From assembly GCF_009862265.1 (NCBI RefSeq), contig NZ_WWGX01000104.1:186183-250182 (forward strand): a stretch of 64,000 nucleotides of DNA. Direction: 5' to 3'. How positions within the stretch are numbered: the first letter of the stretch is position 1; every line of letters begins with the position of its first letter. Shown in pieces: positions 1 through 64,000 of this stretch. The notes beneath the pieces were generated by a model. It saw only the letters and a list, made by a program, of their open reading frames with translations, was not told the origin of the DNA and searched no databases. A program made the translations under genes and the position numbers. Source of the DNA: Streptomyces sp. SID8352. GTDB lineage: Bacteria; Actinomycetota; Actinomycetes; Streptomycetales; Streptomycetaceae.

Positions 1-697
1 CGGCCGGACCGGAGATCGAGATGGCGGCTGCGGTGGGGGAGTTGGGAACGGGGACGGCCAGGCAGCGCACCCCGATCTCCTGCTCGTTGTCGTCGATGGC
101 GTAGCCCTGGCGGCGCACTTCCTCCAGGGCCGCGAGGAAGCCGTCCGGAGTGGTGATCGTCTTCTCGGTCGCGGCCGGCATGCCGGTGCGGTGCAGCAGG
201 GCGCGCACCTCGTCCGCCGGGAAGTCCGCGAGCAGGGCCTTGCCGACGCCCGTGGAGTGCGGCAGGACGCGCCGCCCGACCTCGGTGAACATCCGCATCG
301 AGTGCTTGGACGGCACCTGGGCCACATAGACGATCTCGTCGCCGTCCAGCAGGGCCATGTTCGCCGTCTCGCCGGTCTCCTCCACCAGCCGGGCCAGATG
401 GGGGCGCGCCCAGGTGCCGAGCAGCCGGGAGGCGGACTCCCCGAGCCGGATCAGGCGCGGCCCGAGCGCGTACCGCCGGTTCGGCTGCTGGCGCACGTAT
501 CCGCAGGCCACCAGGGTGCGCATCAGCCGGTGGATGGTGGGCAGCGGCAGGCCGCTGCTGGCGGACAGCTCGCTGAGGCCGACCTCGCCGCCCGTGTCCG
601 CCATCCGTTCGAGCAGGTCGAAGGCGCGCTCCAGGGACTGGACGCCGCCTGTGGCGGCCCTGGCGGAGTCGGTGCTGCTGGCCCTGGACGTCGGCAC
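1..697 (-). CDS. allR: IclR-family regulator, probable allantoin repressor (3' end outside window)
   Basis: The leftward frame opens at a GTG (697) with GAAAGGA about 8 nt upstream and stays open to the window edge, giving about 232 residues of a family usually near 250-260. Residues about 18-75 form the IclR winged helix-turn-helix (LSELSASSGLPLPTIHRLMR), followed by the effector domain with MFTEVGRRVLPHSTGVGKALLA. It diverges from the allantoinase and allantoicase genes, the arrangement expected of AllR. IclR-type AllR proteins repress allantoin genes and release DNA on binding a pathway intermediate; that part is family knowledge. The missing C-terminus lies left of base 1. The role is inferred from context and is fairly secure. 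Confidence 0.82.
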   Translation of the reverse strand, partial: MPTSRASSTDSARAATGGVQSLERAFDLLERMADTGGEVGLSELSASSGLPLPTIHRLMRTLVACGYVRQQPNRRYALGPRLIRLGESASRLLGTWARPHLARLVEETGETANMALLDGDEIVYVAQVPSKHSMRMFTEVGRRVLPHSTGVGKALLADFPADEVRALLHRTGMPAATEKTITTPDGFLAALEEVRRQGYAIDDNEQEIGVRCLAVPVPNSPTAAAISISGPA

Positions 698-885
698 GGC
701 GCGTTCCTTTCGAGGCTGGCGGAAAGGCTGAGCCTACCCGCGGCCGGTCGACCCCCCGCTCGCACAGGGGCGCATTCTGCTTCCCGAAAGCATAATTCCG
801 CTCTGAGGAAATGACTACCGAGGCGGCATCGGCTCCGGCCGGAGTGCGCCCCCTTGACGGTGCGATGAAGGGGCGGGAAGACTTC

Positions 886-902
886 TTCAACAGAACGTTG
901 AA
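886..902. promoter_or_regulatory. Inverted-repeat operator in the allR-allB divergent region
   Basis: A perfect TTCAAC-N5-GTTGAA repeat lies in the 324-bp gap between the two divergent genes. A TTGACG at 854-859 could serve as the -35 of the rightward promoter, which would place the palindrome over the start of transcription. The rest of the gap (698-1021) holds an AT-richer patch at 778-812 and no convincing coding sequence. Binding by the adjacent IclR protein is inference. Confidence 0.55.
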
Positions 903-1021
903 ACCCGTGGTGCGGCAGGGAGTGACGAGCACGACGGCCCCCTGTTCTCGCGCCGCCGACCAGACGGCCGGCCGACCGGTGGACCCGCCGGCCGGCGGAC
1001 CGTCGGCGAGGAGGGGGACCG

Positions 1022-2431
1022 GTGACCGGAGCCGATCTGGTGCTGCGCTCGACCCGCGTCGTCACCCCCGACGGCACGCGCGCCGCGTCCGTCGCCGTGA
1101 CCGGCGGGACCATCTCGGCCGTCCTCGCCCACGACGCCCCCGTACCGCGGGGCGCCCGGCTGGAGGACGTCGGGGACCTCGCCGTGCTGCCCGGACTGGT
1201 CGACACCCACGTCCATGTGAACGAACCGGGCCGTACCGAGTGGGAGGGCTTTCGGACCGCCACCCGCGCGGCGGCGGCCGGCGGCATCACCACGCTCGTC
1301 GACATGCCCCTGAACTCCCTCCCGCCCACCACGACCGTCCGGCACCTGCGGACCAAGCGGACCGCCGCCGCGGGCGCCGTCCACGTCGACGTGGGCTTCT
1401 GGGGCGGCGCCCTCCCGGACAACGCCGCGGACCTGCGTCCGCTGCACGAGGCCGGGGTGTTCGGCTTCAAGTCCTTCCTGTCGCCGTCCGGCGTCGACGA
1501 GTTCCCCCACCTCGACCGGGCCGGGCTCGACCGGACGATGGCCCGGATCGCCGCCTTCGACGGCCTGCTGATCGTGCACGCGGAGGACCCCGGCCGCCTC
1601 GCCGCGGCGCCCCGGCCGGACGGCCCCTCGTACGCGCGCTTCCTGGCCAGCCGCCCCCGGGAGGCCGAGGCCACCGCCGTCGCGGCCCTGATCGACGCGG
1701 CCCGGCGGCACGGCACCCGCGTCCACCTCCTCCACCTCTCCTCCGGCGACGCCCTGCCGCCGATCGCACGGGCCCGGGCGGAGGGCGTCCGCCTCACCGT
1801 GGAGACCTGCCCGCACTACCTCACCCTCACCGCCGAGGAGGTCCCCGACGGAGCCGCCGAGTTCAAGTGCTGCCCGCCCATCCGCGAGGCCGCCAACCGC
1901 GAACCGCTCTGGCGGGCCCTGGCCGACGGCACCATCGACTGCGTGGTCACCGACCACTCACCGGCCACCGCCGACCTGAAGACCGGTGACTTCGCCACCG
2001 CCTGGGGCGGCGTCTCCGGACTCCAGCTCAGCCTCTCCGCCGTCTGGACCGAGGCCCGGCGGCGCGGACACACCCTGGACGACGTCGTCCGCTGGATGTC
2101 GGCGCACACCGCCCGGCTCGCCGGGCTCGACGCCCGCAAGGGCGCCATCGCCCCCGGCCGCGACGCCGACTTCGCCGTCCTCGACCCCGACGGCACGTTC
2201 ACCGTCGACCCGGCCCGCCTCCACCACCGCAACCCGGTCACCGCCTACGCGGGCCGCACCCTCTCCGGCGTGGTCCGGTCCACCTGGCTGCGGGGCCGGC
2301 GGGTCATGGCGGACGGCGTCCCCGGCGCGCCCCGGGGACGGCTCCTGACCCGGCCCCTGCCCCGGCGCGGTCCGGCCGACCGCCGGGACCCTCCGCGCGG
2401 CGCGGCCCGTCCTTCCGAAAGGAGCCCGTGA
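1022..2431 (+). CDS. allB: Allantoinase
   Basis: A 469-aa cyclic amidohydrolase that hydrolyses (S)-allantoin to allantoate in purine catabolism. The metal-binding [15 protein letters not shown] near residues 63-77 is the allantoinase/dihydroorotase signature. A carboxylated-lysine region (GFKSFLS, about 155), HLLHLSS, ETCPHYL and the VVTDHSPAT Asp motif follow in order. The length is near the family norm of about 450. The start is GTG at 1022 with GAGGAGGGGGA just upstream. The last bases (GTGA) overlap the allantoicase start, implying translational coupling. The proline/arginine-rich tail after residue about 445 is atypical and may be dispensable. Confidence 0.93.
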
Positions 2432-3672
2432 TCACCGTGACGGCCCAGCAGGACCCCCCGCCGTACCGCTTCACCGGAGCGGCGGCCCCCTACGCGGGCG
2501 GCGACCCGTACGCCGACCACCGCGCCGCCGACCTCCCCTTCACCCGGTACACCGACCTCGCCGACCGGCGGCTCGGCGCCGGGGTCGTCGCCGCCAACGA
2601 CGAGTTCTTCGCCCCGCGCGAGAACCTGCTGGTGCCCGGGCCCGCCGAGTTCCACCCCGGGGACTTCGGCCACAAGGGGAAGGTCATGGACGGCTGGGAG
2701 ACCCGCCGCCGCCGGGGCGCCTCGGCCGGGCGGCCCGGACCGGAGGAGGACGAGCACGACTGGGCGTTGGTCCGCCTGGGCGCGCCCGGGGTGATCCACG
2801 GCGTGGTCGTCGACACCGCGCACTTCCGCGGCAACCACCCGCGGGCCGTCTCCGTCGAGGCCACCGCCGTGCCCGGCTCGCCCTCGCCCGGCGAACTGCT
2901 CGCCGCCGACGTGCGGTGGACCGCGCTGGTCCCGCGCACCGAGGTCGGCGGGCACGCCGCCAACGGCTTCGCGGTCGCCGACCGGCGGCGCTTCACCCAT
3001 GTGCGGCTGCGGCAGTACCCCGACGGGGGAATCGCCCGCCTGCGCGTGCACGGCGAGGTCGTCCCGGACCCCGCGTGGCTGGCGGCGCTCGGCGGCTTCG
3101 ACGTGGTCGCCCTGGAGCACGGGGGCCGGGTCGAGGACGCCTCGGACCGCTTCTACTCCCCGCCCGGCAACACCATCATGCCGGGCCGCTCCCGGCGGAT
3201 GGACGACGGCTGGGAGACCCGGCGCCGCCGCGACCGGGGCCACGACTGGATCACCTACCGGCTGGCCGAGCGCGCCCGCCTCACCGCCCTGGAGATCGAC
3301 ACGGCCTGTCTGAAGGGCAACGCGGCGGGCTGGGCGTCGGTGTCGGTCAGGGACGACGGCGACGCGGGGGACGGCGGCGGGCACCAGGGGGAGGACGGCG
3401 GGCACGCGCGCGAGGACGGCGGGCGCGCGGGCGAGGGGGCGGGGGACCACCCGGGTGCGAGGAGCGGTGGCGCGTGGCGGGAGGTCCTGCCCCGCACCCG
3501 TCTCCAGCCCGACACCAACCACCGCTTCGCGCTCCCGGCGGCCGTCGTCGGCACCCACGCCCGGCTGGACGTCTACCCCGACGGCGGAATCTCCCGGCTC
3601 CGCCTCTTCGGCACCCTGACCGATGACGGCGCCGCCCGCCTCCGGGCCCGCCACCAGCGGCCGCACGGCTGA
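2428..3672 (+). CDS. alc: Allantoicase
   Basis: A 414-aa protein with two tandem allantoicase repeats, each carrying the family hallmarks: FFAPRENLL...[14 protein letters not shown] in the first and FYSPPGNTI...[13 protein letters not shown] in the second, each followed by a jelly-roll segment ending YPDGGI(A/S)RLR. It converts allantoate to (S)-ureidoglycolate and urea. The start is GTG 2428 with AAAGGAG at 2417-2423, overlapping the allantoinase stop. About 40 Gly/Asp/Glu/His-rich residues (near 311-348) are inserted between helper strands of repeat two. This insert looks like a recent low-complexity expansion and keeps the frame open. Confidence 0.93.
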
Positions 3673-3695
3673 CGGCTACACCGGGGCCGTCCCGG

Positions 3696-3741
3696 GGCGG
3701 GCGCGGCGGCCCCCGGACGGGCGGGGGCCGCCGCGCCCGCC
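3696..3741. terminator. Strong hairpin terminator after the allantoin operon
   Basis: Two perfect 19-bp G+C arms (3696-3714 and 3723-3741) flank an 8-nt loop, 24 bp after the allantoicase stop. No U-tract follows, as is common for Streptomyces terminators. Confidence 0.75.
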
Positions 3742-3818
3742 GGGTTTCACGCGGCAGCGGGGCCGGTACCGGTGAGCGCGGACCCCTCCGCACGCCACCG
3801 CACGAAAGGCGCAACGCC

Positions 3819-4427
3819 ATGGGCAAGCTCGTCGTGACCACCTTCCTCACCCTCGACGGCGTCTACCAGGGGCCGGGCGGCCCCGAGGAGGACCCCAGGG
3901 ACGGCTTCACCCAGGGCGGCTGGAGCGTCCCGTACGGGGACGAGGACTTCGGGCGGTTCGTCACCGACGTGTTCGGCCGGGCGGGTGCCTTCCTCCTCGG
4001 CCGCCGCACCTACGACATCTTCGCCGGGTACTGGCCGCACGTGACCGACCCCGCCGACCCGATCGCCGCCCGGCTGAACGGGCTGCCCAAGTACGTCGTC
4101 TCCAGCACCCTGGCCGACCCGCGGTGGACGGGCACCACCGTGCTCGGCGGCGACCTCGCCGGGGAGGTCACCGCCCTCACGGCCCGCACCGACGGCGAGG
4201 TCCAGGTGCACGGCAGCGGCGCCCTCGCCCGGTCCCTGCTGGACCTCGGCCTCGTCGACACCGTCCACCTGCTGACCTTCCCGGTCGTGCTCGGCGCCGG
4301 GCGGCGGCTGTTCCCCGAGGGCACCGCGCCGACCGCCTTCCGGCACACCGGCGGCGGTGTCACGGGCGCGGGGGTCTCCATCCGGACGTACGAGGTGGCC
4401 GGACGCCCGGAGTACGGCTCGTACTGA
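3819..4427 (+). CDS. Dihydrofolate reductase / RibD C-terminal-like protein
   Basis: A 202-aa protein of the RibD_C/YyaP-like fold. It shows the N-terminal strand MGKLVVTTFLTLDGVYQGPGG, the FLLGRRTYDIFAGYW motif (about 60-74), NGLPKYVVSSTL, and the C-terminal HGSGALARSLLDLGLVDTVHLLTFPVVLGAGRRLF, all standard for this family of probable NAD(P)H-dependent reductases. Substrates of these free-standing members are largely unknown. ATG 3819 follows CGAAAGG by about 11 nt. It is separated from the allantoin operon by the terminator and is probably a single transcription unit. Confidence 0.85.
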   Translation: MGKLVVTTFLTLDGVYQGPGGPEEDPRDGFTQGGWSVPYGDEDFGRFVTDVFGRAGAFLLGRRTYDIFAGYWPHVTDPADPIAARLNGLPKYVVSSTLADPRWTGTTVLGGDLAGEVTALTARTDGEVQVHGSGALARSLLDLGLVDTVHLLTFPVVLGAGRRLFPEGTAPTAFRHTGGGVTGAGVSIRTYEVAGRPEYGSY

Positions 4428-4754
4428 CCCGCCGCCCCCGCGCGGGGCGACGCGGCGCCACGAAGGCCGCGGGGCGCGGAGTGCCGGGCCCGGAGTGCTG
4501 GACGCGGAGTGCCGGGCCCGGAGTCCGCCTCCGTCCCGGTCCGCCGTCCCGTTCGCTCCCCGGCGGTGGAGCCGGGCGTGCCCGCGACGGTCCCGGTCCG
4601 GCCCCCGCCGGACCGTCCGGGCACGGACGCGCGACCGACACGAGGGGCTCGGGGCCCCGTGGAGCCGCCTTCCCGCCCGGCCGCTGATGGCCCCGTACGG
4701 CGCCGACGCCGGGCACGGAGCCACTGACCGGCTTCGGTCCGGGCGGTGACCGGC

Positions 4755-5110
4755 CGCTGCGGCTCCTCCAGCCGCGCGGGGGCGCCCCAGAGGGGGGCGA
4801 GCTCGTTGCGGGCTTCCCCCTGAGCAGGATCTGCGGCCTGCTCGAACTGCCCGGCCGCCTCGCGCAGTTCCTCCGCGGCCGCCCGCCCGGCATCCGGGCC
4901 TTCGGGAGCGGCCGGGGCCGCGGCGAGCGGTGCGAGCGCGGCGGTGGGCTGCCCGGCCAGGACTGCGCGGACGGCCTGGCGGATCGCGTCTAGGGGGAAC
5001 CCCTGCCCGGCAGGCGGCCCTTGCCGATGGTGCGCCGCGCGGGGATCCCGGCGTGGGGGAACTCCTCCTCCGCGGGCTCGGCCAGTGCGGGTCGGATCTG
5101 CCGCACCGTC
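4755..5110 (-). pseudogene. Decayed coding stretch, unidentified
   Basis: The interval 4428-5517 has no intact gene. On the minus strand two consecutive protein-like segments appear in different frames. One reads AEPAEEEFPHAGIPARRTIG and then GKGRLPGRG (about 5105-4985); the next reads PLDAIRQAVRAVLAGQPTAA and continues Ala/Glu-rich (about 4990-4755). One indel near 4990 would join them. I do not recognise the family. Amphipathic composition and normal third-position bias argue for a former gene, but chance openness in 73% G+C DNA cannot be excluded. The rest of the interval shows nothing I can name. Confidence 0.3.
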
Positions 5111-5517
5111 TGCGGAGGCCGATCTGCGGCGCACCGGTAACAGTGGAGAAGACCGGGAGGGCATCCTGGACCAGCGGCCCGACATCGCTACGGCCGTCGC
5201 TCCGCAACTGCCCCACCACGTCCGCGCTGTATCGCCTTCCACCCCGAGAGCAGCCGAGGCGCCCGCGTCCTGCCCCTGATCCGGGCGGCCGAGCCCCGCC
5301 CTGCGTGGTCCCCGCGCACGCGGAGTTGCCGAAGAGGTACCGGAAAGGGCTTCGCCACCCTGCGCGCGGCCATGCACCCGTGCCGCCACCACCGACAGGG
5401 CGCAACTAGCCTGACCCCGCCCACACATGACGGGACGAGCAGCACCGCCCATGGGCGCGGGTCAGCACCCGTATGATCCACGGGACCCGAAACCACGAGC
5501 GGAGGGCGGCCCGTTAT

Positions 5518-5590
5518 GCCTCAAAGGTCGAAGTCAGGTAAAGCGAGTAAAATCCGCCCTCGGCCAGAGTAAAATCTCTGGTCAACTCCT
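5518..5590 (+). promoter_or_regulatory. CRISPR leader
   Basis: This is the AT-richest stretch in the neighbourhood, directly abutting the first repeat on the side expected for a type I-E leader given the repeat orientation. It contains the decamer GAGTAAAATC twice (5545-5554 and 5567-5576), 22 bp apart start to start. Leader function is inferred. Confidence 0.65.
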
Positions 5591-6054
5591 GTGATCCCCG
5601 CGCACGCGGGGGTGGTCCCGACCAGTGCCACCACTCGGTCCGGTAGTTGATGTGATCCCCGCGCACGCGGGGGTGGTCCCCCTCCCGCGAGGGAGGGAGC
5701 GCCTTGTGCGAGGGTGCCGAGTGATCCCCGCGCGCGCGGGGGTGGTCCCCGCCTCGGCGGTTACCACCCGTCCGCGGTGACGTGATCCCCGCGCAAGCGG
5801 GGGTGGTCCCCAGAGGGTGAAGACGCTGCCGAAGCCGGTTGCGTGATCCCCGCGCACGCGGGGGTGGTCCTCGGTCGAAGGGCGACCAGGGCCCCGAGTC
5901 GTGGTGATCCCCGCGCACGCGGGGGTGGTCCCCGGGCCCGATTCGGCTCAGGAATCGGGCCCGAGTGATCCCTGCGCACGCGGGGGTGGTCCCGGCTGGC
6001 CCGGGCCACCGGCTGGCCGCCGTTCGTGTTCCCCGCGCACGCGGGGGTGGTCCT
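5591..6054 (+). CRISPR. Type I-E-like CRISPR array, 8 repeats and 7 spacers
   Basis: The 29-bp repeat begins GTGATCCCCGCGCACG and ends GGGGGTGGTCCC. Its CCCCGC...GCGGGG stem resembles E. coli-type I-E repeats. Repeats start at 5591, 5652, 5721, 5782, 5843, 5904, 5965 and 6026. Single-base variants occur in repeats 3 (A to G), 4 (C to A), 5 (last base T) and 7 (C to T); repeat 8 has two changes. Spacers are 32 nt except the second (5681-5720), which is 40 nt. Degeneracy at the right end marks it as the ancestral trailer, so transcription should run left to right. No cas gene lies within the window on either side. Confidence 0.95.
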
Positions 6055-6432
6055 CCCTCCGGGCTGTGGCGCAGGCCCTGCTGGAGTACCGCAGCAGCGT
6101 CCTCGGGCGCCTTGGGGCCGGTAGGCGTGTTGGGAGGGCCGGAGACCTCCGTCCTGCCCAGCGACGGCGCTCGGGCCCGGAAGACGGTGAGTGGCTGTTC
6201 CGCTGCCTGGTTCGCCGCCGGGGAAAGGAGGACGGGGTCCATCTCCCCGACCATGGCTGCGGCAGCGGGGTTCCTGTTCGTCAACACCGAGCACGGGAGG
6301 GCCGCTTCACGGGGACGGACGCCCCGACCCGGCCCGGCTTCCGGATGCCGTCCCGAACCCGCGTCCCGTCGCCGCCGCCGTCGGGCCGGGGGGTGTGCGG
6401 GGCGGCCGGTCCACGCACGTCATGATGAGCGC
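6055..6432. other. Intergenic stretch after the CRISPR array
   Basis: 378 bp with no supported gene. Open frames crossing it are continuations of frames held open by the CRISPR repeats. No clear promoter for the downstream ribonuclease gene was identified. Confidence 0.5.
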
Positions 6433-6852
6433 ATGCGATTCCGACTCCCCTCACGGGCCGCGCGGTCCGGCGTCCTGGCGGCGCTCGTCCCCGCCCTGCT
6501 CGTGGGCGGCTGCTCCGTCTCCCCGGACCCCGACGGGACCGCCGCGCGCCCCGCGGAGACCGGCGCCGTCGGCCGTGTCTGCTACGGCGACCTGCCCGCC
6601 CAGGCGCACGACACCCTGCGCCTGATCGAGCGGGGCGGCCCCTACCCGTACTCCCAGGACGGGACCGTCTTCCGGAACCGGGAGGGCGTCCTGCCCGGCC
6701 ACGCCGTGGGCTACTACCACGAGTACACGGTGCGCACCCCCGGTTCCCGCACCCGCGGAGCGCGCCGCGTCGTCACCGGCGACGGGCACCGGGAGGAGTA
6801 CTACACCGCCGACCACTACACCTCGTTCGCCCGCGTCGACCGGAGCTGCTGA
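6433..6852 (+). CDS. RNase Sa-family guanyl-specific ribonuclease, predicted lipoprotein
   Basis: A 139-aa precursor. Residues 1-27 form a signal ending in the lipobox-like VGGC (Cys27). The mature part aligns closely with Streptomyces RNase Sa: VCYGDLP, DTLRLIERGGPYPYSQDG, YYHEYTV, RTRGARRV and YYTADHYTSF. The catalytic Glu (HEYTV), Arg (GARRV) and His (DHYTS) are all present, as are the two cysteines (VCYG and the final DRSC) that close the family disulfide. RNase Sa cleaves RNA after G. A lipobox would tether the enzyme outside the membrane rather than release it. No barstar-like inhibitor gene is adjacent. ATG 6433 is the first in-frame start giving a signal peptide; its ribosome-binding site is weak. 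Confidence 0.92.
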   Translation: MRFRLPSRAARSGVLAALVPALLVGGCSVSPDPDGTAARPAETGAVGRVCYGDLPAQAHDTLRLIERGGPYPYSQDGTVFRNREGVLPGHAVGYYHEYTVRTPGSRTRGARRVVTGDGHREEYYTADHYTSFARVDRSC

Positions 6853-6861
6853 GGCCGGGCT

Positions 6862-6890
6862 CCGGACGCGGTGCCGGGGGCCGCGTCCGG
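6862..6890. terminator. Bidirectional terminator between convergent genes
   Basis: Perfect 10-bp arms (CCGGACGCGG / CCGCGTCCGG) with a 9-nt loop, placed between the rightward ribonuclease gene and the leftward 66-aa gene. Confidence 0.7.
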
Positions 6891-6932
6891 GGCGGGGCGT
6901 GTTTGGGGCGGGGCCCGGCGAGGGGCCCGCCG

Positions 6933-7133
6933 TCACTCCGGCGGACGGCTCTCGGCGGCCACGAACAGCGCGAGGGCCAGCACGATCAGGGCCGCGCTCG
7001 CGTAGATCTCGTAGCCCTCCAGGAAGCCCAGGCGGTGCACGAGCCCCCAGTTCCAGTCGGTGAACCGGCTCACCAGGCCCGCCACTCCCTGCACCAGGGC
7101 GAGGGCTCCGACGATCTCCAGCAGTCTCTTCAT
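6933..7133 (-). CDS. Small membrane protein (66 aa)
   Basis: ATG 7133 to TGA 6933. Two hydrophobic segments (residues about 4-22, IVGALALVQGVAGL; and about 45-60, ASAALIVLALALFVAA) flank a polar centre with aromatic residues (FTDWNWGLVHRLGFLEGYEIY), ending ESRPPE. This predicts a two-span hairpin in the cytoplasmic membrane. It resembles small actinobacterial membrane proteins of unknown function. The gene diverges from the histidine kinase gene that starts 178 bp away, so shared control is possible but not shown. Confidence 0.75.
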   Translation of the reverse strand: MKRLLEIVGALALVQGVAGLVSRFTDWNWGLVHRLGFLEGYEIYASAALIVLALALFVAAESRPPE

Positions 7134-7297
7134 GCCCCGACCCTCGCCCCCCGGTCCCCGCCCGCGCATCGGCCACGGGGCCGGTCCCGTCCGACCGAAG
7201 CAGCCGATGACCGCGGTCCCCGCCGCCGAAAGTATCCGGACCCCCGACTTCGGTCTCCATCTCCCCGCCACGGCGCCGGTGGCTCCCCGGGCCTGCG

Positions 7298-7311
7298 TAG
7301 ATTTGCGAACC
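7298..7311 (+). promoter_or_regulatory. Leaderless-type promoter of the histidine kinase gene
   Basis: TAGATT at 7298-7303 lies 8 nt before the GTG start at 7312 and no ribosome-binding site is visible, the pattern of a leaderless Streptomyces transcript. The -35 is not clear. Confidence 0.5.
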
Positions 7312-8610
7312 GTGAGCGAAGACAGGCCGGCGCGGATCACCCCGGCGTTCCCAGGGCGCCGCTGGCTGCTGCCGTCGGCGCTGGTCGAGCAACTCGACCC
7401 GGAGCCGTCCGGGCGGCGCCCGCGCCGCACCGCCCGTGACTGGCTCGTCGACTTCAGCTGCTTCCTGCTCGCCGTGCTGCTCGGCGTGCTGAACCTGGAG
7501 ACGTTGCGCCGGGAGCCCGGCCTCGGGCAGGGCCTGAGCGCCGCCGACCAGGTGATCGGCGCCCTCGCCTGCGCCGCCGTCTGGCTGCGGCGCCGCTGGC
7601 CGGTCGGGCTCGCGGTGGTGATGGTGCCCGTCGGGCTCGTCTCCGTCGTCGCCGCCGGGACCACCCTCGTCGCCGTCTTCACGGTGGCCGTGCACCGGCC
7701 CTTCCGCTACGTGGCCTGGATCGCGGGCACCGTCATCGCCGTGCAGCCCCTCTTCTACCTGTGGCGCCCCGACCCCGACCTGCCCTACCTCGGCTCGGTC
7801 TTCTTCAGCGCACTGCTGATCACCGCCGTCGCGGGCTGGGGCATGCTGGCCCGCTCCAAGCGGCAACTGCTGCTCAGCCTGCGGGACCGGGCCCGGCGCG
7901 CCGAGACCGAGGCCCGGCTGCGGGCCGAACAGGCCCAGCGGCTCGCCCGGGAGGCCATCGCCCGGGAGATGCACGACGTGCTCGCCCACCGGCTGACCCT
8001 GCTCAGCGTGCACGCGGGCGCCCTGGAATTCCGGCCCGACGCCTCCCGGGAGGAGGTGGCGCGGGCGGCGGGCGTCATCCGGGAGAGCGCGCACGAGGCC
8101 CTCCAGGACCTGCGCGAGATCATCGGCGTCCTGCGGGCCGGCGACCCCGACGACGCCGGACGTCCCCAGCCGACCCTGGACGCCCTCGGCACGCTGGTCG
8201 ACGAGTGCCGGGAGGCGGGCATGCGGGTCGCCTCCGCCGGGCGGGTCACCGAACCCGGCGCCCTCCCCGCCTCCGTGGGCCGCACCGTCTACCGCATCGC
8301 CCAGGAGGCGCTCACCAACGCCCGCAAGCACGCCCCCGGCACCGAGGTCACCGTGACGGTCACCGGAGCGCCGGGCGAGGGGCTGGACGTGACGGTGCGC
8401 AACACGCCGCCGACGGGCGCGGTCCCCGCCGTCCCCGGCTCCGGGCAGGGCCTCATCGGCCTGACCGAACGCGCCACCCTGGCCGGGGGCACCCTCCGCC
8501 ACGGCCCCACCCCCGACGGCGGCTTCGAGGTCGCGGCGCACCTGCCCTGGACGGACCGACGGGCCGACGGACCGACGGGACGCGGGACGGGGCGGGGGAA
8601 CGGGACGTGA
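7312..8610 (+). CDS. Two-component sensor histidine kinase (NarL-partner, HisKA_3 type)
   Basis: 432 aa from GTG 7312. The N-terminal half has several membrane segments (residues about 45-175, with LVDFSCFLLAVLLGVL, VVMVPVGLVSVVAAGTTLVAV and YLGSVFFSALLITAVAGWG). The HisKA_3 dimerisation domain carries the phospho-acceptor His221 in REMHDVLAHRLTLLSVHAG. An HATPase_c domain follows with YRIAQEALTNARKHA (N box) and GQGLIGLTERATLAGG (G box). Small sensor kinases of this shape pair with LuxR/NarL regulators; the likely partner starts 780 bp downstream at 9390. The signal sensed is unknown. The Asp/Gly/Arg/Thr-rich C-terminal 20 residues are low complexity. Confidence 0.92.
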   Translation: MSEDRPARITPAFPGRRWLLPSALVEQLDPEPSGRRPRRTARDWLVDFSCFLLAVLLGVLNLETLRREPGLGQGLSAADQVIGALACAAVWLRRRWPVGLAVVMVPVGLVSVVAAGTTLVAVFTVAVHRPFRYVAWIAGTVIAVQPLFYLWRPDPDLPYLGSVFFSALLITAVAGWGMLARSKRQLLLSLRDRARRAETEARLRAEQAQRLAREAIAREMHDVLAHRLTLLSVHAGALEFRPDASREEVARAAGVIRESAHEALQDLREIIGVLRAGDPDDAGRPQPTLDALGTLVDECREAGMRVASAGRVTEPGALPASVGRTVYRIAQEALTNARKHAPGTEVTVTVTGAPGEGLDVTVRNTPPTGAVPAVPGSGQGLIGLTERATLAGGTLRHGPTPDGGFEVAAHLPWTDRRADGPTGRGTGRGNGT

Positions 8611-9389
8611 GTGAGGGGTGGTGGCGGCCGGGAGCGGGCCCGGGGCGGGGCGGGGCGGAGGGGCGTTGCGGTACGGCGTGGCGGCGGGGGAGGGGCGGCG
8701 GGGGCGTCCCACGGTCCGCCGTGGCCCGCGGGCCACGTTCCGCCGGGACGGCCCGGCCGACCCGCCCCCCTCGCGCCTGTCCGCCCCCTCGCGCCTGTCC
8801 GCCCGGCCGACGTGTCCGTCCGCCCGACGTGACCGTCCTTCCGGTCCTTCCGCTCGGTGCGCCCGGTCCTCTCCGCCCGCTCGGGGCACCGTTGCCCGAC
8901 CGGCCGACTGACCGGCGGCCCCGGCCTCGTCACGGCCCGGCGCACAGCCCGCACTTGGGCCGGTGCTCGCGCGCGTGGTGGCCCGCGGTGCCCCGGCGCC
9001 CTGGTGCCCGGCGTGCGCCGGCCTGCCGCTCCCGCGCCGTCGCGCCGACCGCACGGCCCGGTCCGGGGGCGTTGCCGGGCCCGCGCGGTCGGTCCGGGGG
9101 CGGTCGGTCCACCCGATCCGCCGGGCCACGTACCTGACCGGCCATCGGCCATCCGGCCCGCTCGGCTCTCTCCGACCTCGGCCGATCCTGACCCCGGTGC
9201 CCGGTGCCCGGTGCCCGGTGCCCGGTGCCCGGTGCCCGGTGCCCGGTTCGGCACCGTCCCGTCCACCGGGCCGCCTCGCGGTGCCGACCGTTCCCGTCGA
9301 CCGGAGCGCCGCCCCCGTCCCGCCGAGCGGGCCGGCCGTCCCGGCCATCCCGCCAACCGCCCTCCGCCCGCCGTGATTACGGTGGGGCC
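8611..9389. other. Gene-free, repeat-rich gap inside the two-component locus
   Basis: 779 bp of extreme G+C with short reiterated motifs: CCCTCGCGCCTGTCCGCCC twice near 8767-8805, and a heptamer tandem listed separately. Open frames on both strands lack recognisable domains. CCGTGATTACGG lies just before the response regulator start, so that gene may have its own promoter. Confidence 0.5.
9196..9244. repeat. Heptanucleotide tandem repeat, 7 copies
   Basis: Seven perfect consecutive GGTGCCC units, followed by GGT, in the gap between sensor kinase and response regulator. Unit number could vary by slippage. Confidence 0.95.
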
Positions 9390-10088
9390 ATGAACGCGAT
9401 CAGACTCCTGCTCGTCGACGACGACCCCCTCGTGCGGGCCGGGCTGTCCTTCATGCTGGGCGGTGCCGACGACATCGAGGTGGTCGGGGAGGCCGCCGAC
9501 GGCCACGAGGTCGGGGCGCTCGTCGACCGCACCCGGCCCGACGTGGTCCTCATGGACATCCGCATGCCGGCGGTGGACGGACTGACCGCAACCGAACGGC
9601 TGCGGGGGCGTGCGGACGCGCCGCAGGTGATCGTGCTCACCACCTTCCACGCCGACGAGCAGGTGCTGCGCGCCCTGCGTGCCGGAGCCGCCGGGTTCGT
9701 CCTCAAGGACACCCCGCCCGCCGAGATCATCGAGGCGGTGCGCCGGGTCGCGGCCGGGGACCCCGTGCTGTCGCCCGCCGTGACCCGACGGCTGATGGAG
9801 CGGGTGGCCGGGAGCGCGGCCGACACCCGCCGCGAGCGCGCCCGTGAGCGCATCACCGCGCTCAACGAGCGCGAGCGCGAGGTCGCGGTTGCGGTCGGCC
9901 GGGGACTCGCCAACGCCGGGATCGCGGGCGAGCTGTTCATGAGCGTCGCCACGGTGAAGACCCATGTCTCCCGCGTCCTGGCCAAGCTCGGCCTGGACAA
10001 CCGCGTCCAGATCGCCCTCCTCGTCCACGACGCCGGTCTCCTCGACGGCACCCCGCACGACGAGGGCCCGCACGGCACCGCCCGCTGA
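9390..10088 (+). CDS. NarL/LuxR-family response regulator
   Basis: 232 aa from ATG 9390. Receiver domain: acidic pocket VDDD near residue 10, phospho-acceptor Asp56 in LMDIRMP, Thr in VLTTF and Lys in FVLKD. A linker of about 60 residues leads to a LuxR-type HTH (about 160-215): ALNEREREVAVAVGRGLANA followed by LFMSVATVKTHVSRVLAKLG. It probably acts as the output of the upstream kinase. The final residues (HDEGPHGTAR) are not part of a domain. There is no strong ribosome-binding site (GGTGGGGCC precedes ATG). Confidence 0.92.
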   Translation: MNAIRLLLVDDDPLVRAGLSFMLGGADDIEVVGEAADGHEVGALVDRTRPDVVLMDIRMPAVDGLTATERLRGRADAPQVIVLTTFHADEQVLRALRAGAAGFVLKDTPPAEIIEAVRRVAAGDPVLSPAVTRRLMERVAGSAADTRRERARERITALNEREREVAVAVGRGLANAGIAGELFMSVATVKTHVSRVLAKLGLDNRVQIALLVHDAGLLDGTPHDEGPHGTAR

Positions 10089-10202
10089 CGACGAGGACGT
10101 ACGGCGGGCGCTCCCGGGGGCGGGACGGACCGGCACGGGGACCCGCCCCGGGCCGACCGGGCCCGCCCCCGGACCGCCCCGCCTCCCATCCCCGGGCCGG
10201 CC

Positions 10203-10227
10203 GGGCCCGCCCCGCTTCGGCGGGCCC
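10203..10227. terminator. Hairpin between convergent genes
   Basis: 9-bp arms GGGCCCGCC / GGCGGGCCC with a 7-nt loop, between the rightward response regulator gene and the leftward sigma-factor operon. Confidence 0.65.
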
Positions 10228-10244
10228 CTGCCGCGCGTCCCGGG

Positions 10245-10718
10245 TCAGACCCCCGCCCGTTCCTCCCCGGACGGTGGTGCCGCCGCTCCCGCCCGCTCCA
10301 GTCCGCAGCTCCCGTCCGCGCAGGACCGGCGCAGACGACCGGCCGAGACGGTCTCGACGAGGCCGAGGGCCCAGCACATCGGGCAGCCGCGCAGCGCGAC
10401 CACGCCGACCGGCACGAGCAGCAGGCTCACCGGGCCGACGGCGGGCAGCAGCGCCAGCCCGCCGGCGAGCGCGCCGAACCCGAGGGCGCCACGGGCCAGA
10501 TGACGCGGCACCGAGGCACTTCCGAAGCCGCCGGACGCCGGACGCCCGGCGCGGAACCGCCCGGCGCGGAACCGCCCGGCGCGGGACCGCCGCTCGCGGG
10601 ACCCGGCGGCGCGGGCCGGGGCGGGACGGAACGTGGCGGTCCGGAACGTGGCGGTGCGGGACCCGGACGTACCGGGCCGGGCGGTGCCGTCCGCCGGGCC
10701 GCGTTCAGATGCCGTCAC
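10245..10718 (-). CDS. DUF2892-like membrane protein with low-complexity N-terminus
   Basis: 157 aa from GTG 10718, overlapping the end of the sigma-factor gene by 14 bp. Residues about 70-130 hold two membrane segments, GALGFGALAGGLALLPAVG and VSLLLVPVGVVALRG, followed by CPMCWALGL, typical of YgaP-like inner membrane domains. Residues about 20-60 are Arg/Ala/Thr-rich, built partly from three 15-bp tandem units at 10545-10589 (coding RAGRF repeats). A Cys pair (CADGSC) follows the domain. The true start may be further downstream if the repeat region is untranslated. The overlap suggests it is made with the sigma factor, perhaps as its membrane-associated regulator (inference). Confidence 0.65.
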   Translation of the reverse strand: MTASERGPADGTARPGTSGSRTATFRTATFRPAPARAAGSRERRSRAGRFRAGRFRAGRPASGGFGSASVPRHLARGALGFGALAGGLALLPAVGPVSLLLVPVGVVALRGCPMCWALGLVETVSAGRLRRSCADGSCGLERAGAAAPPSGEERAGV

Positions 10719-11280
10719 CGGTTCCTCCCCTCCCGGCGGGCTCCTCGCCCAGCGTCTCCCGCACCGTCCGCCGCGCCCGGTGCAGCCGGGACTTCATCGC
10801 GGCGGTGCTGAGCCCGAGCCGGTCCGCGACCGTCCGGCCGGGCAGGCCCTGGACGTCCCGCATGACCAGCACGCGCCGCTGGTCGTCGGGGAGGGCGGCG
10901 ACGGCGTCGGCGACCCGTTCCGCCTCCAGCCGCAGCAGGACGTCCTCCTCGGCGGAGGGCGCGGTGCCTCCGGCGGCACCGGGCTCCGCGGACGGCCCGC
11001 GCGGGCGCAGCGCCCGGGCCCGGCGCAGGCACTCGTTGCGGACGATCCGGAACATCCACGAGGCCAGCGCCCCGGAGGCGCGCAGCATGCCGATCTTCCG
11101 GTAGAGGATGATCAACGCCTCCTGCGCGGCGTCCTCGGCGTCCTGCGGGGTGGCGCACAGCGAGCGCGCGAACCGGTGGACATGCGGGTAGGAGCCGTGG
11201 ACGAGGGTGGCCAGCGCCTCGGAGTCGCCGCCCTGCGCCGCGGTGACCAGGGGCGCGTCGGGCCAGGTGCGGTCAGCCAC
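10705..11280 (-). CDS. ECF-type RNA polymerase sigma factor
   Basis: 191 aa. Sigma region 2 is seen in VHRFARSLCATPQDAEDAAQEALIILYRKIG and ASWMFRIVRNECLRRAR. Region 4 is ALPDDQRRVLVMRDVQGLPGRTVADRLGLSTAAMKSRLHRARRTVRETL. GTG 11280 overlaps the end of the upstream 33-aa gene by 8 bp. No classical zinc-binding anti-sigma gene is present; instead two small membrane-protein genes flank it in the same operon. Upstream of the operon a GGAAC (11419-11415, minus strand) is followed after 14 nt by CGTC, a slightly short ECF-like promoter that might be autoregulatory. Confidence 0.92.
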   Translation of the reverse strand: MADRTWPDAPLVTAAQGGDSEALATLVHGSYPHVHRFARSLCATPQDAEDAAQEALIILYRKIGMLRASGALASWMFRIVRNECLRRARALRPRGPSAEPGAAGGTAPSAEEDVLLRLEAERVADAVAALPDDQRRVLVMRDVQGLPGRTVADRLGLSTAAMKSRLHRARRTVRETLGEEPAGRGGTGDGI

Positions 11281-11374
11281 GCCGCCGCCCCCGGCGGCGC
11301 AGCAGGGTGACGGCGCACGCGCACAGCAGCAGCGCGGCCGCCACCGCGGTGATGACGGCGGTGGTGGTGCTCAT
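11273..11374 (-). CDS. 33-aa single-span membrane peptide leading the sigma-factor operon
   Basis: ATG 11374 is preceded by an excellent GGGGAGGA ribosome-binding site at ideal spacing, and the reading frame ends in a TGA that overlaps the sigma-factor GTG by 8 bp. The product is one hydrophobic helix (TTTAVITAVAAALLLCACAV) with a strongly basic cytoplasmic tail (RRRGRRRG). It is too short for most gene callers. The position and start signal make translation likely. The function is unknown; tethering or antagonising the sigma factor is a guess. Confidence 0.7.
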   Translation of the reverse strand: MSTTTAVITAVAAALLLCACAVTLLRRRGRRRG

Positions 11375-11956
11375 GGGTCCTCCCCAGGGGACACGGGACG
11401 GACGCGGTTCGTCCGTTCCCCCATGAGAGGCATCGGGACATGGAAAGGATTCGGCCCACTCGCCACGGTCCTCCCGTTCGCCGTTCGCCGTTCGCCGCCC
11501 CCCCGTCGTCACCGTCCGCTGCCGCTGCCGCCGTCCCGTTCGCCGTCACCGTCCCCCCGTCCGCCGCCGTCCCGCCCTCCGCAGACCTCCCGGCCCGCCG
11601 GACAGCGCCGTAGGACACGGCCCGGGGCGCGGACCGCTCCGGCAGGGAGCCGGACGCGCCGGACACCGACCGCCGGACCGTGCCCCCGGATGCCGCGAGG
11701 TGTCACCGGACAACCGCGAGGCACCCACGGGCGCCGCAGGGCACCCACGGGCGCCGCAGGGCACCCACGGGCGCCGCAGGGCACCCACGGGCGTCGCGAA
11801 GCCTCCCGGGCCGCGGGACCGGACGCCCCGCCGTACACCGTCGCGGGACACCACCCCGCCCGCACGACCGGGCCCGCCGTGACCGTACGACCGGGCCCGC
11901 CGCGCCCGCCCCGGGGCTCCGCCCGGCCCACGCCCGGCGCCCATGCGCCCCGGCGC
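11375..11956. other. Gene-free gap
   Basis: 582 bp, G+C-rich, between two leftward genes. It holds the sigma-operon promoter region on its left and a 20-bp tandem repeat on its right. No gene is supported. Confidence 0.5.
11721..11794. repeat. 20-bp tandem repeat, three perfect copies plus a partial
   Basis: Unit GCACCCACGGGCGCCGCAGG at 11721, 11741 and 11761, with a diverging fourth copy from 11781. It lies just beyond the 3' end of the dehydrogenase gene. Confidence 0.95.
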
Positions 11957-12982
11957 TCAGCCGCGTAACGCCGCTCCCGCCGCCCCCGGCACCTCCGCCA
12001 GCCGTACCGGCCTGCGTTCGCGCCGCGACACCTCGCACGCCTCCGCGATCCGGAGGGCCTGGAGCGCCGCGTGTCCGTCGCACGGGTTGTCCCGCTCGCC
12101 CCGCACCAGCTCCACGAACGCGGTCAGCTCCGCCTCGTACGCCGGGCCGAAGCGCTCCAGGAACCCCGTCCACGGCTTGTCCGCCGCCGGGGGCCCGGTC
12201 GGTTCGGTCGACGCGATCGGCGTGCGGTCGTCCAGACCCACGACGATCTGGTCCAGCTCCCCGGCCAGCTCCATGCGGACGTCGTACCCCGCCCCGTGCA
12301 GCCGGGTCGCGGTGACCGTCGCCAGCGTGCCGTCGTCCAGGGTCAGCAGCGCCGCCCCGGTGTCCACGTCGTCCGATTCCCGGAACATCCCCGGCCCGCC
12401 GTCGGACCCGGCGGCGTACACGTCGGTGACCTCCCGCCCCGTGATCCAGCGCAGGACGTCGAAGTCGTGGATCAGGGTGTCCCGGAAGAGGCCGCCGGAC
12501 TGGGCCAGGTAGGCGGGCGGCGGCGGTGCCTGGTCGCTGGTGACCGCGCGCACGGTGTGCAGCCGGCCGAGCCGCCCCGACCGCACCGCCTCCCGCGCCC
12601 CCGCGTAGCCGCTGTCGAAGCGCCGCTGGAAGCCCATCTGCAGGATCGTGCCGGCGGCGGCCACCTCGCCGAGGGCGTGCAGCGTGCCCGCCAGGTCGGC
12701 CGCGACGGGCTTCTCGCAGAACACCGGCAGCCCCGAGCGCGCCGCCCGCCCGATCAGCTCGGCGTGGGCCGAGGTGGCCGTCGTGATCACCACCGCGTCG
12801 ACGCCCCAGTGGAAGATCTCGTCCACGCCCGGTGCCGCCGTCTCGCCCAGGCGGTGCGCCAGCTCCTGCGCGCGCGCCCGGTCGGCGTCGGTCAGGATCA
12901 GGGACCCGACGTCGCGGTGACGGCTGAGCGTGTTGGCGTGGACGGTGCCGATCCGGCCCGTACCGATGACCCCGATGCGCAT
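11957..12982 (-). CDS. Gfo/Idh/MocA-family oxidoreductase (inositol 2-dehydrogenase-like)
   Basis: 341 aa. The N-terminal Rossmann motif is VIGTGRIGTVHANTL (about 4-18), followed by VVITTATSAHAE and the substrate-site EKP in GLPVFCEKPVAAD, where the Lys is catalytic. The second domain shows GGLFRDTLIHDFDVLRWITG with the conserved Asp-His pair. Similarity is greatest to myo-inositol/sugar dehydrogenases that oxidise a ring hydroxyl with NAD. It diverges from a GntR regulator and lies beside a sugar importer, suggesting oxidation of the imported ligand. A TTGACA (minus strand, 13018-13013) with the TGTCCGGACA box just upstream probably forms its regulated promoter. Confidence 0.87.
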   Translation of the reverse strand: MRIGVIGTGRIGTVHANTLSRHRDVGSLILTDADRARAQELAHRLGETAAPGVDEIFHWGVDAVVITTATSAHAELIGRAARSGLPVFCEKPVAADLAGTLHALGEVAAAGTILQMGFQRRFDSGYAGAREAVRSGRLGRLHTVRAVTSDQAPPPPAYLAQSGGLFRDTLIHDFDVLRWITGREVTDVYAAGSDGGPGMFRESDDVDTGAALLTLDDGTLATVTATRLHGAGYDVRMELAGELDQIVVGLDDRTPIASTEPTGPPAADKPWTGFLERFGPAYEAELTAFVELVRGERDNPCDGHAALQALRIAEACEVSRRERRPVRLAEVPGAAGAALRG

Positions 12983-13024
12983 GGAAACAAAGTGGGCTCA
13001 CAGCCCGGCCGCTGTCAATGTGTA

Positions 13025-13034
13025 TGTCCGGACA
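13025..13034. promoter_or_regulatory. Palindromic operator TGTCCGGACA, site 1
   Basis: A perfect 10-bp palindrome within ATGTCCGGACAA in the divergent region between dehydrogenase and GntR genes, directly behind the leftward TTGACA. The same 12-mer recurs before the importer operon. It is the likely GntR site (inference). Confidence 0.65.
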
Positions 13035-13084
13035 ACCGGACTGCACGACTTCCCGTCAACAGGGCGTGGGGCTACGCTCGGCGG

Positions 13085-13849
13085 GTGCCGAAACCAACCG
13101 TGGACCCGACGGACGCGCTCGACCTCCGAGTGGACCGCAGCAGTCCGGTCCCGCTGTACTTCCAGCTCGCGCAGCAGCTGGAGGCGGCGATCGAACACGG
13201 CGCCCTGACCCCCGGCAGTCTCCTGGGCAACGAGATCGACCTGGCCGCGCGGCTCGGCCTGTCCCGCCCCACCGTCCGCCAGGCGATCCAGTCCCTCGTC
13301 GACAAGGGCCTCCTGGTGCGCCGCCGGGGCGTCGGCACCCAGGTGGTGCACAGCCAGGTCAAGCGCCCGCTGGAGCTGAGCAGCCTCTACGACGACCTGG
13401 CCGCCGCCGGCCGCCGCCCCTCCACGAACGTGCTGGTCAACACCGTCGTCGACGCCACCGTCGAGGTCGCCGCTGCCCTGGGGGTCCCCGAGGGCGGCGA
13501 TGTGCACCGCCTGGAACGGCTGCGCCTGGCGCACGGCGAACCGGTCGCCTACCTCTGCAACCACCTGCCCCCCGGCCTCCTCGACCTGGACACCGGGCAA
13601 CTGCGCGCCACCGGCCTCTACCGCCTGCTGCGCGGCGCCGGGATCACCCTGCACAGCGCCCGCCAGTCCATCGGCGCCCGCGCCGCCGCCCCGGCCGAGG
13701 CCGAGCGGCTGGACGAACCGGAGGGCGCCCCCCTGCTCACCATGCGGCGCACCACCTACGACGACACCGGACGCGCCGTCGAGTTCGGCACGCACCTGTA
13801 CCGGCCCTCCCGCTACTCCTTCGAGTTCCAGCTCCTCGTACGGCCCTGA
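13085..13849 (+). CDS. GntR/HutC-subfamily transcriptional regulator
   Basis: 254 aa from GTG 13085. The N-terminal winged helix reads VPLYFQLAQQLEAAIEHGAL and then NEIDLAARLGLSRPTVRQAI, followed by VRRRGVGTQV. The C-terminal UTRA effector domain spans about 95-250 (LERLRLAHGEPVAYL, FGTHLYRPSRYSFEFQLLVRP). This subfamily responds to small sugars or their phosphates. TACGCT at 13073-13078 lies 6 nt before the GTG with no ribosome-binding site, so the message may be leaderless. It is flanked by two TGTCCGGACA palindromes and probably controls the dehydrogenase and importer. Confidence 0.9.
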   Translation: MPKPTVDPTDALDLRVDRSSPVPLYFQLAQQLEAAIEHGALTPGSLLGNEIDLAARLGLSRPTVRQAIQSLVDKGLLVRRRGVGTQVVHSQVKRPLELSSLYDDLAAAGRRPSTNVLVNTVVDATVEVAAALGVPEGGDVHRLERLRLAHGEPVAYLCNHLPPGLLDLDTGQLRATGLYRLLRGAGITLHSARQSIGARAAAPAEAERLDEPEGAPLLTMRRTTYDDTGRAVEFGTHLYRPSRYSFEFQLLVRP

Positions 13850-13989
13850 CCCGCCCGTCCGCCAGAGCCCGGTCCCGCCCCGCCCCGGCTCCCGGCCCCG
13901 GTCTCCGGCTCCTGGCTCCCGGGTCCGGGTCCGGCCCCCGGGCCTCGGTCCCGGACGGCGGCCCCGCGCACCGTGGAGGTTCGTCTCAA

Positions 13990-13999
13990 TGTCCGGACA
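13990..13999. promoter_or_regulatory. Palindromic operator TGTCCGGACA, site 2
   Basis: Same 12-mer (ATGTCCGGACAA) as site 1, about 165 bp before the importer lipoprotein start. The 316-bp gap 13850-14165 otherwise shows only G+C-rich reiterations. Confidence 0.65.
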
Positions 14000-14165
14000 A
14001 TATGACCCGTCGGCGCTCCCCTGGGCGGAACCACGGGTTCCGGTAGCGGAGAATGGAGCGTTCGGGATTTCCCGCGACCGGCTCCGCCCGGCACCGGGAC
14101 CCCACGGCGACCGGGTCCCGGCACCCGGCGGAACAGCACGGCACGGCAAGAAGGGGCGCGGCCTC

Positions 14166-15170
14166 GTGGCACGTTTTCGGACATGGGTGGGCATCGCACT
14201 GGCAGGGGCGCTGACGCTGTCCCTGGCCGGGTGCAGCAGCACCGGCGGCAAGCGCGCCGAGGACGCCCGCAGGGCGGCGGCTGCCCAGGGACGGGCGGCG
14301 GTGGACACCCCCCGCTGGACCTTCGCCATGATCACCCACTCGGGCGACGGCGACACCTTCTGGGACATCGTCCAGAGCGGCGCCGAACAGGCGGCCGTCA
14401 AGGACAACATCAACTTCCTGTACTCCCACGACGACGAGGCCCAGCAGCAGGCCCAGCTCGTCGACGCGGCCGTCGACAAGAAGGTCGACGGGATCGTCGT
14501 CACCCTCGCCAAGCCCGACGCGATGAGGTCCGCCCTCGACCGCGCCCGGAAGGCCGGCATCCCCGTGATCACCGTGAACTCCGGCTCCGAGGAGTCCAGG
14601 GAGTTCGGCGCCCTCACGCACATCGGCCAGGACGAGACCATCGCCGGCGAGGCGGTCGGCGAGGAACTCAACGCCCGGGGCCGCGAGCGGGCCCTGTGCA
14701 TCCTGCACGAACAGGGCAACGTCGGCCACGAGCAGCGCTGCGACGGAGTCGAGAAGACCTTCGACGGCACCCTCCAGCGGCTCTACGTCAACGGCACCAA
14801 CATGCCCGACACCCAGTCCGCCATCGAGGCCAAGCTCCAGAGCGACCGGGCCGTCGACGCCGTCGTCACCCTCGGCGCGCCCTACGCCGACACCGCCGTC
14901 AAGGCCCGCGAGGGCGCGGGCAGCAAGGCCGAGATCGACACCTTCGACCTCAACGCCAAGGTCGTCGCCGGGCTCCGGTCCGGCGCCCTGGGCTTCGCCG
15001 TCGACCAGCAGCCCTACCTCCAGGGCTACGAGGCCGTCGACCTGCTCTGGCTGTACAAGTACAACGCGGACGTCCTCGGCGGCGGCCGCCCGGTCCTCAC
15101 CGGCCCCCAGATCATCACCAAGGACGACGCCGCCGCCCTCGCCGACCACACGGAGCGGGGCACCCGATGA
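14166..15170 (+). CDS. Sugar ABC transporter substrate-binding lipoprotein
   Basis: 334 aa from GTG 14166, chosen because it starts a proper signal ([23 protein letters not shown]) with lipobox LAGC and Cys23. An upstream in-frame ATG at 13989 overlaps the operator and adds 59 non-signal residues. The mature protein is a periplasmic-binding-protein type I (ribose/inositol-like) fold: [61 protein letters not shown] and [18 protein letters not shown]. It delivers a monosaccharide or cyclitol to the permease. Its stop overlaps the permease start (ATGA). Confidence 0.9.
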
Positions 15171-16213
15171 GCGCCCCCGCGCCGGTGCGGGACACCGGGG
15201 GGCGGACCGCGCCCCACACCGCCCCGCTGCGCAGGCTGCTGGGCCGCCCCGAGCTGGGCTCGGTCGTCGGCGCCCTCGCCGTCTTCGCCTTCTTCGTGGC
15301 CTTCGCCGACGGCTTCCTGCGCCCCGCCAGTCTCGCCACCGTCCTCTACGCCGCCTCCACCATCGGCATCATGGCGGTGCCCGTGGCGCTGCTGATGATC
15401 GGCGGCGAGTTCGACCTGTCCGCGGGCGTCCTGGTGACCTCGTCGGCGCTGGTCTCCTCGATGTCCAGCTATCAGATGACCGCCAACGTCTGGGTCGGCG
15501 TCGCCGTCTCGCTGCTGGTCACCCTCGCCATCGGAGCCTTCAACGGCCTGATGCTCACCCGCACCGGGCTGCCCAGCTTCATCATCACGCTCGGCACCTT
15601 CCTGATGCTGACCGGTGTGAACCTGGGCCTCACCAAGCTCATCGGCGGCACCGTCTCCACCAAGTCCATCGCCGACATGGAGGGCTTCCCCGCCGCCCGC
15701 GACGTGTTCGCCTCCACGCTCACCGTCGGCGGCGTCGGCTTCAAGGTCACCATCCTCTGGTGGCTCGCCCTGGTCGCCGTCGCGAGCTGGATCCTGCTGC
15801 GCACCCGCGCCGGCAACTGGATCTTCGCCGTCGGCGGCAACAAGGAGGCCGCCCGCGCGGTCGGCGTCCCGGTCACCCGCACCAAGGTCGGCCTCTACAT
15901 GGGCGTCGGCCTCGGCGCCTGGATCTCCGGTCAGCACCTGCTCTTCTCCTACGACGTCGTCCAGTCCGGCGAGGGCGTCGGCAACGAGCTGATCTACATC
16001 ATCGCCGCCGTCATCGGCGGCTGCCTGATCACCGGCGGCTACGGCAGCGCCGTCGGCTCGGCGGTCGGCGCCCTCATCTTCGGCATGACCAGCAAGGGCA
16101 TCGTCTTCGCCGAGTGGAACCCCGACTGGTTCAAGTTCTTCCTCGGAGCGATGCTGCTCCTCGCGGCCCTGCTCAACGCCTGGGTCCGCAAGCGGGCGGA
16201 GGCCACCGCATGA
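15167..16213 (+). CDS. Sugar ABC transporter permease (CUT2 type)
   Basis: 348 aa with about eight to ten membrane segments, including [39 protein letters not shown] (the diagnostic GGEFDLS of ribose/xylose-type permeases), [19 protein letters not shown], and the EAA-like loop [20 protein letters not shown] that contacts the ATPase. It overlaps both neighbours by 4 bp, so the three subunits are translationally coupled. A single permease gene implies a homodimeric pore. Confidence 0.92.
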
Positions 16214-17007
16214 CGCAGCGCACCGACGGCCGTACGGCCCTCGTGGAGCTGACCGACGTCAGCAAGCACTACGGCCACGTCCGCGCCCTGGAGGGGGTGT
16301 CCCTCACCGTCCACGCCGGGGAGATCACCTGTGTCCTGGGCGACAACGGCGCGGGCAAGTCCACCCTCATCAAGATCATCGCGGGGCTGCACCGGCACGA
16401 CGGCGGCACCCTCGCCCTCGACGGGGAGGAGATCCGCCTCGGCTCCCCGCGCGAGGCCCTGGACCGGGGCATCGCCACCGTGTACCAGGACCTCGCCGTG
16501 GTCCCGCTCATGCCGGTCTGGCGGAACTTCTTCCTCGGCTCCGAGCCGCGCCGGGGCGCCGGCCCGTTCCGGCGGCTCGACGTCGACCGCATGCGCCGCA
16601 CCACCCACGCGGAACTGCTGCGCATGGGCATCGACCTGCGCGACGTCGACCAGCCCATCGGCACCCTCTCCGGCGGCGAACGCCAGTGCGTGGCCATCGC
16701 CCGCGCGGTGCACTTCGGCGCGAAGGTCCTCGTCCTCGACGAACCCACGGCCGCGCTCGGCGTCAAGCAGTCCGGCGTCGTCCTGAAGTACGTCTCCGCC
16801 GCCCGCGACCAGGGCCTGGGCGTCGTCCTGATCACCCACAACCCGCACCACGCCCATCTGGTGGGCGACCGCTTCGTCCTGCTGAAGCGCGGCACCATGG
16901 TCGGCAACCACGAACGCGACGACATCACCCTGGACGAACTGACCCGCCAGATGGCGGGCGGATCGGAACTGGACGCCCTGCGCCACGAGCTCCAGCGGGA
17001 GGACTGA
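16210..17007 (+). CDS. Sugar ABC transporter ATP-binding protein (single domain)
   Basis: 265 aa with one complete ATPase domain: Walker [10 protein letters not shown] (about 45), Q-loop YQDLAVV, signature LSGGERQ, Walker B VLVLDEP, switch His in LITHNPHH. Ribose-type importers generally use a fused double ATPase of about 500 aa; this half-length protein is like the fructose-type FrcA and probably works as a homodimer. It overlaps the permease stop by 4 bp. A 268-bp gap with 22-bp repeats separates it from the ROK kinase. Confidence 0.92.
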
Positions 17008-17018
17008 GGCCGCGGCGG

Positions 17019-17084
17019 GACGACCGGCGGTGCCGTCCGGGACGACCGGCGGTGCCGTCCGGGACGACCGGCGGTGCCGTCCGG
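17019..17084. repeat. 22-bp tandem repeat, three perfect copies
   Basis: Units begin GACGACCGGCGGTGCC at 17019, 17041 and 17063, right after the importer operon. They contain GACCGGCGGT-type dyads but form no classical terminator. Confidence 0.95.
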
Positions 17085-17275
17085 GAGGACCTTCCCGGGA
17101 GGGCCGGCCGAACCGCCCGGGAGGGCCGGAACACCGGGGTGCGCGGGAAACCGGGCACCCCGTACCGGCGTGCCCGCGGCCCCGCCCGCCGGGTCCGCTC
17201 CGGGCGGCCGTCCACCCCGCCCCGGCAGGGGAAGCGTTCGGCCGAGGACACCTCCGTGCGGCACAATCGCACCCG

Positions 17276-18424
17276 ATGAGCACCTATCGCGACCTCACCG
17301 CCCCCATCGGTTCCCGCCGCGCCCCGGTCCTGCGCACCGTGGGCACCAGGGAACGCCGCTCACACCTCTCCGCCCCCCGGGTGCCGACCGTCGGCATCGA
17401 CATCGGCGGGACCAAGGTCATGGCGGGCGTCGTGGACGCCGACGGCAACATCCTGGAGAAGCTGCGCGCGGAGACCCCGGACAAGTCCAAGAGCCCCCGG
17501 GTCGTCGAGGACACCATCGTCGAGCTGGTGCTCGACCTCTCCGACCGGCACGACGTGCACGCCGTCGGCATCGGCGCGGCCGGCTGGGTCGACGCCGACC
17601 GCAACCGCGTCCTGTTCGCCCCCCACCTCTCCTGGCGCAACGAGCCGCTGCGCGACCGCCTCGCGGGCCGCCTCGCCGTCCCCGTGCTCGTGGACAACGA
17701 CGCCAACGCCGCCGCCTGGGCCGAGTGGCGCTTCGGCGCCGGACGCGACGAGGACCACCTCGTCATGATCACCCTGGGCACCGGCATCGGCGGCGCGATC
17801 CTGGAGGACGGCCGGGTCAAGCGCGGCAAGTACGGGGTCGCGGGGGAGTTCGGCCACATGCAGGTCGTCCCCGGCGGACACCGCTGCCCCTGCGGCAACC
17901 GGGGCTGCTGGGAGCAGTACAGCTCCGGCAACGCCCTGGTGCGGGAGGCCCGCGAGCTGGCCGCCGCCGACTCCCCGGTGGCGTACGGGATCATCGAGCA
18001 CGTCAAGGGGAACACCGGCGACATCACCGGCCCGATGATCACCGAGCTGGCCCGGGGCGGCGACGCCATGTGCGTCGAACTGCTCCAGGACATCGGCCAG
18101 TGGCTCGGCGTCGGCATCGCCAACCTCGCCGCGGCCCTCGACCCCTCCTGCTTCGTGATCGGCGGCGGCGTCAGCGCGGCCGACGACCTGCTGATCGGCC
18201 CCGCGCGGGACGCCTTCAGACGCCAGCTCACCGGGCGCGGCTACCGCCCCGAGGCCCGGATCGTCCGCGCCCGGCTCGGCCCCGAGGCCGGCATGGTCGG
18301 CGCCGCCGACCTGGCCCGGCTGGTCGCCCGCCGCTTCCGCCGCGCCAAACGGCGCCGGGTGGAACGCCACGAGCGCTACGAACGGTACGCGGAGGCCCGC
18401 GACACGGCCCGGGAGTCGCTGTGA
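17276..18424 (+). CDS. ROK-family sugar kinase
   Basis: 382 aa. ATP-binding IGIDIGGTKVMAGVVD motif (about 39-54), catalytic Asp in VLVDNDANAAAWAE, phosphate loop TLGTGIGGAI, and the zinc-binding ROK signature GHRCPCGNRGCWEQYSSG. The length exceeds the usual 310-320 because of about 38 extra N-terminal residues and an Arg-rich tail (RRFRRAKRRRVERHERYERY). It phosphorylates a hexose such as glucose; the exact sugar is not readable from sequence. CACAAT at 17262-17267, 8 nt before ATG 17276, with no ribosome-binding site, suggests a leaderless start. It overlaps the next gene by 4 bp and probably completes the sugar locus. Confidence 0.88.
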   Translation: MSTYRDLTAPIGSRRAPVLRTVGTRERRSHLSAPRVPTVGIDIGGTKVMAGVVDADGNILEKLRAETPDKSKSPRVVEDTIVELVLDLSDRHDVHAVGIGAAGWVDADRNRVLFAPHLSWRNEPLRDRLAGRLAVPVLVDNDANAAAWAEWRFGAGRDEDHLVMITLGTGIGGAILEDGRVKRGKYGVAGEFGHMQVVPGGHRCPCGNRGCWEQYSSGNALVREARELAAADSPVAYGIIEHVKGNTGDITGPMITELARGGDAMCVELLQDIGQWLGVGIANLAAALDPSCFVIGGGVSAADDLLIGPARDAFRRQLTGRGYRPEARIVRARLGPEAGMVGAADLARLVARRFRRAKRRRVERHERYERYAEARDTARESL

Positions 18425-19101
18425 CGGGCTCCCCGGGCCGCCGGGGGGCGCTGCCGCAGCAGTCGGGGACCGCGCCCCGGGACGAGGACCCGCACGGGCC
18501 CCCGGACGGCGCGGACGCCACCGGCACCCGGGACGCCCACGACACGCCCGGCGCGCCCCGGGCGGAGCGCCCGCCGGAGGACCGGCGGCACATGATCCGC
18601 CGCCGCGCGCTCACCCTGCTGACCATCGTGCTGCTGATCGGCGTCCCGGCCGGCTATCTGGTGATCTCCGCCAACCAGAGCCGCAGCAGCGGGCGGGACA
18701 AGGAGGCGAAGTACGCCGCCACCGGCCTGACCGAGGGCTGGCCGTCGAAGCTCCAGCGGCGCATCTACGAGGTGCCGGTCCCGGTGCCGTCCGAAGAGGT
18801 CGCCCACTACGAGACGAACAACTGGCGCACCAGCCGCCTCTACGTCCAGTTCGAGACGACCGCGGCGGGGCTGGACGCCTTCCTCGCCGGGGTGGGCGTC
18901 GGACGGGACGCCCTGGAGGAGGGCGTGATCGCCGTCAACGACCGCGCCCGGCAGGTCGCCGGGTGGGAGTTCGACGGGACGGGCGACTGGTGGGGGCTGA
19001 CCCATGTCCAGGAGAACCCGCGGCCCACCCAGGACATCGTCGTGAACATGGCCGACCCGGACTATCCGATGGTCTACGTGGTCTCCCACACGGTGCCGTG
19101 A
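18421..19101 (+). CDS. Single-span membrane protein, unknown function
   Basis: 226 aa from a GTG overlapping the ROK kinase stop (GTGA). Residues 1-55 are polar and Pro/Asp/Gly-rich (cytoplasmic). One membrane helix (about 60-80, ALTLLTIVLLIGVPAGYLVISA) is followed by an extracytoplasmic domain of about 140 residues with LYVQFETTAAGLDAFLAGVG and WWGLTHVQENPRPTQDIVVN. Similar one-span proteins often follow sugar kinases in Streptomyces, but I cannot assign a role. Co-translation with the kinase is likely. Confidence 0.82.
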   Translation: MTGSPGRRGALPQQSGTAPRDEDPHGPPDGADATGTRDAHDTPGAPRAERPPEDRRHMIRRRALTLLTIVLLIGVPAGYLVISANQSRSSGRDKEAKYAATGLTEGWPSKLQRRIYEVPVPVPSEEVAHYETNNWRTSRLYVQFETTAAGLDAFLAGVGVGRDALEEGVIAVNDRARQVAGWEFDGTGDWWGLTHVQENPRPTQDIVVNMADPDYPMVYVVSHTVP

Positions 19102-19625
19102 GCGGGACGCGGCGGCGCGGCGCGGCCGGGTGACGCGGCGCGGCGGTGCGATGCGGTGGTGGTGCTGCGCGGCCGTGGGGCGCGGTGACCGTCGGCGCGG
19201 TGCGGGCGGTGCGGGCGGTGCGGTGGTGCCGGCGTCCGGCGGCGGTGGGGCCCACCGGGTGGTGACGCCGGACACCGGGTGGTGGCACCCGCGCCCCGGG
19301 CGACGGGGACGGTGGCGGGGATGACGGGGCGGCCCGGGCGGTGGTCCGGGGCGGGCCCGGCGGCGTATCCGGGCAGGCTCTCCTCCGGAGAGTCCGGGAT
19401 GTCGTCCCGGTACCGACGGCGCCGGCAGATCCGGCACCCCCCTGACGGTCCCGGCACGCCTGACGCTCCCGGCGCGCCAGGCGCTCCCCGGACGGCCCGG
19501 TCGCCCCGGCCGTCTCCAGGCCCCGAAGCGTCCGCTCGCGCCCACCGTCCGCAGAGGACGTCGGGGCCGATTGTCGGACCCCGCCCGTAGAGTCGGAGAC
19601 GACTGATCCGACGGAGGGCCGGGAG
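19102..19625. other. Gene-free gap
   Basis: 524 bp of G+C-rich sequence with GTGCGGGCG reiterations near 19200-19225 and no supported gene. GGAGGG at 19613-19618 is the ribosome-binding site of the helicase. Confidence 0.5.
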
Positions 19626-22601
19626 GTGACACAACGTATGCGGGACATGGCGGTGGCCGAGACGAACGCCGACGGCCGGGCGGCGGGCGCGGCGGCCGGG
19701 CGCGGCCACGGGCACCGTCCCGCGCGCGCGGCGGAGCGGGCGGCGGGCGGCCCCCCGGCCGCGGCGGAGGCCGTGCCGCCCGGGCTCGCCGCCGTGTTCC
19801 TGCCCGCCCCGCTCCCGCGCGACGGCCGGATCGCCTTCTGGGACCCGGCGGGCGCCCCCGGCCCGCCCGCCGGGGACGGGGAGATCACCGTCGTCCGCCC
19901 GCACGGCTCGTCCGTACGGCGCCGGACCACCCCCGCGCTGTCCCTGCCGGTCGCCGAGGCACTGCCCCTGCTGGTGCGCGCCCGCCGCGATCCGGCCGCG
20001 CACCCGGCCACCGCCTGCTGGGGGGCCGCCGCGCTGCACGCCCTGCGGCTGACGGCGCGCGGGCGGCTGCTGCCCGGCCTGACGCCCGACGGCGACGACG
20101 CCTGGCGCGCCGGGCCCCTGGACCCGGAGGACCTGGCGCATCTGCGCGCGGTCGCCGCCGCCCTGCCCCCGGAGGGCCACGCCGTGCCGCTGGACGGCCC
20201 CGGGCCGATCCGGCTGCCGGAGCCGGAGGCGCTGATGCGGTCCTTCCTCGACGCCGTCGCGGACACCCTGCCCCGCACTCCCGCCGCCCCCCACGCCTGC
20301 GGGCGCCCCTTCGCCGGGCCCGGGGCCCACCGCCTGCCCGGCGCGCGGGACTGGGCCGCGGAGGTCGCCGCCGGCATGGACGCGGGCGTGCGGATCTCGC
20401 TCCGCCTCGACCTCTCCGCGTACGACGTCTTCGACGGGGAGGCCGAGCGCCGGGACGCGGCGGGCGGGGGCGCCGCCGCGCGCGGCGCCGGGGCGGCCGT
20501 CGTCCAGGTGCACAGCCTCGCCGACCCCACGCTGGTGGCCGACGCCGCCGACCTCTGGTCGGGCGCCGCCGACGCCGCCTTCGGCCCCCGCGCCCGGGTG
20601 GACACCGCCCTCGCGGTGCGCCGGGCCGCCCGGACCTGGCCGCCGCTGGACCGGCTCACCGAGCAGGACGTGCCCGACGTGCTGAGCCTGTCCGCACCGG
20701 AGGTCGTCGACCTGCTCGGCGTGGCGGCCACCCGCCTCGCCGCGGCCGGCGTCGCCGTGCACTGGCCCCGGGACCTGGCCCAGGACCTCACCGCGGCCGC
20801 CGTCGTCCGCCCCGCCCCCGGTTCCGCCACCGACGGCACCGGCTTCTTCGAGAGCGCCGACCTGCTGCGCTTCCGCTGGCAGCTGGCGCTCGGCGGCGAC
20901 CCGCTCACCGAGGCCGAGATGGACACCCTGGCCGAGGCCCACCGGCCGGTCGTGCGGCTGCGCGACCGGTGGGTCCTGGTCGACCCCGAGCTGGTCCGCC
21001 GGGCCCGCAGGCGCGACCTCGGCCTGCTCGATCCGGTCGACGCCCTGGCCGTCGCCCTCACCGGCAGCGCCGAGGCCGACGGCGAGACGGTCGAGGTGGT
21101 GCCCGAGGGCGCCCTGGCAGCCCTGCGCGACCGGCTGACGGCGGGCATCCGGCCCGCCGAGCCGCCCCCCGGCCTGCGCGCGACGCTGCGCGACTACCAG
21201 TTGCGCGGGCTGGCCTGGCTGGAGCTGATGACCTCCCTCGGCCTCGGCGGCTGCCTCGCCGACGACATGGGGCTCGGCAAGACGGTCACCGTCATCGCGC
21301 TGCACCTGAAGCGGGCGCGGACCGAGCCGACCCTCGTGGTCTGCCCCGCCTCGCTGCTGGGCAACTGGCAGCGGGAGATCACCCGCTTCGCCCCCGGCGT
21401 GCCCGTCCGCCGCTTCCACGGCGCCGACCGCTCCCTGGACGGCCCGGAGGGCGGCTTCGTCCTCACCACCTACGGCACCATGCGGTCCGCCGCGCCCGAC
21501 CTGGCCGAACGGGGCTGGGGCATGGTCGTCGCCGACGAGGCGCAGCACGTCAAGAACCCCCACTCCGCCACCGCCAGGGCCCTGCGCACCATCCCGTCGC
21601 CCGCGCGGGTCGCGCTCAGCGGCACCCCGGTCGAGAACAACCTCTCCGAGCTGTGGGCCCTGCTCGACTGGACGACCCCCGGTCTGCTCGGCCCCCTCAG
21701 GTCCTTCCGCGCCCGGCACGCCCGCGCCGTGGAGAACGGCGAGGACGGGGAGGCCGTGGAGCGGCTCGCCCGGCTGATCCGCCCTTTCCTGCTGCGCCGC
21801 CGGAAGTCCGACCCCGGCATCGTGCCCGAGCTGCCGCCGAAGACCGAGACGGACCACTCGGTCCCGCTCACCCGCGAGCAGGCGGCGCTGTACGAGGCGG
21901 TGGTCCGCGAGTCGATGCTCGCCATCGAGGCGGCCGGGGGAATCGCCCGCCGGGGGCTGGTGCTGAAGCTCCTCACGTCGCTCAAGCAGATCTGCGACCA
22001 CCCCGCGCTGTTCCTCAAGGAGGCGGACGGCGGGGGAGGGGCGGCCGGGGCCGCGGGGGACCGCATGGCCGCCCGCTCGGGCAAACTCGCCCTGCTGGAC
22101 GAGCTGTTGGACACCGTGCTCGCGGAGGACGGCTCGGTCCTGGTCTTCACCCAGTACGTCGGCATGGCCCGGCTGATCACCGCGCACCTGGCGGCCCGCG
22201 CGGTCCCCGTCGACCTGCTGCACGGGGGTACGCCGGTGGCGGAGCGGGAGCGCATGGTGGACCGCTTCCAGAGCGGGGCGACCCCCGTGCTGGTCCTGTC
22301 CCTCAAGGCCGCGGGAACCGGCCTCAACCTCACCCGCGCGGGCCATGTCGTGCACGTCGACCGCTGGTGGAACCCGGCCGTCGAGGAGCAGGCGACCGAC
22401 CGCGCCTACCGCATCGGCCAGACCCAGCCGGTCCAGGTCCACCGCCTCATCACCGAGGGCACGGTGGAGGACCGCATCGCGGAGATGCTTGAAGCCAAGC
22501 GGGCCCTGGCCGACGCGGTCCTCGGCACCGGCGAGTCCGCGCTCACCGAGCTGACCGACCGCGAGCTGACCGATCTGGTGTCCCTGCGGAGGCCGTCATG
22601 A
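19626..22601 (+). CDS. SNF2/HepA-family DEAD-like helicase
   Basis: 991 aa from GTG 19626 (GGAGGG 7 nt upstream). The N-terminal half carries the bacterial SNF2-associated domain (about 330-480). The SNF2 ATPase core starts LRATLRDYQLRGLAWLELM, with Walker A DDMGLGKT (546-553), motif II DEAQ (637-640), motif III LSGTPVENNL, and the helicase C lobe VLVFTQYVGMARLI...LSLKAAGTGLNLT...DRAYRIGQTQPVQVHRLI. Such proteins translocate on double-stranded DNA and remodel protein-DNA complexes. It overlaps the SWIM-domain gene by 4 bp, the usual partner arrangement in actinobacteria. Residues 1-60 are low complexity. Confidence 0.93.
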   Translation: MTQRMRDMAVAETNADGRAAGAAAGRGHGHRPARAAERAAGGPPAAAEAVPPGLAAVFLPAPLPRDGRIAFWDPAGAPGPPAGDGEITVVRPHGSSVRRRTTPALSLPVAEALPLLVRARRDPAAHPATACWGAAALHALRLTARGRLLPGLTPDGDDAWRAGPLDPEDLAHLRAVAAALPPEGHAVPLDGPGPIRLPEPEALMRSFLDAVADTLPRTPAAPHACGRPFAGPGAHRLPGARDWAAEVAAGMDAGVRISLRLDLSAYDVFDGEAERRDAAGGGAAARGAGAAVVQVHSLADPTLVADAADLWSGAADAAFGPRARVDTALAVRRAARTWPPLDRLTEQDVPDVLSLSAPEVVDLLGVAATRLAAAGVAVHWPRDLAQDLTAAAVVRPAPGSATDGTGFFESADLLRFRWQLALGGDPLTEAEMDTLAEAHRPVVRLRDRWVLVDPELVRRARRRDLGLLDPVDALAVALTGSAEADGETVEVVPEGALAALRDRLTAGIRPAEPPPGLRATLRDYQLRGLAWLELMTSLGLGGCLADDMGLGKTVTVIALHLKRARTEPTLVVCPASLLGNWQREITRFAPGVPVRRFHGADRSLDGPEGGFVLTTYGTMRSAAPDLAERGWGMVVADEAQHVKNPHSATARALRTIPSPARVALSGTPVENNLSELWALLDWTTPGLLGPLRSFRARHARAVENGEDGEAVERLARLIRPFLLRRRKSDPGIVPELPPKTETDHSVPLTREQAALYEAVVRESMLAIEAAGGIARRGLVLKLLTSLKQICDHPALFLKEADGGGGAAGAAGDRMAARSGKLALLDELLDTVLAEDGSVLVFTQYVGMARLITAHLAARAVPVDLLHGGTPVAERERMVDRFQSGATPVLVLSLKAAGTGLNLTRAGHVVHVDRWWNPAVEEQATDRAYRIGQTQPVQVHRLITEGTVEDRIAEMLEAKRALADAVLGTGESALTELTDRELTDLVSLRRPS

Positions 22602-25600
22602 CCCCCCGCCCGGCCGACGCCGCCCGTGCGGCCCTGCGCGCGGCGCGGGGGGAGGCGCCGCCACCGGCAGGGGGCGGGGCGCCGTCCCCCTCCGCTCCGC
22701 CGCCGTCCCCTCCGGTCGCTCCGGTGGACCCTGACGCGTCGGCGCCGGCCGGCACCGGGGAGTGGGACGGGCCGATGACACCCGCAGGGGCGGGGGCACC
22801 GGCCGGGCCGGAGGCGGCGGAAGCGCCCGGGGCGCCGTCCGGGTCCGTGCGTCCCGACGCGTGGCGTCCGGCCGACGCGGCCCGCGCGGCCCTGCGCCGT
22901 GCCCGCGGTGCCCAGCGGATGCCCGGCCCCGACGAGGGCGCCGACATCGGCGCCGAGCCGTCCGGCGATGGGGCGTCGGCGGTTCCGGGTGCCCGGTCCC
23001 CGGCCGGCCGCAAGGACGCCCCGGACGCCGCACCCGGCCCGGAGGGGGCGCGGCCCGGCGCGGACCGGGCCCGGGGGACCGGTGGCAAGGGGCCCGTCCG
23101 CGGGACCGGTGCCGAGCGCGGCGTCGCGGTCGGCGCGGAGGTCCCGCTGTCCCCGGCCGTGGACGACGGCGGGTCCGGAGCCTCGGACACGGAGGGCGGG
23201 CCGGGGGCCGGGGTGGCGATGCGGAGGGTCACCGACGGGCCGGAGCCGGCTCCGGCGTCCTTTTCGGACGCGGCTGCCGCTGCCGCTGCCGCTGCAGTGG
23301 TGGGCGGTGCGGGGTCGCGCCCAGTGCCCGGTGCGGAGGCCGAAGCCGCCGGGGCCGGTGGGGCGGACGGCCGCACCGCCGCACCTGCCCCGGTCGTCGG
23401 GGCACGGGGCGGCCGCCCCGGGGACGTGGCACGCGAGGCGTTGCGGGAGGCCCGGCGGAAGGCGTCGGCGGAGAAGGACGCGGCGGAAGCGGGGCGGGGG
23501 CGGCGTTCCCGCCGTACGGCCGCCGGACCCGGACACCGGGGCGGTGCTCCCCACGGCGACGCGCGGGCCCGCGAGGTGCGCGAGGCGCTGGCGGACGCCT
23601 TCCGGCTGCCCTGGGACAAGGAGGCCGCCTCGGCCAACGGCGCCGCCGCGGTGGCGGCTTCGGCCGGAACAGCGACTCCGCTGGGGGAGGGCTCCGGGTC
23701 CGAGGGCTGCGCCGCCGGGGATCCCGGCCCCGAGGGGGCGGCTCAGAGCCCTGCGGTCCGCCCGCCCCGGGGGCGGAATCCGGACGATGCCCCGAGCCCG
23801 CCGGTGTCCGAGCCGTGGCGCGGTCCGGACGCTGGGCGCTATGCGACCGGTTCGGAGCGTACGTCGGCCAACAGGCTGCTCAAGGGGGCTGGTTCGAAGC
23901 GAGCAGAAGATCCGGGACCGGCCGCGGCCGGCCGGCCCGCGCCGGACGACGCAGCAGTGCTGCGCCGGGCGGACGGTCCACGGCTTCTCGACGGGCCCGG
24001 GTCGGAGCCTGCTTCCGGCTCAGGCTCCGGCTCCGGGGAACGGGGCGCGGGGGGTTCCGGGCGGAGGCGGGAGCCCCGGCCCGGGCCAGGGGAGGCGTCC
24101 GGCGGCGACCAGGGGGCCGGATCCGAGCCGGTGTCTCCTGTCTCCGAGTCCGGCTTCGTGCACCGGGCCGAGGACCGGACCGGCGACGAGTCCGGGGTTG
24201 TGTCCGGGGGCGCACACGGGTCGGGTTCTGGACGCAGGTCTTCCGGCTCCGAGCCCGGGTGCGGAACCAGGGCCAGGAGCGGGGCAGGAGCTGAGTCCGG
24301 ACCAGGTCCCGGGGGCGGGCCCGGCGGTGACGACCGATCTGCCTCCGGGCTCGGATCTCCTCACTCCGAGCCCGGCTTCGCGTCCCGGGAGAAGCGCCGG
24401 ACCGGCGACGAGTCCGGGGCTGCGTCCGGGGGCGATCACGCCTCCGGTTCCGATCCCGGGCCTTCCGGTTCCGAGCCCGGGTTCCCGTTGTGGGCCGGGG
24501 GCCGGACCGAGGCTGGGAGCGGGTCGGAGTTTGGGGTTGAGCCCGGTTCCGACGAGCATGGGGCTGGTTCCGAGCCCGGGGGCTCGCCCTGGGACGAGGG
24601 CGGGCCCGGCGACGACCCCGGACCGGAGTCCGCAGCCGAACCCGTGGGCGGACACGGGTCCGAAACCGAGCCGAAGCCGGCGGCCCGGAGGCCGGGGCCG
24701 AGGCATGATCCAGCGGCCGGAGCCGGAGCCGGAGCCGGAGCCGGGGCTCAGGCCGGGGCCGCGTACCGGTCCCGCCTCCGGGCGTCCGGCGTCGCAGATC
24801 CCGGAACCCGCCGCCCGCACGAGGCGTCCCGGGCGGCCGATCCCGCGCCCCGGCCCGAGTCCTTGGTGGCCGATGCCGCCTCCCGGCCCGAGCCCCGTGC
24901 GGCTGGTACGGCGTCCGCGACCCGGTCCCGTGCCGCCGGTGGAGCGGCCCCGCCCCGCGCGGAGGAGCCGACCGCACCGGCGGCCCCCCGCGCGCCCCGT
25001 TCCATGGCGGCCCCGGACCGGGACGGCGACCTGCGCCGCACCTTCCCCGCCTTCCCGCCCCGTGAGGCGGCGGGGGAGGAGGGCTTCGCCGCGACGTGGT
25101 GGGGCGCGGCGTGGGTGCGGGCGCTGGAGGACGGCGCGCTCGACCCCCAGCGGCTCGCTCGGGGCCGGGGATACGCCGAGCGGGGACACGTCGACGCCAT
25201 CACGGTGACCCCCGGCCACGTCCTGGCGTACGTCCAGGGCGCCCGGCCCCGCCCGTACCGCGTCCAGGTCCGGCTGCGGACGCTCGACGACACCGACTGG
25301 GACCGGTTCCTGGACGCCGCCACCGAGCGGCCGGGCCATATCGCCGCCCTGCTCGACAAGGAGCTGCCGCACTCCCTCGCCGACTGCGGGGTCCCGCTCC
25401 TCCCCGGCCCCGGCGACCTCGCCCCGCAGTGCAACTGCCCCGACTCCGGCCACCCCTGCAAGCACGCCGCCGCCCTCTGCTACCAGACGGCACGCCTCCT
25501 CGACGCCGACCCGTTCGTCCTGCTGCTACTGCGCGGCCGGGGCGAGCGCGGGCTGCTCGACACCCTGTCCCGCCGCAGTGCCGCCCGCGCCGCACGGGAC

Positions 25601-26278
25601 GCGTCGGACAGGTCGGCGCGACCGCCCGGCGTCCGGGCCGCCGACGCGCTGGCCGGGCGTCCGCTCGCGCCGCTGCCGCCCCCGCTGCCCGCGCCTCCGC
25701 ACCCCGAGCAGCCGCCCGCCTTCCCGGCGTCCCCGGACGGCCCGGACCCGTTCGCGCTGGACCAGTTGGCCACGGACGCCGCCGCCCGCGCGCACGCGCT
25801 GTTGACCACGGGCCGCGACCCGGTAGGCGGGCTGACGTTGTGGCAGGACGCCGTCCGCCTCGCCGCCGCCCGCCCCGGGTCGGGGCTCACGGCGGGCAGC
25901 CGCGCGCTCTACGCCGACCTGGCCCGCGCCACCGGCCGCGGCACCCCTGAGCTGGCCCGCGCGGTGGCCGCCTGGCGGCAGGGCGGCCCGGACGGCCTCA
26001 CCACCCTGGAGGACCCCTGGGACCCCCCGGCCGGCCGTTTCGACCGTGCCCGCCCCCTGCTGCTCGCCGCCGGGCACCCCGTCTTCCGCCCCTGGCGCAA
26101 CCACCTCACCCATCCCCGGGGCCACCTCCAGCTCCGCCTGGGCCGCACGGGCCTGTGGTACGCCTACGAGTCCGAGCCGGGCCGCGACGACTGGTGGCCC
26201 AGGGGCGCTCCCGACCTCGACCCGGCCGACGCCCTGACCGGCCCCGGCGGCCCGGCCGAGTACCCCGGGGATACCTGA
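22598..26278 (+). CDS. SWIM zinc-finger protein with very long disordered N-terminus
   Basis: 1226 aa from ATG 22598, overlapping the helicase stop. The conserved part is the last ~410 residues: FAATWWGAAWVRALEDG, LARGRGYAERGHVDAITVTPG, the SWIM finger C945-x-C947-x6-C954-x-H956, then a helical tail. Residues 1-815 are Ala/Gly/Pro/Ser/Glu-rich and predicted disordered, with three near-copies of a short helix (RPADAARAALRAARG at 4-18, again at 90-104, and RPGDVAREALREAR near 272) and many SGSEPG-type repeats after about 480. SWIM partners of SNF2 proteins are usually 400-700 aa. The finger probably binds DNA or the helicase. One unbroken frame argues against a frameshift artefact. Confidence 0.88.
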   Translation: MTPRPADAARAALRAARGEAPPPAGGGAPSPSAPPPSPPVAPVDPDASAPAGTGEWDGPMTPAGAGAPAGPEAAEAPGAPSGSVRPDAWRPADAARAALRRARGAQRMPGPDEGADIGAEPSGDGASAVPGARSPAGRKDAPDAAPGPEGARPGADRARGTGGKGPVRGTGAERGVAVGAEVPLSPAVDDGGSGASDTEGGPGAGVAMRRVTDGPEPAPASFSDAAAAAAAAAVVGGAGSRPVPGAEAEAAGAGGADGRTAAPAPVVGARGGRPGDVAREALREARRKASAEKDAAEAGRGRRSRRTAAGPGHRGGAPHGDARAREVREALADAFRLPWDKEAASANGAAAVAASAGTATPLGEGSGSEGCAAGDPGPEGAAQSPAVRPPRGRNPDDAPSPPVSEPWRGPDAGRYATGSERTSANRLLKGAGSKRAEDPGPAAAGRPAPDDAAVLRRADGPRLLDGPGSEPASGSGSGSGERGAGGSGRRREPRPGPGEASGGDQGAGSEPVSPVSESGFVHRAEDRTGDESGVVSGGAHGSGSGRRSSGSEPGCGTRARSGAGAESGPGPGGGPGGDDRSASGLGSPHSEPGFASREKRRTGDESGAASGGDHASGSDPGPSGSEPGFPLWAGGRTEAGSGSEFGVEPGSDEHGAGSEPGGSPWDEGGPGDDPGPESAAEPVGGHGSETEPKPAARRPGPRHDPAAGAGAGAGAGAQAGAAYRSRLRASGVADPGTRRPHEASRAADPAPRPESLVADAASRPEPRAAGTASATRSRAAGGAAPPRAEEPTAPAAPRAPRSMAAPDRDGDLRRTFPAFPPREAAGEEGFAATWWGAAWVRALEDGALDPQRLARGRGYAERGHVDAITVTPGHVLAYVQGARPRPYRVQVRLRTLDDTDWDRFLDAATERPGHIAALLDKELPHSLADCGVPLLPGPGDLAPQCNCPDSGHPCKHAAALCYQTARLLDADPFVLLLLRGRGERGLLDTLSRRSAARAARDASDRSARPPGVRAADALAGRPLAPLPPPLPAPPHPEQPPAFPASPDGPDPFALDQLATDAAARAHALLTTGRDPVGGLTLWQDAVRLAAARPGSGLTAGSRALYADLARATGRGTPELARAVAAWRQGGPDGLTTLEDPWDPPAGRFDRARPLLLAAGHPVFRPWRNHLTHPRGHLQLRLGRTGLWYAYESEPGRDDWWPRGAPDLDPADALTGPGGPAEYPGDT

Positions 26279-26367
26279 CCCGGGAGCGCGCCGACGTGCA
26301 GCGGGCGAGCGCCACCGCGCAGGGCCCGGCGGAAAGCCGCCTTGCGGATGGGGAGGGCCGGTACTGG

Positions 26368-26887
26368 GGTCCGTCTTCGAAGACCATCAGATGGTGGATC
26401 GTGGTGGCTGTACTACGCCGCCATGAACTCACCGACCAGGAAAGGCAGTTGCATGCCCAGCTGACACTCGACGGCGTGTTCACCCGGCCCCTGCGGCAGA
26501 TCCAGACCCGCTCGGACGCAGCCGGGGACATCGACCGGCTCGTCCAGATCGACTCCACCATCGTCCGCGCCCACCGGCACGCCGCCGCCATCGGCCGAAA
26601 TGGGGGGCTCCGCCGACCGGACGAACCGGAGGATCACGCCCTCGGCCGATCCTGCGGAGGACCGACCACAAGGATCCGCCTCGCCTGCGACGGCAAGGGC
26701 CGCCCCCCTCGCCGTACTGGTGACCCTGGGGCAGCGGCACGACAGCATCTGCGTCGAACGCTGCTTCAACCGGCTCAAAGGCTTCCGCGGCATCGCCACC
26801 CGATACGAGAAGACCGCCACCTCTTGCGAAGCGGCGGTCACACTCGCATCATTTCCGCTCCGGGCAAGATCCGTTTGGAGACAGACC
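26368..26887 (+). mobile_element. Internally deleted IS5-type element
   Basis: 520 bp beginning GGTCCGTCTTCGAAGACC and ending ...GGAGACAGACC, related inverted ends, flanked by CTGG on both sides (26364-26367 and 26888-26891), a probable 4-bp target duplication. Inside are plus-strand transposase pieces in shifted frames: RQIQTRSDAAGDIDRLVQID followed by STIVRAHRHAA, and the C-terminal VERCFNRLKGFRGIATRYEK. The N-terminal domain and a central part are missing, so it is dead. It lies 90 bp after the SWIM-protein stop. Confidence 0.8.
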
Positions 26888-26897
26888 CTGGTCGGAA

Positions 26898-27203
26898 TTA
26901 CAGGTACAGGGTGTATCCGGTACCGGACTTGTACGTTGACCCGACGGTGGAGCAGTAGGCGTAGCTCCAACTGTAGTTACTGGCTGAGGCTCCTTGGACC
27001 CATTGGCCGTTCTTGCATTGCGCCACAGCAATGTACGGGCCGCCGGAACAGGACACCCCGTATGTGGTGCCGTCCGTCCATGGCGACTTGCAGGCCAGAG
27101 CGCCTGCCGAGGCCGATCCGCTCGTCATGGCCACGCCCGAAACGGTCAAGGCGGCAACTCCGAATGCAGCAGCAAGTTTGCGCTTCAATTCTCCCCCTGA
27201 CAC
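26898..27203 (-). CDS. Small secreted four-cysteine protein
   Basis: The frame from GTG 27203 codes 101 aa; a better start may be TTG 27188 (MKRKLAAAFGVAALTVSGVA), which has AGGGGGAG directly upstream. Either gives a Sec signal peptide ending SASAGA. The mature part of about 66 residues has four cysteines (ACKSP, VSCSGG, AQCKNG, AYCSTV), enough for two disulfides, and many Ser/Tyr/Gly residues, ending GYTLYL. I do not recognise the family. It lies exactly between two related IS5 remnants whose right-hand 137 bp are direct repeats, so it may be cargo of a composite or captured island. Confidence 0.72.
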   Translation of the reverse strand: MSGGELKRKLAAAFGVAALTVSGVAMTSGSASAGALACKSPWTDGTTYGVSCSGGPYIAVAQCKNGQWVQGASASNYSWSYAYCSTVGSTYKSGTGYTLYL

Positions 27204-27295
27204 TTACCGGTGAACCCGACCTTGCACTGGGGATGCTGCCTGAAACCCTGAGGAGATCACCAGGTCGCATCAAGCCAGAAGGAACCCCAATTAAG

Positions 27296-27463
27296 GGTCC
27301 GTCTCCAAAGATCAGCAGACGCGACAGCGTCGAACGCTGCTTCAACCGGCTCAAAGGCTTCCGCGGCGTCGCCACCCGATACGAGAAGACCGCCACCTCC
27401 TGCGAAGCGGCGGTCGCACTCGCATCGTCTCTGCTCTGGGCAAGATCCGTTTGAAGGCAGACC
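27296..27463 (+). mobile_element. 168-bp MITE-like derivative of the same IS5-type element
   Basis: It begins GGTCCGTCTCCAAAGATC and ends ...GAAGGCAGACC. Only about 30 bp of the left end remain, joined to the right 137 bp (27327-27463), which match 26751-26887 base for base except about ten substitutions. Flanks TTAAG and TCAAG are an imperfect possible duplication. Non-autonomous. Confidence 0.75.
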
Positions 27464-27476
27464 TCAAGCTTTTTCT

Positions 27477-27850
27477 TTATGGTCTGAGGCGATTTCGTTC
27501 GGTGGTGCTTTCGGGTCGTTTCATGTTCTTGCCCACGTCGTAGCGGGTGGCGGGCCGCCGGTTTTTCGATCCAAGTGGTCTTCCAGAGGCGGGAGTTGAT
27601 GGTTTCGGTGCACGGGCCGGCCGGGGATGAACTGGTCCGAGGAGCGTCCGCTGCGGCCGTAGACGTGACCGAACAGACGGTCCGCGCTGGTCGGCGCGTT
27701 TGGGCGGGACCAGTTGCTGACGTCGAGCGCGAGGACAGGCGCCCGTCGGCGGCCTGCGGCATCGGCAGTCCCGCCAGCACCTGCCGCAGCCGCCTCCGCG
27801 TCCGGTGAACGCCCGGGTGAGCGGCCTGGTTCGAGACCCATTTCGACCTC
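27477..27850 (-). pseudogene. IS701-type transposase relic
   Basis: Minus-strand fragments in three frames resemble the actinobacterial IS701-like transposase: VLAGLPMPQAADGRL, then VLALDVSNWSRPNAPTSADR with LFGHVYG, a jump over the missing centre, and the C-terminal GSKNRRPATRYDVGKNMKRP with ESTTERNRLRP. At least two frameshifts and a large internal deletion make it non-functional. The first bases abut the MITE-like element. Family assignment is from memory of conserved C-terminal residues. Confidence 0.65.
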
Positions 27851-27884
27851 GGACCATAGTGAAGAACAAGCCTATGATCGAGAC

Positions 27885-28172
27885 GTGGATGGTGAGCTGA
27901 GGTTCCGCAAAGCACTGATGCAGGCCGACCGCGGTGATGGCGAGGCCGCGAAGGCTACCTTGCGTGACCTGGTGGACCACCTTGAGGCTTCTTCGCTGAA
28001 AGTGCGAACTCTGGCCGTTCTCGGTGACTTGCTGGCCTCTGACGGTGACCACACCGCGGCTCGACACGTACTACGCGAGGCCGTCGGTTTGGCCGAGTCA
28101 CTGGACGAAGCCGATGACCTGGTGTGCTACGAGGTAAACCGGGCCCGCAACGTTTTGGAACGTCTCGCCTGA
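27885..28172 (+). CDS. Short TPR-like helical protein (95 aa)
   Basis: From GTG 27885 the product is 95 aa of regularly spaced helices: LRFRKALMQADRGDGEAAKA, LRDLVDHLEASSLKVRTLAV, LGDLLASDGDHTAARHVLRE and VGLAESLDEADDLVCYEVNR, with TPR-like Ala/Gly/Leu positions. The longer open frame upstream runs through the antisense of the IS701 relic and is rejected. TATGAT at 27873-27878, 6 nt before GTG, with no ribosome-binding site, points to a leaderless transcript. The function is unknown; small TPR proteins usually mediate protein contacts. It looks intact amid decayed IS DNA, which suggests selection. Confidence 0.65.
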   Translation: MDGELRFRKALMQADRGDGEAAKATLRDLVDHLEASSLKVRTLAVLGDLLASDGDHTAARHVLREAVGLAESLDEADDLVCYEVNRARNVLERLA

Positions 28173-28309
28173 CATACGGCACCTCACATGGAGAAGCCTC
28201 GACCACTTCGACACCGGTGGTTGGAGAACAAGCCAAGGGTTGCCCCGCAACTGCTACCGGCGGCTCGGCGGCCCGGCGGCTCGGCGGCCCGGCGGCCCGG
28301 CGGGACGGC

Positions 28310-28510
28310 CTATGGCCGGACGCACCGCGCCGACTGGCCGTACTTCATGCCGCTGGAGAAGAGCTGCCCATCGTGGTTACGCCCCATGAACTTGATGCCA
28401 TTGGTGCGCCGCTCCACGAGGGTCAACTGGAGGCTCCGGGTGCCGCGCTTGGTCGAGAAATCGAGGAGATCGTCGGGCTGGAGGTCTTCGGCAAGGACAT
28501 CAATCGTCAT
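28310..28510 (-). CDS. Hypothetical 66-aa protein
   Basis: ATG 28510 to stop 28310, beginning MTIDVLAEDLQPDDLLDFST and ending YGQSARCVRP. Charged, soluble, no signal or membrane segment. TACGCT on the minus strand lies 6 nt before the ATG and there is no ribosome-binding site, so a leaderless start is possible. The frame extends further upstream but those residues derive from a 9-bp repeat (HQPHQPHQP). The family is not recognised; it could be a chance frame. Confidence 0.45.
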   Translation of the reverse strand: MTIDVLAEDLQPDDLLDFSTKRGTRSLQLTLVERRTNGIKFMGRNHDGQLFSSGMKYGQSARCVRP

Positions 28511-28600
28511 GGTGGGGAGCGTACGACTCGACCATGACACGGACCGGTGAGGGATGACTTCAGTCGCCCGGGAAGACCGGTCACAGGTGGGATGATCTTG

Positions 28601-28627
28601 GTGTGGCTGGTGTGGCTGGTGTGGCTG
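28601..28627. repeat. 9-bp tandem repeat, three copies
   Basis: GTGTGGCTG at 28601, 28610 and 28619, followed by a partial unit, just before the frameshifted transposase. A GGCTCGGCGGCCC-type reiteration lies at 28262-28300. Confidence 0.9.
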
Positions 28628-28639
28628 GTGTGATCGCGG

Positions 28640-29400
28640 CGTCGGAGCCGTCCTGGACAGTCCCCGTTCACCGGACTCGGCCCGCGCGCCTTCGGAAAGC
28701 TGGTAATGGTGCTGCGGCGTGGAGGTGCGGACATGGTCCGCAAGGGCCGGCCGTGGAGCCTTCCTCTCGGTGTCCGGGGCGTTGTTGGGCGCAGCGCACG
28801 CGCGCTCGAACCTGACCATGCGACAAGCTCGCCCCGTTGTTCGGGGTGTCGAAGTCGGTGGCGGATCGGATCACCGACCACCTCGGGCCGATGCTCGCTC
28901 TCCGGCCCCGCAAGCGGTTCGCGGAGGACGCCGTACTCATCGTGGACGGCACTCCGGTGCCCACCCGCGACCACACCATCGCCGAGCGGTCGAAGGACTG
29001 TTCGGTACTCCACCAACCACCAGGTCGTCATCGACGCCGGCATCCACCTGGTCGTCGTAGTCGGCCGGCCGCTCGCCGGCAACCGCAAGGACCGCAAAGC
29101 GTGGGAGGAATCCGGTGCCAGGGCCGCCGTCGGCAACATCGTCACGATTGCCGACGGCTGCCCGGGCACCGGACTCGTCACCCCCGCCGCCGGCAGTGCG
29201 GCCAGACCGAACTCCCGGACTGGAAAGAGGAACACGACAAGTCCCACAAACAGGTCCGCGCCCGCGTCGAGCACGTCTTCGCCCGCGTGAAGACCTGGAA
29301 GATCCTCCGCGACAGCCACCTCAAAGGCGACGGCATCCACCACGCCATGCTCGGCATCGTCCCGGAAGCACAACCTCACCCTCGCCGGATAGGTGCGTGG
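28640..29400 (+). pseudogene. Frameshifted DDE transposase (IS5 superfamily)
   Basis: The pieces read in frame A: LFGVSKSVADRITDHLGPML, then LALRPRKRFAEDAVLIVDGT and PVPTRDHTIAER (from about 28837). They shift to frame B: RYSTNHQVVIDAGIHLVVVV, GRPLAGNRKDRKAWEESGAR (from about 29000). They return to frame A: ELPDWKEEHDKSHKQVRARV, EHVFARVKTWKILRDSHLKG (to about 29370). The DDE core (IVDGT, HQVVID, RVEHVFARVKTWK) is recognisable. Two compensating indels and a weak N-terminus mean it is dead. The sequence GAGATCATTTACGGGACAGC near 29430 resembles the right inverted end of such elements. Confidence 0.75.
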
Positions 29401-29762
29401 ACCACCGGCGACCGACCATGCCGAGATGGCTCGGAGATCATTTACGGGACAGCCCTGGTGAACCCAGCCAGCGATCCGCACAACCGATGCCCCTGGAGGC
29501 GTGATTGACGGGCCGTCCGGGGTGCCGTCATCCGGATCCACCGGTTCGCCCCCGTGGAGAATTGGTCTGAACCAAATTCCGGCACGGGTCTTGCCGAGCC
29601 CCGCGCGATTGGGCGAGATTTAAGCGGCGATCAACCACTCGCATGCCGGGTTCGTCGTAGCTTGTAGTGCTTCGGCCTGTCGTGCACGCGATGGGAGATC
29701 GGTTCCACGCTCCACACGCACCTGCTTTTCGGCCATGCGTAGTCAACGGACCAAGGAGCCCC
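29401..29762. other. Gap between transposase relic and secreted-protein gene
   Basis: 362 bp. The left part probably contains the IS right end. The right part (29560-29750) is richer in A/T, with GAGATTTAAGC and TAGCTTGTAGTG, and may hold the promoter of the secreted protein. No gene seen. Confidence 0.4.
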
Positions 29763-30089
29763 ATGTTCACGAAGTCCCCGTCCAGGAAGCGCAGTGTGAT
29801 CGGTGCCGCGGCCGTCGCGGCGGCCGCGGCGGGCATGATGCTGGCGACCGCCCCCGCCGCCCAGGCGGCGCCGGGCAACTGCACCATCTCCTCGGGCAGC
29901 AGTCTCTCCAGCCTCTGCACCACCGGAACCGGCCAGCACCGCATCCACGCCGTGCTGAACCCCCTCGACCCGAGACTTCCGCAGCGCATCGTCCTCGGCA
30001 ACTGGGCCCCGGTCGGCCAGCCTTCGGTCGCCTCCAACCCATGGGGATCGGGCTACGTCGCCAGCGTCTGGGTGGACCGCATCGACTAG
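29763..30089 (+). CDS. Small secreted protein (108 aa)
   Basis: ATG 29763 with AAGGAG 5 nt upstream. The signal peptide is MFTKSPSRKRSVIGAAAVAA plus AAAGMMLATAPAAQA, cleaved after AQA at about residue 35. The mature part of about 73 residues has two cysteines (NCTISSG, SSLCTTG) and a hydrophobic, Pro/Trp-containing C-terminal half (RIVLGNWAPVG, WGSGYVASVWVD). The family is not recognised. Its TAG stop is the CTAG at the left boundary of an IS element, so insertion happened exactly at the end of the gene without changing the product. Confidence 0.75.
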   Translation: MFTKSPSRKRSVIGAAAVAAAAAGMMLATAPAAQAAPGNCTISSGSSLSSLCTTGTGQHRIHAVLNPLDPRLPQRIVLGNWAPVGQPSVASNPWGSGYVASVWVDRID

Positions 30090-30988
30090 GCAGTTTCGCT
30101 TGGATCAGTTGGTCGTTGGTCCGGGTGTGCCGTTGACTGATGCGCAGTGGGCGCGGATCGACCCGTTGCTCCCGGACCGGACGCCGAAGCGGGGTGGCCG
30201 CTGGCGGGACCATCGTGAGGTGATCGACGCGATCGCCTTCAAGTTCCAGACCGGTACCCAGTGGGTGCACCTGCCGGAGGGGTACGGCAACTGACGAGGT
30301 CTCTGCAGCTGGCTGCGGACGTGGGCCGTCGACGCCACGTGGGAGCGGGTGTTCACTGCCCTGGCGGCTCAGGCCGACGCGGACGAGGACCTCGGCTGGG
30401 CCGTCTCTGTCGACTCCACGATCGTGCGGACCCACCAGCACGCGGCCGGGGCCCGTAAAATGGGGCCCGGCCGACGAATCCGGCGACCACGCCATCGGCC
30501 GCTCCCGCGGCGGACTGGCCACAAAGATCCATCTCGCGGCCGACGGCGATGCCGGCCCCCGCGTTCGTCCTCACCGCCGGTCAGGCCGGTGATGCACCCG
30601 CCTTCACCGATGTCATGGCCCGCCGCCTGCGCGTTCCCCGCCGGCGAGGCCGACCCCGCACCAGGCCGGACCTGGTCCTGGCCGACAAGGCGTACTCCTC
30701 CCGCGCGATCCGCGAGCACTTGCGCAAGCGCGGCATCCGGGCAGTGATCCCCGTCCCCGCGGACCAGCGCGGGCACCGGCTGCGTCGGGGCAGCCGCGGC
30801 GGCAGGCCACCTGCCTTCGACCGCGAGACCTACGAGCAGCGCAACACCGTCGAACGGTGCATCAACCGTCTGAATCAGTGGCGGGGCATCTCCACCCGCT
30901 ACGAGAAGACCGCCACCATCTACCTGGCCGGTCCACATCGCGGGCATCTTCCTCTGGTCCGCCCGATGATCCAAACGAAACTGCCTAG
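30086..30988 (+). mobile_element. 903-bp IS5-family insertion sequence with broken transposase
   Basis: The ends are inverted repeats CTAGGCAGTTTCGCTTGGATC and its right-hand counterpart ending ...GAAACTGCCTAG. The transposase reads LDQLVVGPGVPLTDAQWARI to YGN, then an in-frame TGA where Trp is expected (30292-30294), then TWERVFTALAAQADADEDLG with DSTIVRTHQHAAGARKMGP, a frameshift near 30465, and AFVLTAGQAGDAPAFTDVMA through RNTVERCINRLNQWRGISTR, with a further shift near 30930. All DDE segments survive but four lesions make it inactive unless complemented. The target appears to be CTAG. Confidence 0.85.
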
Positions 30989-31105
30989 CAGCCAGAAGCT
31001 CTGCTGCGTCTCCGCCGCGGCAGCTCAACGCCAGCAGGCAGAAGCGGTTTCCTGCCCCGAGACGTCGGCCGCCCGGGTCGGAGGCTTCGGCGGCATCATC
31101 CGGGA

Positions 31106-32329
31106 TCAGCCGAGGAAGGCCGGGAGGGCGAAGCGGCGGGCCAGCTTTTCGCCGTCGTCTTTCGCACTTTCGGCGTTCAGTGAGTAGACGACCGTGCGTG
31201 ACAGCTGACGGTCGCCCGCGATGACCGTGTGGTAACCGGGGCGGGAGCCTGTCTTCGCCCAGATGATGGTGCCGCCGCCGAGGGCGAGACGCTGGAAGCC
31301 CATGCCGAACTGGCGGTCGCCGTCGTACGCGACCTGGCCCGCGGGCAGGCTGAGCATGGCGTCCAGGAGCGGGGCGGGCAGCAGGGCGCCGGAGAAGAGC
31401 CCGGTCAGCAGACGTTCCAGGTCGGCGGTGGTCGAGATCATGTCGCCGGCTGCGCGGCGGTCCACCATGTTCCACTCCGTCACGTCGACGCGGTGGCCGT
31501 CGACCTGTGCGTACGCTCGGTTGTGGACGCCGTGCACGAACGGGTCGCCGGGGCTGGGGAAGCCGGTGTCCCGCATGCCCAGGGGGCGCAGTACGCGGAT
31601 CTGCGCCTGGTGGGCGTACGTGTCCTTGGCAACGCTCTCGATGAGGAGGCCCAGGACCGTGTAGTGGATGTTGGCGTAGCGCTGGACCGTGCCGGGGGCC
31701 GACAGGGAGCCGCCGGCCAGGGAGGCCGCCACGACCTGGCGGGGGGTGAGGGTGCGGAAGCGGTTGGCGTACAGCTCCTCGTCGGTCTCGCCGAGGCTCG
31801 CACCGTCGCGCAGGCCGCTGGTGTAGTCGAGGAGCTGGCGGACGGTGGGGATCCGGTCGGCGGGGAAGCCGGCGGGGAAGAGGCCGGGCAGGTAGCGGTC
31901 GGCGCGGGCGTCGAGTGCGACCTTGCCGTCCGCGACCAGGCTGAGGACAGTGGCGGCTGTGACGATCTTGGTGACGGAGCCGGCACGGAAGCGGGCGTCG
32001 GGCCGCGCGGGGGCCTGGGTGACGCGGTCGCGGATGCCGGCCGAGCCGGCCCAGGTCTCGGTGCCGCCGACCCTGATGAGGGCGGCCGAGACGTCGTCGT
32101 CCGGTACCCCTTCCAGGGCCTGCTGGAGCGCCTGGACGCCGGAGCTGGGGGTGGGGGCACCGGCGGCCGTGACGTGGGTGGGGGGTGTCGGGGCGGCGGC
32201 CAGCGCGGTCCCGCTGAGCGGGGTGAGGGTGGCGGCGACGAGGAGGGCGGCAATGGCGATGCGGCGGCCGGCTTCACGGGGTGACTCCTGAGAGGTGGGG
32301 TGTCGTGCGCCGTTCGGGACGGGGACCAT
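31106..32329 (-). CDS. Secreted serine hydrolase, beta-lactamase/D-Ala-D-Ala carboxypeptidase family
   Basis: 407 aa from ATG 32329. A signal-like segment (GRRIAIAALLVAATLTPLSG, cleaved near ALAAA) precedes a class C beta-lactamase-type domain: S118-V-T-K121, Y218-A-N220 and KTG in IIWAKTGSRPGYH. These three motifs define DD-peptidases and related esterases acting on the cell wall. The 20 residues before the signal are polar and lack a good ribosome-binding site. A strong site (AGGAG) instead precedes GTG 32277, which is out of frame by one base, suggesting a recent indel at the start. It is isolated between IS elements. Confidence 0.8.
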   Translation of the reverse strand: MVPVPNGARHPTSQESPREAGRRIAIAALLVAATLTPLSGTALAAAPTPPTHVTAAGAPTPSSGVQALQQALEGVPDDDVSAALIRVGGTETWAGSAGIRDRVTQAPARPDARFRAGSVTKIVTAATVLSLVADGKVALDARADRYLPGLFPAGFPADRIPTVRQLLDYTSGLRDGASLGETDEELYANRFRTLTPRQVVAASLAGGSLSAPGTVQRYANIHYTVLGLLIESVAKDTYAHQAQIRVLRPLGMRDTGFPSPGDPFVHGVHNRAYAQVDGHRVDVTEWNMVDRRAAGDMISTTADLERLLTGLFSGALLPAPLLDAMLSLPAGQVAYDGDRQFGMGFQRLALGGGTIIWAKTGSRPGYHTVIAGDRQLSRTVVYSLNAESAKDDGEKLARRFALPAFLG

Positions 32330-32734
32330 CCTCGTGAACGGGGCCGCTCTGGCGGATCGTCTGCCCGGGGGAGAGCACACCCCGAGATCCGTGCGGGAGC
32401 CAGCCGCGGAACCCCTACGGGACAGAGGGGAGTGTGGCAGGGTTGCCCGGCTTGATACCCGGGATCTCCCGACGCAGCGGACCATGGCTGCGTTCAGCGT
32501 CGTCACGACCGTACCCGATCCGGAGTTGTGCGAGGACTTGAGCTCCTGGAGGACCGCGCCGGCACGCCCTGGCCAACGTCGCGGTGACCTGGATCGACCA
32601 CCCCCAGATGCCCGCCGACCTTCGCGACATCCTCGCCGACGCCCGGCCCGTGCCCGTCGGCGCGTGGCGTCACGATGTCCGGGCGGGAAGCGTGACGGTC
32701 CCCGCCCGGACAACCCGGCACGCTACTTGTCGGC
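32330..32734. other. Gap with a possible gene fragment
   Basis: 405 bp between the hydrolase start and the solo IS end. A plus-strand piece (32575-32720) reads ANVAVTWIDHPQMPADLRDI and then LADARPVPVGAWRHDVRAGS, protein-like but lacking a start and cut by the IS fragment. I cannot identify it. Confidence 0.35.
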
Positions 32735-32810
32735 TCGATCCGCGCCCACTGCGCATCAGTCAACGGCACACCCGGACCAACGACCAACTGATCCAAACGA
32801 AGCTGCCTAG
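32735..32810 (-). mobile_element. Solo left end of the 30086-30988 insertion sequence, inverted
   Basis: 76 bp matching the first 76 bp of that IS on the opposite strand: CTAGGCAGCTTCGTTTGGATC through LDQLVVGPGVPLTDAQWARI. Homology stops abruptly at 32735. The outer CTAG abuts the next IS at 32811. Confidence 0.85.
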
Positions 32811-33703
32811 GTTCTGTCGTCAAATGTCACGCCCGCATCAGGAGTGATGCGAGCGTGACGGCTGCTTCGTAGGACTCGGCGGTCTTGTCGTACCGGGTGG
32901 CGATGCCGCGCCACTGCTTCAAGCGGTTGAAGCACCGTTCTACGACGTTGCGGTGCTTGTAGACCTCGCGGTCGAAGGCCGGCGGGCGGCCGCCTCGGCG
33001 GCCGCGTCGGGACCGGTTGCGGACCTGGTCGGCCCGCTCGGGAATCGTGTGGGCGATGCCGCGGCGGCGGAGCCAGGTGCGGATCGCCTTCGAGCTGTAG
33101 CCCTTGTCGCCCAGGACGTGGTCGGGCCGGACCCGGGGCCGCCCGGGTCCGATCCGGGGCACCCGGATCGCCTCCATCACGGCGGTGAACCGGGTGCAGT
33201 CGTTGGTGTTGCCGCCCGTCACGACGAAAGCGAGCGGACGGCCCCGCCCGTCCCGTCGCAGGCCAGGTGGATCTTGCTGGTCAGACCGCCTCGGGGCCGA
33301 CCGAGGGCCGGGTTGGGGAGCCCCCTTTTCGGGCCCCGGCCGCGTGCTGGTGCGCGCGGACGACCGTGGAGTCGACCGACACCAGCCACTCGACGTCGCC
33401 GGCCGCGTCCGCTTTCGCCTGGGCGGCCCGCAGCATCCGGTCGAACGTGCCGTCCGCCGCCCACCTGCGAAATCGCGTGTGCAGCGTGGCCCACGGCCCG
33501 TACCGCTCGGGCACGTCCCGCCAGGCCGTCCCGGTGCGGAACTTCCACACGATCCCGTTCAGGACCCTGCGGTCGTCCAGCCGCTTGCGTCCCCGCAACG
33601 ACTCGGGCAGCAGCGGCCGGACGAACTCCCACTCGGCATCAGACAGTTCATGGCGACGTATCACGACACCATGATCCACCAGGCAAGATCATTTGAAGAC
33701 ACC
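32810..33703 (-). mobile_element. IS5-family insertion sequence (IS427-like)
   Basis: About 890 bp. The left end GGTTCTGTCGTCAAATG and right end (read inward) GGTGTCTTCAAATGATC share TGTC(G/T)TCAAATG. It carries the transposase listed separately and abuts the solo IS end directly, showing stacked insertions. Exact outer bases are uncertain by a few nucleotides. Confidence 0.75.
32827..33679 (-). pseudogene. IS5-family transposase, two frames with slippery site
   Basis: The first frame (33679-33281) reads RRHELSDAEWEFVRPLLPES to VDSTVVRAHQHAAGARKGG and stops. At CCCGAAAAGGGGGC a -1 shift gives GPKRGLPNPALGRPRGGLTS with KIHLACDG, as in IS427-group elements that use programmed frameshifting. 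A second shift near 33250 is then required to enter the last frame (33222-32827): VTGGNTNDCTRFTAVM to RNVVERCFNRLKQWRGIATR. The first shift may be programmed. The second looks like a mutation, so the transposase is probably inactive. Confidence 0.7.
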
Positions 33704-33804
33704 GCCTGGCCGCGCCGGGCCCCGGAGAACCTGGGCGAGAGCCGGGTCGGCCCCCTTCCCGGGGGCCGGCGCGGCTCGTGCGGCGGGGCGGGCCCGGGCG
33801 GCCA

Positions 33805-33834
33805 CGCGCCGGGCGGTGCTCCCCGCCCGGCGCG
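33805..33834. terminator. Terminator after the monooxygenase gene
   Basis: Perfect 12-bp arms CGCGCCGGGCGG / CCGCCCGGCGCG with a 6-nt loop, 21 bp beyond the leftward stop at 33855. Confidence 0.75.
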
Positions 33835-33854
33835 CACGGTGGCGCACGGGAGGT

Positions 33855-35501
33855 CTACTCGATGCGGAATCCCGGGTATCCGGCCGCCGCGACGTCCGCG
33901 CACTTGCGGCGGTAGGCCCCGGCCCCGCCGGTGTAGGAGAGCATGCGGCGGGGCTTGCCGGGGATGTTGGCCCCCATGTACCAGGACGCCGTGCGGGTGA
34001 GCAGCATGGCGTTCGCCGTCTCCTCGTGGTGGTCTACCCATGCCTGCTCGGCTTCCGCGGTGGGTTCGATGAGCGAGGCCCCGGTGCCGCGCAGATGGCC
34101 GATGGCGTCCGAGATCCACTCCGTCTGCTGCTGGAGACAGGTCGTCATGTTGCACAGCGCCGCGGCCGGGGCGAGGGGCGCCCCGGCGGTGAGGAGGTTC
34201 GGGTAGCCGTGGACGGCGAGCCCCATCGTCGTACGGATGTCGTGGCCCCATTCCTCCCGCAGGCTGCGCCCGTCCCGTCCGCGCAGGTCGATGCGGGTCA
34301 GGGCGCCGGTGCCGGCGTCGAACCCGATGGCCATGATGATCACGTCGACGTCGTGCACCGATCCGTCGGCCAGTTCGATCCCCTCGGGGACGAAGCGGGT
34401 GATGGGGTTGTCGGCCACGCCCACGAGTTCCACGTTGTCGCGGTGGTAGGTCTCCAGGTAGCCGTTCTCCAGGGGGACCCTGCGCTCGCCGAATCCGTAG
34501 TCCCCGGGCACCAGCAGGTCGATCAGCCGCTCGTCCCGCAGGCGTCCGCGCATCTTCTCGCGGACGAACTCCGAGACCTCCTCGTTGACGTCGGCCTCGA
34601 AGAAGGTCTCGCCGAATCCCGCCAGCCAGAGCTTGAGGGACCCGTCCTGGTAGACCTCCTCCAGGATGTCCCGCCGCTGCCGAGGGGTGCACTCGGCCCA
34701 GGTGTGGGTGAAGTCGTACTCGAAGCCGGTGAAGGTCTCGGGCAGCGTGCCGCGCAGTTCCTCGAAGCGGTCCTTGTACGCCGCCACCTCGGACGGGCCG
34801 TAGGAGGGGTTCTTCATGGGCAGGACGTACTGCGGGGTGCGGGCGAAGACGGTGAGCCGGTCCACCTGGTCGGCGATGGTCTGGACGACCTGGATGCCCG
34901 TCGCTCCGGTGCCGATCACCGCGACCTTCCTGCCCCGCAGTTCCACCCCCTCGCGCGGCCAGCGCGCGGTGTGCACGACGGGACCGTGGAAGGTCTCCTG
35001 CCCCGGGAACCAGTCGTCGAGCGGTGCGGAGAGCATGCCCGCGCAGCTCACCAGGAACTGGGTGTCGACCGTGTCGCCCCGGTCGGTGCGCACGGTCCAG
35101 CGGCCCCGGTCCTCGTCGAAGTGGGCGCTGGTCACGGTGGTGGAGAGGGATATGTGGGGGCGCAGGTCCAAGGTGTCGGCGACATAGTGCATCCACCGCT
35201 CGACCTCGCCCTGGTCGGGGAACCGCCTGCTCCAACTCCAGTCCTTGTAGAGGGATTCGGAGAACAGGTACTGGTAGATGTACGCCTCGCTGTCGAAGCG
35301 CGCCCCGGGGTACCGGTTCCAACACCAGGTCCCGCCGACGTCGTCGGCGCTGTCGAAGGCCCTGACCCGCAGCCCCTGTCGGCGGAGCTGGTGCAGTTGG
35401 TACAGGCCGGCCACACCGGCGCCGACGACGACGGCGTCCAGCTCGACGGGTTGCCCGTCCTCGGCGGGTGCGGCGGTGGAAGGACTCTGCGCGTGCTTCA
35501 T
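33855..35501 (-). CDS. Baeyer-Villiger-type flavin monooxygenase
   Basis: 548 aa. FAD-binding GAGVAG (27-32), the DVGGTWCWNRYPGARFDSE segment, the Baeyer-Villiger fingerprint FHGPVVHTARWP (171-182) and the NADPH-binding GTGATG (197-202) are all intact. Length and motif order match cyclohexanone/phenylacetone-type monooxygenases, which insert oxygen next to a ketone using NADPH and O2. The substrate is unknown. It is monocistronic: an IS lies downstream and a 900-bp gap upstream. ATG 35501 follows TCCGGGAGGTCGAC. Proximity to IS DNA suggests an accessory gene. Confidence 0.93.
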   Translation of the reverse strand: MKHAQSPSTAAPAEDGQPVELDAVVVGAGVAGLYQLHQLRRQGLRVRAFDSADDVGGTWCWNRYPGARFDSEAYIYQYLFSESLYKDWSWSRRFPDQGEVERWMHYVADTLDLRPHISLSTTVTSAHFDEDRGRWTVRTDRGDTVDTQFLVSCAGMLSAPLDDWFPGQETFHGPVVHTARWPREGVELRGRKVAVIGTGATGIQVVQTIADQVDRLTVFARTPQYVLPMKNPSYGPSEVAAYKDRFEELRGTLPETFTGFEYDFTHTWAECTPRQRRDILEEVYQDGSLKLWLAGFGETFFEADVNEEVSEFVREKMRGRLRDERLIDLLVPGDYGFGERRVPLENGYLETYHRDNVELVGVADNPITRFVPEGIELADGSVHDVDVIIMAIGFDAGTGALTRIDLRGRDGRSLREEWGHDIRTTMGLAVHGYPNLLTAGAPLAPAAALCNMTTCLQQQTEWISDAIGHLRGTGASLIEPTAEAEQAWVDHHEETANAMLLTRTASWYMGANIPGKPRRMLSYTGGAGAYRRKCADVAAAGYPGFRIE

Positions 35502-36403
35502 GTCGACCTCCGGGAGAGTGCTGCGGGAGAGATGGGGAGGGGAAGACGGACGGAACCGGCGATGTGACGACCTGTCAGTTGCGTAGGTGACGCCGCGGTG
35601 TCCCGCGGGTGCCGGTCCGGACGGACGGGGCGGGCGGTCTCCACGGGTGATCCGTGGCCGCGGGGATGGCGGGGTTCCTGGAATGACCCGCCGGGAAGGG
35701 GAGTTCCCCCGGGGACGCCACCCCGGGCCGCGTCCGTCCGCGCGGTCCGCGGAGGGCCGGGGCGGGGGAGACGGGGCAGGTTCCAGGGGTGGGAAGCGCC
35801 GGAGTCCTGCCGGAGAGCGGCGTCGAGCGGGCCCCCGGCGCCGAGGAGGCGGATGGCGGACCCTCGGCGGGCGGACGTCCTCCGGGCGGACGCCGCCGCG
35901 CGGTGAACCCCGGATCCGGGGCTCGCCGGAGGGTCCGCGGACTCAACGGGGCGGCGCTCGCCGAGGGCGAGTCGGTACAGCCGGGTGCGGTCGGCGCCGG
36001 AACCTCCGGAGCGCGGCGGATTCGTACCAATAGGACCCCTGTTGTTCACCTGCTGGAGTGCGGCACGTGCCGACCAGGGACATTCGGCTACAGCCGACGG
36101 CCGTTGTCGAGACGACGTCCGGCCAAGGGTGATGTGTCCGAATCACCGCGCGGCCGGTTCGACGGAGGGGCGGATTCGGGCCGCTCCGCAGCACCGGCGG
36201 ACGGAGTGCGGGCACGGCGCGGACCGGGCGGACCGGGCCCGACGCCTCCCGGGCGGGCCCCGTTCCGGCGGGCCGTCACGAAGCGCCGGCCGTTCGGAGC
36301 CGGGTGCCCCGCCGCCGGATCTGCTCCCGTCGGGGCGTCCGGATCCGGGAGACCGGCCGATATCCCCTCGCGCGGGACCGGTGCGGGCGGGCACCCTGCT
36401 CCC
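35502..36403. other. Large gap upstream of the monooxygenase
   Basis: 902 bp with no domain-bearing frame on either strand. The most promoter-like part is 36020-36110 (ACCAATAGGACCCCTGTTGT). It may contain the monooxygenase regulatory region. G+C-rich reiterations dominate 35600-35950. Confidence 0.4.
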
Positions 36404-36973
36404 ATGGACCAGGCGGAAGTGGATCAGGCGGAGGTGCTCCTCATCGGCGGCCGGGCCGGGGCCGGCAAGACGACCGTGGGATGGGAGGTCTCCGCGCTGC
36501 TGCGGGCCGCGGCGGTCGCTCACGCGGTCGTCGACGGCGACTTCATGGGCCAGGTGCATCCGGCGCCGGAGGGGGACCCGGACCGCTCGGAACTCACCGA
36601 GTGCAATCTCACCGCGGTCTGGGGCAACTTCGCGCGGCGCGGCCACCGTCGGCTGGTCTACACGAACACGCTCAGCGTGCTGCCCGAGACGGCCGGCATG
36701 TTCCGGCGGGCCATGGGAGCGGAGGTGCGTGTCGTGCGCGTCCTCCTCACCGCGTCCGACGCGACCGTCCACGAGCGGCTGACGCGCCGCGAACTCGGCT
36801 CGGAGCTGGAAGCGGAACTGGAGGGCAGCGCCCGCAAGGCGCGGCTGCTGGACCGGCGCGTTCCCGAGGGGACGGTGCGGGTGGCGACGGACGGGAGGGC
36901 CGTCGCCGACATCGCGCGCGAGGTCGTGGCCGCCACCGGATGGGCCGGGCGGTGTCCCACCCCTGGGCCCTGA
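36404..36973 (+). CDS. P-loop NTPase / small-molecule kinase-like protein
   Basis: 189 aa from ATG 36404. Walker A GGRAGAGKTTVG at about 16-27, a Walker B-like HAVVDGDFMG at about 45, NTLSVLPETAGMFRRAMG, RVVRVLLTASDATVHERLTR, and a lid-like Arg-rich stretch (ARKARLLDRR). This matches the AAA_33/adenylylsulfate-kinase-like class that phosphorylates small molecules; the substrate is unknown. There is no visible ribosome-binding site. It is a single gene with divergent or convergent neighbours. Confidence 0.8.
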   Translation: MDQAEVDQAEVLLIGGRAGAGKTTVGWEVSALLRAAAVAHAVVDGDFMGQVHPAPEGDPDRSELTECNLTAVWGNFARRGHRRLVYTNTLSVLPETAGMFRRAMGAEVRVVRVLLTASDATVHERLTRRELGSELEAELEGSARKARLLDRRVPEGTVRVATDGRAVADIAREVVAATGWAGRCPTPGP

Positions 36974-37225
36974 CCCGCCTCCGTATGCCGCTCCAGGGGC
37001 GAGTCTCCGTCGTCGGGCACCGGCGTGCGCGGACCGGGGCCCTTCCGGCGGCCGTGGGGCGCGTCGGGGAGTCCGCCCGTCGGCGGGGGAGCAACGCGGC
37101 GGTGACGGGGCGGCACCCGGCGCCCCACGACGGGCGGGGTGGCGACCGACGGGGCGGCGAGGCGGCCCGGAGGCACCGGCGGAAGGCTGACGCCCGGATC
37201 CGTGCCCCGTACCGGCCTTCCGGGC

Positions 37226-37615
37226 TCAGCCCGTCAGTGAGGCCAGGGCCCTGGTCAGCCGCTCGGCGGCCTCGCCCGCGACCGGGTCCAGCTCCGCGCG
37301 TCCGGTGACCTGGACCAGCAGGGCCGGGTCCATCGCCTCCACGACGACGCCCTCGGGCACGGCGCGCACCGTGACGTTGCAGGGCAGGAGGAGCCCGATC
37401 TGCCGCTCGACGCCCAGCGCGCGGTGGGCCAGGGCGGGATTGCAGGCGCCGAGGATGAGGTAGTCCTCCATCTCCTCGCCGAGCTTCTCCTTCATCGTGG
37501 CCCGCACGTCGATCTCGGTCAGGACGCCGAAGCCCTCCTCGGCGAGCGCCGCGCGGACCCTCTCCACCGTCTCCGTGAACGGGGTGTCGAGCGTGACGGT
37601 GATCCCGAACTCCAT
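37226..37615 (-). CDS. DUF302-family protein
   Basis: 129 aa from ATG 37615 (GGAG 8 nt upstream). MEFGITVTLDTPFTETVERVR, FGVLTEIDVRATMKEKLGEE, YLILGACNPALAHRAL, VGLLLPCNVTVRAV-like and VVVEAMDP are the DUF302 hallmarks, including the conserved Cys of GACNP and of PCNV. The family is often linked to stress or metal response; the biochemical role is unknown. The full length matches the family. Confidence 0.9.
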   Translation of the reverse strand: MEFGITVTLDTPFTETVERVRAALAEEGFGVLTEIDVRATMKEKLGEEMEDYLILGACNPALAHRALGVERQIGLLLPCNVTVRAVPEGVVVEAMDPALLVQVTGRAELDPVAGEAAERLTRALASLTG

Positions 37616-37943
37616 GTCTGCACTCCAGGTCGAACGATCGTGGACGTCGTGCGTCCGGACGGCACCGACGCCGGTCGGCGCACGGCGGACACCATGGGCA
37701 ACATACCCCGGCGGGTATCTGTTCCCGAGGATGCCGCGCCGGGCCCGCCCGCTTGATCGGCACCGGCGGCCCCGCCGTCGCGGCGGACCCCGCGGCGGGG
37801 CGGACCCCGCGGCGGGGCGGACCCCGCGGCGGGGCGGACCCCGCGGCGGGGCGGACCCCGCGGCGGGGCGGGCCGCGCGGGATCACGGGGCCGGTGCCGC
37901 CCGCCGCTCTCGTCCGACGGCCGGCGCCACGCGCTCCCGGAGG
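37616..37943. other. Gap with hairpin-forming repeats
   Basis: 328 bp between the DUF302 gene start and the TetR gene end. It contains CATACCCCGGCGGGTATC near 37704, a dyad that could be the DUF302 promoter or operator, plus a 17-bp tandem. No gene seen. Confidence 0.45.
37784..37868. repeat. 17-bp tandem repeat, five perfect copies
   Basis: Unit CGGACCCCGCGGCGGGG at 37784, 37801, 37818, 37835 and 37852. Each contains the dyad CCCCGC-G-GCGGGG, so the array can fold into serial hairpins. Confidence 0.95.
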
Positions 37944-38525
37944 TCAGCGGTCGTGCGCCAGCAGCCGGTGCACGGCCTCCGTCGCGAAGTCGGACACGGT
38001 GTCCAGCCCGTCGCCCTGGTCGATCCTGCGGATGCAGGCGTCGACGACGGCCTGGAGCACGGCGACGGTCAGCTCCGGCTGGGGCCGCCCCAGGTCGGTG
38101 ACGATCCGGGCGAGGATCTCGTGCAGGGAGGTGTGCAGCTCCCGCACGCGTTCCCGCGCCGACGGGGAGAGCGTGGCCCGGGAGAGGGAGGCGCGCCAGC
38201 CGTGGGTGCCGCGCGCGGCCTGCTCCAGGTTGGCCCTGACGTAGCCGGCCGCCCGCTCCTGCGGCGAGGTCCCGGCCGCGGCGGCGCGCTCCACGGCCTC
38301 GATCCAGACGGGGAACTCGCGGGTCACGACGAGTTCGAGCAGGTCCTCGATGGAGTCGAAGTAGCGGTAGATGCTGTTGCGGGCCATCCCGGCCCGCGCG
38401 GCGACCGCGCCCGCGGTGAGGCCCTCCACGCCGTCTTCCCTCAGCACGGCCTCCGCCGCGTCGATGAGCTGGGCGAGCCGCTGGGCCCGGTGCTCACGGA
38501 CGCTGCCTGCCTCGATCCTGGGCAT
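37944..38525 (-). CDS. TetR-family regulator
   Basis: 193 aa. The N-terminal HTH reads LIDAAEAVLREDGVEGLTAG and AVAARAGMARNSIYRYFDSI (about 20-58), followed by an all-helical ligand domain. ATG 38525 is preceded by GGAGAG. It diverges from the MMPL transporter gene 148 bp away, with a perfect 9-4-9 inverted repeat between. It is very probably a repressor of the transporter relieved by an exported lipid or toxic compound (inference). Confidence 0.9.
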   Translation of the reverse strand: MPRIEAGSVREHRAQRLAQLIDAAEAVLREDGVEGLTAGAVAARAGMARNSIYRYFDSIEDLLELVVTREFPVWIEAVERAAAAGTSPQERAAGYVRANLEQAARGTHGWRASLSRATLSPSARERVRELHTSLHEILARIVTDLGRPQPELTVAVLQAVVDACIRRIDQGDGLDTVSDFATEAVHRLLAHDR

Positions 38526-38618
38526 GCTCTCCGCTCCGCCTCCGACGCCATGTCGTCCCGGCCCAATCTATCCCCTGTCCGCGGGGCGTCCGGGACCCCG
38601 TGCTAGCTTGACCCGCAC

Positions 38619-38640
38619 TTGGAGACACCCCTGTCTCCAA
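38619..38640. promoter_or_regulatory. TetR operator between regulator and MMPL gene
   Basis: TTGGAGACA-CCCC-TGTCTCCAA, perfect 9-bp arms. TTGACC at 38608-38613 could be the rightward -35, placing the operator between -35 and the transcript start. ATG 38674 is 33 bp beyond. Confidence 0.8.
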
Positions 38641-38673
38641 CATCTGTCCGTCCTCTCCTGCCGAAGGTCACCG

Positions 38674-41247
38674 ATGCCGCCGATCCCCTCCCGCATGCTC
38701 CGACGTCTCCTGGCGTCGAGGAGGAGCGCCGCCGCGGTGGTGGCCCTCTGGGTACTGGTCGCGGGCCTCCTCGCCGGACTCGCCCCCGCTCTGGACTCCG
38801 TCGAGGACAACGCCTCCGCCAACCTCCCGCCCGCCGCCTCGGACTCCATGAAGGCCCGCGACCTCATCCGGGCCGAGCTCCCGGGGCAGGACGTGACACC
38901 GGCGGTCATCGTGGTGCACGGGCGGGGCGAGCGGGCCGAGGCGGAGGCCGGCGCGGCCGTGGCACGCATCACCGGGGCCCTGTCGGGGCCCGGCCGGCCC
39001 GACCGGGTCGTCGAGGTCGTCTCCGCGGCGACCGCGCCCGGAGGCGGGGCGGACCTGGTCTCGCGGGACCGCCGGACCCAGATGATCATCGCCCCCCTGT
39101 CCGGAAGCCCCACGGACGAGTCCTTCCGGGAGGCCGTCGACGCGGTGCGGACCCTGGCGGCCGACCGCGCGGGACCGACCGAGGTCGCCGTGACCGGCCC
39201 CGCCGGGATCGCCGCGGACACCGTGAAGGTCTTCGGCGGCGGGGACAAGGTCCTGCTCCTGGGCACCGTCCTGCTCGTCCTGCTCACGCTCCTGGTCATC
39301 TACCGGTCGCCCCTGATGGCCCTCGTCCCGCTCCTCGCCGTCGGCGTGGCGATGCGCGTGTCGGAGGCGGCCGGGGCGCTCCTCGCGGACGCCGGGATCA
39401 TCACGGTCAGCTCCCAGACCGCCTCGATCATGACCGTGCTGCTGTTCGGCGTGGGAACGGACTACGCGCTGATCATCACCGCCCGCTACCGCGAGGCGCT
39501 CCTCGACGAGCCGGACCGTCCGCGCGCGATGCGGACCGCGGTGCGCCGCACCGCCGAGTCCGTCCTCGCCAGCGCCTCCACCGTGGTGCTGGCCATGTTC
39601 GCCCTGCTGGCGGCCGTCTCCCCGGCGCTGCGCGGCTTCGGCCCCTACCTCGCCCTCGGCGTGGCGGTCATGGCGGCGGTCGCCTTCACCTTCGTCCCGG
39701 CCCTGATCCTCCTGCTGGGCGGGGGCGTCTTCTGGCCGGGCGGCGTGGACCGGGCCGCCGCCCGGGGCCGCGGCGCGGGACTCTGGCACCGGGTCGCCGC
39801 CCTGGTCGGCCGGGCGCCGGTACGCGTCGTCTCGGCCGTCCTCGTCCTGCTCGTGGTGATGAGCGCCGGCCTGCTCGGCTACCGGGAGAGCTACAACACC
39901 CTCAGCGGCTTCCGGACCGCCACCGAGTCCGCGCAGGGACAGCGGCTCATCCAGGCGCAGTTCGGGCCCGGCGAGACCGCACCGGCCACCGTCGTCGTCC
40001 GTTCCGGCGGCGACCTGCGCTCCGGGACCGCCGCCGGTGCCGTCGCCGACGCGCTGGCCGGCACCGACGACGTCGGCCGGGTCGGCGCACCGCGCTTCGG
40101 CGACGGGGGCAGGACCGCCTTCTACGACGTCGTCCTCGACCTCGACCCGTACGGCTCCGAGGCACTGGACACGGTCGACCCGCTCGGCCGGGCCGCGCGG
40201 ACCGCCGCCCACGACGCGGGCGTGGCGGACGCCACGGTGCTCGTCGGCGGGGAGACGGCGCGGACCGCGGACATCCGCTCGGCCCTCGACCGCGACACCA
40301 CCCTCGTGGCGCTCCTGATCCTCGCCGTCGTCACCGCGGTCCTCGGACTCCTGCTGCGCTCGCTCCTCGCCCCGCTCTACCTGGTCGCGACGCTCGTCCT
40401 GTCCTTCCTGGCCACCCTGGGCGCCACCACCTTCTTCACCCTGACCGTCCTCGGCGACGAGGGGATCGGCAACAGGGTCACCGCGTACATCTTCGTCTTC
40501 CTCGTCGCGCTCGGCGTCGACTACAACATCTTCATCATGAGCCGGTTCAAGCAGGAGCTGCGCACCCTGCCCCCGGCGCGGGCCATCGGCGCCGCCGTCA
40601 CGCGCACCGGCGGCGTCGTCTCCTCCGCGGGGCTCATCCTCGCGGCGACGTTCGCCGTCCTCATGACCCAACCGATCCGCGAGCTCTTCCAGTTCGGCTT
40701 CGCCATGGCCTTCGGTATCCTCCTGGACACCTTCGTCATCCGGCCCCTCCTGGTCCCCGCCGTGGTCCGTCTCCTCGGCGACCGCGCCCTGTGGCCCACG
40801 CGCCCCGGGACACCGCCCCCGCCCGCCGACGCCGCTCCGCCCGCGTCGGACGCACCGGCTCCACCGGCCGCCGGACCCGCCGGGGCCACCGCCGTCGCCG
40901 TCGCCGTCGCCACCGGTGCCACCACCGGACTCCTGCTGCGCCTCTTCACCTGGGTCGCCGTCGTGGAGGCGTGCACCTGGGCGGGCCTGCTGGCCGGGAT
41001 GTACGTCAAGTACGTCCCCGAAACCACCGAACTCGGCGTCCGGATCTTCGGCGCGCTCCACGGCGCCGCCTTCGTCGCCTACGTGCTCCTGACCGTCCTG
41101 GTGGCGGTCCGGCTCAAGTGGCGGCTGGGCCGGACGACGATCCTCGCCCTGCTGGCCGCCGTACCGCCCTTCATGACCGTGGCCTTCGAGGCGTGGGCCC
41201 GCCGCACCGGCCGCCTCCCGGGCCCGGCGGCCGCCCCGCCCCGATAG
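38674..41247 (+). CDS. MMPL-family transporter fused to a C-terminal DUF3817 domain
   Basis: 857 aa from ATG 38674 (GAAGG 6 nt upstream). It is an RND/MMPL permease with two repeats, each a first helix, a large extracytoplasmic loop and a five-helix bundle. Proton-relay-type motifs are seen in FGVGTDYALIITARYREAL and FLVALGVDYNIFIMSRFKQEL. After an Ala/Pro linker (about 715-750), residues about 755-850 form a separate four-helix DUF3817 domain (LLRLFTWVAVVEACTWAGLL, KYVPETTELGVRIFGALHGA, AFVAYVLLTVLVAVRLKWRL). DUF3817 is normally a stand-alone protein of about 100 aa. Expected function is lipid or drug export under TetR control. Confidence 0.92.
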   Translation: MPPIPSRMLRRLLASRRSAAAVVALWVLVAGLLAGLAPALDSVEDNASANLPPAASDSMKARDLIRAELPGQDVTPAVIVVHGRGERAEAEAGAAVARITGALSGPGRPDRVVEVVSAATAPGGGADLVSRDRRTQMIIAPLSGSPTDESFREAVDAVRTLAADRAGPTEVAVTGPAGIAADTVKVFGGGDKVLLLGTVLLVLLTLLVIYRSPLMALVPLLAVGVAMRVSEAAGALLADAGIITVSSQTASIMTVLLFGVGTDYALIITARYREALLDEPDRPRAMRTAVRRTAESVLASASTVVLAMFALLAAVSPALRGFGPYLALGVAVMAAVAFTFVPALILLLGGGVFWPGGVDRAAARGRGAGLWHRVAALVGRAPVRVVSAVLVLLVVMSAGLLGYRESYNTLSGFRTATESAQGQRLIQAQFGPGETAPATVVVRSGGDLRSGTAAGAVADALAGTDDVGRVGAPRFGDGGRTAFYDVVLDLDPYGSEALDTVDPLGRAARTAAHDAGVADATVLVGGETARTADIRSALDRDTTLVALLILAVVTAVLGLLLRSLLAPLYLVATLVLSFLATLGATTFFTLTVLGDEGIGNRVTAYIFVFLVALGVDYNIFIMSRFKQELRTLPPARAIGAAVTRTGGVVSSAGLILAATFAVLMTQPIRELFQFGFAMAFGILLDTFVIRPLLVPAVVRLLGDRALWPTRPGTPPPPADAAPPASDAPAPPAAGPAGATAVAVAVATGATTGLLLRLFTWVAVVEACTWAGLLAGMYVKYVPETTELGVRIFGALHGAAFVAYVLLTVLVAVRLKWRLGRTTILALLAAVPPFMTVAFEAWARRTGRLPGPAAAPPR

Positions 41248-41326
41248 CCGGGCACGGGGCCGATGACGGATCGTGCCCGCCGGGGGCGTGCGGTGCCACC
41301 CCCGGAGCGGGCCGTCCCCCGGTGAC

Positions 41327-41358
41327 GGGCCGTGCGCGGGTGCGCCACGGCACGGCCC
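41327..41358. terminator. Terminator between convergent MMPL and siderophore genes
   Basis: 9-bp arms GGGCCGTGC / GCACGGCCC with a 14-nt loop, in the 259-bp convergent gap. Confidence 0.5.
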
Positions 41359-41506
41359 GCCACCGGGAGGCCCCGGACCGGGAGACCCCTACCGGGAGGA
41401 CCGCCGCGGTGCGGACCGCGGAGGTCCCGCCTCCGGGGCCGGGCCGTGTTCCGGGACGGTCCCGGAGGTCCCGCCACCGGGCAGGCGGAGGCCGGGGCCC
41501 GGCGCC

Positions 41507-42424
41507 TCAGAGCCCGGCCGCCTCGTACAGGCCGTCCATCTCGTCGGCGATCTCCTCGGGGTCGCGGCCCTCCGCGGTCCGCACCGCGCGCGCCTTCGAC
41601 GCGAACTCCGGCCCGAGTTCCTCGTACCGCGCCCGCCAGGCCTCCGCGCGCTCCTGCCAGTACGCCACGCACTTGTAGTGGTGCGCCGGGAGCCCCCGCT
41701 CGTGCCGCAGGTAGCGCCGCACCGCGCGGTTCAGCCGCCCCTCGGTCGCGACCCACACATAGGTGTCGTGGCCCGGGGCCAGTTCGCGCAGGGCGTCGAG
41801 GAGGCGGCTCTCACCGACACCGTTGCCGCTGCCGTCCAGCCAGAGGTAGTCGACGCCCCCGACACCGGCGCGGACACGGTGGGCGGGGCCGCGGACCTCG
41901 ACGAGGAGGGTGGTGCGCACCTCGTCGGCGGTCAGCTCCGCGAGCCGCAGCGCGGCGGGCAGCCCCGGTTCGTCGGCGACGAGGAGCTGCCGGGTGAGGG
42001 CGCCGGGCCGCTCGTAGAGGCCGCAGGGCGGATTGACGCCGACGGCGTCCCCCGGCCGGGCCCGCCGGGCCCAGGCCGCGGCCACCCCGCCGTCGTGCAC
42101 GACGAAGTCCACGGTGAGCCGGCCGGGCGCGTGGTCGCGGACGGTGTAGACGCGCATGGCGGAGGGCTCCACGCCGTCGGGGTACTCCCATCCGCGCAGG
42201 GTGGTGATCCGCGGGAGGCGGACCTCGTCGCCGGGCCGGTCGGGGAAGAACATCCGGACGTACTCGTCGCCGGTCCCGGTGGTGGGGTAGTCGCGCAGAT
42301 CGCTTCCGCCGAAGCGCACCCGCACCATCCCCGGTCCGGTCCGCTCCACGCCGGTCACCTCGGCGCGGTGGATGCGCGGGACGTAGTCCGCGGGCAGGCG
42401 GGCGGCTGGCGTGTCGTCGGCCAT
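41507..42424 (-). CDS. Siderophore-interacting protein (FAD-dependent ferric reductase)
   Basis: 305 aa. FAD-binding R-x-Y-T motif in MRVYTVRDHAPGRLTVDFVV (about 91-110), HDGGVAAAWARRARPGDAVG, then the SIP C-terminal NAD(P)H region with LLVADEPGLPAALRLAE, YVWVATEGRLNRAVRRYL and KCVAYWQERAEAW. It releases iron by reducing ferric siderophores in the cytoplasm. It is last in the leftward operon, 87 bp after the binding protein. ATG 42424 follows AGGAGAG. Confidence 0.93.
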   Translation of the reverse strand: MADDTPAARLPADYVPRIHRAEVTGVERTGPGMVRVRFGGSDLRDYPTTGTGDEYVRMFFPDRPGDEVRLPRITTLRGWEYPDGVEPSAMRVYTVRDHAPGRLTVDFVVHDGGVAAAWARRARPGDAVGVNPPCGLYERPGALTRQLLVADEPGLPAALRLAELTADEVRTTLLVEVRGPAHRVRAGVGGVDYLWLDGSGNGVGESRLLDALRELAPGHDTYVWVATEGRLNRAVRRYLRHERGLPAHHYKCVAYWQERAEAWRARYEELGPEFASKARAVRTAEGRDPEEIADEMDGLYEAAGL

Positions 42425-42511
42425 GCTGTCTCTCCTGGTTCGGGGGCGGTGTGCGCACCGCCCCTGCGGAACGGGCGCGCCCGGCGGTCGCCCGGGGCGC
42501 GCCCGGGGGCG

Positions 42512-43537
42512 TCAGAAGTCGTCGAAGTCCTCGACGGCGTCGGCGATGCCGTTCACGAAGCTCGTGTAGGTCAGCGCGAAGCCGAACCGCTCGGCGAGGT
42601 TGCCGTCGATCCAGTGGCCGTCGGCGACCGCGGGCACGCGCCGCAGCAGCGGATCCGGTTCGAGGTCCTTCTCCGCCTTGTAGACGAGGAGCACGTCCGC
42701 GTCGCCCAGGGCGCTCACGGCGTTCTCGTAGCTGAGCATGTGCCCCGAGCCCGACTGGTTGGGCGGGGCGCTGCTGATCTCCTCGTTCTCGAGGATCGTG
42801 AAGCCGAGCGCGGGGAGGACCACCTGGTAGACCGACTCGTCGGAGATGACGGTGAAGTTGTCGACGGGGGCGTGGATGACCGCCGCGCTCCTGCCCTCGG
42901 CGTAGTCGCCGATCCTCGCGCGCGCGTTCTTCACCGCCTTGTCGTACCCGGCGATCGCCCGCTCGGCGCGGTCGGTGCGGCCGAGCAGGGTGAGCTGGTC
43001 GGTCATCGCGACGAACGGGTCGTCGACGGTGGCCCCCTTGACGTCGAGGCCGTCGTTGACGGCGAGGACCGGGGCTATCTCGTCGAGCTTGAAGTTCTCG
43101 CCCTCGTAGTACTTCCACCAGCCGGCGCCGACCACGATGAGGTCCGGATCGTAGGAGGCGATCTCCTCCCGGTTGAGGTCGAACGCCGAGTTCTTGAGGT
43201 GGGCGGCGTCCTTGTCGACCAGGGGCGACAGCGGGCTGTCCTGGCCGTGGGCGGTGGCCACGATCGGGTATCCGGCGAGGAGCGCCATCTCCAGCCCGCT
43301 GCGGCTGTCGAGGACGACGACGCGCCGCGGGTCGGCGGGGAGCGTCGCCGTGTAGCCCTCGTAGGCGAAGTCGATGGTCCGGGCCGGGGCGTCGCCGCCG
43401 GCCGCCTTCGCGTCCGGTCCGGAGGAGCATCCGGAGAGCAGGCCGACGGCCAGGAGGGCGCAGAGCCAGGCGGGGGCGCCGCGGCGCGCGGCCGGCCGGA
43501 GGCCCGCGCGGGCCGGGGAGGGGAGTGCAGACGGCAT
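42512..43537 (-). CDS. Iron-siderophore ABC transporter substrate-binding lipoprotein
   Basis: 341 aa. Signal with lipobox LSGC (Cys37). FecB/BtuF-type domain: RRVVVLDSRSGLEMALLAGY, REEIASYDPDLIVVGAG, ENFKLDEIAPVLAV, RSAAVIHAPVDNFTVISDES and DADVLLVYKAEKD. It captures a ferric siderophore outside the membrane. The gene is 78 bp after the ATPase gene; AAGGAA precedes ATG 43537. Confidence 0.92.
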   Translation of the reverse strand: MPSALPSPARAGLRPAARRGAPAWLCALLAVGLLSGCSSGPDAKAAGGDAPARTIDFAYEGYTATLPADPRRVVVLDSRSGLEMALLAGYPIVATAHGQDSPLSPLVDKDAAHLKNSAFDLNREEIASYDPDLIVVGAGWWKYYEGENFKLDEIAPVLAVNDGLDVKGATVDDPFVAMTDQLTLLGRTDRAERAIAGYDKAVKNARARIGDYAEGRSAAVIHAPVDNFTVISDESVYQVVLPALGFTILENEEISSAPPNQSGSGHMLSYENAVSALGDADVLLVYKAEKDLEPDPLLRRVPAVADGHWIDGNLAERFGFALTYTSFVNGIADAVEDFDDF

Positions 43538-43615
43538 GGGGTTCCTTGAGGATGCTCGAAGGGCCCGCGTGCGGGACCACGTGGTGCGTGAGGCGGGGGC
43601 GCCTCGTGTTCCACG

Positions 43616-44548
43616 CTAGGCAGGGGACGGGACGTGCGGGGGACGCCCCGCGTCGCGTTCGGGACTCCGGGCGGACGCGGTGGCGGCACCGCGGTCGCGC
43701 CCGAGCGGGACGACCGTGGGCGTCCCCGTCACCGGGTCCGGTACGACGCGGCAGGCGAGGCCGAAGACCTCGGCGACGAGTTCCTCGGTGACGACGGACT
43801 CCGGCGGCCCCTCGGCGGCGATCCGGCCGTCCTTCATCGCGATGAGGTGGGTGCCGTAGCGGGCGGCGTGGTTGAGGTCGTGCAGGACCGCGACGAGCGT
43901 GTTGCCGGCGAGGTGCAGATCGGTGAAGAGTTCCAGCAGCTCGATCTGGTGCGCGATGTCCAGGAACGTGGTCGGCTCGTCGAGGAGCAGCAGCGGAGTC
44001 TCCTGCGCGAGCACCATCGCCACCCACACGCGCTGGCGCTGGCCGCCGGACAGTTCGTCGACGAGCTGCGCCGACAGGTCGGTGACGCCGGTCGCGGCCA
44101 TGCTCTTCAGCACGGCCTCCTCGTCCGCGTCCGTCCACTGCCGGATGAAGCCCTGGTGGGGGTAGCGACCGCGGGCGACGAGATCGGCGACGGTGATGCC
44201 GTCGGGGGCGAGCGAGGTCTGCGGAAGCAGGCCGAGGCGCCGCGCGACCTCCTTGGCCCGGTACGACGTGATGGCCCTGCCGTCGAGCAGGACGGCGCCC
44301 TCGCGCGGACGGATGAGCCGGGAGAGCGCGCGCAGGAGGGTGGACTTGCCGCAGGCGTTCGGTCCGACGATCACCGTGAAGGACCGGTCGGGGATGGTGA
44401 CCGAGAGCCGCTCGGAGATCAGCTTCCGGTCGTAGCCGATGCTCGCCCGCTCGACGCGCAACTGCGGTGCCGGTGCTGCCGGTGCCGGTGCCGGTGCTGT
44501 GGTCGGGGGCGTGGTCGTGGTCGGGGCGCCGGGATCGGTGGATGTCAT
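43616..44548 (-). CDS. Iron-siderophore ABC transporter ATPase
   Basis: 310 aa. Walker A GPNACGKSTLLRALSRL, Q-loop LLPQTSLAPDGITVADLVARGRYPHQG, signature LSGGQRQRVWVAMVLAQ, Walker B LLLLDEPTTFLDI, switch His in VLHDLNHAARYGTHL. FecE/FepC type. The N-terminal 28 residues are a Thr/Pro/Ala-rich extension. It lies 31 bp after the second permease. The final ~40 residues are polar. Confidence 0.95.
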   Translation of the reverse strand: MTSTDPGAPTTTTPPTTAPAPAPAAPAPQLRVERASIGYDRKLISERLSVTIPDRSFTVIVGPNACGKSTLLRALSRLIRPREGAVLLDGRAITSYRAKEVARRLGLLPQTSLAPDGITVADLVARGRYPHQGFIRQWTDADEEAVLKSMAATGVTDLSAQLVDELSGGQRQRVWVAMVLAQETPLLLLDEPTTFLDIAHQIELLELFTDLHLAGNTLVAVLHDLNHAARYGTHLIAMKDGRIAAEGPPESVVTEELVAEVFGLACRVVPDPVTGTPTVVPLGRDRGAATASARSPERDAGRPPHVPSPA

Positions 44549-44579
44549 GCTCGTGCCTTCCGGGACGGGGGTGTGGTGG

Positions 44580-45662
44580 TCACGGGCGCTTCCTCGCCTC
44601 GTGCACGAGGAGCCAGATCAGGTACCCGCCGCCGATGACCACCGTGACCGTGCCCACCGGCAGCATCACCGGAAGGACGTGGAGGGCGACGTGGTCGGAG
44701 GCCGCGAGCAGCGCAGCCCCCATGAGGGCGGAGGTGGGCACCGGGACGCCCGGCGCGCGGGTGAGGCGGCGGGCGATCTGCGGCGCGGCGAGCGCCACGA
44801 AGGAGATCGGTCCGGCCGCGGCCGTGACGACCGCGACGAGTCCGACCGAGAGCAGCATCAGGGTGAGGCGGGCGGACTCGACGCGGACCCCCAGCGCCCG
44901 CGCGGCGTCGTCGCCGAGTTCGAGCTGCCGCAGCGGGCGGCACAGCACCAGCGTCACGGCGAGGAGGAGCACGACGAGGAGAGCGCCGGCCCCGGTCTGC
45001 TGCCAGGTGATGCCGTTCAGCGATCCGGCCCCCCAGACCGCGGCCACCAGCGCGGCGTCCAGGTCGGCGGTGAGCGTCAGCCAGGTGTTCAGCGAGCCCA
45101 GCGTCGCCGAGACCGCGATCCCCACGATGATGAGCCGGAACCCCCGCACCCCGCGGGTGAAGGCGAGGAGGTAGACGGCCGCCGCCGTCGCGACGCCTCC
45201 GATCAGCGCCCCGGCCGCGACGTCGAGGTAGGTGCCCCCGAGGACGATGATCACGACGAGCGCGCCCGTGTACGCGCCCGCAGAGAAGCCGAGGATGTCC
45301 GGACTGGCCAGTGGATTGCGGGTCAGGGACTGGAACACGGCGCCGCTGGCCCCGAGGGCGGCGCCGAAGGTGATCGCGGCGAGCGCGCGCGGCATCCGCC
45401 ATTCGACGACGACGGTACGGGTGAAGTCGTCCGCACCGGAGAAGAGCGCGTGTCCGACCTGCGCCAGGCTGAGCGGGTACTCCCCGCTCACGAGCCCCAG
45501 CACCCCCAGGACCAGGCAGACGCCCACGAGGACGAGGCACACCACGCCGACGCGGACATCGAGGCGGAGCCGGACGCCCCGGACGTTCCGGTGCAGCATC
45601 CGGCGGCCGGGGTCCACCCTGGCAAAGGACGCCGCGGACGGGTCGGGGGACGAGGCGGTCAC
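44580..45662 (-). CDS. Iron-siderophore ABC transporter permease (FecD type)
   Basis: 360 aa with about nine membrane segments. Characteristic RMPRALAAITFGAALGASGA, VFQSLTRNPLASPDILGFSA and GPISFVALAAPQIARRLTRA. The GTG start overlaps the upstream permease stop by 4 bp. It pairs with that permease to form a heterodimeric channel. Confidence 0.94.
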   Translation of the reverse strand: MTASSPDPSAASFARVDPGRRMLHRNVRGVRLRLDVRVGVVCLVLVGVCLVLGVLGLVSGEYPLSLAQVGHALFSGADDFTRTVVVEWRMPRALAAITFGAALGASGAVFQSLTRNPLASPDILGFSAGAYTGALVVIIVLGGTYLDVAAGALIGGVATAAAVYLLAFTRGVRGFRLIIVGIAVSATLGSLNTWLTLTADLDAALVAAVWGAGSLNGITWQQTGAGALLVVLLLAVTLVLCRPLRQLELGDDAARALGVRVESARLTLMLLSVGLVAVVTAAAGPISFVALAAPQIARRLTRAPGVPVPTSALMGAALLAASDHVALHVLPVMLPVGTVTVVIGGGYLIWLLVHEARKRP

Positions 45663-46720
45663 AGGCCGCTCACCTTCCTCCGGCGGACCAGCACGATCAG
45701 CACCGGAGCGCCCACCAGCGCGGTGACGATCCCGACGGGGATCTCCGCCGGGCGCATCACCATCCGGCCGGCGATGTCCGCCACGAGCAGCAGGATCGGG
45801 GCCAGGGCGAGCGTGTAGGCGAGGATCCAGCGCTGGTCGGGGCCGGCCATCCAGCGTGCGACGTGCGGCACCATCAGGCCGACGAAGCCGATCGGACCGG
45901 CGAGCGCGGTGGCGCCGCCGGCCAGCAGGGTCACGGCGACGACCACGAGCACGCGGGTGCGCAGGACGTTCGCGCCGAGCGCGGCGGCCATGTCCTCACC
46001 CAGCGCGATGGCGTTCAGGGGCCGCGCCGTGAGGAGGGCGATCACGAATCCCGCGGCCAGGAAGGGCAGTACCGGCCACACCAGGTCCAGGCTCCGCCCG
46101 ACGACGGAGCCGGCCCCCCAGTTGCGCATGCTGTCGAAGGCCCGGGGATCGAGGAGTGTCAGGGCACTCGTGAGACCGCTGAGCACCGCCCCGAGGGCGA
46201 CTCCCGCCAGGACGAGGCGCAGTGGATCCGCGCCGCCCCGGCCGGCGGCGCCGATGACGTAGACCGCGAGCGTCACGACCAGGGCGCCGGCGAACGCGAA
46301 CCACACGTATCCGGAGATCGACGCGACCCCGAACACCCCGATGCCGACGGCGACGGCGAACGCGGCACCCGAGGCAACGCCCAGGATGCCCGGATCGGCC
46401 AGCGGGTTGCGCGTGAGCGCCTGGATCAGCCCGCCCGCGACACCGAGTGAGGAGCCCACCGCGATCGCGATCACGGTGCGGGGCACACGCAGATCGCGGA
46501 CCACGAAGTGGTCCTCCGCACCGGTGGGGGAGAACACCGCCTGCCGGACCACGGAGAGGGGGATGTCGCGCGATCCGACGGCGACGCTGAGGACGGTCAC
46601 CACCGCCAGTACGGCGAGGATGACGAGGAGCAGGAGGGTGCGGGAGGCGTTGCTCCCGGCGACCCCGTGCGGGGGCCGCGCGCCGGTCACCTCGACGGAG
46701 CGCGGCGGGACGGACATCAT
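45659..46720 (-). CDS. Iron-siderophore ABC transporter permease (FecC type)
   Basis: 353 aa. FecCD fold with DLRVPRTVIAIAVGSSLGVA, GGLIQALTRNPLADPGILGV and GPIGFVGLMVPHVARWMAGP. First transporter gene of the operon, 144 bp downstream of the AraC gene. ATG 46720 (second ATG at 46717) has GGAGTG about 10 nt upstream. The gap holds a 21-bp-spaced direct repeat that may be the AraC target. Confidence 0.94.
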   Translation of the reverse strand: MMSVPPRSVEVTGARPPHGVAGSNASRTLLLLVILAVLAVVTVLSVAVGSRDIPLSVVRQAVFSPTGAEDHFVVRDLRVPRTVIAIAVGSSLGVAGGLIQALTRNPLADPGILGVASGAAFAVAVGIGVFGVASISGYVWFAFAGALVVTLAVYVIGAAGRGGADPLRLVLAGVALGAVLSGLTSALTLLDPRAFDSMRNWGAGSVVGRSLDLVWPVLPFLAAGFVIALLTARPLNAIALGEDMAAALGANVLRTRVLVVVAVTLLAGGATALAGPIGFVGLMVPHVARWMAGPDQRWILAYTLALAPILLLVADIAGRMVMRPAEIPVGIVTALVGAPVLIVLVRRRKVSGL

Positions 46721-46811
46721 CGGTTGGACACTCCAGATCGGGCCGCGTCCGCGGGTGAGGGTGGTCGGCGGCGGCGTGCCCCGACGCTATGGCGGTCACG
46801 TCGAGGCGTGG

Positions 46812-46838
46812 GGACAGGACGTGTCTCGTTCAGGACAG
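46812..46838. promoter_or_regulatory. Direct repeat, possible AraC-family site
   Basis: GGACAG at 46812-46817 and 46833-46838 (extended GGACAGGAC and GGACAGCCC), 21 bp apart, i.e. two helical turns, about 95-120 bp before the permease start. AraC proteins commonly bind such in-phase direct repeats. Binding is inferred. Confidence 0.4.
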
Positions 46839-46864
46839 CCCGGCGGCGGTTCCCGGCACGCCGC

Positions 46865-47659
46865 TCACGGCCGGCCCACCAGATCGCCGGGTGTGCAGCC
46901 GACCGTCTTGCGGAAGGCCGCGACGAACGCGCTCGTGGAGCTGTAACCGACGCGCCGCGCGACGACCTTGACGCTCGAACCGTCGGCGAGCTGGCCGAGG
47001 GCGGCCCGCATGCGGACGAGCCGTCGCCAGTGGGCGAAGCCCATCGCCACCTCGGCGGCGAAGGCCCGGGTCAGGGTGCGGGAGGTGATGTTCAGGACCA
47101 CGGCCCACTGCTCCAGGGAACGGTCGTCGGCGGGATCCCGCAGCACCCTCTCGACGAGGGGCGCCAGCCGCGAGTCCCGGGGGAGCGGCACGTCCAGCCG
47201 GGCCGACTCGGTGACCTCCAGCATGTCCACGCACACCTGCTGCGCGCGGATGCGCTGCTCGGCGGTCATCCGCGCGTACTTGAGGTGCATGAGCAACTGC
47301 CGGACCGCGGGGATGACGCTGACGACGACGGGGCGGTCCCACGCCCTCCGCCAGGAGTCCGGCGCGAAGTACGTCGCGCGCACCTCGGTGTGATCGCGCG
47401 TCGAACCCTCGTGCTCCACGCCGGCGGGCACCCACAGACCGAACCCGGGCGTCACCGTCCACTGCCTGCCGTCGGCGTACATCGTCACGACGCCCCTGTC
47501 GGACCAGAGCAGTTCGTGCTCCGCGTGCCGGTGCGGCGGCCAGCTGACCGCCCGCTCCGGCTCGTACACGCTCGTCGTGAGGAGGAAGGGGCGGGGGACC
47601 CGCCGATCGGTCGCGGAATCGTTTCTTTCCGGAGCGGGCGGAAGTGAGAGCAGCGTCAT
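46865..47659 (-). CDS. AraC-family regulator of siderophore uptake
   Basis: 264 aa from ATG 47659 (CGAGG 5 nt upstream), preferred over a start 6 codons earlier. The N-terminal cupin sensing domain reads PPHRHAEHELLWSDRGVVTM and YADGRQWTVTPGFGLWVPAG. The C-terminal double HTH reads SLEQWAVVLNITSRTLTRAF and VVARRVGYSSTSAFVAAFRK with TVGCTPGDL. It probably activates the permease operon when ferric siderophore is bound, under an iron box 22 bp upstream. Confidence 0.9.
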   Translation of the reverse strand: MTLLSLPPAPERNDSATDRRVPRPFLLTTSVYEPERAVSWPPHRHAEHELLWSDRGVVTMYADGRQWTVTPGFGLWVPAGVEHEGSTRDHTEVRATYFAPDSWRRAWDRPVVVSVIPAVRQLLMHLKYARMTAEQRIRAQQVCVDMLEVTESARLDVPLPRDSRLAPLVERVLRDPADDRSLEQWAVVLNITSRTLTRAFAAEVAMGFAHWRRLVRMRAALGQLADGSSVKVVARRVGYSSTSAFVAAFRKTVGCTPGDLVGRP

Positions 47660-47681
47660 GGGAACCTCGGCGGGCAAGGAG

Positions 47682-47700
47682 TTAGGTAAGGGTAACCTAA
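47682..47700. promoter_or_regulatory. DmdR/IdeR-type iron box
   Basis: TTAGGTAAGGGTAACCTAA matches the actinobacterial consensus TTAGGTTAGGCTAACCTAA at 17 of 19 positions, 22 bp before the AraC start codon. Iron-loaded DmdR/IdeR would block the promoter. Confidence 0.9.
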
Positions 47701-48263
47701 CCTAATCCATTCGGTCCCACGATGCCCGGGTCCTCCCGGTCCGATATCGACGGGCCCCGCGCGGCCCCGGCCCCGGCGGGCACCGGACCGCGCCGGTCCC
47801 GGCGCGGCACTTCGCTCCCCTCGGGCCGTGCCTCCGGCACGGCGCTTCGCTTCCGGCGCGAGGCTGTGCTTCCGGAGTCCCGGCGGACGCGACCTCCGAG
47901 CCTCCGGGCGGTGGCACGCGGGCGGGACCGGCGCTCCACGCCGTTCCCGGTACGCACGCCGGCGGGACCGGTCCGCGTACCGGGAACGGTGGAGAAGACC
48001 GGAGGGGGAGGCGAGATCCTGTTCGCCGACCGGGTCGGCCCCCGCTGCGACCGGGTCACCGGCCGCACATGGGGAGGGGCGGGCAGGACATCCGAGGTGC
48101 GGCGCGGCGGGGCCCCGACGAGCTGGTCAACGCCTCAGGCGCAGCCCGCCCCCGGCAGCACCGGACCCGGGACCGGGCCGAACCCGCCGCCGGGATGGGG
48201 GCTTCACCCCGGAAGCACCTCCGGCGGGGCTGGAAAAAGGGCCTCGACGATCCTCACTCCTGC
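47701..48263. other. Gene-free gap
   Basis: 563 bp between the iron-regulated promoter and the end of a leftward membrane-protein gene. G+C-rich, with no supported gene or clear hairpin. Confidence 0.45.
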
Positions 48264-49898
48264 TCAGCAGTGCTTCTGCCAAGGCGCCCGGTATGAGCTG
48301 TCCAGTTCATACCTCCCTGGCCCCGGTACCTTGAGGCGCACCCACTCGCCGTCCCGTTCGATGCATCCCGCGCTGGAGCGCAGCCAAGGGGAGTAGGCGA
48401 TACGCAGTCGCACGGTGCCTTGCTCCCGGGTGCGGACGGTCACACTGGCGTTGTCGCTGCCGACCACGGACGCACCGGCGCCGTCGGCCATGGGGCGGGC
48501 ATCGGTGACCGCGTAGATCCGCCAGTGGGCGTCATGCCACACCGGCTTCAGCCAGTCGGGCTCGCTCCTCACGAGCTCGGCCTCGTCCTTCGCCGCGAAG
48601 TCGGGCTCGCCGCTCGGCAGAACGACATATCCCACCGCCCAGTCGTCGAGCCAGGAGCGGTACTTCGCGGGGGAGAAGCGCCCCTCGTAGAAGAGTGCGC
48701 CGCGTTCCAGGTCGACCTGACGGTTCCACCCCCGCGCGAGATTCACGTGAGGGCCCAGCACGGTGGTCTCCCGATGGTTGACCGCCGGCACGACCTCCAC
48801 GCGGGTCCGGTCCGCACCCAGCCGGTTCAACGCCGCCAGCACACCGCGTGTTTCGGTCGCCCAGGTCGGCACCGGGGTCGACATGCTCGTCACACGCACG
48901 GTGTGGGACGTGACCCACTGCACGGAGAGCGCGAGTGCGACAGCGAGGGCCGCCTTCTGCAGCTTGCGCCCCTTGTCGGCGAGCAGCGCGGCGAGTAGTA
49001 CCGGGCCGCCGAACAGTTCGGCGAGTCGGACGACATTGGCTCCCACGGGCGTGGGGATCAGCGCCGACAGGATGACGCCGAGTAAGTAGGTCGCGGCGCT
49101 GTAACGGAGCACTCGCCACTCACGGGGAGCGAACGCGGCGAGCAGCGCGCTGAAGAGGATCGGCTTCCACAGATCGCTCGTCGACATGGGCATTACGCCG
49201 TTGAAGGGGAAGAGCAGTGTCGTCAGACCCACCACGGCGGTGGGTGGAGCGCACAGGACCAGGGCTTTGCCGAAGTCCCGGTCCAGTAGCCGGCCCGCGC
49301 CGCACACGAGAAGGAACAGTCCTGCCACCGGACTTGCCATCGTTGCCAGGAGGCTGAACACACCAGCCGCGACGAGGCGTTTTTCCCCGCCCATCAGCAT
49401 CAGGCACGAAACCAATGCGAGCGCGACGCCGAGCGCGAAAGTGGACCGGCCCGAGGCGACATTGCCCCAGAGGAACAGCACGGCCAGAAGCGTGGGCCAC
49501 AGCGGATGGCGAACGCCGCTGCGCACGAAAATACGGCCCACCAGCCAGGAGGCGGCAATACCCGAGGCGACGGTGACGGTTCGTACGCCGACCAGTGCCA
49601 TCAGTTGCGGGGCCAGAACGCTGTAGTTGCCCACATGGACGCCTCCGTACCAGCCGATGCTGTACGGCGATCCCGGATGTTCGGCGACGAATCGGGTCCA
49701 GGAGACCTGTGCGGCGAGATCCCCGCCCCCGGTGGCAAGAAAGGTGGCCCATAAAATGTACGCGGGGAGGGCGAGGACGGTGGCCGAGATGGGAACGCGA
49801 TGCCGTACCCAAAGGGTGCGTAACCGATCCGGCCCGTCGGGAGGAGAGCTGATCTCGTGTGCCGACGACTTGGTCGTCGGCGAGACAGTGGATGTCAC
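48264..49898 (-). CDS. Polytopic membrane protein, GT-C glycosyltransferase-like
   Basis: 544 aa from GTG 49898; an in-frame GTG at 49943 is an alternative and neither has a strong ribosome-binding site. Residues 1-35 are polar; about ten hydrophobic segments follow (ISATVLALPAYILWATFLAT, LMALVGVRTVTVASGIAASW, ALGVALALVSCLMLMG). The first outer loop holds SWTRFVAEHPGSPYSIGWYG. The C-terminal ~190 residues form an extracytoplasmic domain. Topology resembles GT-C transferases or related Streptomyces membrane proteins, but I see no decisive catalytic motif. Base composition is less G+C-extreme than its neighbours, hinting at acquisition. Confidence 0.72.
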   Translation of the reverse strand: MTSTVSPTTKSSAHEISSPPDGPDRLRTLWVRHRVPISATVLALPAYILWATFLATGGGDLAAQVSWTRFVAEHPGSPYSIGWYGGVHVGNYSVLAPQLMALVGVRTVTVASGIAASWLVGRIFVRSGVRHPLWPTLLAVLFLWGNVASGRSTFALGVALALVSCLMLMGGEKRLVAAGVFSLLATMASPVAGLFLLVCGAGRLLDRDFGKALVLCAPPTAVVGLTTLLFPFNGVMPMSTSDLWKPILFSALLAAFAPREWRVLRYSAATYLLGVILSALIPTPVGANVVRLAELFGGPVLLAALLADKGRKLQKAALAVALALSVQWVTSHTVRVTSMSTPVPTWATETRGVLAALNRLGADRTRVEVVPAVNHRETTVLGPHVNLARGWNRQVDLERGALFYEGRFSPAKYRSWLDDWAVGYVVLPSGEPDFAAKDEAELVRSEPDWLKPVWHDAHWRIYAVTDARPMADGAGASVVGSDNASVTVRTREQGTVRLRIAYSPWLRSSAGCIERDGEWVRLKVPGPGRYELDSSYRAPWQKHC

Positions 49899-51017
49899 TG
49901 GTGATTCCGTTCGGTAATCTCCGAGAGATCGACGCCGCCTCACAGAATCGATCTCGGTTCACGATCTACCCCATGACCCGTTGGGTGAGAACGGGCCGTA
50001 CAAGGGAAGTCGTCGTTCCCGGAGAACGCGCGGGACTTGTCCTTGTGGCCGGTGGCCTGCCGGAGCGTGACGCGTACGGCGGCCCGCGCACCACCCTGGG
50101 CAGCGGTCGCCGCAGGAGCGGCAGTGGAGAGGCCGGCCGGCGCACACGGCTGCGAGGCCGAGTGAAAGAGTGGGCTTGCGTGCTTCCTCTCGGGTTTTCG
50201 GTCAGAAGCGAGAACCGTGCCGCGGGAGAGGGCTTCATCCCTCCGCTTTCGGGCGGCTCGCCGGTCGATCTCCTGAATGCAAACATTTCATCCGCGTGAA
50301 GGTCAACTGTTCATTGCCGCGATGGTGACATATGGCTAGAATCGCCCGCAATTCCCATTGGTGTCCACCAGGGTCGGTGACCGATTTCATGCGGTTTGTG
50401 CACCCTGTTTGTGTAGCCATCTACATATTTTGCACGACTTATGGGCCGGGGCCGAAAGGCACGCGTGCCGGGGATGATTGTGGAGCGACTCTTCATATGG
50501 CGTGAATTGTATGGCTGAATGAAAAGATCCTATGCGCCTGTTGGTCCCGATCGTTCATGAGTCCTTGCCGGTTTGCCGGCGTGGCCTCTGCGTTTGTGTG
50601 GTGCGGTCCTTTCGGGGCTGCGGCGGGCCGAAAGTCCGGTTCTCGTGTCCGATGGGCGCCGGCTTCCACGACACCGGTGTGGTCGTACGGGTTGTCGGGA
50701 CGGCCGGTGCGGCTTACGCGCTGGTGCGCGGTAGGCGGTGAGGCGCCGAGTCCCTGGCACTTCGGGACGGCACCGCATGCTTGCCGCAGGCGCGGAGCAG
50801 TCGGCAGCCGTGCTGATGGGGGGAGGGGCGCTCGACGGGGCCGGGTGAGAGCGCGGTCGGCGGGCCGTGCCGTGTCCGGGGCGCGCGTGCGCGCCGGAGG
50901 GCCGGGAGCCGGTCGACACGGCCGTCGGCGGTTCCCGACGAGTCGGGTCGCGGATGCGTCAGGCCGCCGGCTTCCCGGGCTGTGTGAGATTTCGTGAGAC
51001 GTGAGAGGGTCTGGGGC
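49899..51017. other. 1.1-kb gap with an AT-richer core
   Basis: No domain-bearing frame. Bases about 50290-50540 are visibly richer in A/T than anything else outside the IS region (GGTGACATATGGCTAGAATCG, TAGCCATCTACATATTTTGC, GTGAATTGTATGGCTGAATG). It could be a regulatory region, a small RNA locus or the scar of a lost element. The right side (50560-51017) is ordinary G+C-rich spacer preceding the PcaL-like gene. Confidence 0.45.
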
Positions 51018-52418
51018 GTGAGTGAGACACCGCCGAACCTGCAATACCGCTTCGACGGGCCGGAAGACGCCCCGGTCCTCATCCTCGGTCCCTCACTGGG
51101 TACCACATGGCACATGTGGGACCGGCAGGTCCCCGAACTGGCGCTCCAGTGGCGGGTCTTCCGGTACGACCTGCCCGGCCACGGCGGGGCCCCCGCCCAC
51201 CCGGCGGGTTCCGTCGCCGACCTCGCCACGCGGCTGCTGGCCACCCTCGACGGGCTCGGCGTCCAGCGCTTCGGGTACGCCGGGTGCGCCCTCGGCGGCG
51301 CCGTCGGCATCGAACTGGCCCTGCGCCGCCCCGAGCGCGTGGCCTCCCTCGCGCTGATCGCGTCCTCCCCGCGCTTCGGCACCGCCGACGAGTTCCGGCA
51401 GCGCGGGGTCGTCGTCCGCACCAACGGACTCGACCCCATCGCCCGCAGCGCGCCCGAGCGGTGGTTCACCGGCGGATTCGCCGCCGCCCAGCCCGCGATC
51501 ACCGAGTGGGCGGTGCAGATGGTGCGGACCACCGACCCCGGCTGCTACATCTCCGCCTGCGAGGCCCTCGCCGCCTTCGACGTGCGCGGCGAACTCGGCC
51601 GCGTCGGCGTCCCGGCCCTCGTCCTGGTCGGCTCCGACGACCAGGTCACCGGCCCCGCCGAGGCCCGCACCCTGGTGGCCGGCATCCCCGACGCCCGTCT
51701 CGCGGTCGTGCCCGGCGCCTCCCACCTGGTCCCCGTCGAGCAGCCCGCGGCCGTCACCGACCTCCTGGTGCGCCACTTCACCACCGCCTGGCAGGCCGTC
51801 CACGACACCGGGCAGACCGCCGTCCCCGTCCTCCAGGCCGCCGAGCCCACCGCCTCCACCGCTCCGGCCCAGCCCGCCCTGGAGGGCGTCTCGGCGCCCG
51901 CCCACCCCCGGGCCCCGGTGGCTGTTCCCGTCCCCGTCCCCTCACCGGCCGTCCACGCCCCGCCGCGCAACGCGCCCATCGCCGAGATCGCCCCGGCGGC
52001 CGTTCCCCCGCAGAGCGCGCCGGGGGCGCACGCCCGGCCCGATCCGTACGACGCCGGGCTGAAGGTGCGCCGCGAGGTGCTCGGAGACGCGCACGTCGAC
52101 CAGGAGCTGTCGCGGACGGACGACTTCTCCGGGGACTTCCAGGAGTTCCTCACCCGCTGCGAATGGGGCGAGATCTGGGACCGCCCCGGACTCGACCGCC
52201 GCACCCGGAGCTGCGTCACCCTCACCGCCCTGGTCGCCGGCGGGCACCTGGAGGAGCTGGCCGCGCACACCCGGGCCGCCCTGCGCAACGGACTGACGCC
52301 CGCCGAGATCAAGGAGGTGCTGCTCCAGGCGGCCGTCTACTGCGGCCTGCCCGCGGCGAACAGCGCCTTCCGGGTGGCCCAGCGGGTCGTCCAGGAGGAG
52401 ACCACCCCCGCCGAGTAG
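51018..52418 (+). CDS. pcaL: PcaL-like fusion: 3-oxoadipate enol-lactonase / 4-carboxymuconolactone decarboxylase
   Basis: 466 aa from GTG 51018 (AGAGGG upstream). Residues 1-255 are an alpha/beta-hydrolase (ILGPSLGTTWHMWDRQVPEL, GYAGCALGGAVGIELALRRP, LVLVGSDDQVTGPAEARTLV, VPGASHLVPVEQP). A Pro/Ala-rich linker of about 90 residues leads to a carboxymuconolactone decarboxylase domain (RRTRSCVTLTALVAGGHLEE, LTPAEIKEVLLQAAVYCGLP). Fused PcaL enzymes perform two steps of the protocatechuate branch of the beta-ketoadipate pathway. Where the nucleophile Ser should be, the protein has Ala91 (after Cys90), though Asp207/208 and His236 remain. No other pca gene is nearby, so catalysis by the N-domain is doubtful. 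Confidence 0.8.
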   Translation: MSETPPNLQYRFDGPEDAPVLILGPSLGTTWHMWDRQVPELALQWRVFRYDLPGHGGAPAHPAGSVADLATRLLATLDGLGVQRFGYAGCALGGAVGIELALRRPERVASLALIASSPRFGTADEFRQRGVVVRTNGLDPIARSAPERWFTGGFAAAQPAITEWAVQMVRTTDPGCYISACEALAAFDVRGELGRVGVPALVLVGSDDQVTGPAEARTLVAGIPDARLAVVPGASHLVPVEQPAAVTDLLVRHFTTAWQAVHDTGQTAVPVLQAAEPTASTAPAQPALEGVSAPAHPRAPVAVPVPVPSPAVHAPPRNAPIAEIAPAAVPPQSAPGAHARPDPYDAGLKVRREVLGDAHVDQELSRTDDFSGDFQEFLTRCEWGEIWDRPGLDRRTRSCVTLTALVAGGHLEELAAHTRAALRNGLTPAEIKEVLLQAAVYCGLPAANSAFRVAQRVVQEETTPAE

Positions 52419-52753
52419 GGACCCGGACCCGAGGGGACCCCGATCTGAGCGGACCTCGACCCTGAGCGGACCCCGACCTGCGCGGGACCCGGACGCCCCG
52501 AGCGGGACCCGGACCCGGGGAGGACCCGGACACCGAGAGGGCCTCGGACCCGCGGGGGACCGGGGATCCCGAGCGGGCCCTCCCCGAGGCGGAATCAGGC
52601 CCCGTCAGGCGGCGTCCCGGGGCGCGCGTCACCGGCGGTCGCGCCCCCGCGCGGCACCCGCGTCCGCGGCGCATCCGTCCTCCGCCGGTCGCCCGGCGCG
52701 TGCCCAGCCCGGTCGTACGCGGTCGTGCGCGGGCGCGGCGGCAGGATGGACCC
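52419..52753. other. Gap with degenerate reiterations
   Basis: 335 bp. 52425-52570 consists of imperfect GACCCGGAC / GAGCGGACC reiterations. CAGGAT at 52742-52747, 6 nt before ATG 52754, is a candidate leaderless -10 for the next gene. Confidence 0.5.
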
Positions 52754-53389
52754 ATGAAGCTCATCAAGAAGTCGCACGCCTGCGTCCGCCTGGAGAAGGA
52801 CGGCCGGACCCTCGTCCTCGACCCGGGCGGGTTCAGCGAGCCGGACGCCGCCGTCGGCGCCGACGCCGTCCTCGTCACCCACGAGCACCCCGACCACTTC
52901 GACGAGCCCCGGCTGCGCGCCGCGCTGGAGCACAACCCGGCCGCCGGGATCTGGGCGCCGCGCCCCGTCGCGGAGCGGATCTCGGCGGCGTTCCCGGGCC
53001 GGGTCCGCACCGTCGGCCACGGTGACACCTTCACCGCCGCCGGCTTCGACATCGAGGTCCACGGCGAACTGCACGCCGTGATCCACCCCGACATCCCCCG
53101 CGTCGCCAACGTCGGCTTCCTCGTCGACGGCGGCACCGTCTTCCACCCCGGCGACGCCCTCACCGTCCCCGGCCGCCCCGTGGAGACCCTGATGCTCCCG
53201 GTCATGGCCCCCTGGAACAAGATCTCCGAGGTCATCGACTACGTGCGCGAGGTCCGCCCGCGCCGCGCCTACGACGTCCACGACGCCCTGCTCACCGATC
53301 TGGCCCGGCCGATCTACGACCGCCAGATCGGGCAGCTCGGCGGCACCGAGCACCTGCGGCTCGCCCCCGGCGGCTCGGTCCGGCTCTGA
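52754..53389 (+). CDS. MBL-fold metallo-hydrolase (UlaG-like)
   Basis: 211 aa. Metal-binding THEHPDHFD (about 44-52) gives the HxHxDH signature. It is followed by VHGELHAVIHPDIPRVANVG, VFHPGDALTVPG with the bridging Asp, and YDVHDALLT with the last His. It belongs to the L-ascorbate lactonase-like branch of metallo-beta-lactamase hydrolases; the substrate is unknown. The start is ATG 52754 with a leaderless-type promoter. It lies 131 bp before exonuclease III. Confidence 0.9.
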   Translation: MKLIKKSHACVRLEKDGRTLVLDPGGFSEPDAAVGADAVLVTHEHPDHFDEPRLRAALEHNPAAGIWAPRPVAERISAAFPGRVRTVGHGDTFTAAGFDIEVHGELHAVIHPDIPRVANVGFLVDGGTVFHPGDALTVPGRPVETLMLPVMAPWNKISEVIDYVREVRPRRAYDVHDALLTDLARPIYDRQIGQLGGTEHLRLAPGGSVRL

Positions 53390-53427
53390 GGCGCCGCGCC
53401 CGGGACTGGCCGCGCCCGGGACCCGCC

Positions 53428-53477
53428 GGCGGCGGCCCCGGCGGCGGCCCCGGCGGCGGCCCCGGCGGCGGCGCCCC
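53428..53477. repeat. 12-bp tandem repeat
   Basis: GGCGGCGGCCCC at 53428, 53440 and 53452, then a degenerate copy, just upstream of the exonuclease III promoter. Confidence 0.9.
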
Positions 53478-53520
53478 GGGCGGGACCGCGTTGTCGGTGC
53501 CGCCGGGTAGGTTGGGGGAC

Positions 53521-54309
53521 ATGCGCATCGCGACCTGGAACGTGAACTCGATCACCGCCCGCCTGCCGAGGCTCCTCGCCTGGCTGGAGAGCAGCGGCAC
53601 CGATGTGCTGTGCCTCCAGGAGGCCAAGGTCGCCGAGGCGCAGTTCCCCGTCGACGCGCTGCGCGAGCTGGGGTACGAGGCCGCCGTGCACGCCACGGGC
53701 CGGTGGAACGGGGTGGCGGTCCTCTCCCGGGTCGGCCTCGCCGACGTGGTCAAGGGCCTGCCAGGCGACCCCGGGTACGAGGGCGTCCAGGAGCCCCGCG
53801 CGATCTCCGCGACCTGCGGCCCGGTCCGCGTCTGGTCGGTCTACGTGCCCAACGGCCGCGAGGTCGGCCACGCGCACTACGCCTACAAGCTCCAGTGGTT
53901 CGAGGCGCTGCGCGCCGCCGTCGCCGACGACGCGGCGGGCGACCGCCCGTTCGCGGTCCTGGGGGACTACAACGTGGCTCCGACCGACGACGACGTGTAC
54001 GACCGCGCCGCCTTCGAGGGCTCCACCCATGTCACCCCCGCCGAGCGCGAGGCCCTCGCCTCCCTGCGCGGGACGGGACTCTCCGACGTCGTCCCGCGCC
54101 CGCTGAAGTACGACCACCCGTACACGTACTGGGACTACCGCCAGCTCTGCTTCCCCAAGAACCGCGGCATGCGCATCGACCTGGTGTACGGCAACGCGCC
54201 GTTCGCGAAGGCGGTCGGCGACTCCTACGTCGACCGCGAGGAGCGCAAGGGCAAGGGCGCCTCCGACCACGCGCCCGTCGTGGTCGACCTGGACGTCTCC
54301 GAGTCGTGA
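53521..54309 (+). CDS. xthA: Exodeoxyribonuclease III
   Basis: 262 aa. MRIATWNVNSITARLPRLLA, the catalytic Glu of LCLQEAKV, YVPNGREVGHAHYAYKLQWF, GDYNVAPTDDDVYD, RIDLVYGN and the terminal SDHAPVVVDL, all canonical for exonuclease III / AP endonuclease in base-excision repair. ATG 53521 is preceded by TAGGTT (53508-53513) at 7 nt and is probably leaderless; ATG is preferred over GTG 53491 because the family starts MR(I/L)ATWN. Confidence 0.95.
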   Translation: MRIATWNVNSITARLPRLLAWLESSGTDVLCLQEAKVAEAQFPVDALRELGYEAAVHATGRWNGVAVLSRVGLADVVKGLPGDPGYEGVQEPRAISATCGPVRVWSVYVPNGREVGHAHYAYKLQWFEALRAAVADDAAGDRPFAVLGDYNVAPTDDDVYDRAAFEGSTHVTPAEREALASLRGTGLSDVVPRPLKYDHPYTYWDYRQLCFPKNRGMRIDLVYGNAPFAKAVGDSYVDREERKGKGASDHAPVVVDLDVSES

Positions 54310-54365
54310 TGTGCCGTCCGCGCGCCCGGTGGTGCGCGCGGCGGTACGAATGACAGTCTGGAGGT

Positions 54366-54773
54366 ATGAACTTCCCATTCCTGGGCAAGCGGCGCGGGGC
54401 CCCTCGGGTCCATGACGCCGAGGGCATCGCCGGACTGCTCGCGGAGTGCGATCTGCTCCGCTCCCAGGCGTCCCGGGAGGGTGTGCGACTCGACGACTCC
54501 GTGGGCTCGTTGGAGCGGCTCGACCAGATACTCCCGCGCTGGCGCGGCGACCAGGAGGTCCTGACCTGGCTCGGCAACGACGCGGGCCTCTACGTGGGCA
54601 CCGTGATCGTGCGCTCCGTGCCGGGCGCCCGCTGGCAGCTGAGGGCCGACGGCCAGCCGGTCGTCCGGCTCGCCTCCGGGCGGGAGTTCGACGTGGTCGC
54701 CTCGGGGCACGCCTGGGCGGAAGAGGGCGCTCCCGAACTCTCGCAGCTCTACGCGGAGGTCGCGGAGGCGTGA
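54366..54773 (+). CDS. Small conserved hypothetical protein (DUF6278-like)
   Basis: 135 aa from ATG 54366, beginning MNFPFLGKRRGAPRVHDAEG with a compact alpha/beta pattern: IAGLLAECDLLRSQASREGV, SLERLDQILPRWRGDQEVLT, WLGNDAGLYVGTVIVRSVPG and FDVVASGHAWAEEG. The central acidic/Trp motif (PRWRGD, WLGNDAGLYVG) recalls a Streptomyces family labelled DUF6278. GGAGG lies only 1 nt before ATG, so a leaderless start using CAGTCT (54355-54360) is more plausible. The function is unknown. It follows exonuclease III by 56 bp. Confidence 0.75.
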   Translation: MNFPFLGKRRGAPRVHDAEGIAGLLAECDLLRSQASREGVRLDDSVGSLERLDQILPRWRGDQEVLTWLGNDAGLYVGTVIVRSVPGARWQLRADGQPVVRLASGREFDVVASGHAWAEEGAPELSQLYAEVAEA

Positions 54774-55704
54774 ACCTCTGGCCCAACGAGCGCCTTAAAT
54801 AGGGCTAATGCCCGAAAAGTGCGTGTCGCCCCCGGTCCCTGTCCCCTCCCGGATAGCGTGCAACCGTTCCCGGGCACCGGCGCACTGATGCTCCGACGCA
54901 TCGCGCGACGGAGCGGGGCGCGGCCGCAGATCACTGCTCGCGGCGGAGCCGACCCGCACCACGGGCCGCCCGCCGCCGGGGAGAAGGTCAGCCGCGCACG
55001 GAACGGGTGGGAGGGGAGGAGCGACGGAACGCGACCGGCCCGGTGGGAGCCGCGGGGAGCCTGCGCGGAGGCCGGACCGGACGGTCGCGGCCCGGGTCAC
55101 GTCCCCCGGTCCGACCGGGCCGGCCGCGTCCGGCCGCACGCCGGGGGAGCGGCCCCCTCGGCGGCGGAACGGGGAGGCGATGCCGTGCCCGCCCGGACGG
55201 ATCGGCTCCCTACGGGACGAGGGGCGCGCGGCGGCCCGATGGATGACCGCGCGCGGGCCGCCGCACGGGAACACGGCCCGCGGGCCGCGCCGCTCACCCG
55301 CGGTGGGACGGGGAGGTCCGCCGCGTGATCTCCGGTCCCCTTCGAGGGTGTGCGCCGTTCGTCCGGAAGGCGCCCCCCGTCGGGGCCGCGTTCCGGAGCG
55401 CCGTCCGCATCCGGCAGCATCGCCGTCCCGTGCCCGACCCGGGGCCCGTCGCGCTCCGTCCGCCGGCGCTGTCCGTCTCGTCCGTGCGCGTCGGCGGTTC
55501 CGGTCCGCCCGCACCATCCGTCCGGGCGGCCCCGTCCGCCCCGTCCCGTCCCCCGCGCGGCGGTCGTCGCGCGCCGCGATCCCGTGTGTACCTGACGCGG
55601 TCATGTCGATGAATTAAGCTGCCCAGCGCTCTTCCCGCACGTCCCGGCCGGACGGTCCCGGTTCGACGGTGCCGACCCGCCGGTCATCGACTCCGGAGGT
55701 ATGG
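54774..55704. other. Gene-free gap before the ggt gene
   Basis: 931 bp. A short AT-rich spot with GGGC-TAAT-GCCC lies at 54799-54810 and could end the preceding transcript. The remainder is G+C-rich without recognisable coding. GTCGATGAATTAAGCTGCCC near 55606 may be part of the ggt promoter. GGAGG at 55695-55699 is the ggt ribosome-binding site. Confidence 0.45.
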
Positions 55705-57558
55705 ATGCGTCGCCCTGTTTTACGGAACGTCACACTCCTGGCGGCCGCGGCCGTCGTGGCCTCGGTGGGCGCGGCGGCGCCGCCCACGGCAGCGCGTACC
55801 GGGCCCGCCCCGATCCCCGCCCCCGCTCCGGCGCCCGCCCCCGCCAGGGCGGCCACCCCCGCGAAGACCCCCGTCGCCGTAGGCCACGGCGGGGCCGTGG
55901 CCAGCGTGGACGCGGACGCCTCGGCGGCCGGGATCGAGGTGCTCAGGAACGGCGGCAACGCCGTCGACGCCGCCGTCGCCACGGCCGCCGCGCTCGGCGT
56001 GACCGAGCCCTACTCCTCCGGCATCGGCGGGGGCGGCTACTTCGTCCACTACGACGCCCGGACCCGCACCGTGCGGACCATCGACGGCCGCGAGACCGCC
56101 CCGCTCAGCGCCGATGCCTCCCTGTTCACCGAGAACGGCGCCCCGCTGCCCTTCGACACCGCCGTCACCAGCGGCCTCGCGGTCGGCACCCCCGGGACGC
56201 CCGCCACCTGGCAGGCCGCCCTCGACCGGTGGGGCACCCGCTCCCTCGCCTCCGTGCTGAAGCCCGCCGAGCGCCTCGCCCAGCGGGGCTTCACCGTCGA
56301 CGAGACCTTCCGCTCCCAGACCGCCGCCAACGAGGAGCGGTTCCGCCACTTCCCCGACACCGCGCGGCTGTTCCTGCCGAAGGGCGCACCGCCGGCCGTC
56401 GGTTCCACCTTCCGCAACCCCGACCTCGCCCGCACCTACCGGCAACTGGGCCGCGAGGGCGTCGACGCCGTCTACCGGGGCGCCATCGGCAAGGACATCG
56501 TCGCCACCGTCAACAAGCCCCCCACCGACCCGCGTTCGGGCTGGACGGCCCGCCCCGGGGATCTGTCCGCCAAGGACCTGAAGGCGTACCGGGCCAAGGT
56601 CCAGGCACCCACCCGCACTTCGTACCGGGGCCTGGGCATCTACTCCATCGCCCCTTCCTCCTCCGGCGGCACGACCGTCGGCGAGGCCCTCAACATCCTG
56701 GAGCGCACCGACCTCGCCCGGGCCGGTGAGACCCGCTACCTGCACCGCTTCATCGAGGCCAGTCGCGTCGCCTTCGCCGACCGGGGCCGCTGGGTCGGCG
56801 ACCCGGGCTTCGAGGACGTACCGGTGCGGGAACTGCTGTCGCAGCGCTACGCCGACTCCCGGGGCTGCCTGATCAAGGACGACGCGGTGCTCACCAGCCC
56901 GCTCGCCCCGGGCGACCCCCGGCACCCCGCCCCCTGCGCGCGCGGCGGCGCGGCGGCCCCGACGACGTACGAGGGGGAGAACACCACCCACCTCACCGTC
57001 GCCGACAGGTGGGGCAACGTCGTCTCCTACACGCTCACCATCGAGCAGACGGGCGGCAGCGGCATCACCGTGCCCGGCCGGGGCTTCCTGCTCAACAACG
57101 AGCTGACGGACTTCTCCTTCGCCCCCGCCAGCCCCGCCGTCCACGACCCGAACCTTCCCGGCCCCGGCAAGCGCCCGCGCTCCTCCCTGGCGCCGACCAT
57201 CGTGCTCAACGCCGACGACAGGCCCGTCCTGGCCGTGGGTTCACCCGGCGGCGCCACCATCATCACCACCGTGCTGCAGACGCTCACCGGTGTCCTCGAC
57301 CGGGGGCTGCCGCTCGTCGACGCCATCGCCGCGCCCCGGGCCAGCCAGCGCAACGCCGCCCGGACCGAACTTGAACCCGGCCTCTACGACAGCGCGGTGA
57401 GGGGACGCCTGGAGGCCATCGGCCACTCCTTCAAGCTCAACCCGGAGATCGGCGCGGCGACCGGCGTGCAGCGCCTCCCCGACGGCCGGTGGCTCGCCGC
57501 GGCCGAGAAGGTGCGGCGCGGAGGCGGCTCGGCCATGGTGGTCCGGCCCCAGCGCTGA
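55705..57558 (+). CDS. ggt: Gamma-glutamyltransferase
   Basis: 617 aa from ATG 55705. Signal peptide (VLRNVTLLAAAAVVASVGAA) and an Ala/Pro-rich linker. The family blocks GGNAVDAAVATAAALGVTEP with YSSGIGGGGYF, DGRETAP, SGLAVGTPGTP, and the autocleavage site N426|T427-T428-H429 that frees the catalytic Thr, then LNNELTDF and SLAPTIVL...VGSPGGATI. Secreted two-subunit enzyme transferring or hydrolysing gamma-glutamyl groups (glutathione and related). Terminated by a strong hairpin at 57590. Confidence 0.95.
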   Translation: MRRPVLRNVTLLAAAAVVASVGAAAPPTAARTGPAPIPAPAPAPAPARAATPAKTPVAVGHGGAVASVDADASAAGIEVLRNGGNAVDAAVATAAALGVTEPYSSGIGGGGYFVHYDARTRTVRTIDGRETAPLSADASLFTENGAPLPFDTAVTSGLAVGTPGTPATWQAALDRWGTRSLASVLKPAERLAQRGFTVDETFRSQTAANEERFRHFPDTARLFLPKGAPPAVGSTFRNPDLARTYRQLGREGVDAVYRGAIGKDIVATVNKPPTDPRSGWTARPGDLSAKDLKAYRAKVQAPTRTSYRGLGIYSIAPSSSGGTTVGEALNILERTDLARAGETRYLHRFIEASRVAFADRGRWVGDPGFEDVPVRELLSQRYADSRGCLIKDDAVLTSPLAPGDPRHPAPCARGGAAAPTTYEGENTTHLTVADRWGNVVSYTLTIEQTGGSGITVPGRGFLLNNELTDFSFAPASPAVHDPNLPGPGKRPRSSLAPTIVLNADDRPVLAVGSPGGATIITTVLQTLTGVLDRGLPLVDAIAAPRASQRNAARTELEPGLYDSAVRGRLEAIGHSFKLNPEIGAATGVQRLPDGRWLAAAEKVRRGGGSAMVVRPQR

Positions 57559-57589
57559 GGCCCGCGTCCTCCGTCTCCCGTCGCGGGGC

Positions 57590-57633
57590 GCCCCGTCACG
57601 GCACGCGCGTCCGCGCCCGCGCCGTGACGGGGC
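57590..57633. terminator. Terminator after ggt
   Basis: Perfect 13-bp arms GCCCCGTCACGGC / GCCGTGACGGGGC with an 18-nt G+C-rich loop, 31 bp after the ggt stop. Confidence 0.75.
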
Positions 57634-57774
57634 CGGTCCGAGGCCGGTCGGGACCCCCGGGTCGGATGTCGGACCCCCGTGTCGGTCCTCCGGCTCGGGC
57701 CCGCGCGTCGGGACGCGCCGTGGCTCGGCCCAGAGGTCCTGGTTGACGAAACGACTGTTCCCGCCACGAGTCCG

Positions 57775-57845
<71 letters not shown>

Positions 57846-58017
57846 CCGCTCCACGGGAGGCGGCATGCGGCGAGAACCCCGGCCCGCGGCCCGTGGCGAC
57901 GGCCGCCGTCCCGCGCGGAGCCCCCACGTCCCCGGCGCCGTGCCCCCCTTCCCCTGCGGCTCCGCTCCGGCGGAACACGCCGGGCCGGAACACCCCGAGG
58001 CGCCCGGGATGCCGTGC

Positions 58018-60582
<2,565 letters not shown>

Positions 60583-60873
60583 CGTGTACGGACCTCCGCT
60601 GCATCGCTGATCGACGTGCCGGGACCGGGTAACCCGGCCGGGGGGCGGTCATGCCCAACATGACACGTTCCGCTCCGCCGGGCATGTCCGGCCGGGGCCG
60701 GGGCGGCGACGACGCGGTGCCGGTGCGGAACGGGTGGGCGGACGCCCGGCGATGGCGGGCGGGGGCGCGGCGCCGCGGGGCGGGGGCGCGGGCCGGGCCG
60801 GTGGCGGCGGCGCGGGCCGGGCGGCCGGTGGCGGTGACGGCGGCGGTGGGGGAGGGGCGGGGCGCGGACCGGG

Positions 60874-61650
60874 TCAGAGGCCGTCCCGCGCCGTGAGCAC
60901 GCGCGGTCCGCGGTCCGTGATGGCCACCGTGTGCTCCGCGTGGGCGGCCCGGGAGCCGTCGTTGGTGCGCAGCGTCCAGCCGTCGGGGGCGGCGTGGTAG
61001 TCGTCCCGGCCGCCGCCGGTCACCATGGGCTCGATGGCGAGGACCATCCCGTGCCGCAGCCGCATCCCGCGCCCCGCCCGTCCCTCGTTGGGCACCCCGG
61101 GGTCCTCGTGCATCCGCCGTCCGATGCCGTGGCCGCCGAAGCCGTCCGGGATGCCGTACCCCGCCGCGCGGCACACCGCGCCGATGGCGTGCGCGATGTC
61201 GCCGATGCGGTTGCCGACGACGGCCGCGCCGATACCGGCGTCCAGGGCCCGCCCGGCGGCGGCGATCAGCGCCGTGTCGGCGGGGCGCGGCGTGCCCACG
61301 GTGAAGCTCACCGCCGAGTCCCCGGCCCAGCCGTCCAGGGTCGCCCCGCAGTCGACGGAGACGAGGTCGCCGTCGCGCAGCCGGTAGCCGTCCGGGATGC
61401 CGTGCACGATCGCGTCGTTGACCGAGGCGCAGATCACCGCGGGAAAGGGGGCCGGCGCGAAGGAGGGCCGGTAGCCGAGGAACGGCGAGCCGGCGCCCGC
61501 CTCCCGCAGCACCTCCCGGGCCACGGCGTCCAGCTCCAGCAGGCTCACGCCCACGTCCGCGGCCCGCCGTACGGCGGTCAGGGCGCGCGCGACGACCTGT
61601 CCGGCGGCGTGCATGGCATCGATCGATGTGTCCGTCTTCAGTTCCACCAT
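60874..61650 (-). CDS. map: Methionine aminopeptidase, type I
   Basis: 258 aa. Metal ligands are in LVSVDCGATLDGWAGDSAVS (two Asp), GHGIGRRMHEDP (His), LAIEPMV (Glu) and HAEHTVAI (Glu). It removes N-terminal Met from nascent proteins. ATG 61650 follows TATAGT (minus strand 61663-61658) by 7 nt with no ribosome-binding site, a leaderless promoter overlapping an ACCGGTAT-centred palindrome. It diverges from a small XRE regulator. Streptomyces usually carry a second map near secY and rpmJ, so this is probably the accessory copy. Confidence 0.93.
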   Translation of the reverse strand: MVELKTDTSIDAMHAAGQVVARALTAVRRAADVGVSLLELDAVAREVLREAGAGSPFLGYRPSFAPAPFPAVICASVNDAIVHGIPDGYRLRDGDLVSVDCGATLDGWAGDSAVSFTVGTPRPADTALIAAAGRALDAGIGAAVVGNRIGDIAHAIGAVCRAAGYGIPDGFGGHGIGRRMHEDPGVPNEGRAGRGMRLRHGMVLAIEPMVTGGGRDDYHAAPDGWTLRTNDGSRAAHAEHTVAITDRGPRVLTARDGL

Positions 61651-61654
61651 GCCA

Positions 61655-61676
61655 ATTACTATACCGGTATTCTAAT
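61655..61676. promoter_or_regulatory. Imperfect palindrome over the map -10 region
   Basis: ATTA-NN-ATACCGGTAT-NN-TAAT, 22 bp, covering the leftward -10 (TATAGT). It shares ACCGGTATTnnAAT with the XRE gene promoter. Confidence 0.6.
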
Positions 61677-61911
61677 TGGGTCCAGCCGTCCGGAGCCCGC
61701 CCCGCCGAAACCGCCCCCGTCGGCCCGCCCCTGCCGGGCCCGTCGCACCGGACCCGTCGCGCGGTCCTGCCCCTGGGCCCGCCGTCCGGCCCGGAGGTCG
61801 CGCCGTCCGCTGTCCGCCCCCGTCCCCGCGCCGTCCGCCGGGCGCCCCTCCCCGTCCACGCCCGCGGGGCCCCACTCCCGCCGTGACCCGCGTCATGGCC
61901 CGTTCCGGGCG

Positions 61912-61925
61912 ACCGGTATTAGAAT
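61912..61925 (+). promoter_or_regulatory. Promoter and half-site before the XRE gene
   Basis: ACCGGTATTAGAAT; TAGAAT (61920-61925) is 7 nt before ATG 61933. Matches the map site ACCGGTATTCTAAT at 12 of 14 positions, suggesting one regulator for both genes. The intervening 61677-61911 is G+C-rich with nothing else seen. Confidence 0.6.
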
Positions 61926-61932
61926 GGGGCGC

Positions 61933-62184
61933 ATGGTGCGCACCCCCCTGACCCCCGAAGAGCGCGAGCGCGGCGAGCGCCTGGGGCGGCTGCTGCGCGC
62001 GGCACGCGGTGACCGCAGCATGGCGGAGGTCGCGGCGCGGGCCGGCGTCTCCGCCGAGACCCTGCGCAAGATCGAGACCGGGCGCGCCCCCACCCCGGCC
62101 TTCTTCACGGTGGTCGCCCTGGCCGCCGCCCTCGGCCTGTCCCTGGACGAGCTGTCCGGGCAGTGCGTGCCCGCCGCCGCCTGA
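61933..62184 (+). CDS. Small XRE-family helix-turn-helix protein
   Basis: 83 aa from ATG 61933 (leaderless; an in-frame ATG at 61924 overlaps the -10). One HTH_3 domain spans nearly the whole protein: RGERLGRLLRAARGDRSMAE, VAARAGVSAETLRKIETGRA, PTPAFFTVVALAAALGLSLD. No effector domain. Divergent from map with related promoter sites, so probably an autoregulated local repressor (inference). Confidence 0.88.
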   Translation: MVRTPLTPEERERGERLGRLLRAARGDRSMAEVAARAGVSAETLRKIETGRAPTPAFFTVVALAAALGLSLDELSGQCVPAAA

Positions 62185-62308
62185 CCCGTTCCCGCTCCCC
62201 GCGCCCCCCTTCACCCGCCCCCTCCGCGCCCCGTGGTGCGCTCCGGCGGTCGCGCTCGCCCACCGGAGTGCCAAAGGCGTCCGACACTCCGGCCGGACCG
62301 CGATGGCC

Positions 62309-62337
62309 TTGGCAAGTCCGCCCGGGAGGCTTACGTT
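62309..62337 (+). promoter_or_regulatory. Vegetative-type promoter of the C-N hydrolase operon
   Basis: TTGGCA-N17-TACGTT, close to the HrdB-type consensus and spacing, 76 bp before ATG 62413. TGCCAA at 62269-62274 is inverted to the TTGGCA and may be part of an operator. Confidence 0.55.
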
Positions 62338-62412
62338 CGTCCCCCTACGGCCCCATTCGCGGGGTGGAGGCTCTCTGACGTCGTGTCGCACGCCGGGTCG
62401 AAGGAGCAGCTC

Positions 62413-63255
62413 ATGGCCAATGTCGTACGTGCCGCCCTGGTCCAGGCGACCTGGACCGGCGACACCGGCTCCATGGTGGCCAAGCACGAGGAGCACGCGC
62501 GCGAGGCGGCCCGCCGGGGCGCCCGGGTCATCGGCTTCCAGGAGGTCTTCAACGCCCCCTACTTCTGCCAGGTCCAGGACCCCGCGCACTACCGCTGGGC
62601 CGAACCGGTGCCCGGCGGACCCACCATCGGCCGGATGCGCGACCTCGCCCGGGAGACCGGCATGGTGGTCGTCGCCCCGGTCTTCGAGGCCGAGGCGCCC
62701 GGCTTCTTCTACAACACCGCGGCCGTCATCGACGCCGACGGCACCGTCCTGGGCACCTACCGCAAGCACCACATCCCCCAGCTGGAGGGCTTCTGGGAGA
62801 AGTACTACTTCCGCCCCGGCAACCTCGGCTGGCCCGTCTTCGACACCGCCGCCGGCCGGATCGGCGTCTACATCTGCTACGACCGCCACTTCCCCGAGGG
62901 CTGGCGGGCCCTCGGTCTCGCCGGGGCCCAGCTCGTCTACAACCCCTCGGCCACCCACCGGGGCCTCTCCGCGCACCTCTGGCGCCTGGAGCAGCCCGCC
63001 GCGGCCGTCGCCAACGAGTACTTCGTCGCGGCCATCAACCGCGTCGGCCGCGAGGAGTACGGCGACAACGACTTCTACGGCTCCTCGTACTTCGTCGACC
63101 CGCGCGGCCGCCTCGTCGGCGCCGCCGCGAGCGACGTGGAGGAGGAACTCCTCGTCCGCGACCTGGACTTCGGCCTGATCGACGAGGTCCGCCGGGAGTG
63201 GGCCTTCTACCGCGACCGCCGCCCCGACGCCTACGAAGGACTGGTGCGCCCATGA
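62413..63255 (+). CDS. Nitrilase-superfamily carbon-nitrogen hydrolase (beta-ureidopropionase-like)
   Basis: 280 aa from ATG 62413 (AAGGAG 6 nt upstream). Catalytic triad: Glu of GFQEVFNAPYFC, Lys of YRKHHIPQ, Cys of VYICYDRHFPEGWR. Flanking VFDTAAGRIGVYICYDRHFP and NRVGREEYGDNDFYGSSYFV fit the N-carbamoyl-beta-alanine amidohydrolase branch. It overlaps the following aminotransferase by 4 bp, which supports a role in reductive pyrimidine breakdown (carbamoyl-beta-alanine to beta-alanine). Confidence 0.9.
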   Translation: MANVVRAALVQATWTGDTGSMVAKHEEHAREAARRGARVIGFQEVFNAPYFCQVQDPAHYRWAEPVPGGPTIGRMRDLARETGMVVVAPVFEAEAPGFFYNTAAVIDADGTVLGTYRKHHIPQLEGFWEKYYFRPGNLGWPVFDTAAGRIGVYICYDRHFPEGWRALGLAGAQLVYNPSATHRGLSAHLWRLEQPAAAVANEYFVAAINRVGREEYGDNDFYGSSYFVDPRGRLVGAAASDVEEELLVRDLDFGLIDEVRREWAFYRDRRPDAYEGLVRP

Positions 63256-64000
63256 CCGGTGACCTGTTCGCCCGGCACCGCGCCGTGCTGCCGGAATGGC
63301 TCGCCCTCTACTACGGCGAGCCCCTGGAGATCACCCACGGCGAGGGACGGCACGTCTGGGACTCCGCGGGCAACAAGTACCTCGACTTCTTCGGCGGCAT
63401 CCTCACCACCATGACCGCCCACGCCCTGCCCGAGGTCACCAAGGCGGTCAGCGAGCAGGCCGGGCGCATCGTGCACTCCTCCACGCTCTACCTGAACCGG
63501 CCGATGGTCGAACTCGCCGAGCGCATCGCCCAGTTGTCGGCCATCCCCGACGCCCGGGTCTTCTTCACCACCTCCGGCACCGAGGCCAACGACACGGCCC
63601 TGCTGCTCGCCACCGCCCACCGGCGCGGCAACACCGTCCTGGCCATGCGCAACAGCTACCACGGCCGCTCCTTCGCCTCCGTCGGCGTCACCGGCAACCG
63701 CGGCTGGTCCCCGACCTCCCTCTCCCCGCTCCAGACCCTCTACGTGCACGGCGGCGTCCGCACCCGCGGCCCCTACGCCCACCTGGACGACCGGGAGTTC
63801 ATCGACGCCTGCGTCGCGGACCTCACCGACCTGCTCGGCCACACCCGCGACCCCGTCGCGCTGATCGCGGAACCCGTCCAGGGCGTCGGCGGCTTCACCT
63901 CCCCGCCCGACGGCCTGTACGCCGCCTTCCGCGCGGTGCTGCGCGAGCGGGGCGTCCTGTGGATCGCGGACGAGGTGCAGACCGGCTGGGGCCGCACCGG
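63252..64000 (+). CDS. Class III PLP-dependent aminotransferase (3' end outside window)
   Basis: The first ~249 residues run off the right edge. YLDFFGGILTTMTAHALPEV, TTSGTEANDTALLLATAHRR, MRNSYHGRSFASVGVTG, ALIAEPVQGVGGF and WIADEVQTGWGRTG with the PLP-binding Asp-Glu are class III (alanine-glyoxylate / beta-alanine:pyruvate) features; the Schiff-base Lys lies beyond the window. It starts at ATG 63252 overlapping the hydrolase stop. It probably takes the beta-alanine released upstream. Confidence 0.92.
   Translation, partial: MTGDLFARHRAVLPEWLALYYGEPLEITHGEGRHVWDSAGNKYLDFFGGILTTMTAHALPEVTKAVSEQAGRIVHSSTLYLNRPMVELAERIAQLSAIPDARVFFTTSGTEANDTALLLATAHRRGNTVLAMRNSYHGRSFASVGVTGNRGWSPTSLSPLQTLYVHGGVRTRGPYAHLDDREFIDACVADLTDLLGHTRDPVALIAEPVQGVGGFTSPPDGLYAAFRAVLRERGVLWIADEVQTGWGRT

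Follow-up and report, generated by a model that had tools for sequence, protein, structure and literature searches.

An MMPL-family exporter gene of Streptomyces sp. SID8352 carries a C-terminal DUF3817 domain

The window analyzed here is a stretch of 64,000 nucleotides from Streptomyces sp. SID8352. Its forward strand carries a gene at 38674-41247 whose 857-residue product is an MMPL-family (RND) exporter that bears a complete C-terminal DUF3817 domain, as delimited by the open reading frame, Pfam, NCBIfam, and alignment of the start with homologues. The reading frame is open throughout 38371-41247 (+), and 38674 is the likely start because the homologues begin there and the first possible start overlaps a divergent TetR gene. 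The transporter part comprises residues 1-708 (38674-40797, +; Pfam, alignment, and Foldseek) and is followed on the same strand by an Ala/Pro-rich, poorly conserved linker at residues about 709-754 (40798-40935), modeled with low confidence at 720-738, and by the DUF3817 domain at residues 755-844 (40936-41205). An earlier note, made from the letters alone, had placed a complete DUF3817 at residues about 755-850 after an Ala/Pro linker, and both the profile match and the linker composition agreed with it. Its span of 40810-41247 contains the domain; it also covers the tail and the greater part of the linker.

MMPL (PF03176) was matched in two stretches at E 1.2e-113 (379.9 bits against a Pfam cut-off of 20.5), and the domain search proposed in the earlier note detected PF12823 over positions 1-85 of its 85 (E 1.9e-22, 80.3 bits against a cut-off of 27). 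The NCBIfam model TIGR03954 was also matched (E 7.6e-20, 71.5 bits against 33.25), whereas the protein missed the cut-off of TIGR00833, the ActII subfamily (401.6 against 874.7 bits). A wrong reading of the sequence, through chance or a profile artefact, is extremely improbable and was excluded because both curated models scored above their cut-offs and four other fused proteins also matched the full profile. MMPL proteins carry an Asp-Tyr pair in each of their two central membrane repeats, and these pairs serve as a proton relay. In the transporter part such motifs were found at residues 263-264 and 616-617 and were invariant in eight aligned sequences, the window's included.

Upstream, on the reverse strand, lies the divergent TetR-family regulator (37944-38525, 193 residues, PF00440 at 4.2e-13), and downstream of it a DUF302 gene (37226-37615, reverse strand, PF03625 at 2.9e-24) whose place in the unit is uncertain. 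A perfect 9+9 inverted repeat at 38619-38640, 33 bp before the MMPL start, is a candidate TetR operator. By eye, convergent neighbors at 41507-46720 resembled siderophore uptake genes (flavin reductase-like, binding protein, ATPase, and two permeases), and several transposase-like open reading frames were seen at 30100-33679, some 5-8 kb upstream of the cassette.

An AlphaFold2 model of the DUF3817 domain built from 47 sequences (pLDDT 92.9, pTM 0.82) consisted of two long and two short helices, at protein residues 744-780, 787-813, 820-827, and 834-844, in agreement with the four-helix unit described in the earlier note. Six residues, L30, H54, G55, Y61, W74, and P90, with a His-Gly pair among them, were invariant in 47 DUF3817 rows that included the window's and the other fused sequences. 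The loop between the first two helices contains no lysine or arginine and two acidic residues, while the loop that follows helix two has four lysines or arginines and no acids, as does the C-terminal tail. Positively charged loops of membrane proteins generally face the cytoplasm. By this rule the second loop and the tail, and hence also the start of the domain, are predicted to lie inside, and a cytoplasmic start and end fit what the linker would require. The same reasoning suggests a re-entrant hairpin formed by the two short helices.

Among solved structures, the domain model gave a best Foldseek E of 1.4 and a best Z of 8.1, the latter to a designed bundle, and a sequence search of the PDB with the domain returned no match at E 1; no solved relative of the domain was thus found by sequence or by a significant fold match. 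Kinship with cytochrome oxidase subunit III was considered and rejected: several such chains stood among the top structural rows, none of them significant, and a scan of family members showed no such family among the 25 of 43 matches listed. The full-length fusion model (pLDDT 75, pTM 0.57) allowed no domain docking to be read; it matched MmpL4 (9u4t_A) with a Foldseek E of 1.5e-25, a TM-score of 0.57/0.64, and an rmsd of 12.3. In sequence, too, the nearest solved proteins were MmpL4 (6.2e-58) and MmpL5.

The fused form was found in five records: the window, the genomes G270, G633, and G834, and a Streptomyces cavourensis plasmid (NZ_CP101398.1). A split form was present in three genomes of two families (G116, G596, and G714), in which the MMPL stop and the DUF3817 start overlap by 4 bases, reading ATGA in G116 and G714 and GTGA in G596. 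Within the window's genus, 5 of 392 genomes matched the fused domain at E 1e-6, comprising three fused loci (the window, G270, and G834), one split locus (G116), and one remnant (G176); a smaller sample, sharing at least part of its genomes with the first, gave 4 of 295. In the remnant (L036, 6119-6451), a match to TetR residues 3-78 abuts a match to only about the final 37 residues of DUF3817, and no MMPL match was found on its 12.6 kb contig. Matches to the fused domain were far from confined to the genus: at least 177 of 394 sampled genomes of the class matched at 1e-7, all but two of them, among the matches listed, outside the window's genus. At the loci fetched from this search, DUF3817 was its own gene except in the window and G633, which are fused; G596 showed the split form, and in its genus 2 of 118 genomes matched at 1e-33 (G596 and G714). 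A class search with MMPL at E 1e-120, in which the five best candidates per genome were scored, matched 3 of 296 genomes (the window's own, G515, and G396), with G596, G116, and G270 absent, presumably because they had not been drawn.

The window's genome carries two further, apparently stand-alone DUF3817 copies, and among 37 same-genus genomes, this one included, no other DUF3817 match fell in an open frame longer than 385 codons, which supports the statement that DUF3817 is usually encoded alone. Further candidate fusions were rejected by eye: in G336, G044, G430, and G019 the extra frame looked antisense or upstream of the ordinary start, and in G042 a weak match (23.8 bits) lay in a 725-codon frame that read as a branched-chain permease. 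The fusion of these known parts is real and rare.

The DUF3817 tree (98/96) and the MMPL tree (100/99) both placed the fused rows in one clade; each tree held four fused rows, G834 being left out. Compared with G270, G633, and S. cavourensis, the window's protein was 85-86% identical in the domain, 77-78% in the transporter, and 46-51% in the linker, with dN/dS values, obtained by a simple counting method on high-GC genes, of 0.27-0.33, 0.38-0.43, and 0.50-0.69, respectively. The three closest fused pairs gave another picture: identity of the domain (94-95%) was hardly better or worse than that of the transporter (94-97%), and dN/dS was higher in the domain (0.29-0.45) than in the transporter (0.17-0.30), on few differences. 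The sequences point to an ancestral state that was probably two separate genes and to one fusion event, in that order, probably kept under constraint.

We consider it quite improbable that the fusion is a near-neutral accident in which a stop codon was lost between overlapping genes and the tethered domain became a passenger. Such an accident would need only a small change, given the 4-base overlap in the split relatives, and it would agree with the rarity of the fusion in the genus (three in 392), with the decay already seen in G176, and with the closest fused pairs, which show no clear advantage of the domain over the transporter in conservation. However, the fusion has been kept in five records, and in the comparisons with the window the domain is more conserved than both the transporter and the linker.

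The regulator travels with the cassette. A TetR gene stands head to head with the MMPL gene in all five fused and all three split loci; in the six genomes other than the window's, its protein shares 66-80% identity with the window's TetR, and on the S. cavourensis plasmid it is annotated as TetR/AcrR. With up to three mismatches allowed, the 7.78 Mb genome held no such site other than the palindrome at 38619-38640, and only 1 of 300 base shuffles was as good. Its position and core recur, by eye, in the homologous loci. A strict shared operator was nevertheless rejected: the repeat is perfect in the window and weaker in G270, G633, G116, G596, and G714, where 20, 32, 23, 186, and 299 of 300 shuffles, respectively, were as good. 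In G596, a second MMPL gene, 35% identical, lies directly beyond the TetR gene (L076, 9903-12056).

The earlier note had also proposed a survey for separate but adjacent MMPL and DUF3817 genes, and such genes were found both overlapping and just upstream of related MMPL genes. On plasmids of Rhodococcus ruber and R. gordoniae, genes for a histidine kinase, a response regulator, DUF2871, DUF3817, and MMPL follow one another on one strand, with the separate DUF3817 gene 46 bp (R. ruber) and 30 bp (R. gordoniae) upstream of the MMPL gene and overlapping the DUF2871 gene on both plasmids. Over residues 41-709, the Rhodococcus transporter shares 58% identity with that of the window. G116 combines the two layouts, with TetR-MMPL-DUF3817, a related kinase, a regulator, and, further off, a DUF2871 gene within about 8 kb. 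Two other close relatives have rows of kinase, regulator, and MMPL, followed by DUF2871 in G396 (MMPL 53% identical to the window's) and by none in G515 (58%); no DUF3817 match was found in the 14-15 kb fetched around each, suggesting that DUF3817 is dispensable for some close MMPL relatives. G418 has a kinase, a regulator, and DUF3817, with an FtsX-like permease gene beyond the kinase; the 11 kb fetched contained no match to MMPL.

In the window, neither the Rhodococcus kinase nor DUF2871 was matched, and DUF2871 had no match in the whole genome; the Rhodococcus response regulator has a 39%-identical match at 9399-10052, although about 28 kb from the cassette. DUF2871 recurs beside or near related MMPL genes (L098, 3951-4858; L078, 7380-7838; L035, 2201-2824), and one copy matched COX1 below the cut-off of that family. 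Passages of one paper link DUF2871 to cytochrome domains in model-generated sequences, in agreement with an earlier structural hypothesis (PMC12804078). We tentatively raise the idea, which we regard as rather doubtful, that a plasmid-spread actinobacterial type of MMPL exporter under two-component or TetR control has two dedicated membrane subunits, DUF3817 and DUF2871, through which export might be coupled to heme, quinone, or redox state; the redox part of this idea derives from the weakly COX1-like DUF2871 copy and from the published cytochrome link.

Away from MMPL genes, DUF3817 keeps varied company. Taken in the wide sense, it occurs in nearly every sampled genome of the class (381 of 394). 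Sixteen stand-alone neighborhoods (L079-L094, about 4-5 kb on each side), hand-chosen mostly from the better-scoring matches of the class search and thus not random, were searched by tblastn; 15 had no MMPL match, and one had a divergent gene matching the window's MMPL about 1.2 kb from DUF3817. A Pfam scan of 60 selected neighbor proteins, two of them from the MMPL locus L076, found MMPL twice, taken as the L089 and L076 proteins. Among the g43 loci in L044-L071, the DUF3817 gene directly followed purQ in six of seven, the seventh being G596, and in L082, the same place as L049, the two genes overlap by 4 bases. This purQ context, seen without a transporter in a different genus of the class, was observed at L048, L049, L051, L055, L058, and L065 (and L108). 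A methylmalonyl-CoA mutase-like gene stood close to the DUF3817 type most frequent in the window's genus at all 13 same-genus loci fetched for that type (L001, L009, L010, L012-L016, L018, and L020-L023); a MarR-like gene was also seen nearby, by eye, in the window's own genome.

Other exporters also adjoin DUF3817. Plasmids of R. pyridinivorans and Dietzia carry a tight row of an MFS exporter, TetR, and DUF3817 (L100, 3852-6267; L101, 3870-6285); the two rows are near identical and were counted as one case. Six plasmid records matched DUF3817, and in all five annotated ones, which are few and related, DUF3817 is fused to, adjoins, or lies one gene from an exporter; the sixth, from Nonomuraea (L102), had no match to the MMPL or MFS queries. 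In L104-L113, MFS-like genes (26-28% identity) occurred at 2 of 10 loci, L106 and L111, on the opposite strand to DUF3817 in L111, and no fusion of DUF3817 with MMPL or MFS was seen.

With an MMPL match in one of 16 stand-alone neighborhoods, DUF3817 as a general MMPL partner was rejected for the family, and its partnership with this MMPL clade falls short of accounting for the whole family. The proposal in the earlier note that DUF3817 is an accessory subunit of MMPL exporters was supported for the clade in which it is fused to, overlaps, or lies just upstream of the transporter gene, and was not supported for DUF3817 proteins at large. An unlikely though credible alternative is that DUF3817 has a separate membrane job, for example as a chaperone, sensor, or small-molecule carrier, and that fusion or overlap only equalizes expression and leaves MMPL transport unaffected. 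Its near universality in the class and its varied neighbors (purQ, with the 4-base overlap, methylmalonyl-CoA mutase, and MFS plus TetR) would be expected on this account; its recurrence in three arrangements with one MMPL clade speaks against it, as does G596, where the MMPL-linked copy is distinct from a second, 56%-identical DUF3817 copy elsewhere in the genome. These observations are also compatible with a general role in the membrane that several partners have taken up. The MMPL-linked DUF3817 rows formed no single resolved clade, and three changes were needed on the DUF3817 tree; the link may or may not go back to a single origin.

With moderate confidence we favor a functional partnership in which transporters of this MMPL clade use DUF3817 as an accessory membrane subunit, because separate, overlapping, and upstream gene forms exist beside the fused one. 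The window's protein would then be a single-chain exporter, a proton-driven MMPL (RND) transporter carrying its own accessory membrane subunit. A flexible cytoplasmic linker would tether DUF3817, whose predicted topology is two membrane spans and a short C-terminal helical hairpin. The domain probably packs on the membrane domain of the transporter, where it may stabilize the transporter or tune substrate access or proton coupling. The divergent TetR probably controls the fusion gene by binding the palindrome, and the unit resembles an inducible efflux cassette, also found on plasmids, with a presumed role in efflux.

Small proteins acting on RND pumps have precedents. AcrZ is a small membrane protein that binds the RND pump AcrB; the likeness to the window's system is an analogy only, involving a different small protein and a Gram-negative pump. 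The mycobacterial MmpL4 and MmpL5, which resemble the window's protein in sequence and fold, were solved together with small partners, MmpS or AcpM according to the entry titles, whereas here DUF3817 is covalently joined. MmpL3, only a weak match (5.3e-22), is described in PMC6593404 as an MMPL transporter with two accessory proteins, and like the proposed system it is governed by dedicated accessory proteins. In Corynebacterium glutamicum, Cg1874 has the same DUF3817 domain, unfused; a G93D change arose in more than one evolved strain but made no growth difference on reconstruction, according to the passages on Cg1874 in PMC10105947. These passages already propose DUF3817 as a transporter subunit or modulator, from DUF3817-MFS architectures, and do not mention MMPL; DUF3817 is also named in a table of PMC12546842. 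For MMPL, the fusion was found to be neither ubiquitous nor already described, as no published account of an MMPL-DUF3817 protein was found among the literature matches listed.

The fused and separate-neighbor forms suggest that pumps of this kind use the small membrane protein as a functional component. The three arrangements of DUF3817 with one MMPL clade (fused, overlapping, and upstream) provide a concrete, testable partner for a domain of unknown function. If this partnership is true, a covalently attached membrane partner would join the known accessory proteins of MMPL exporters.
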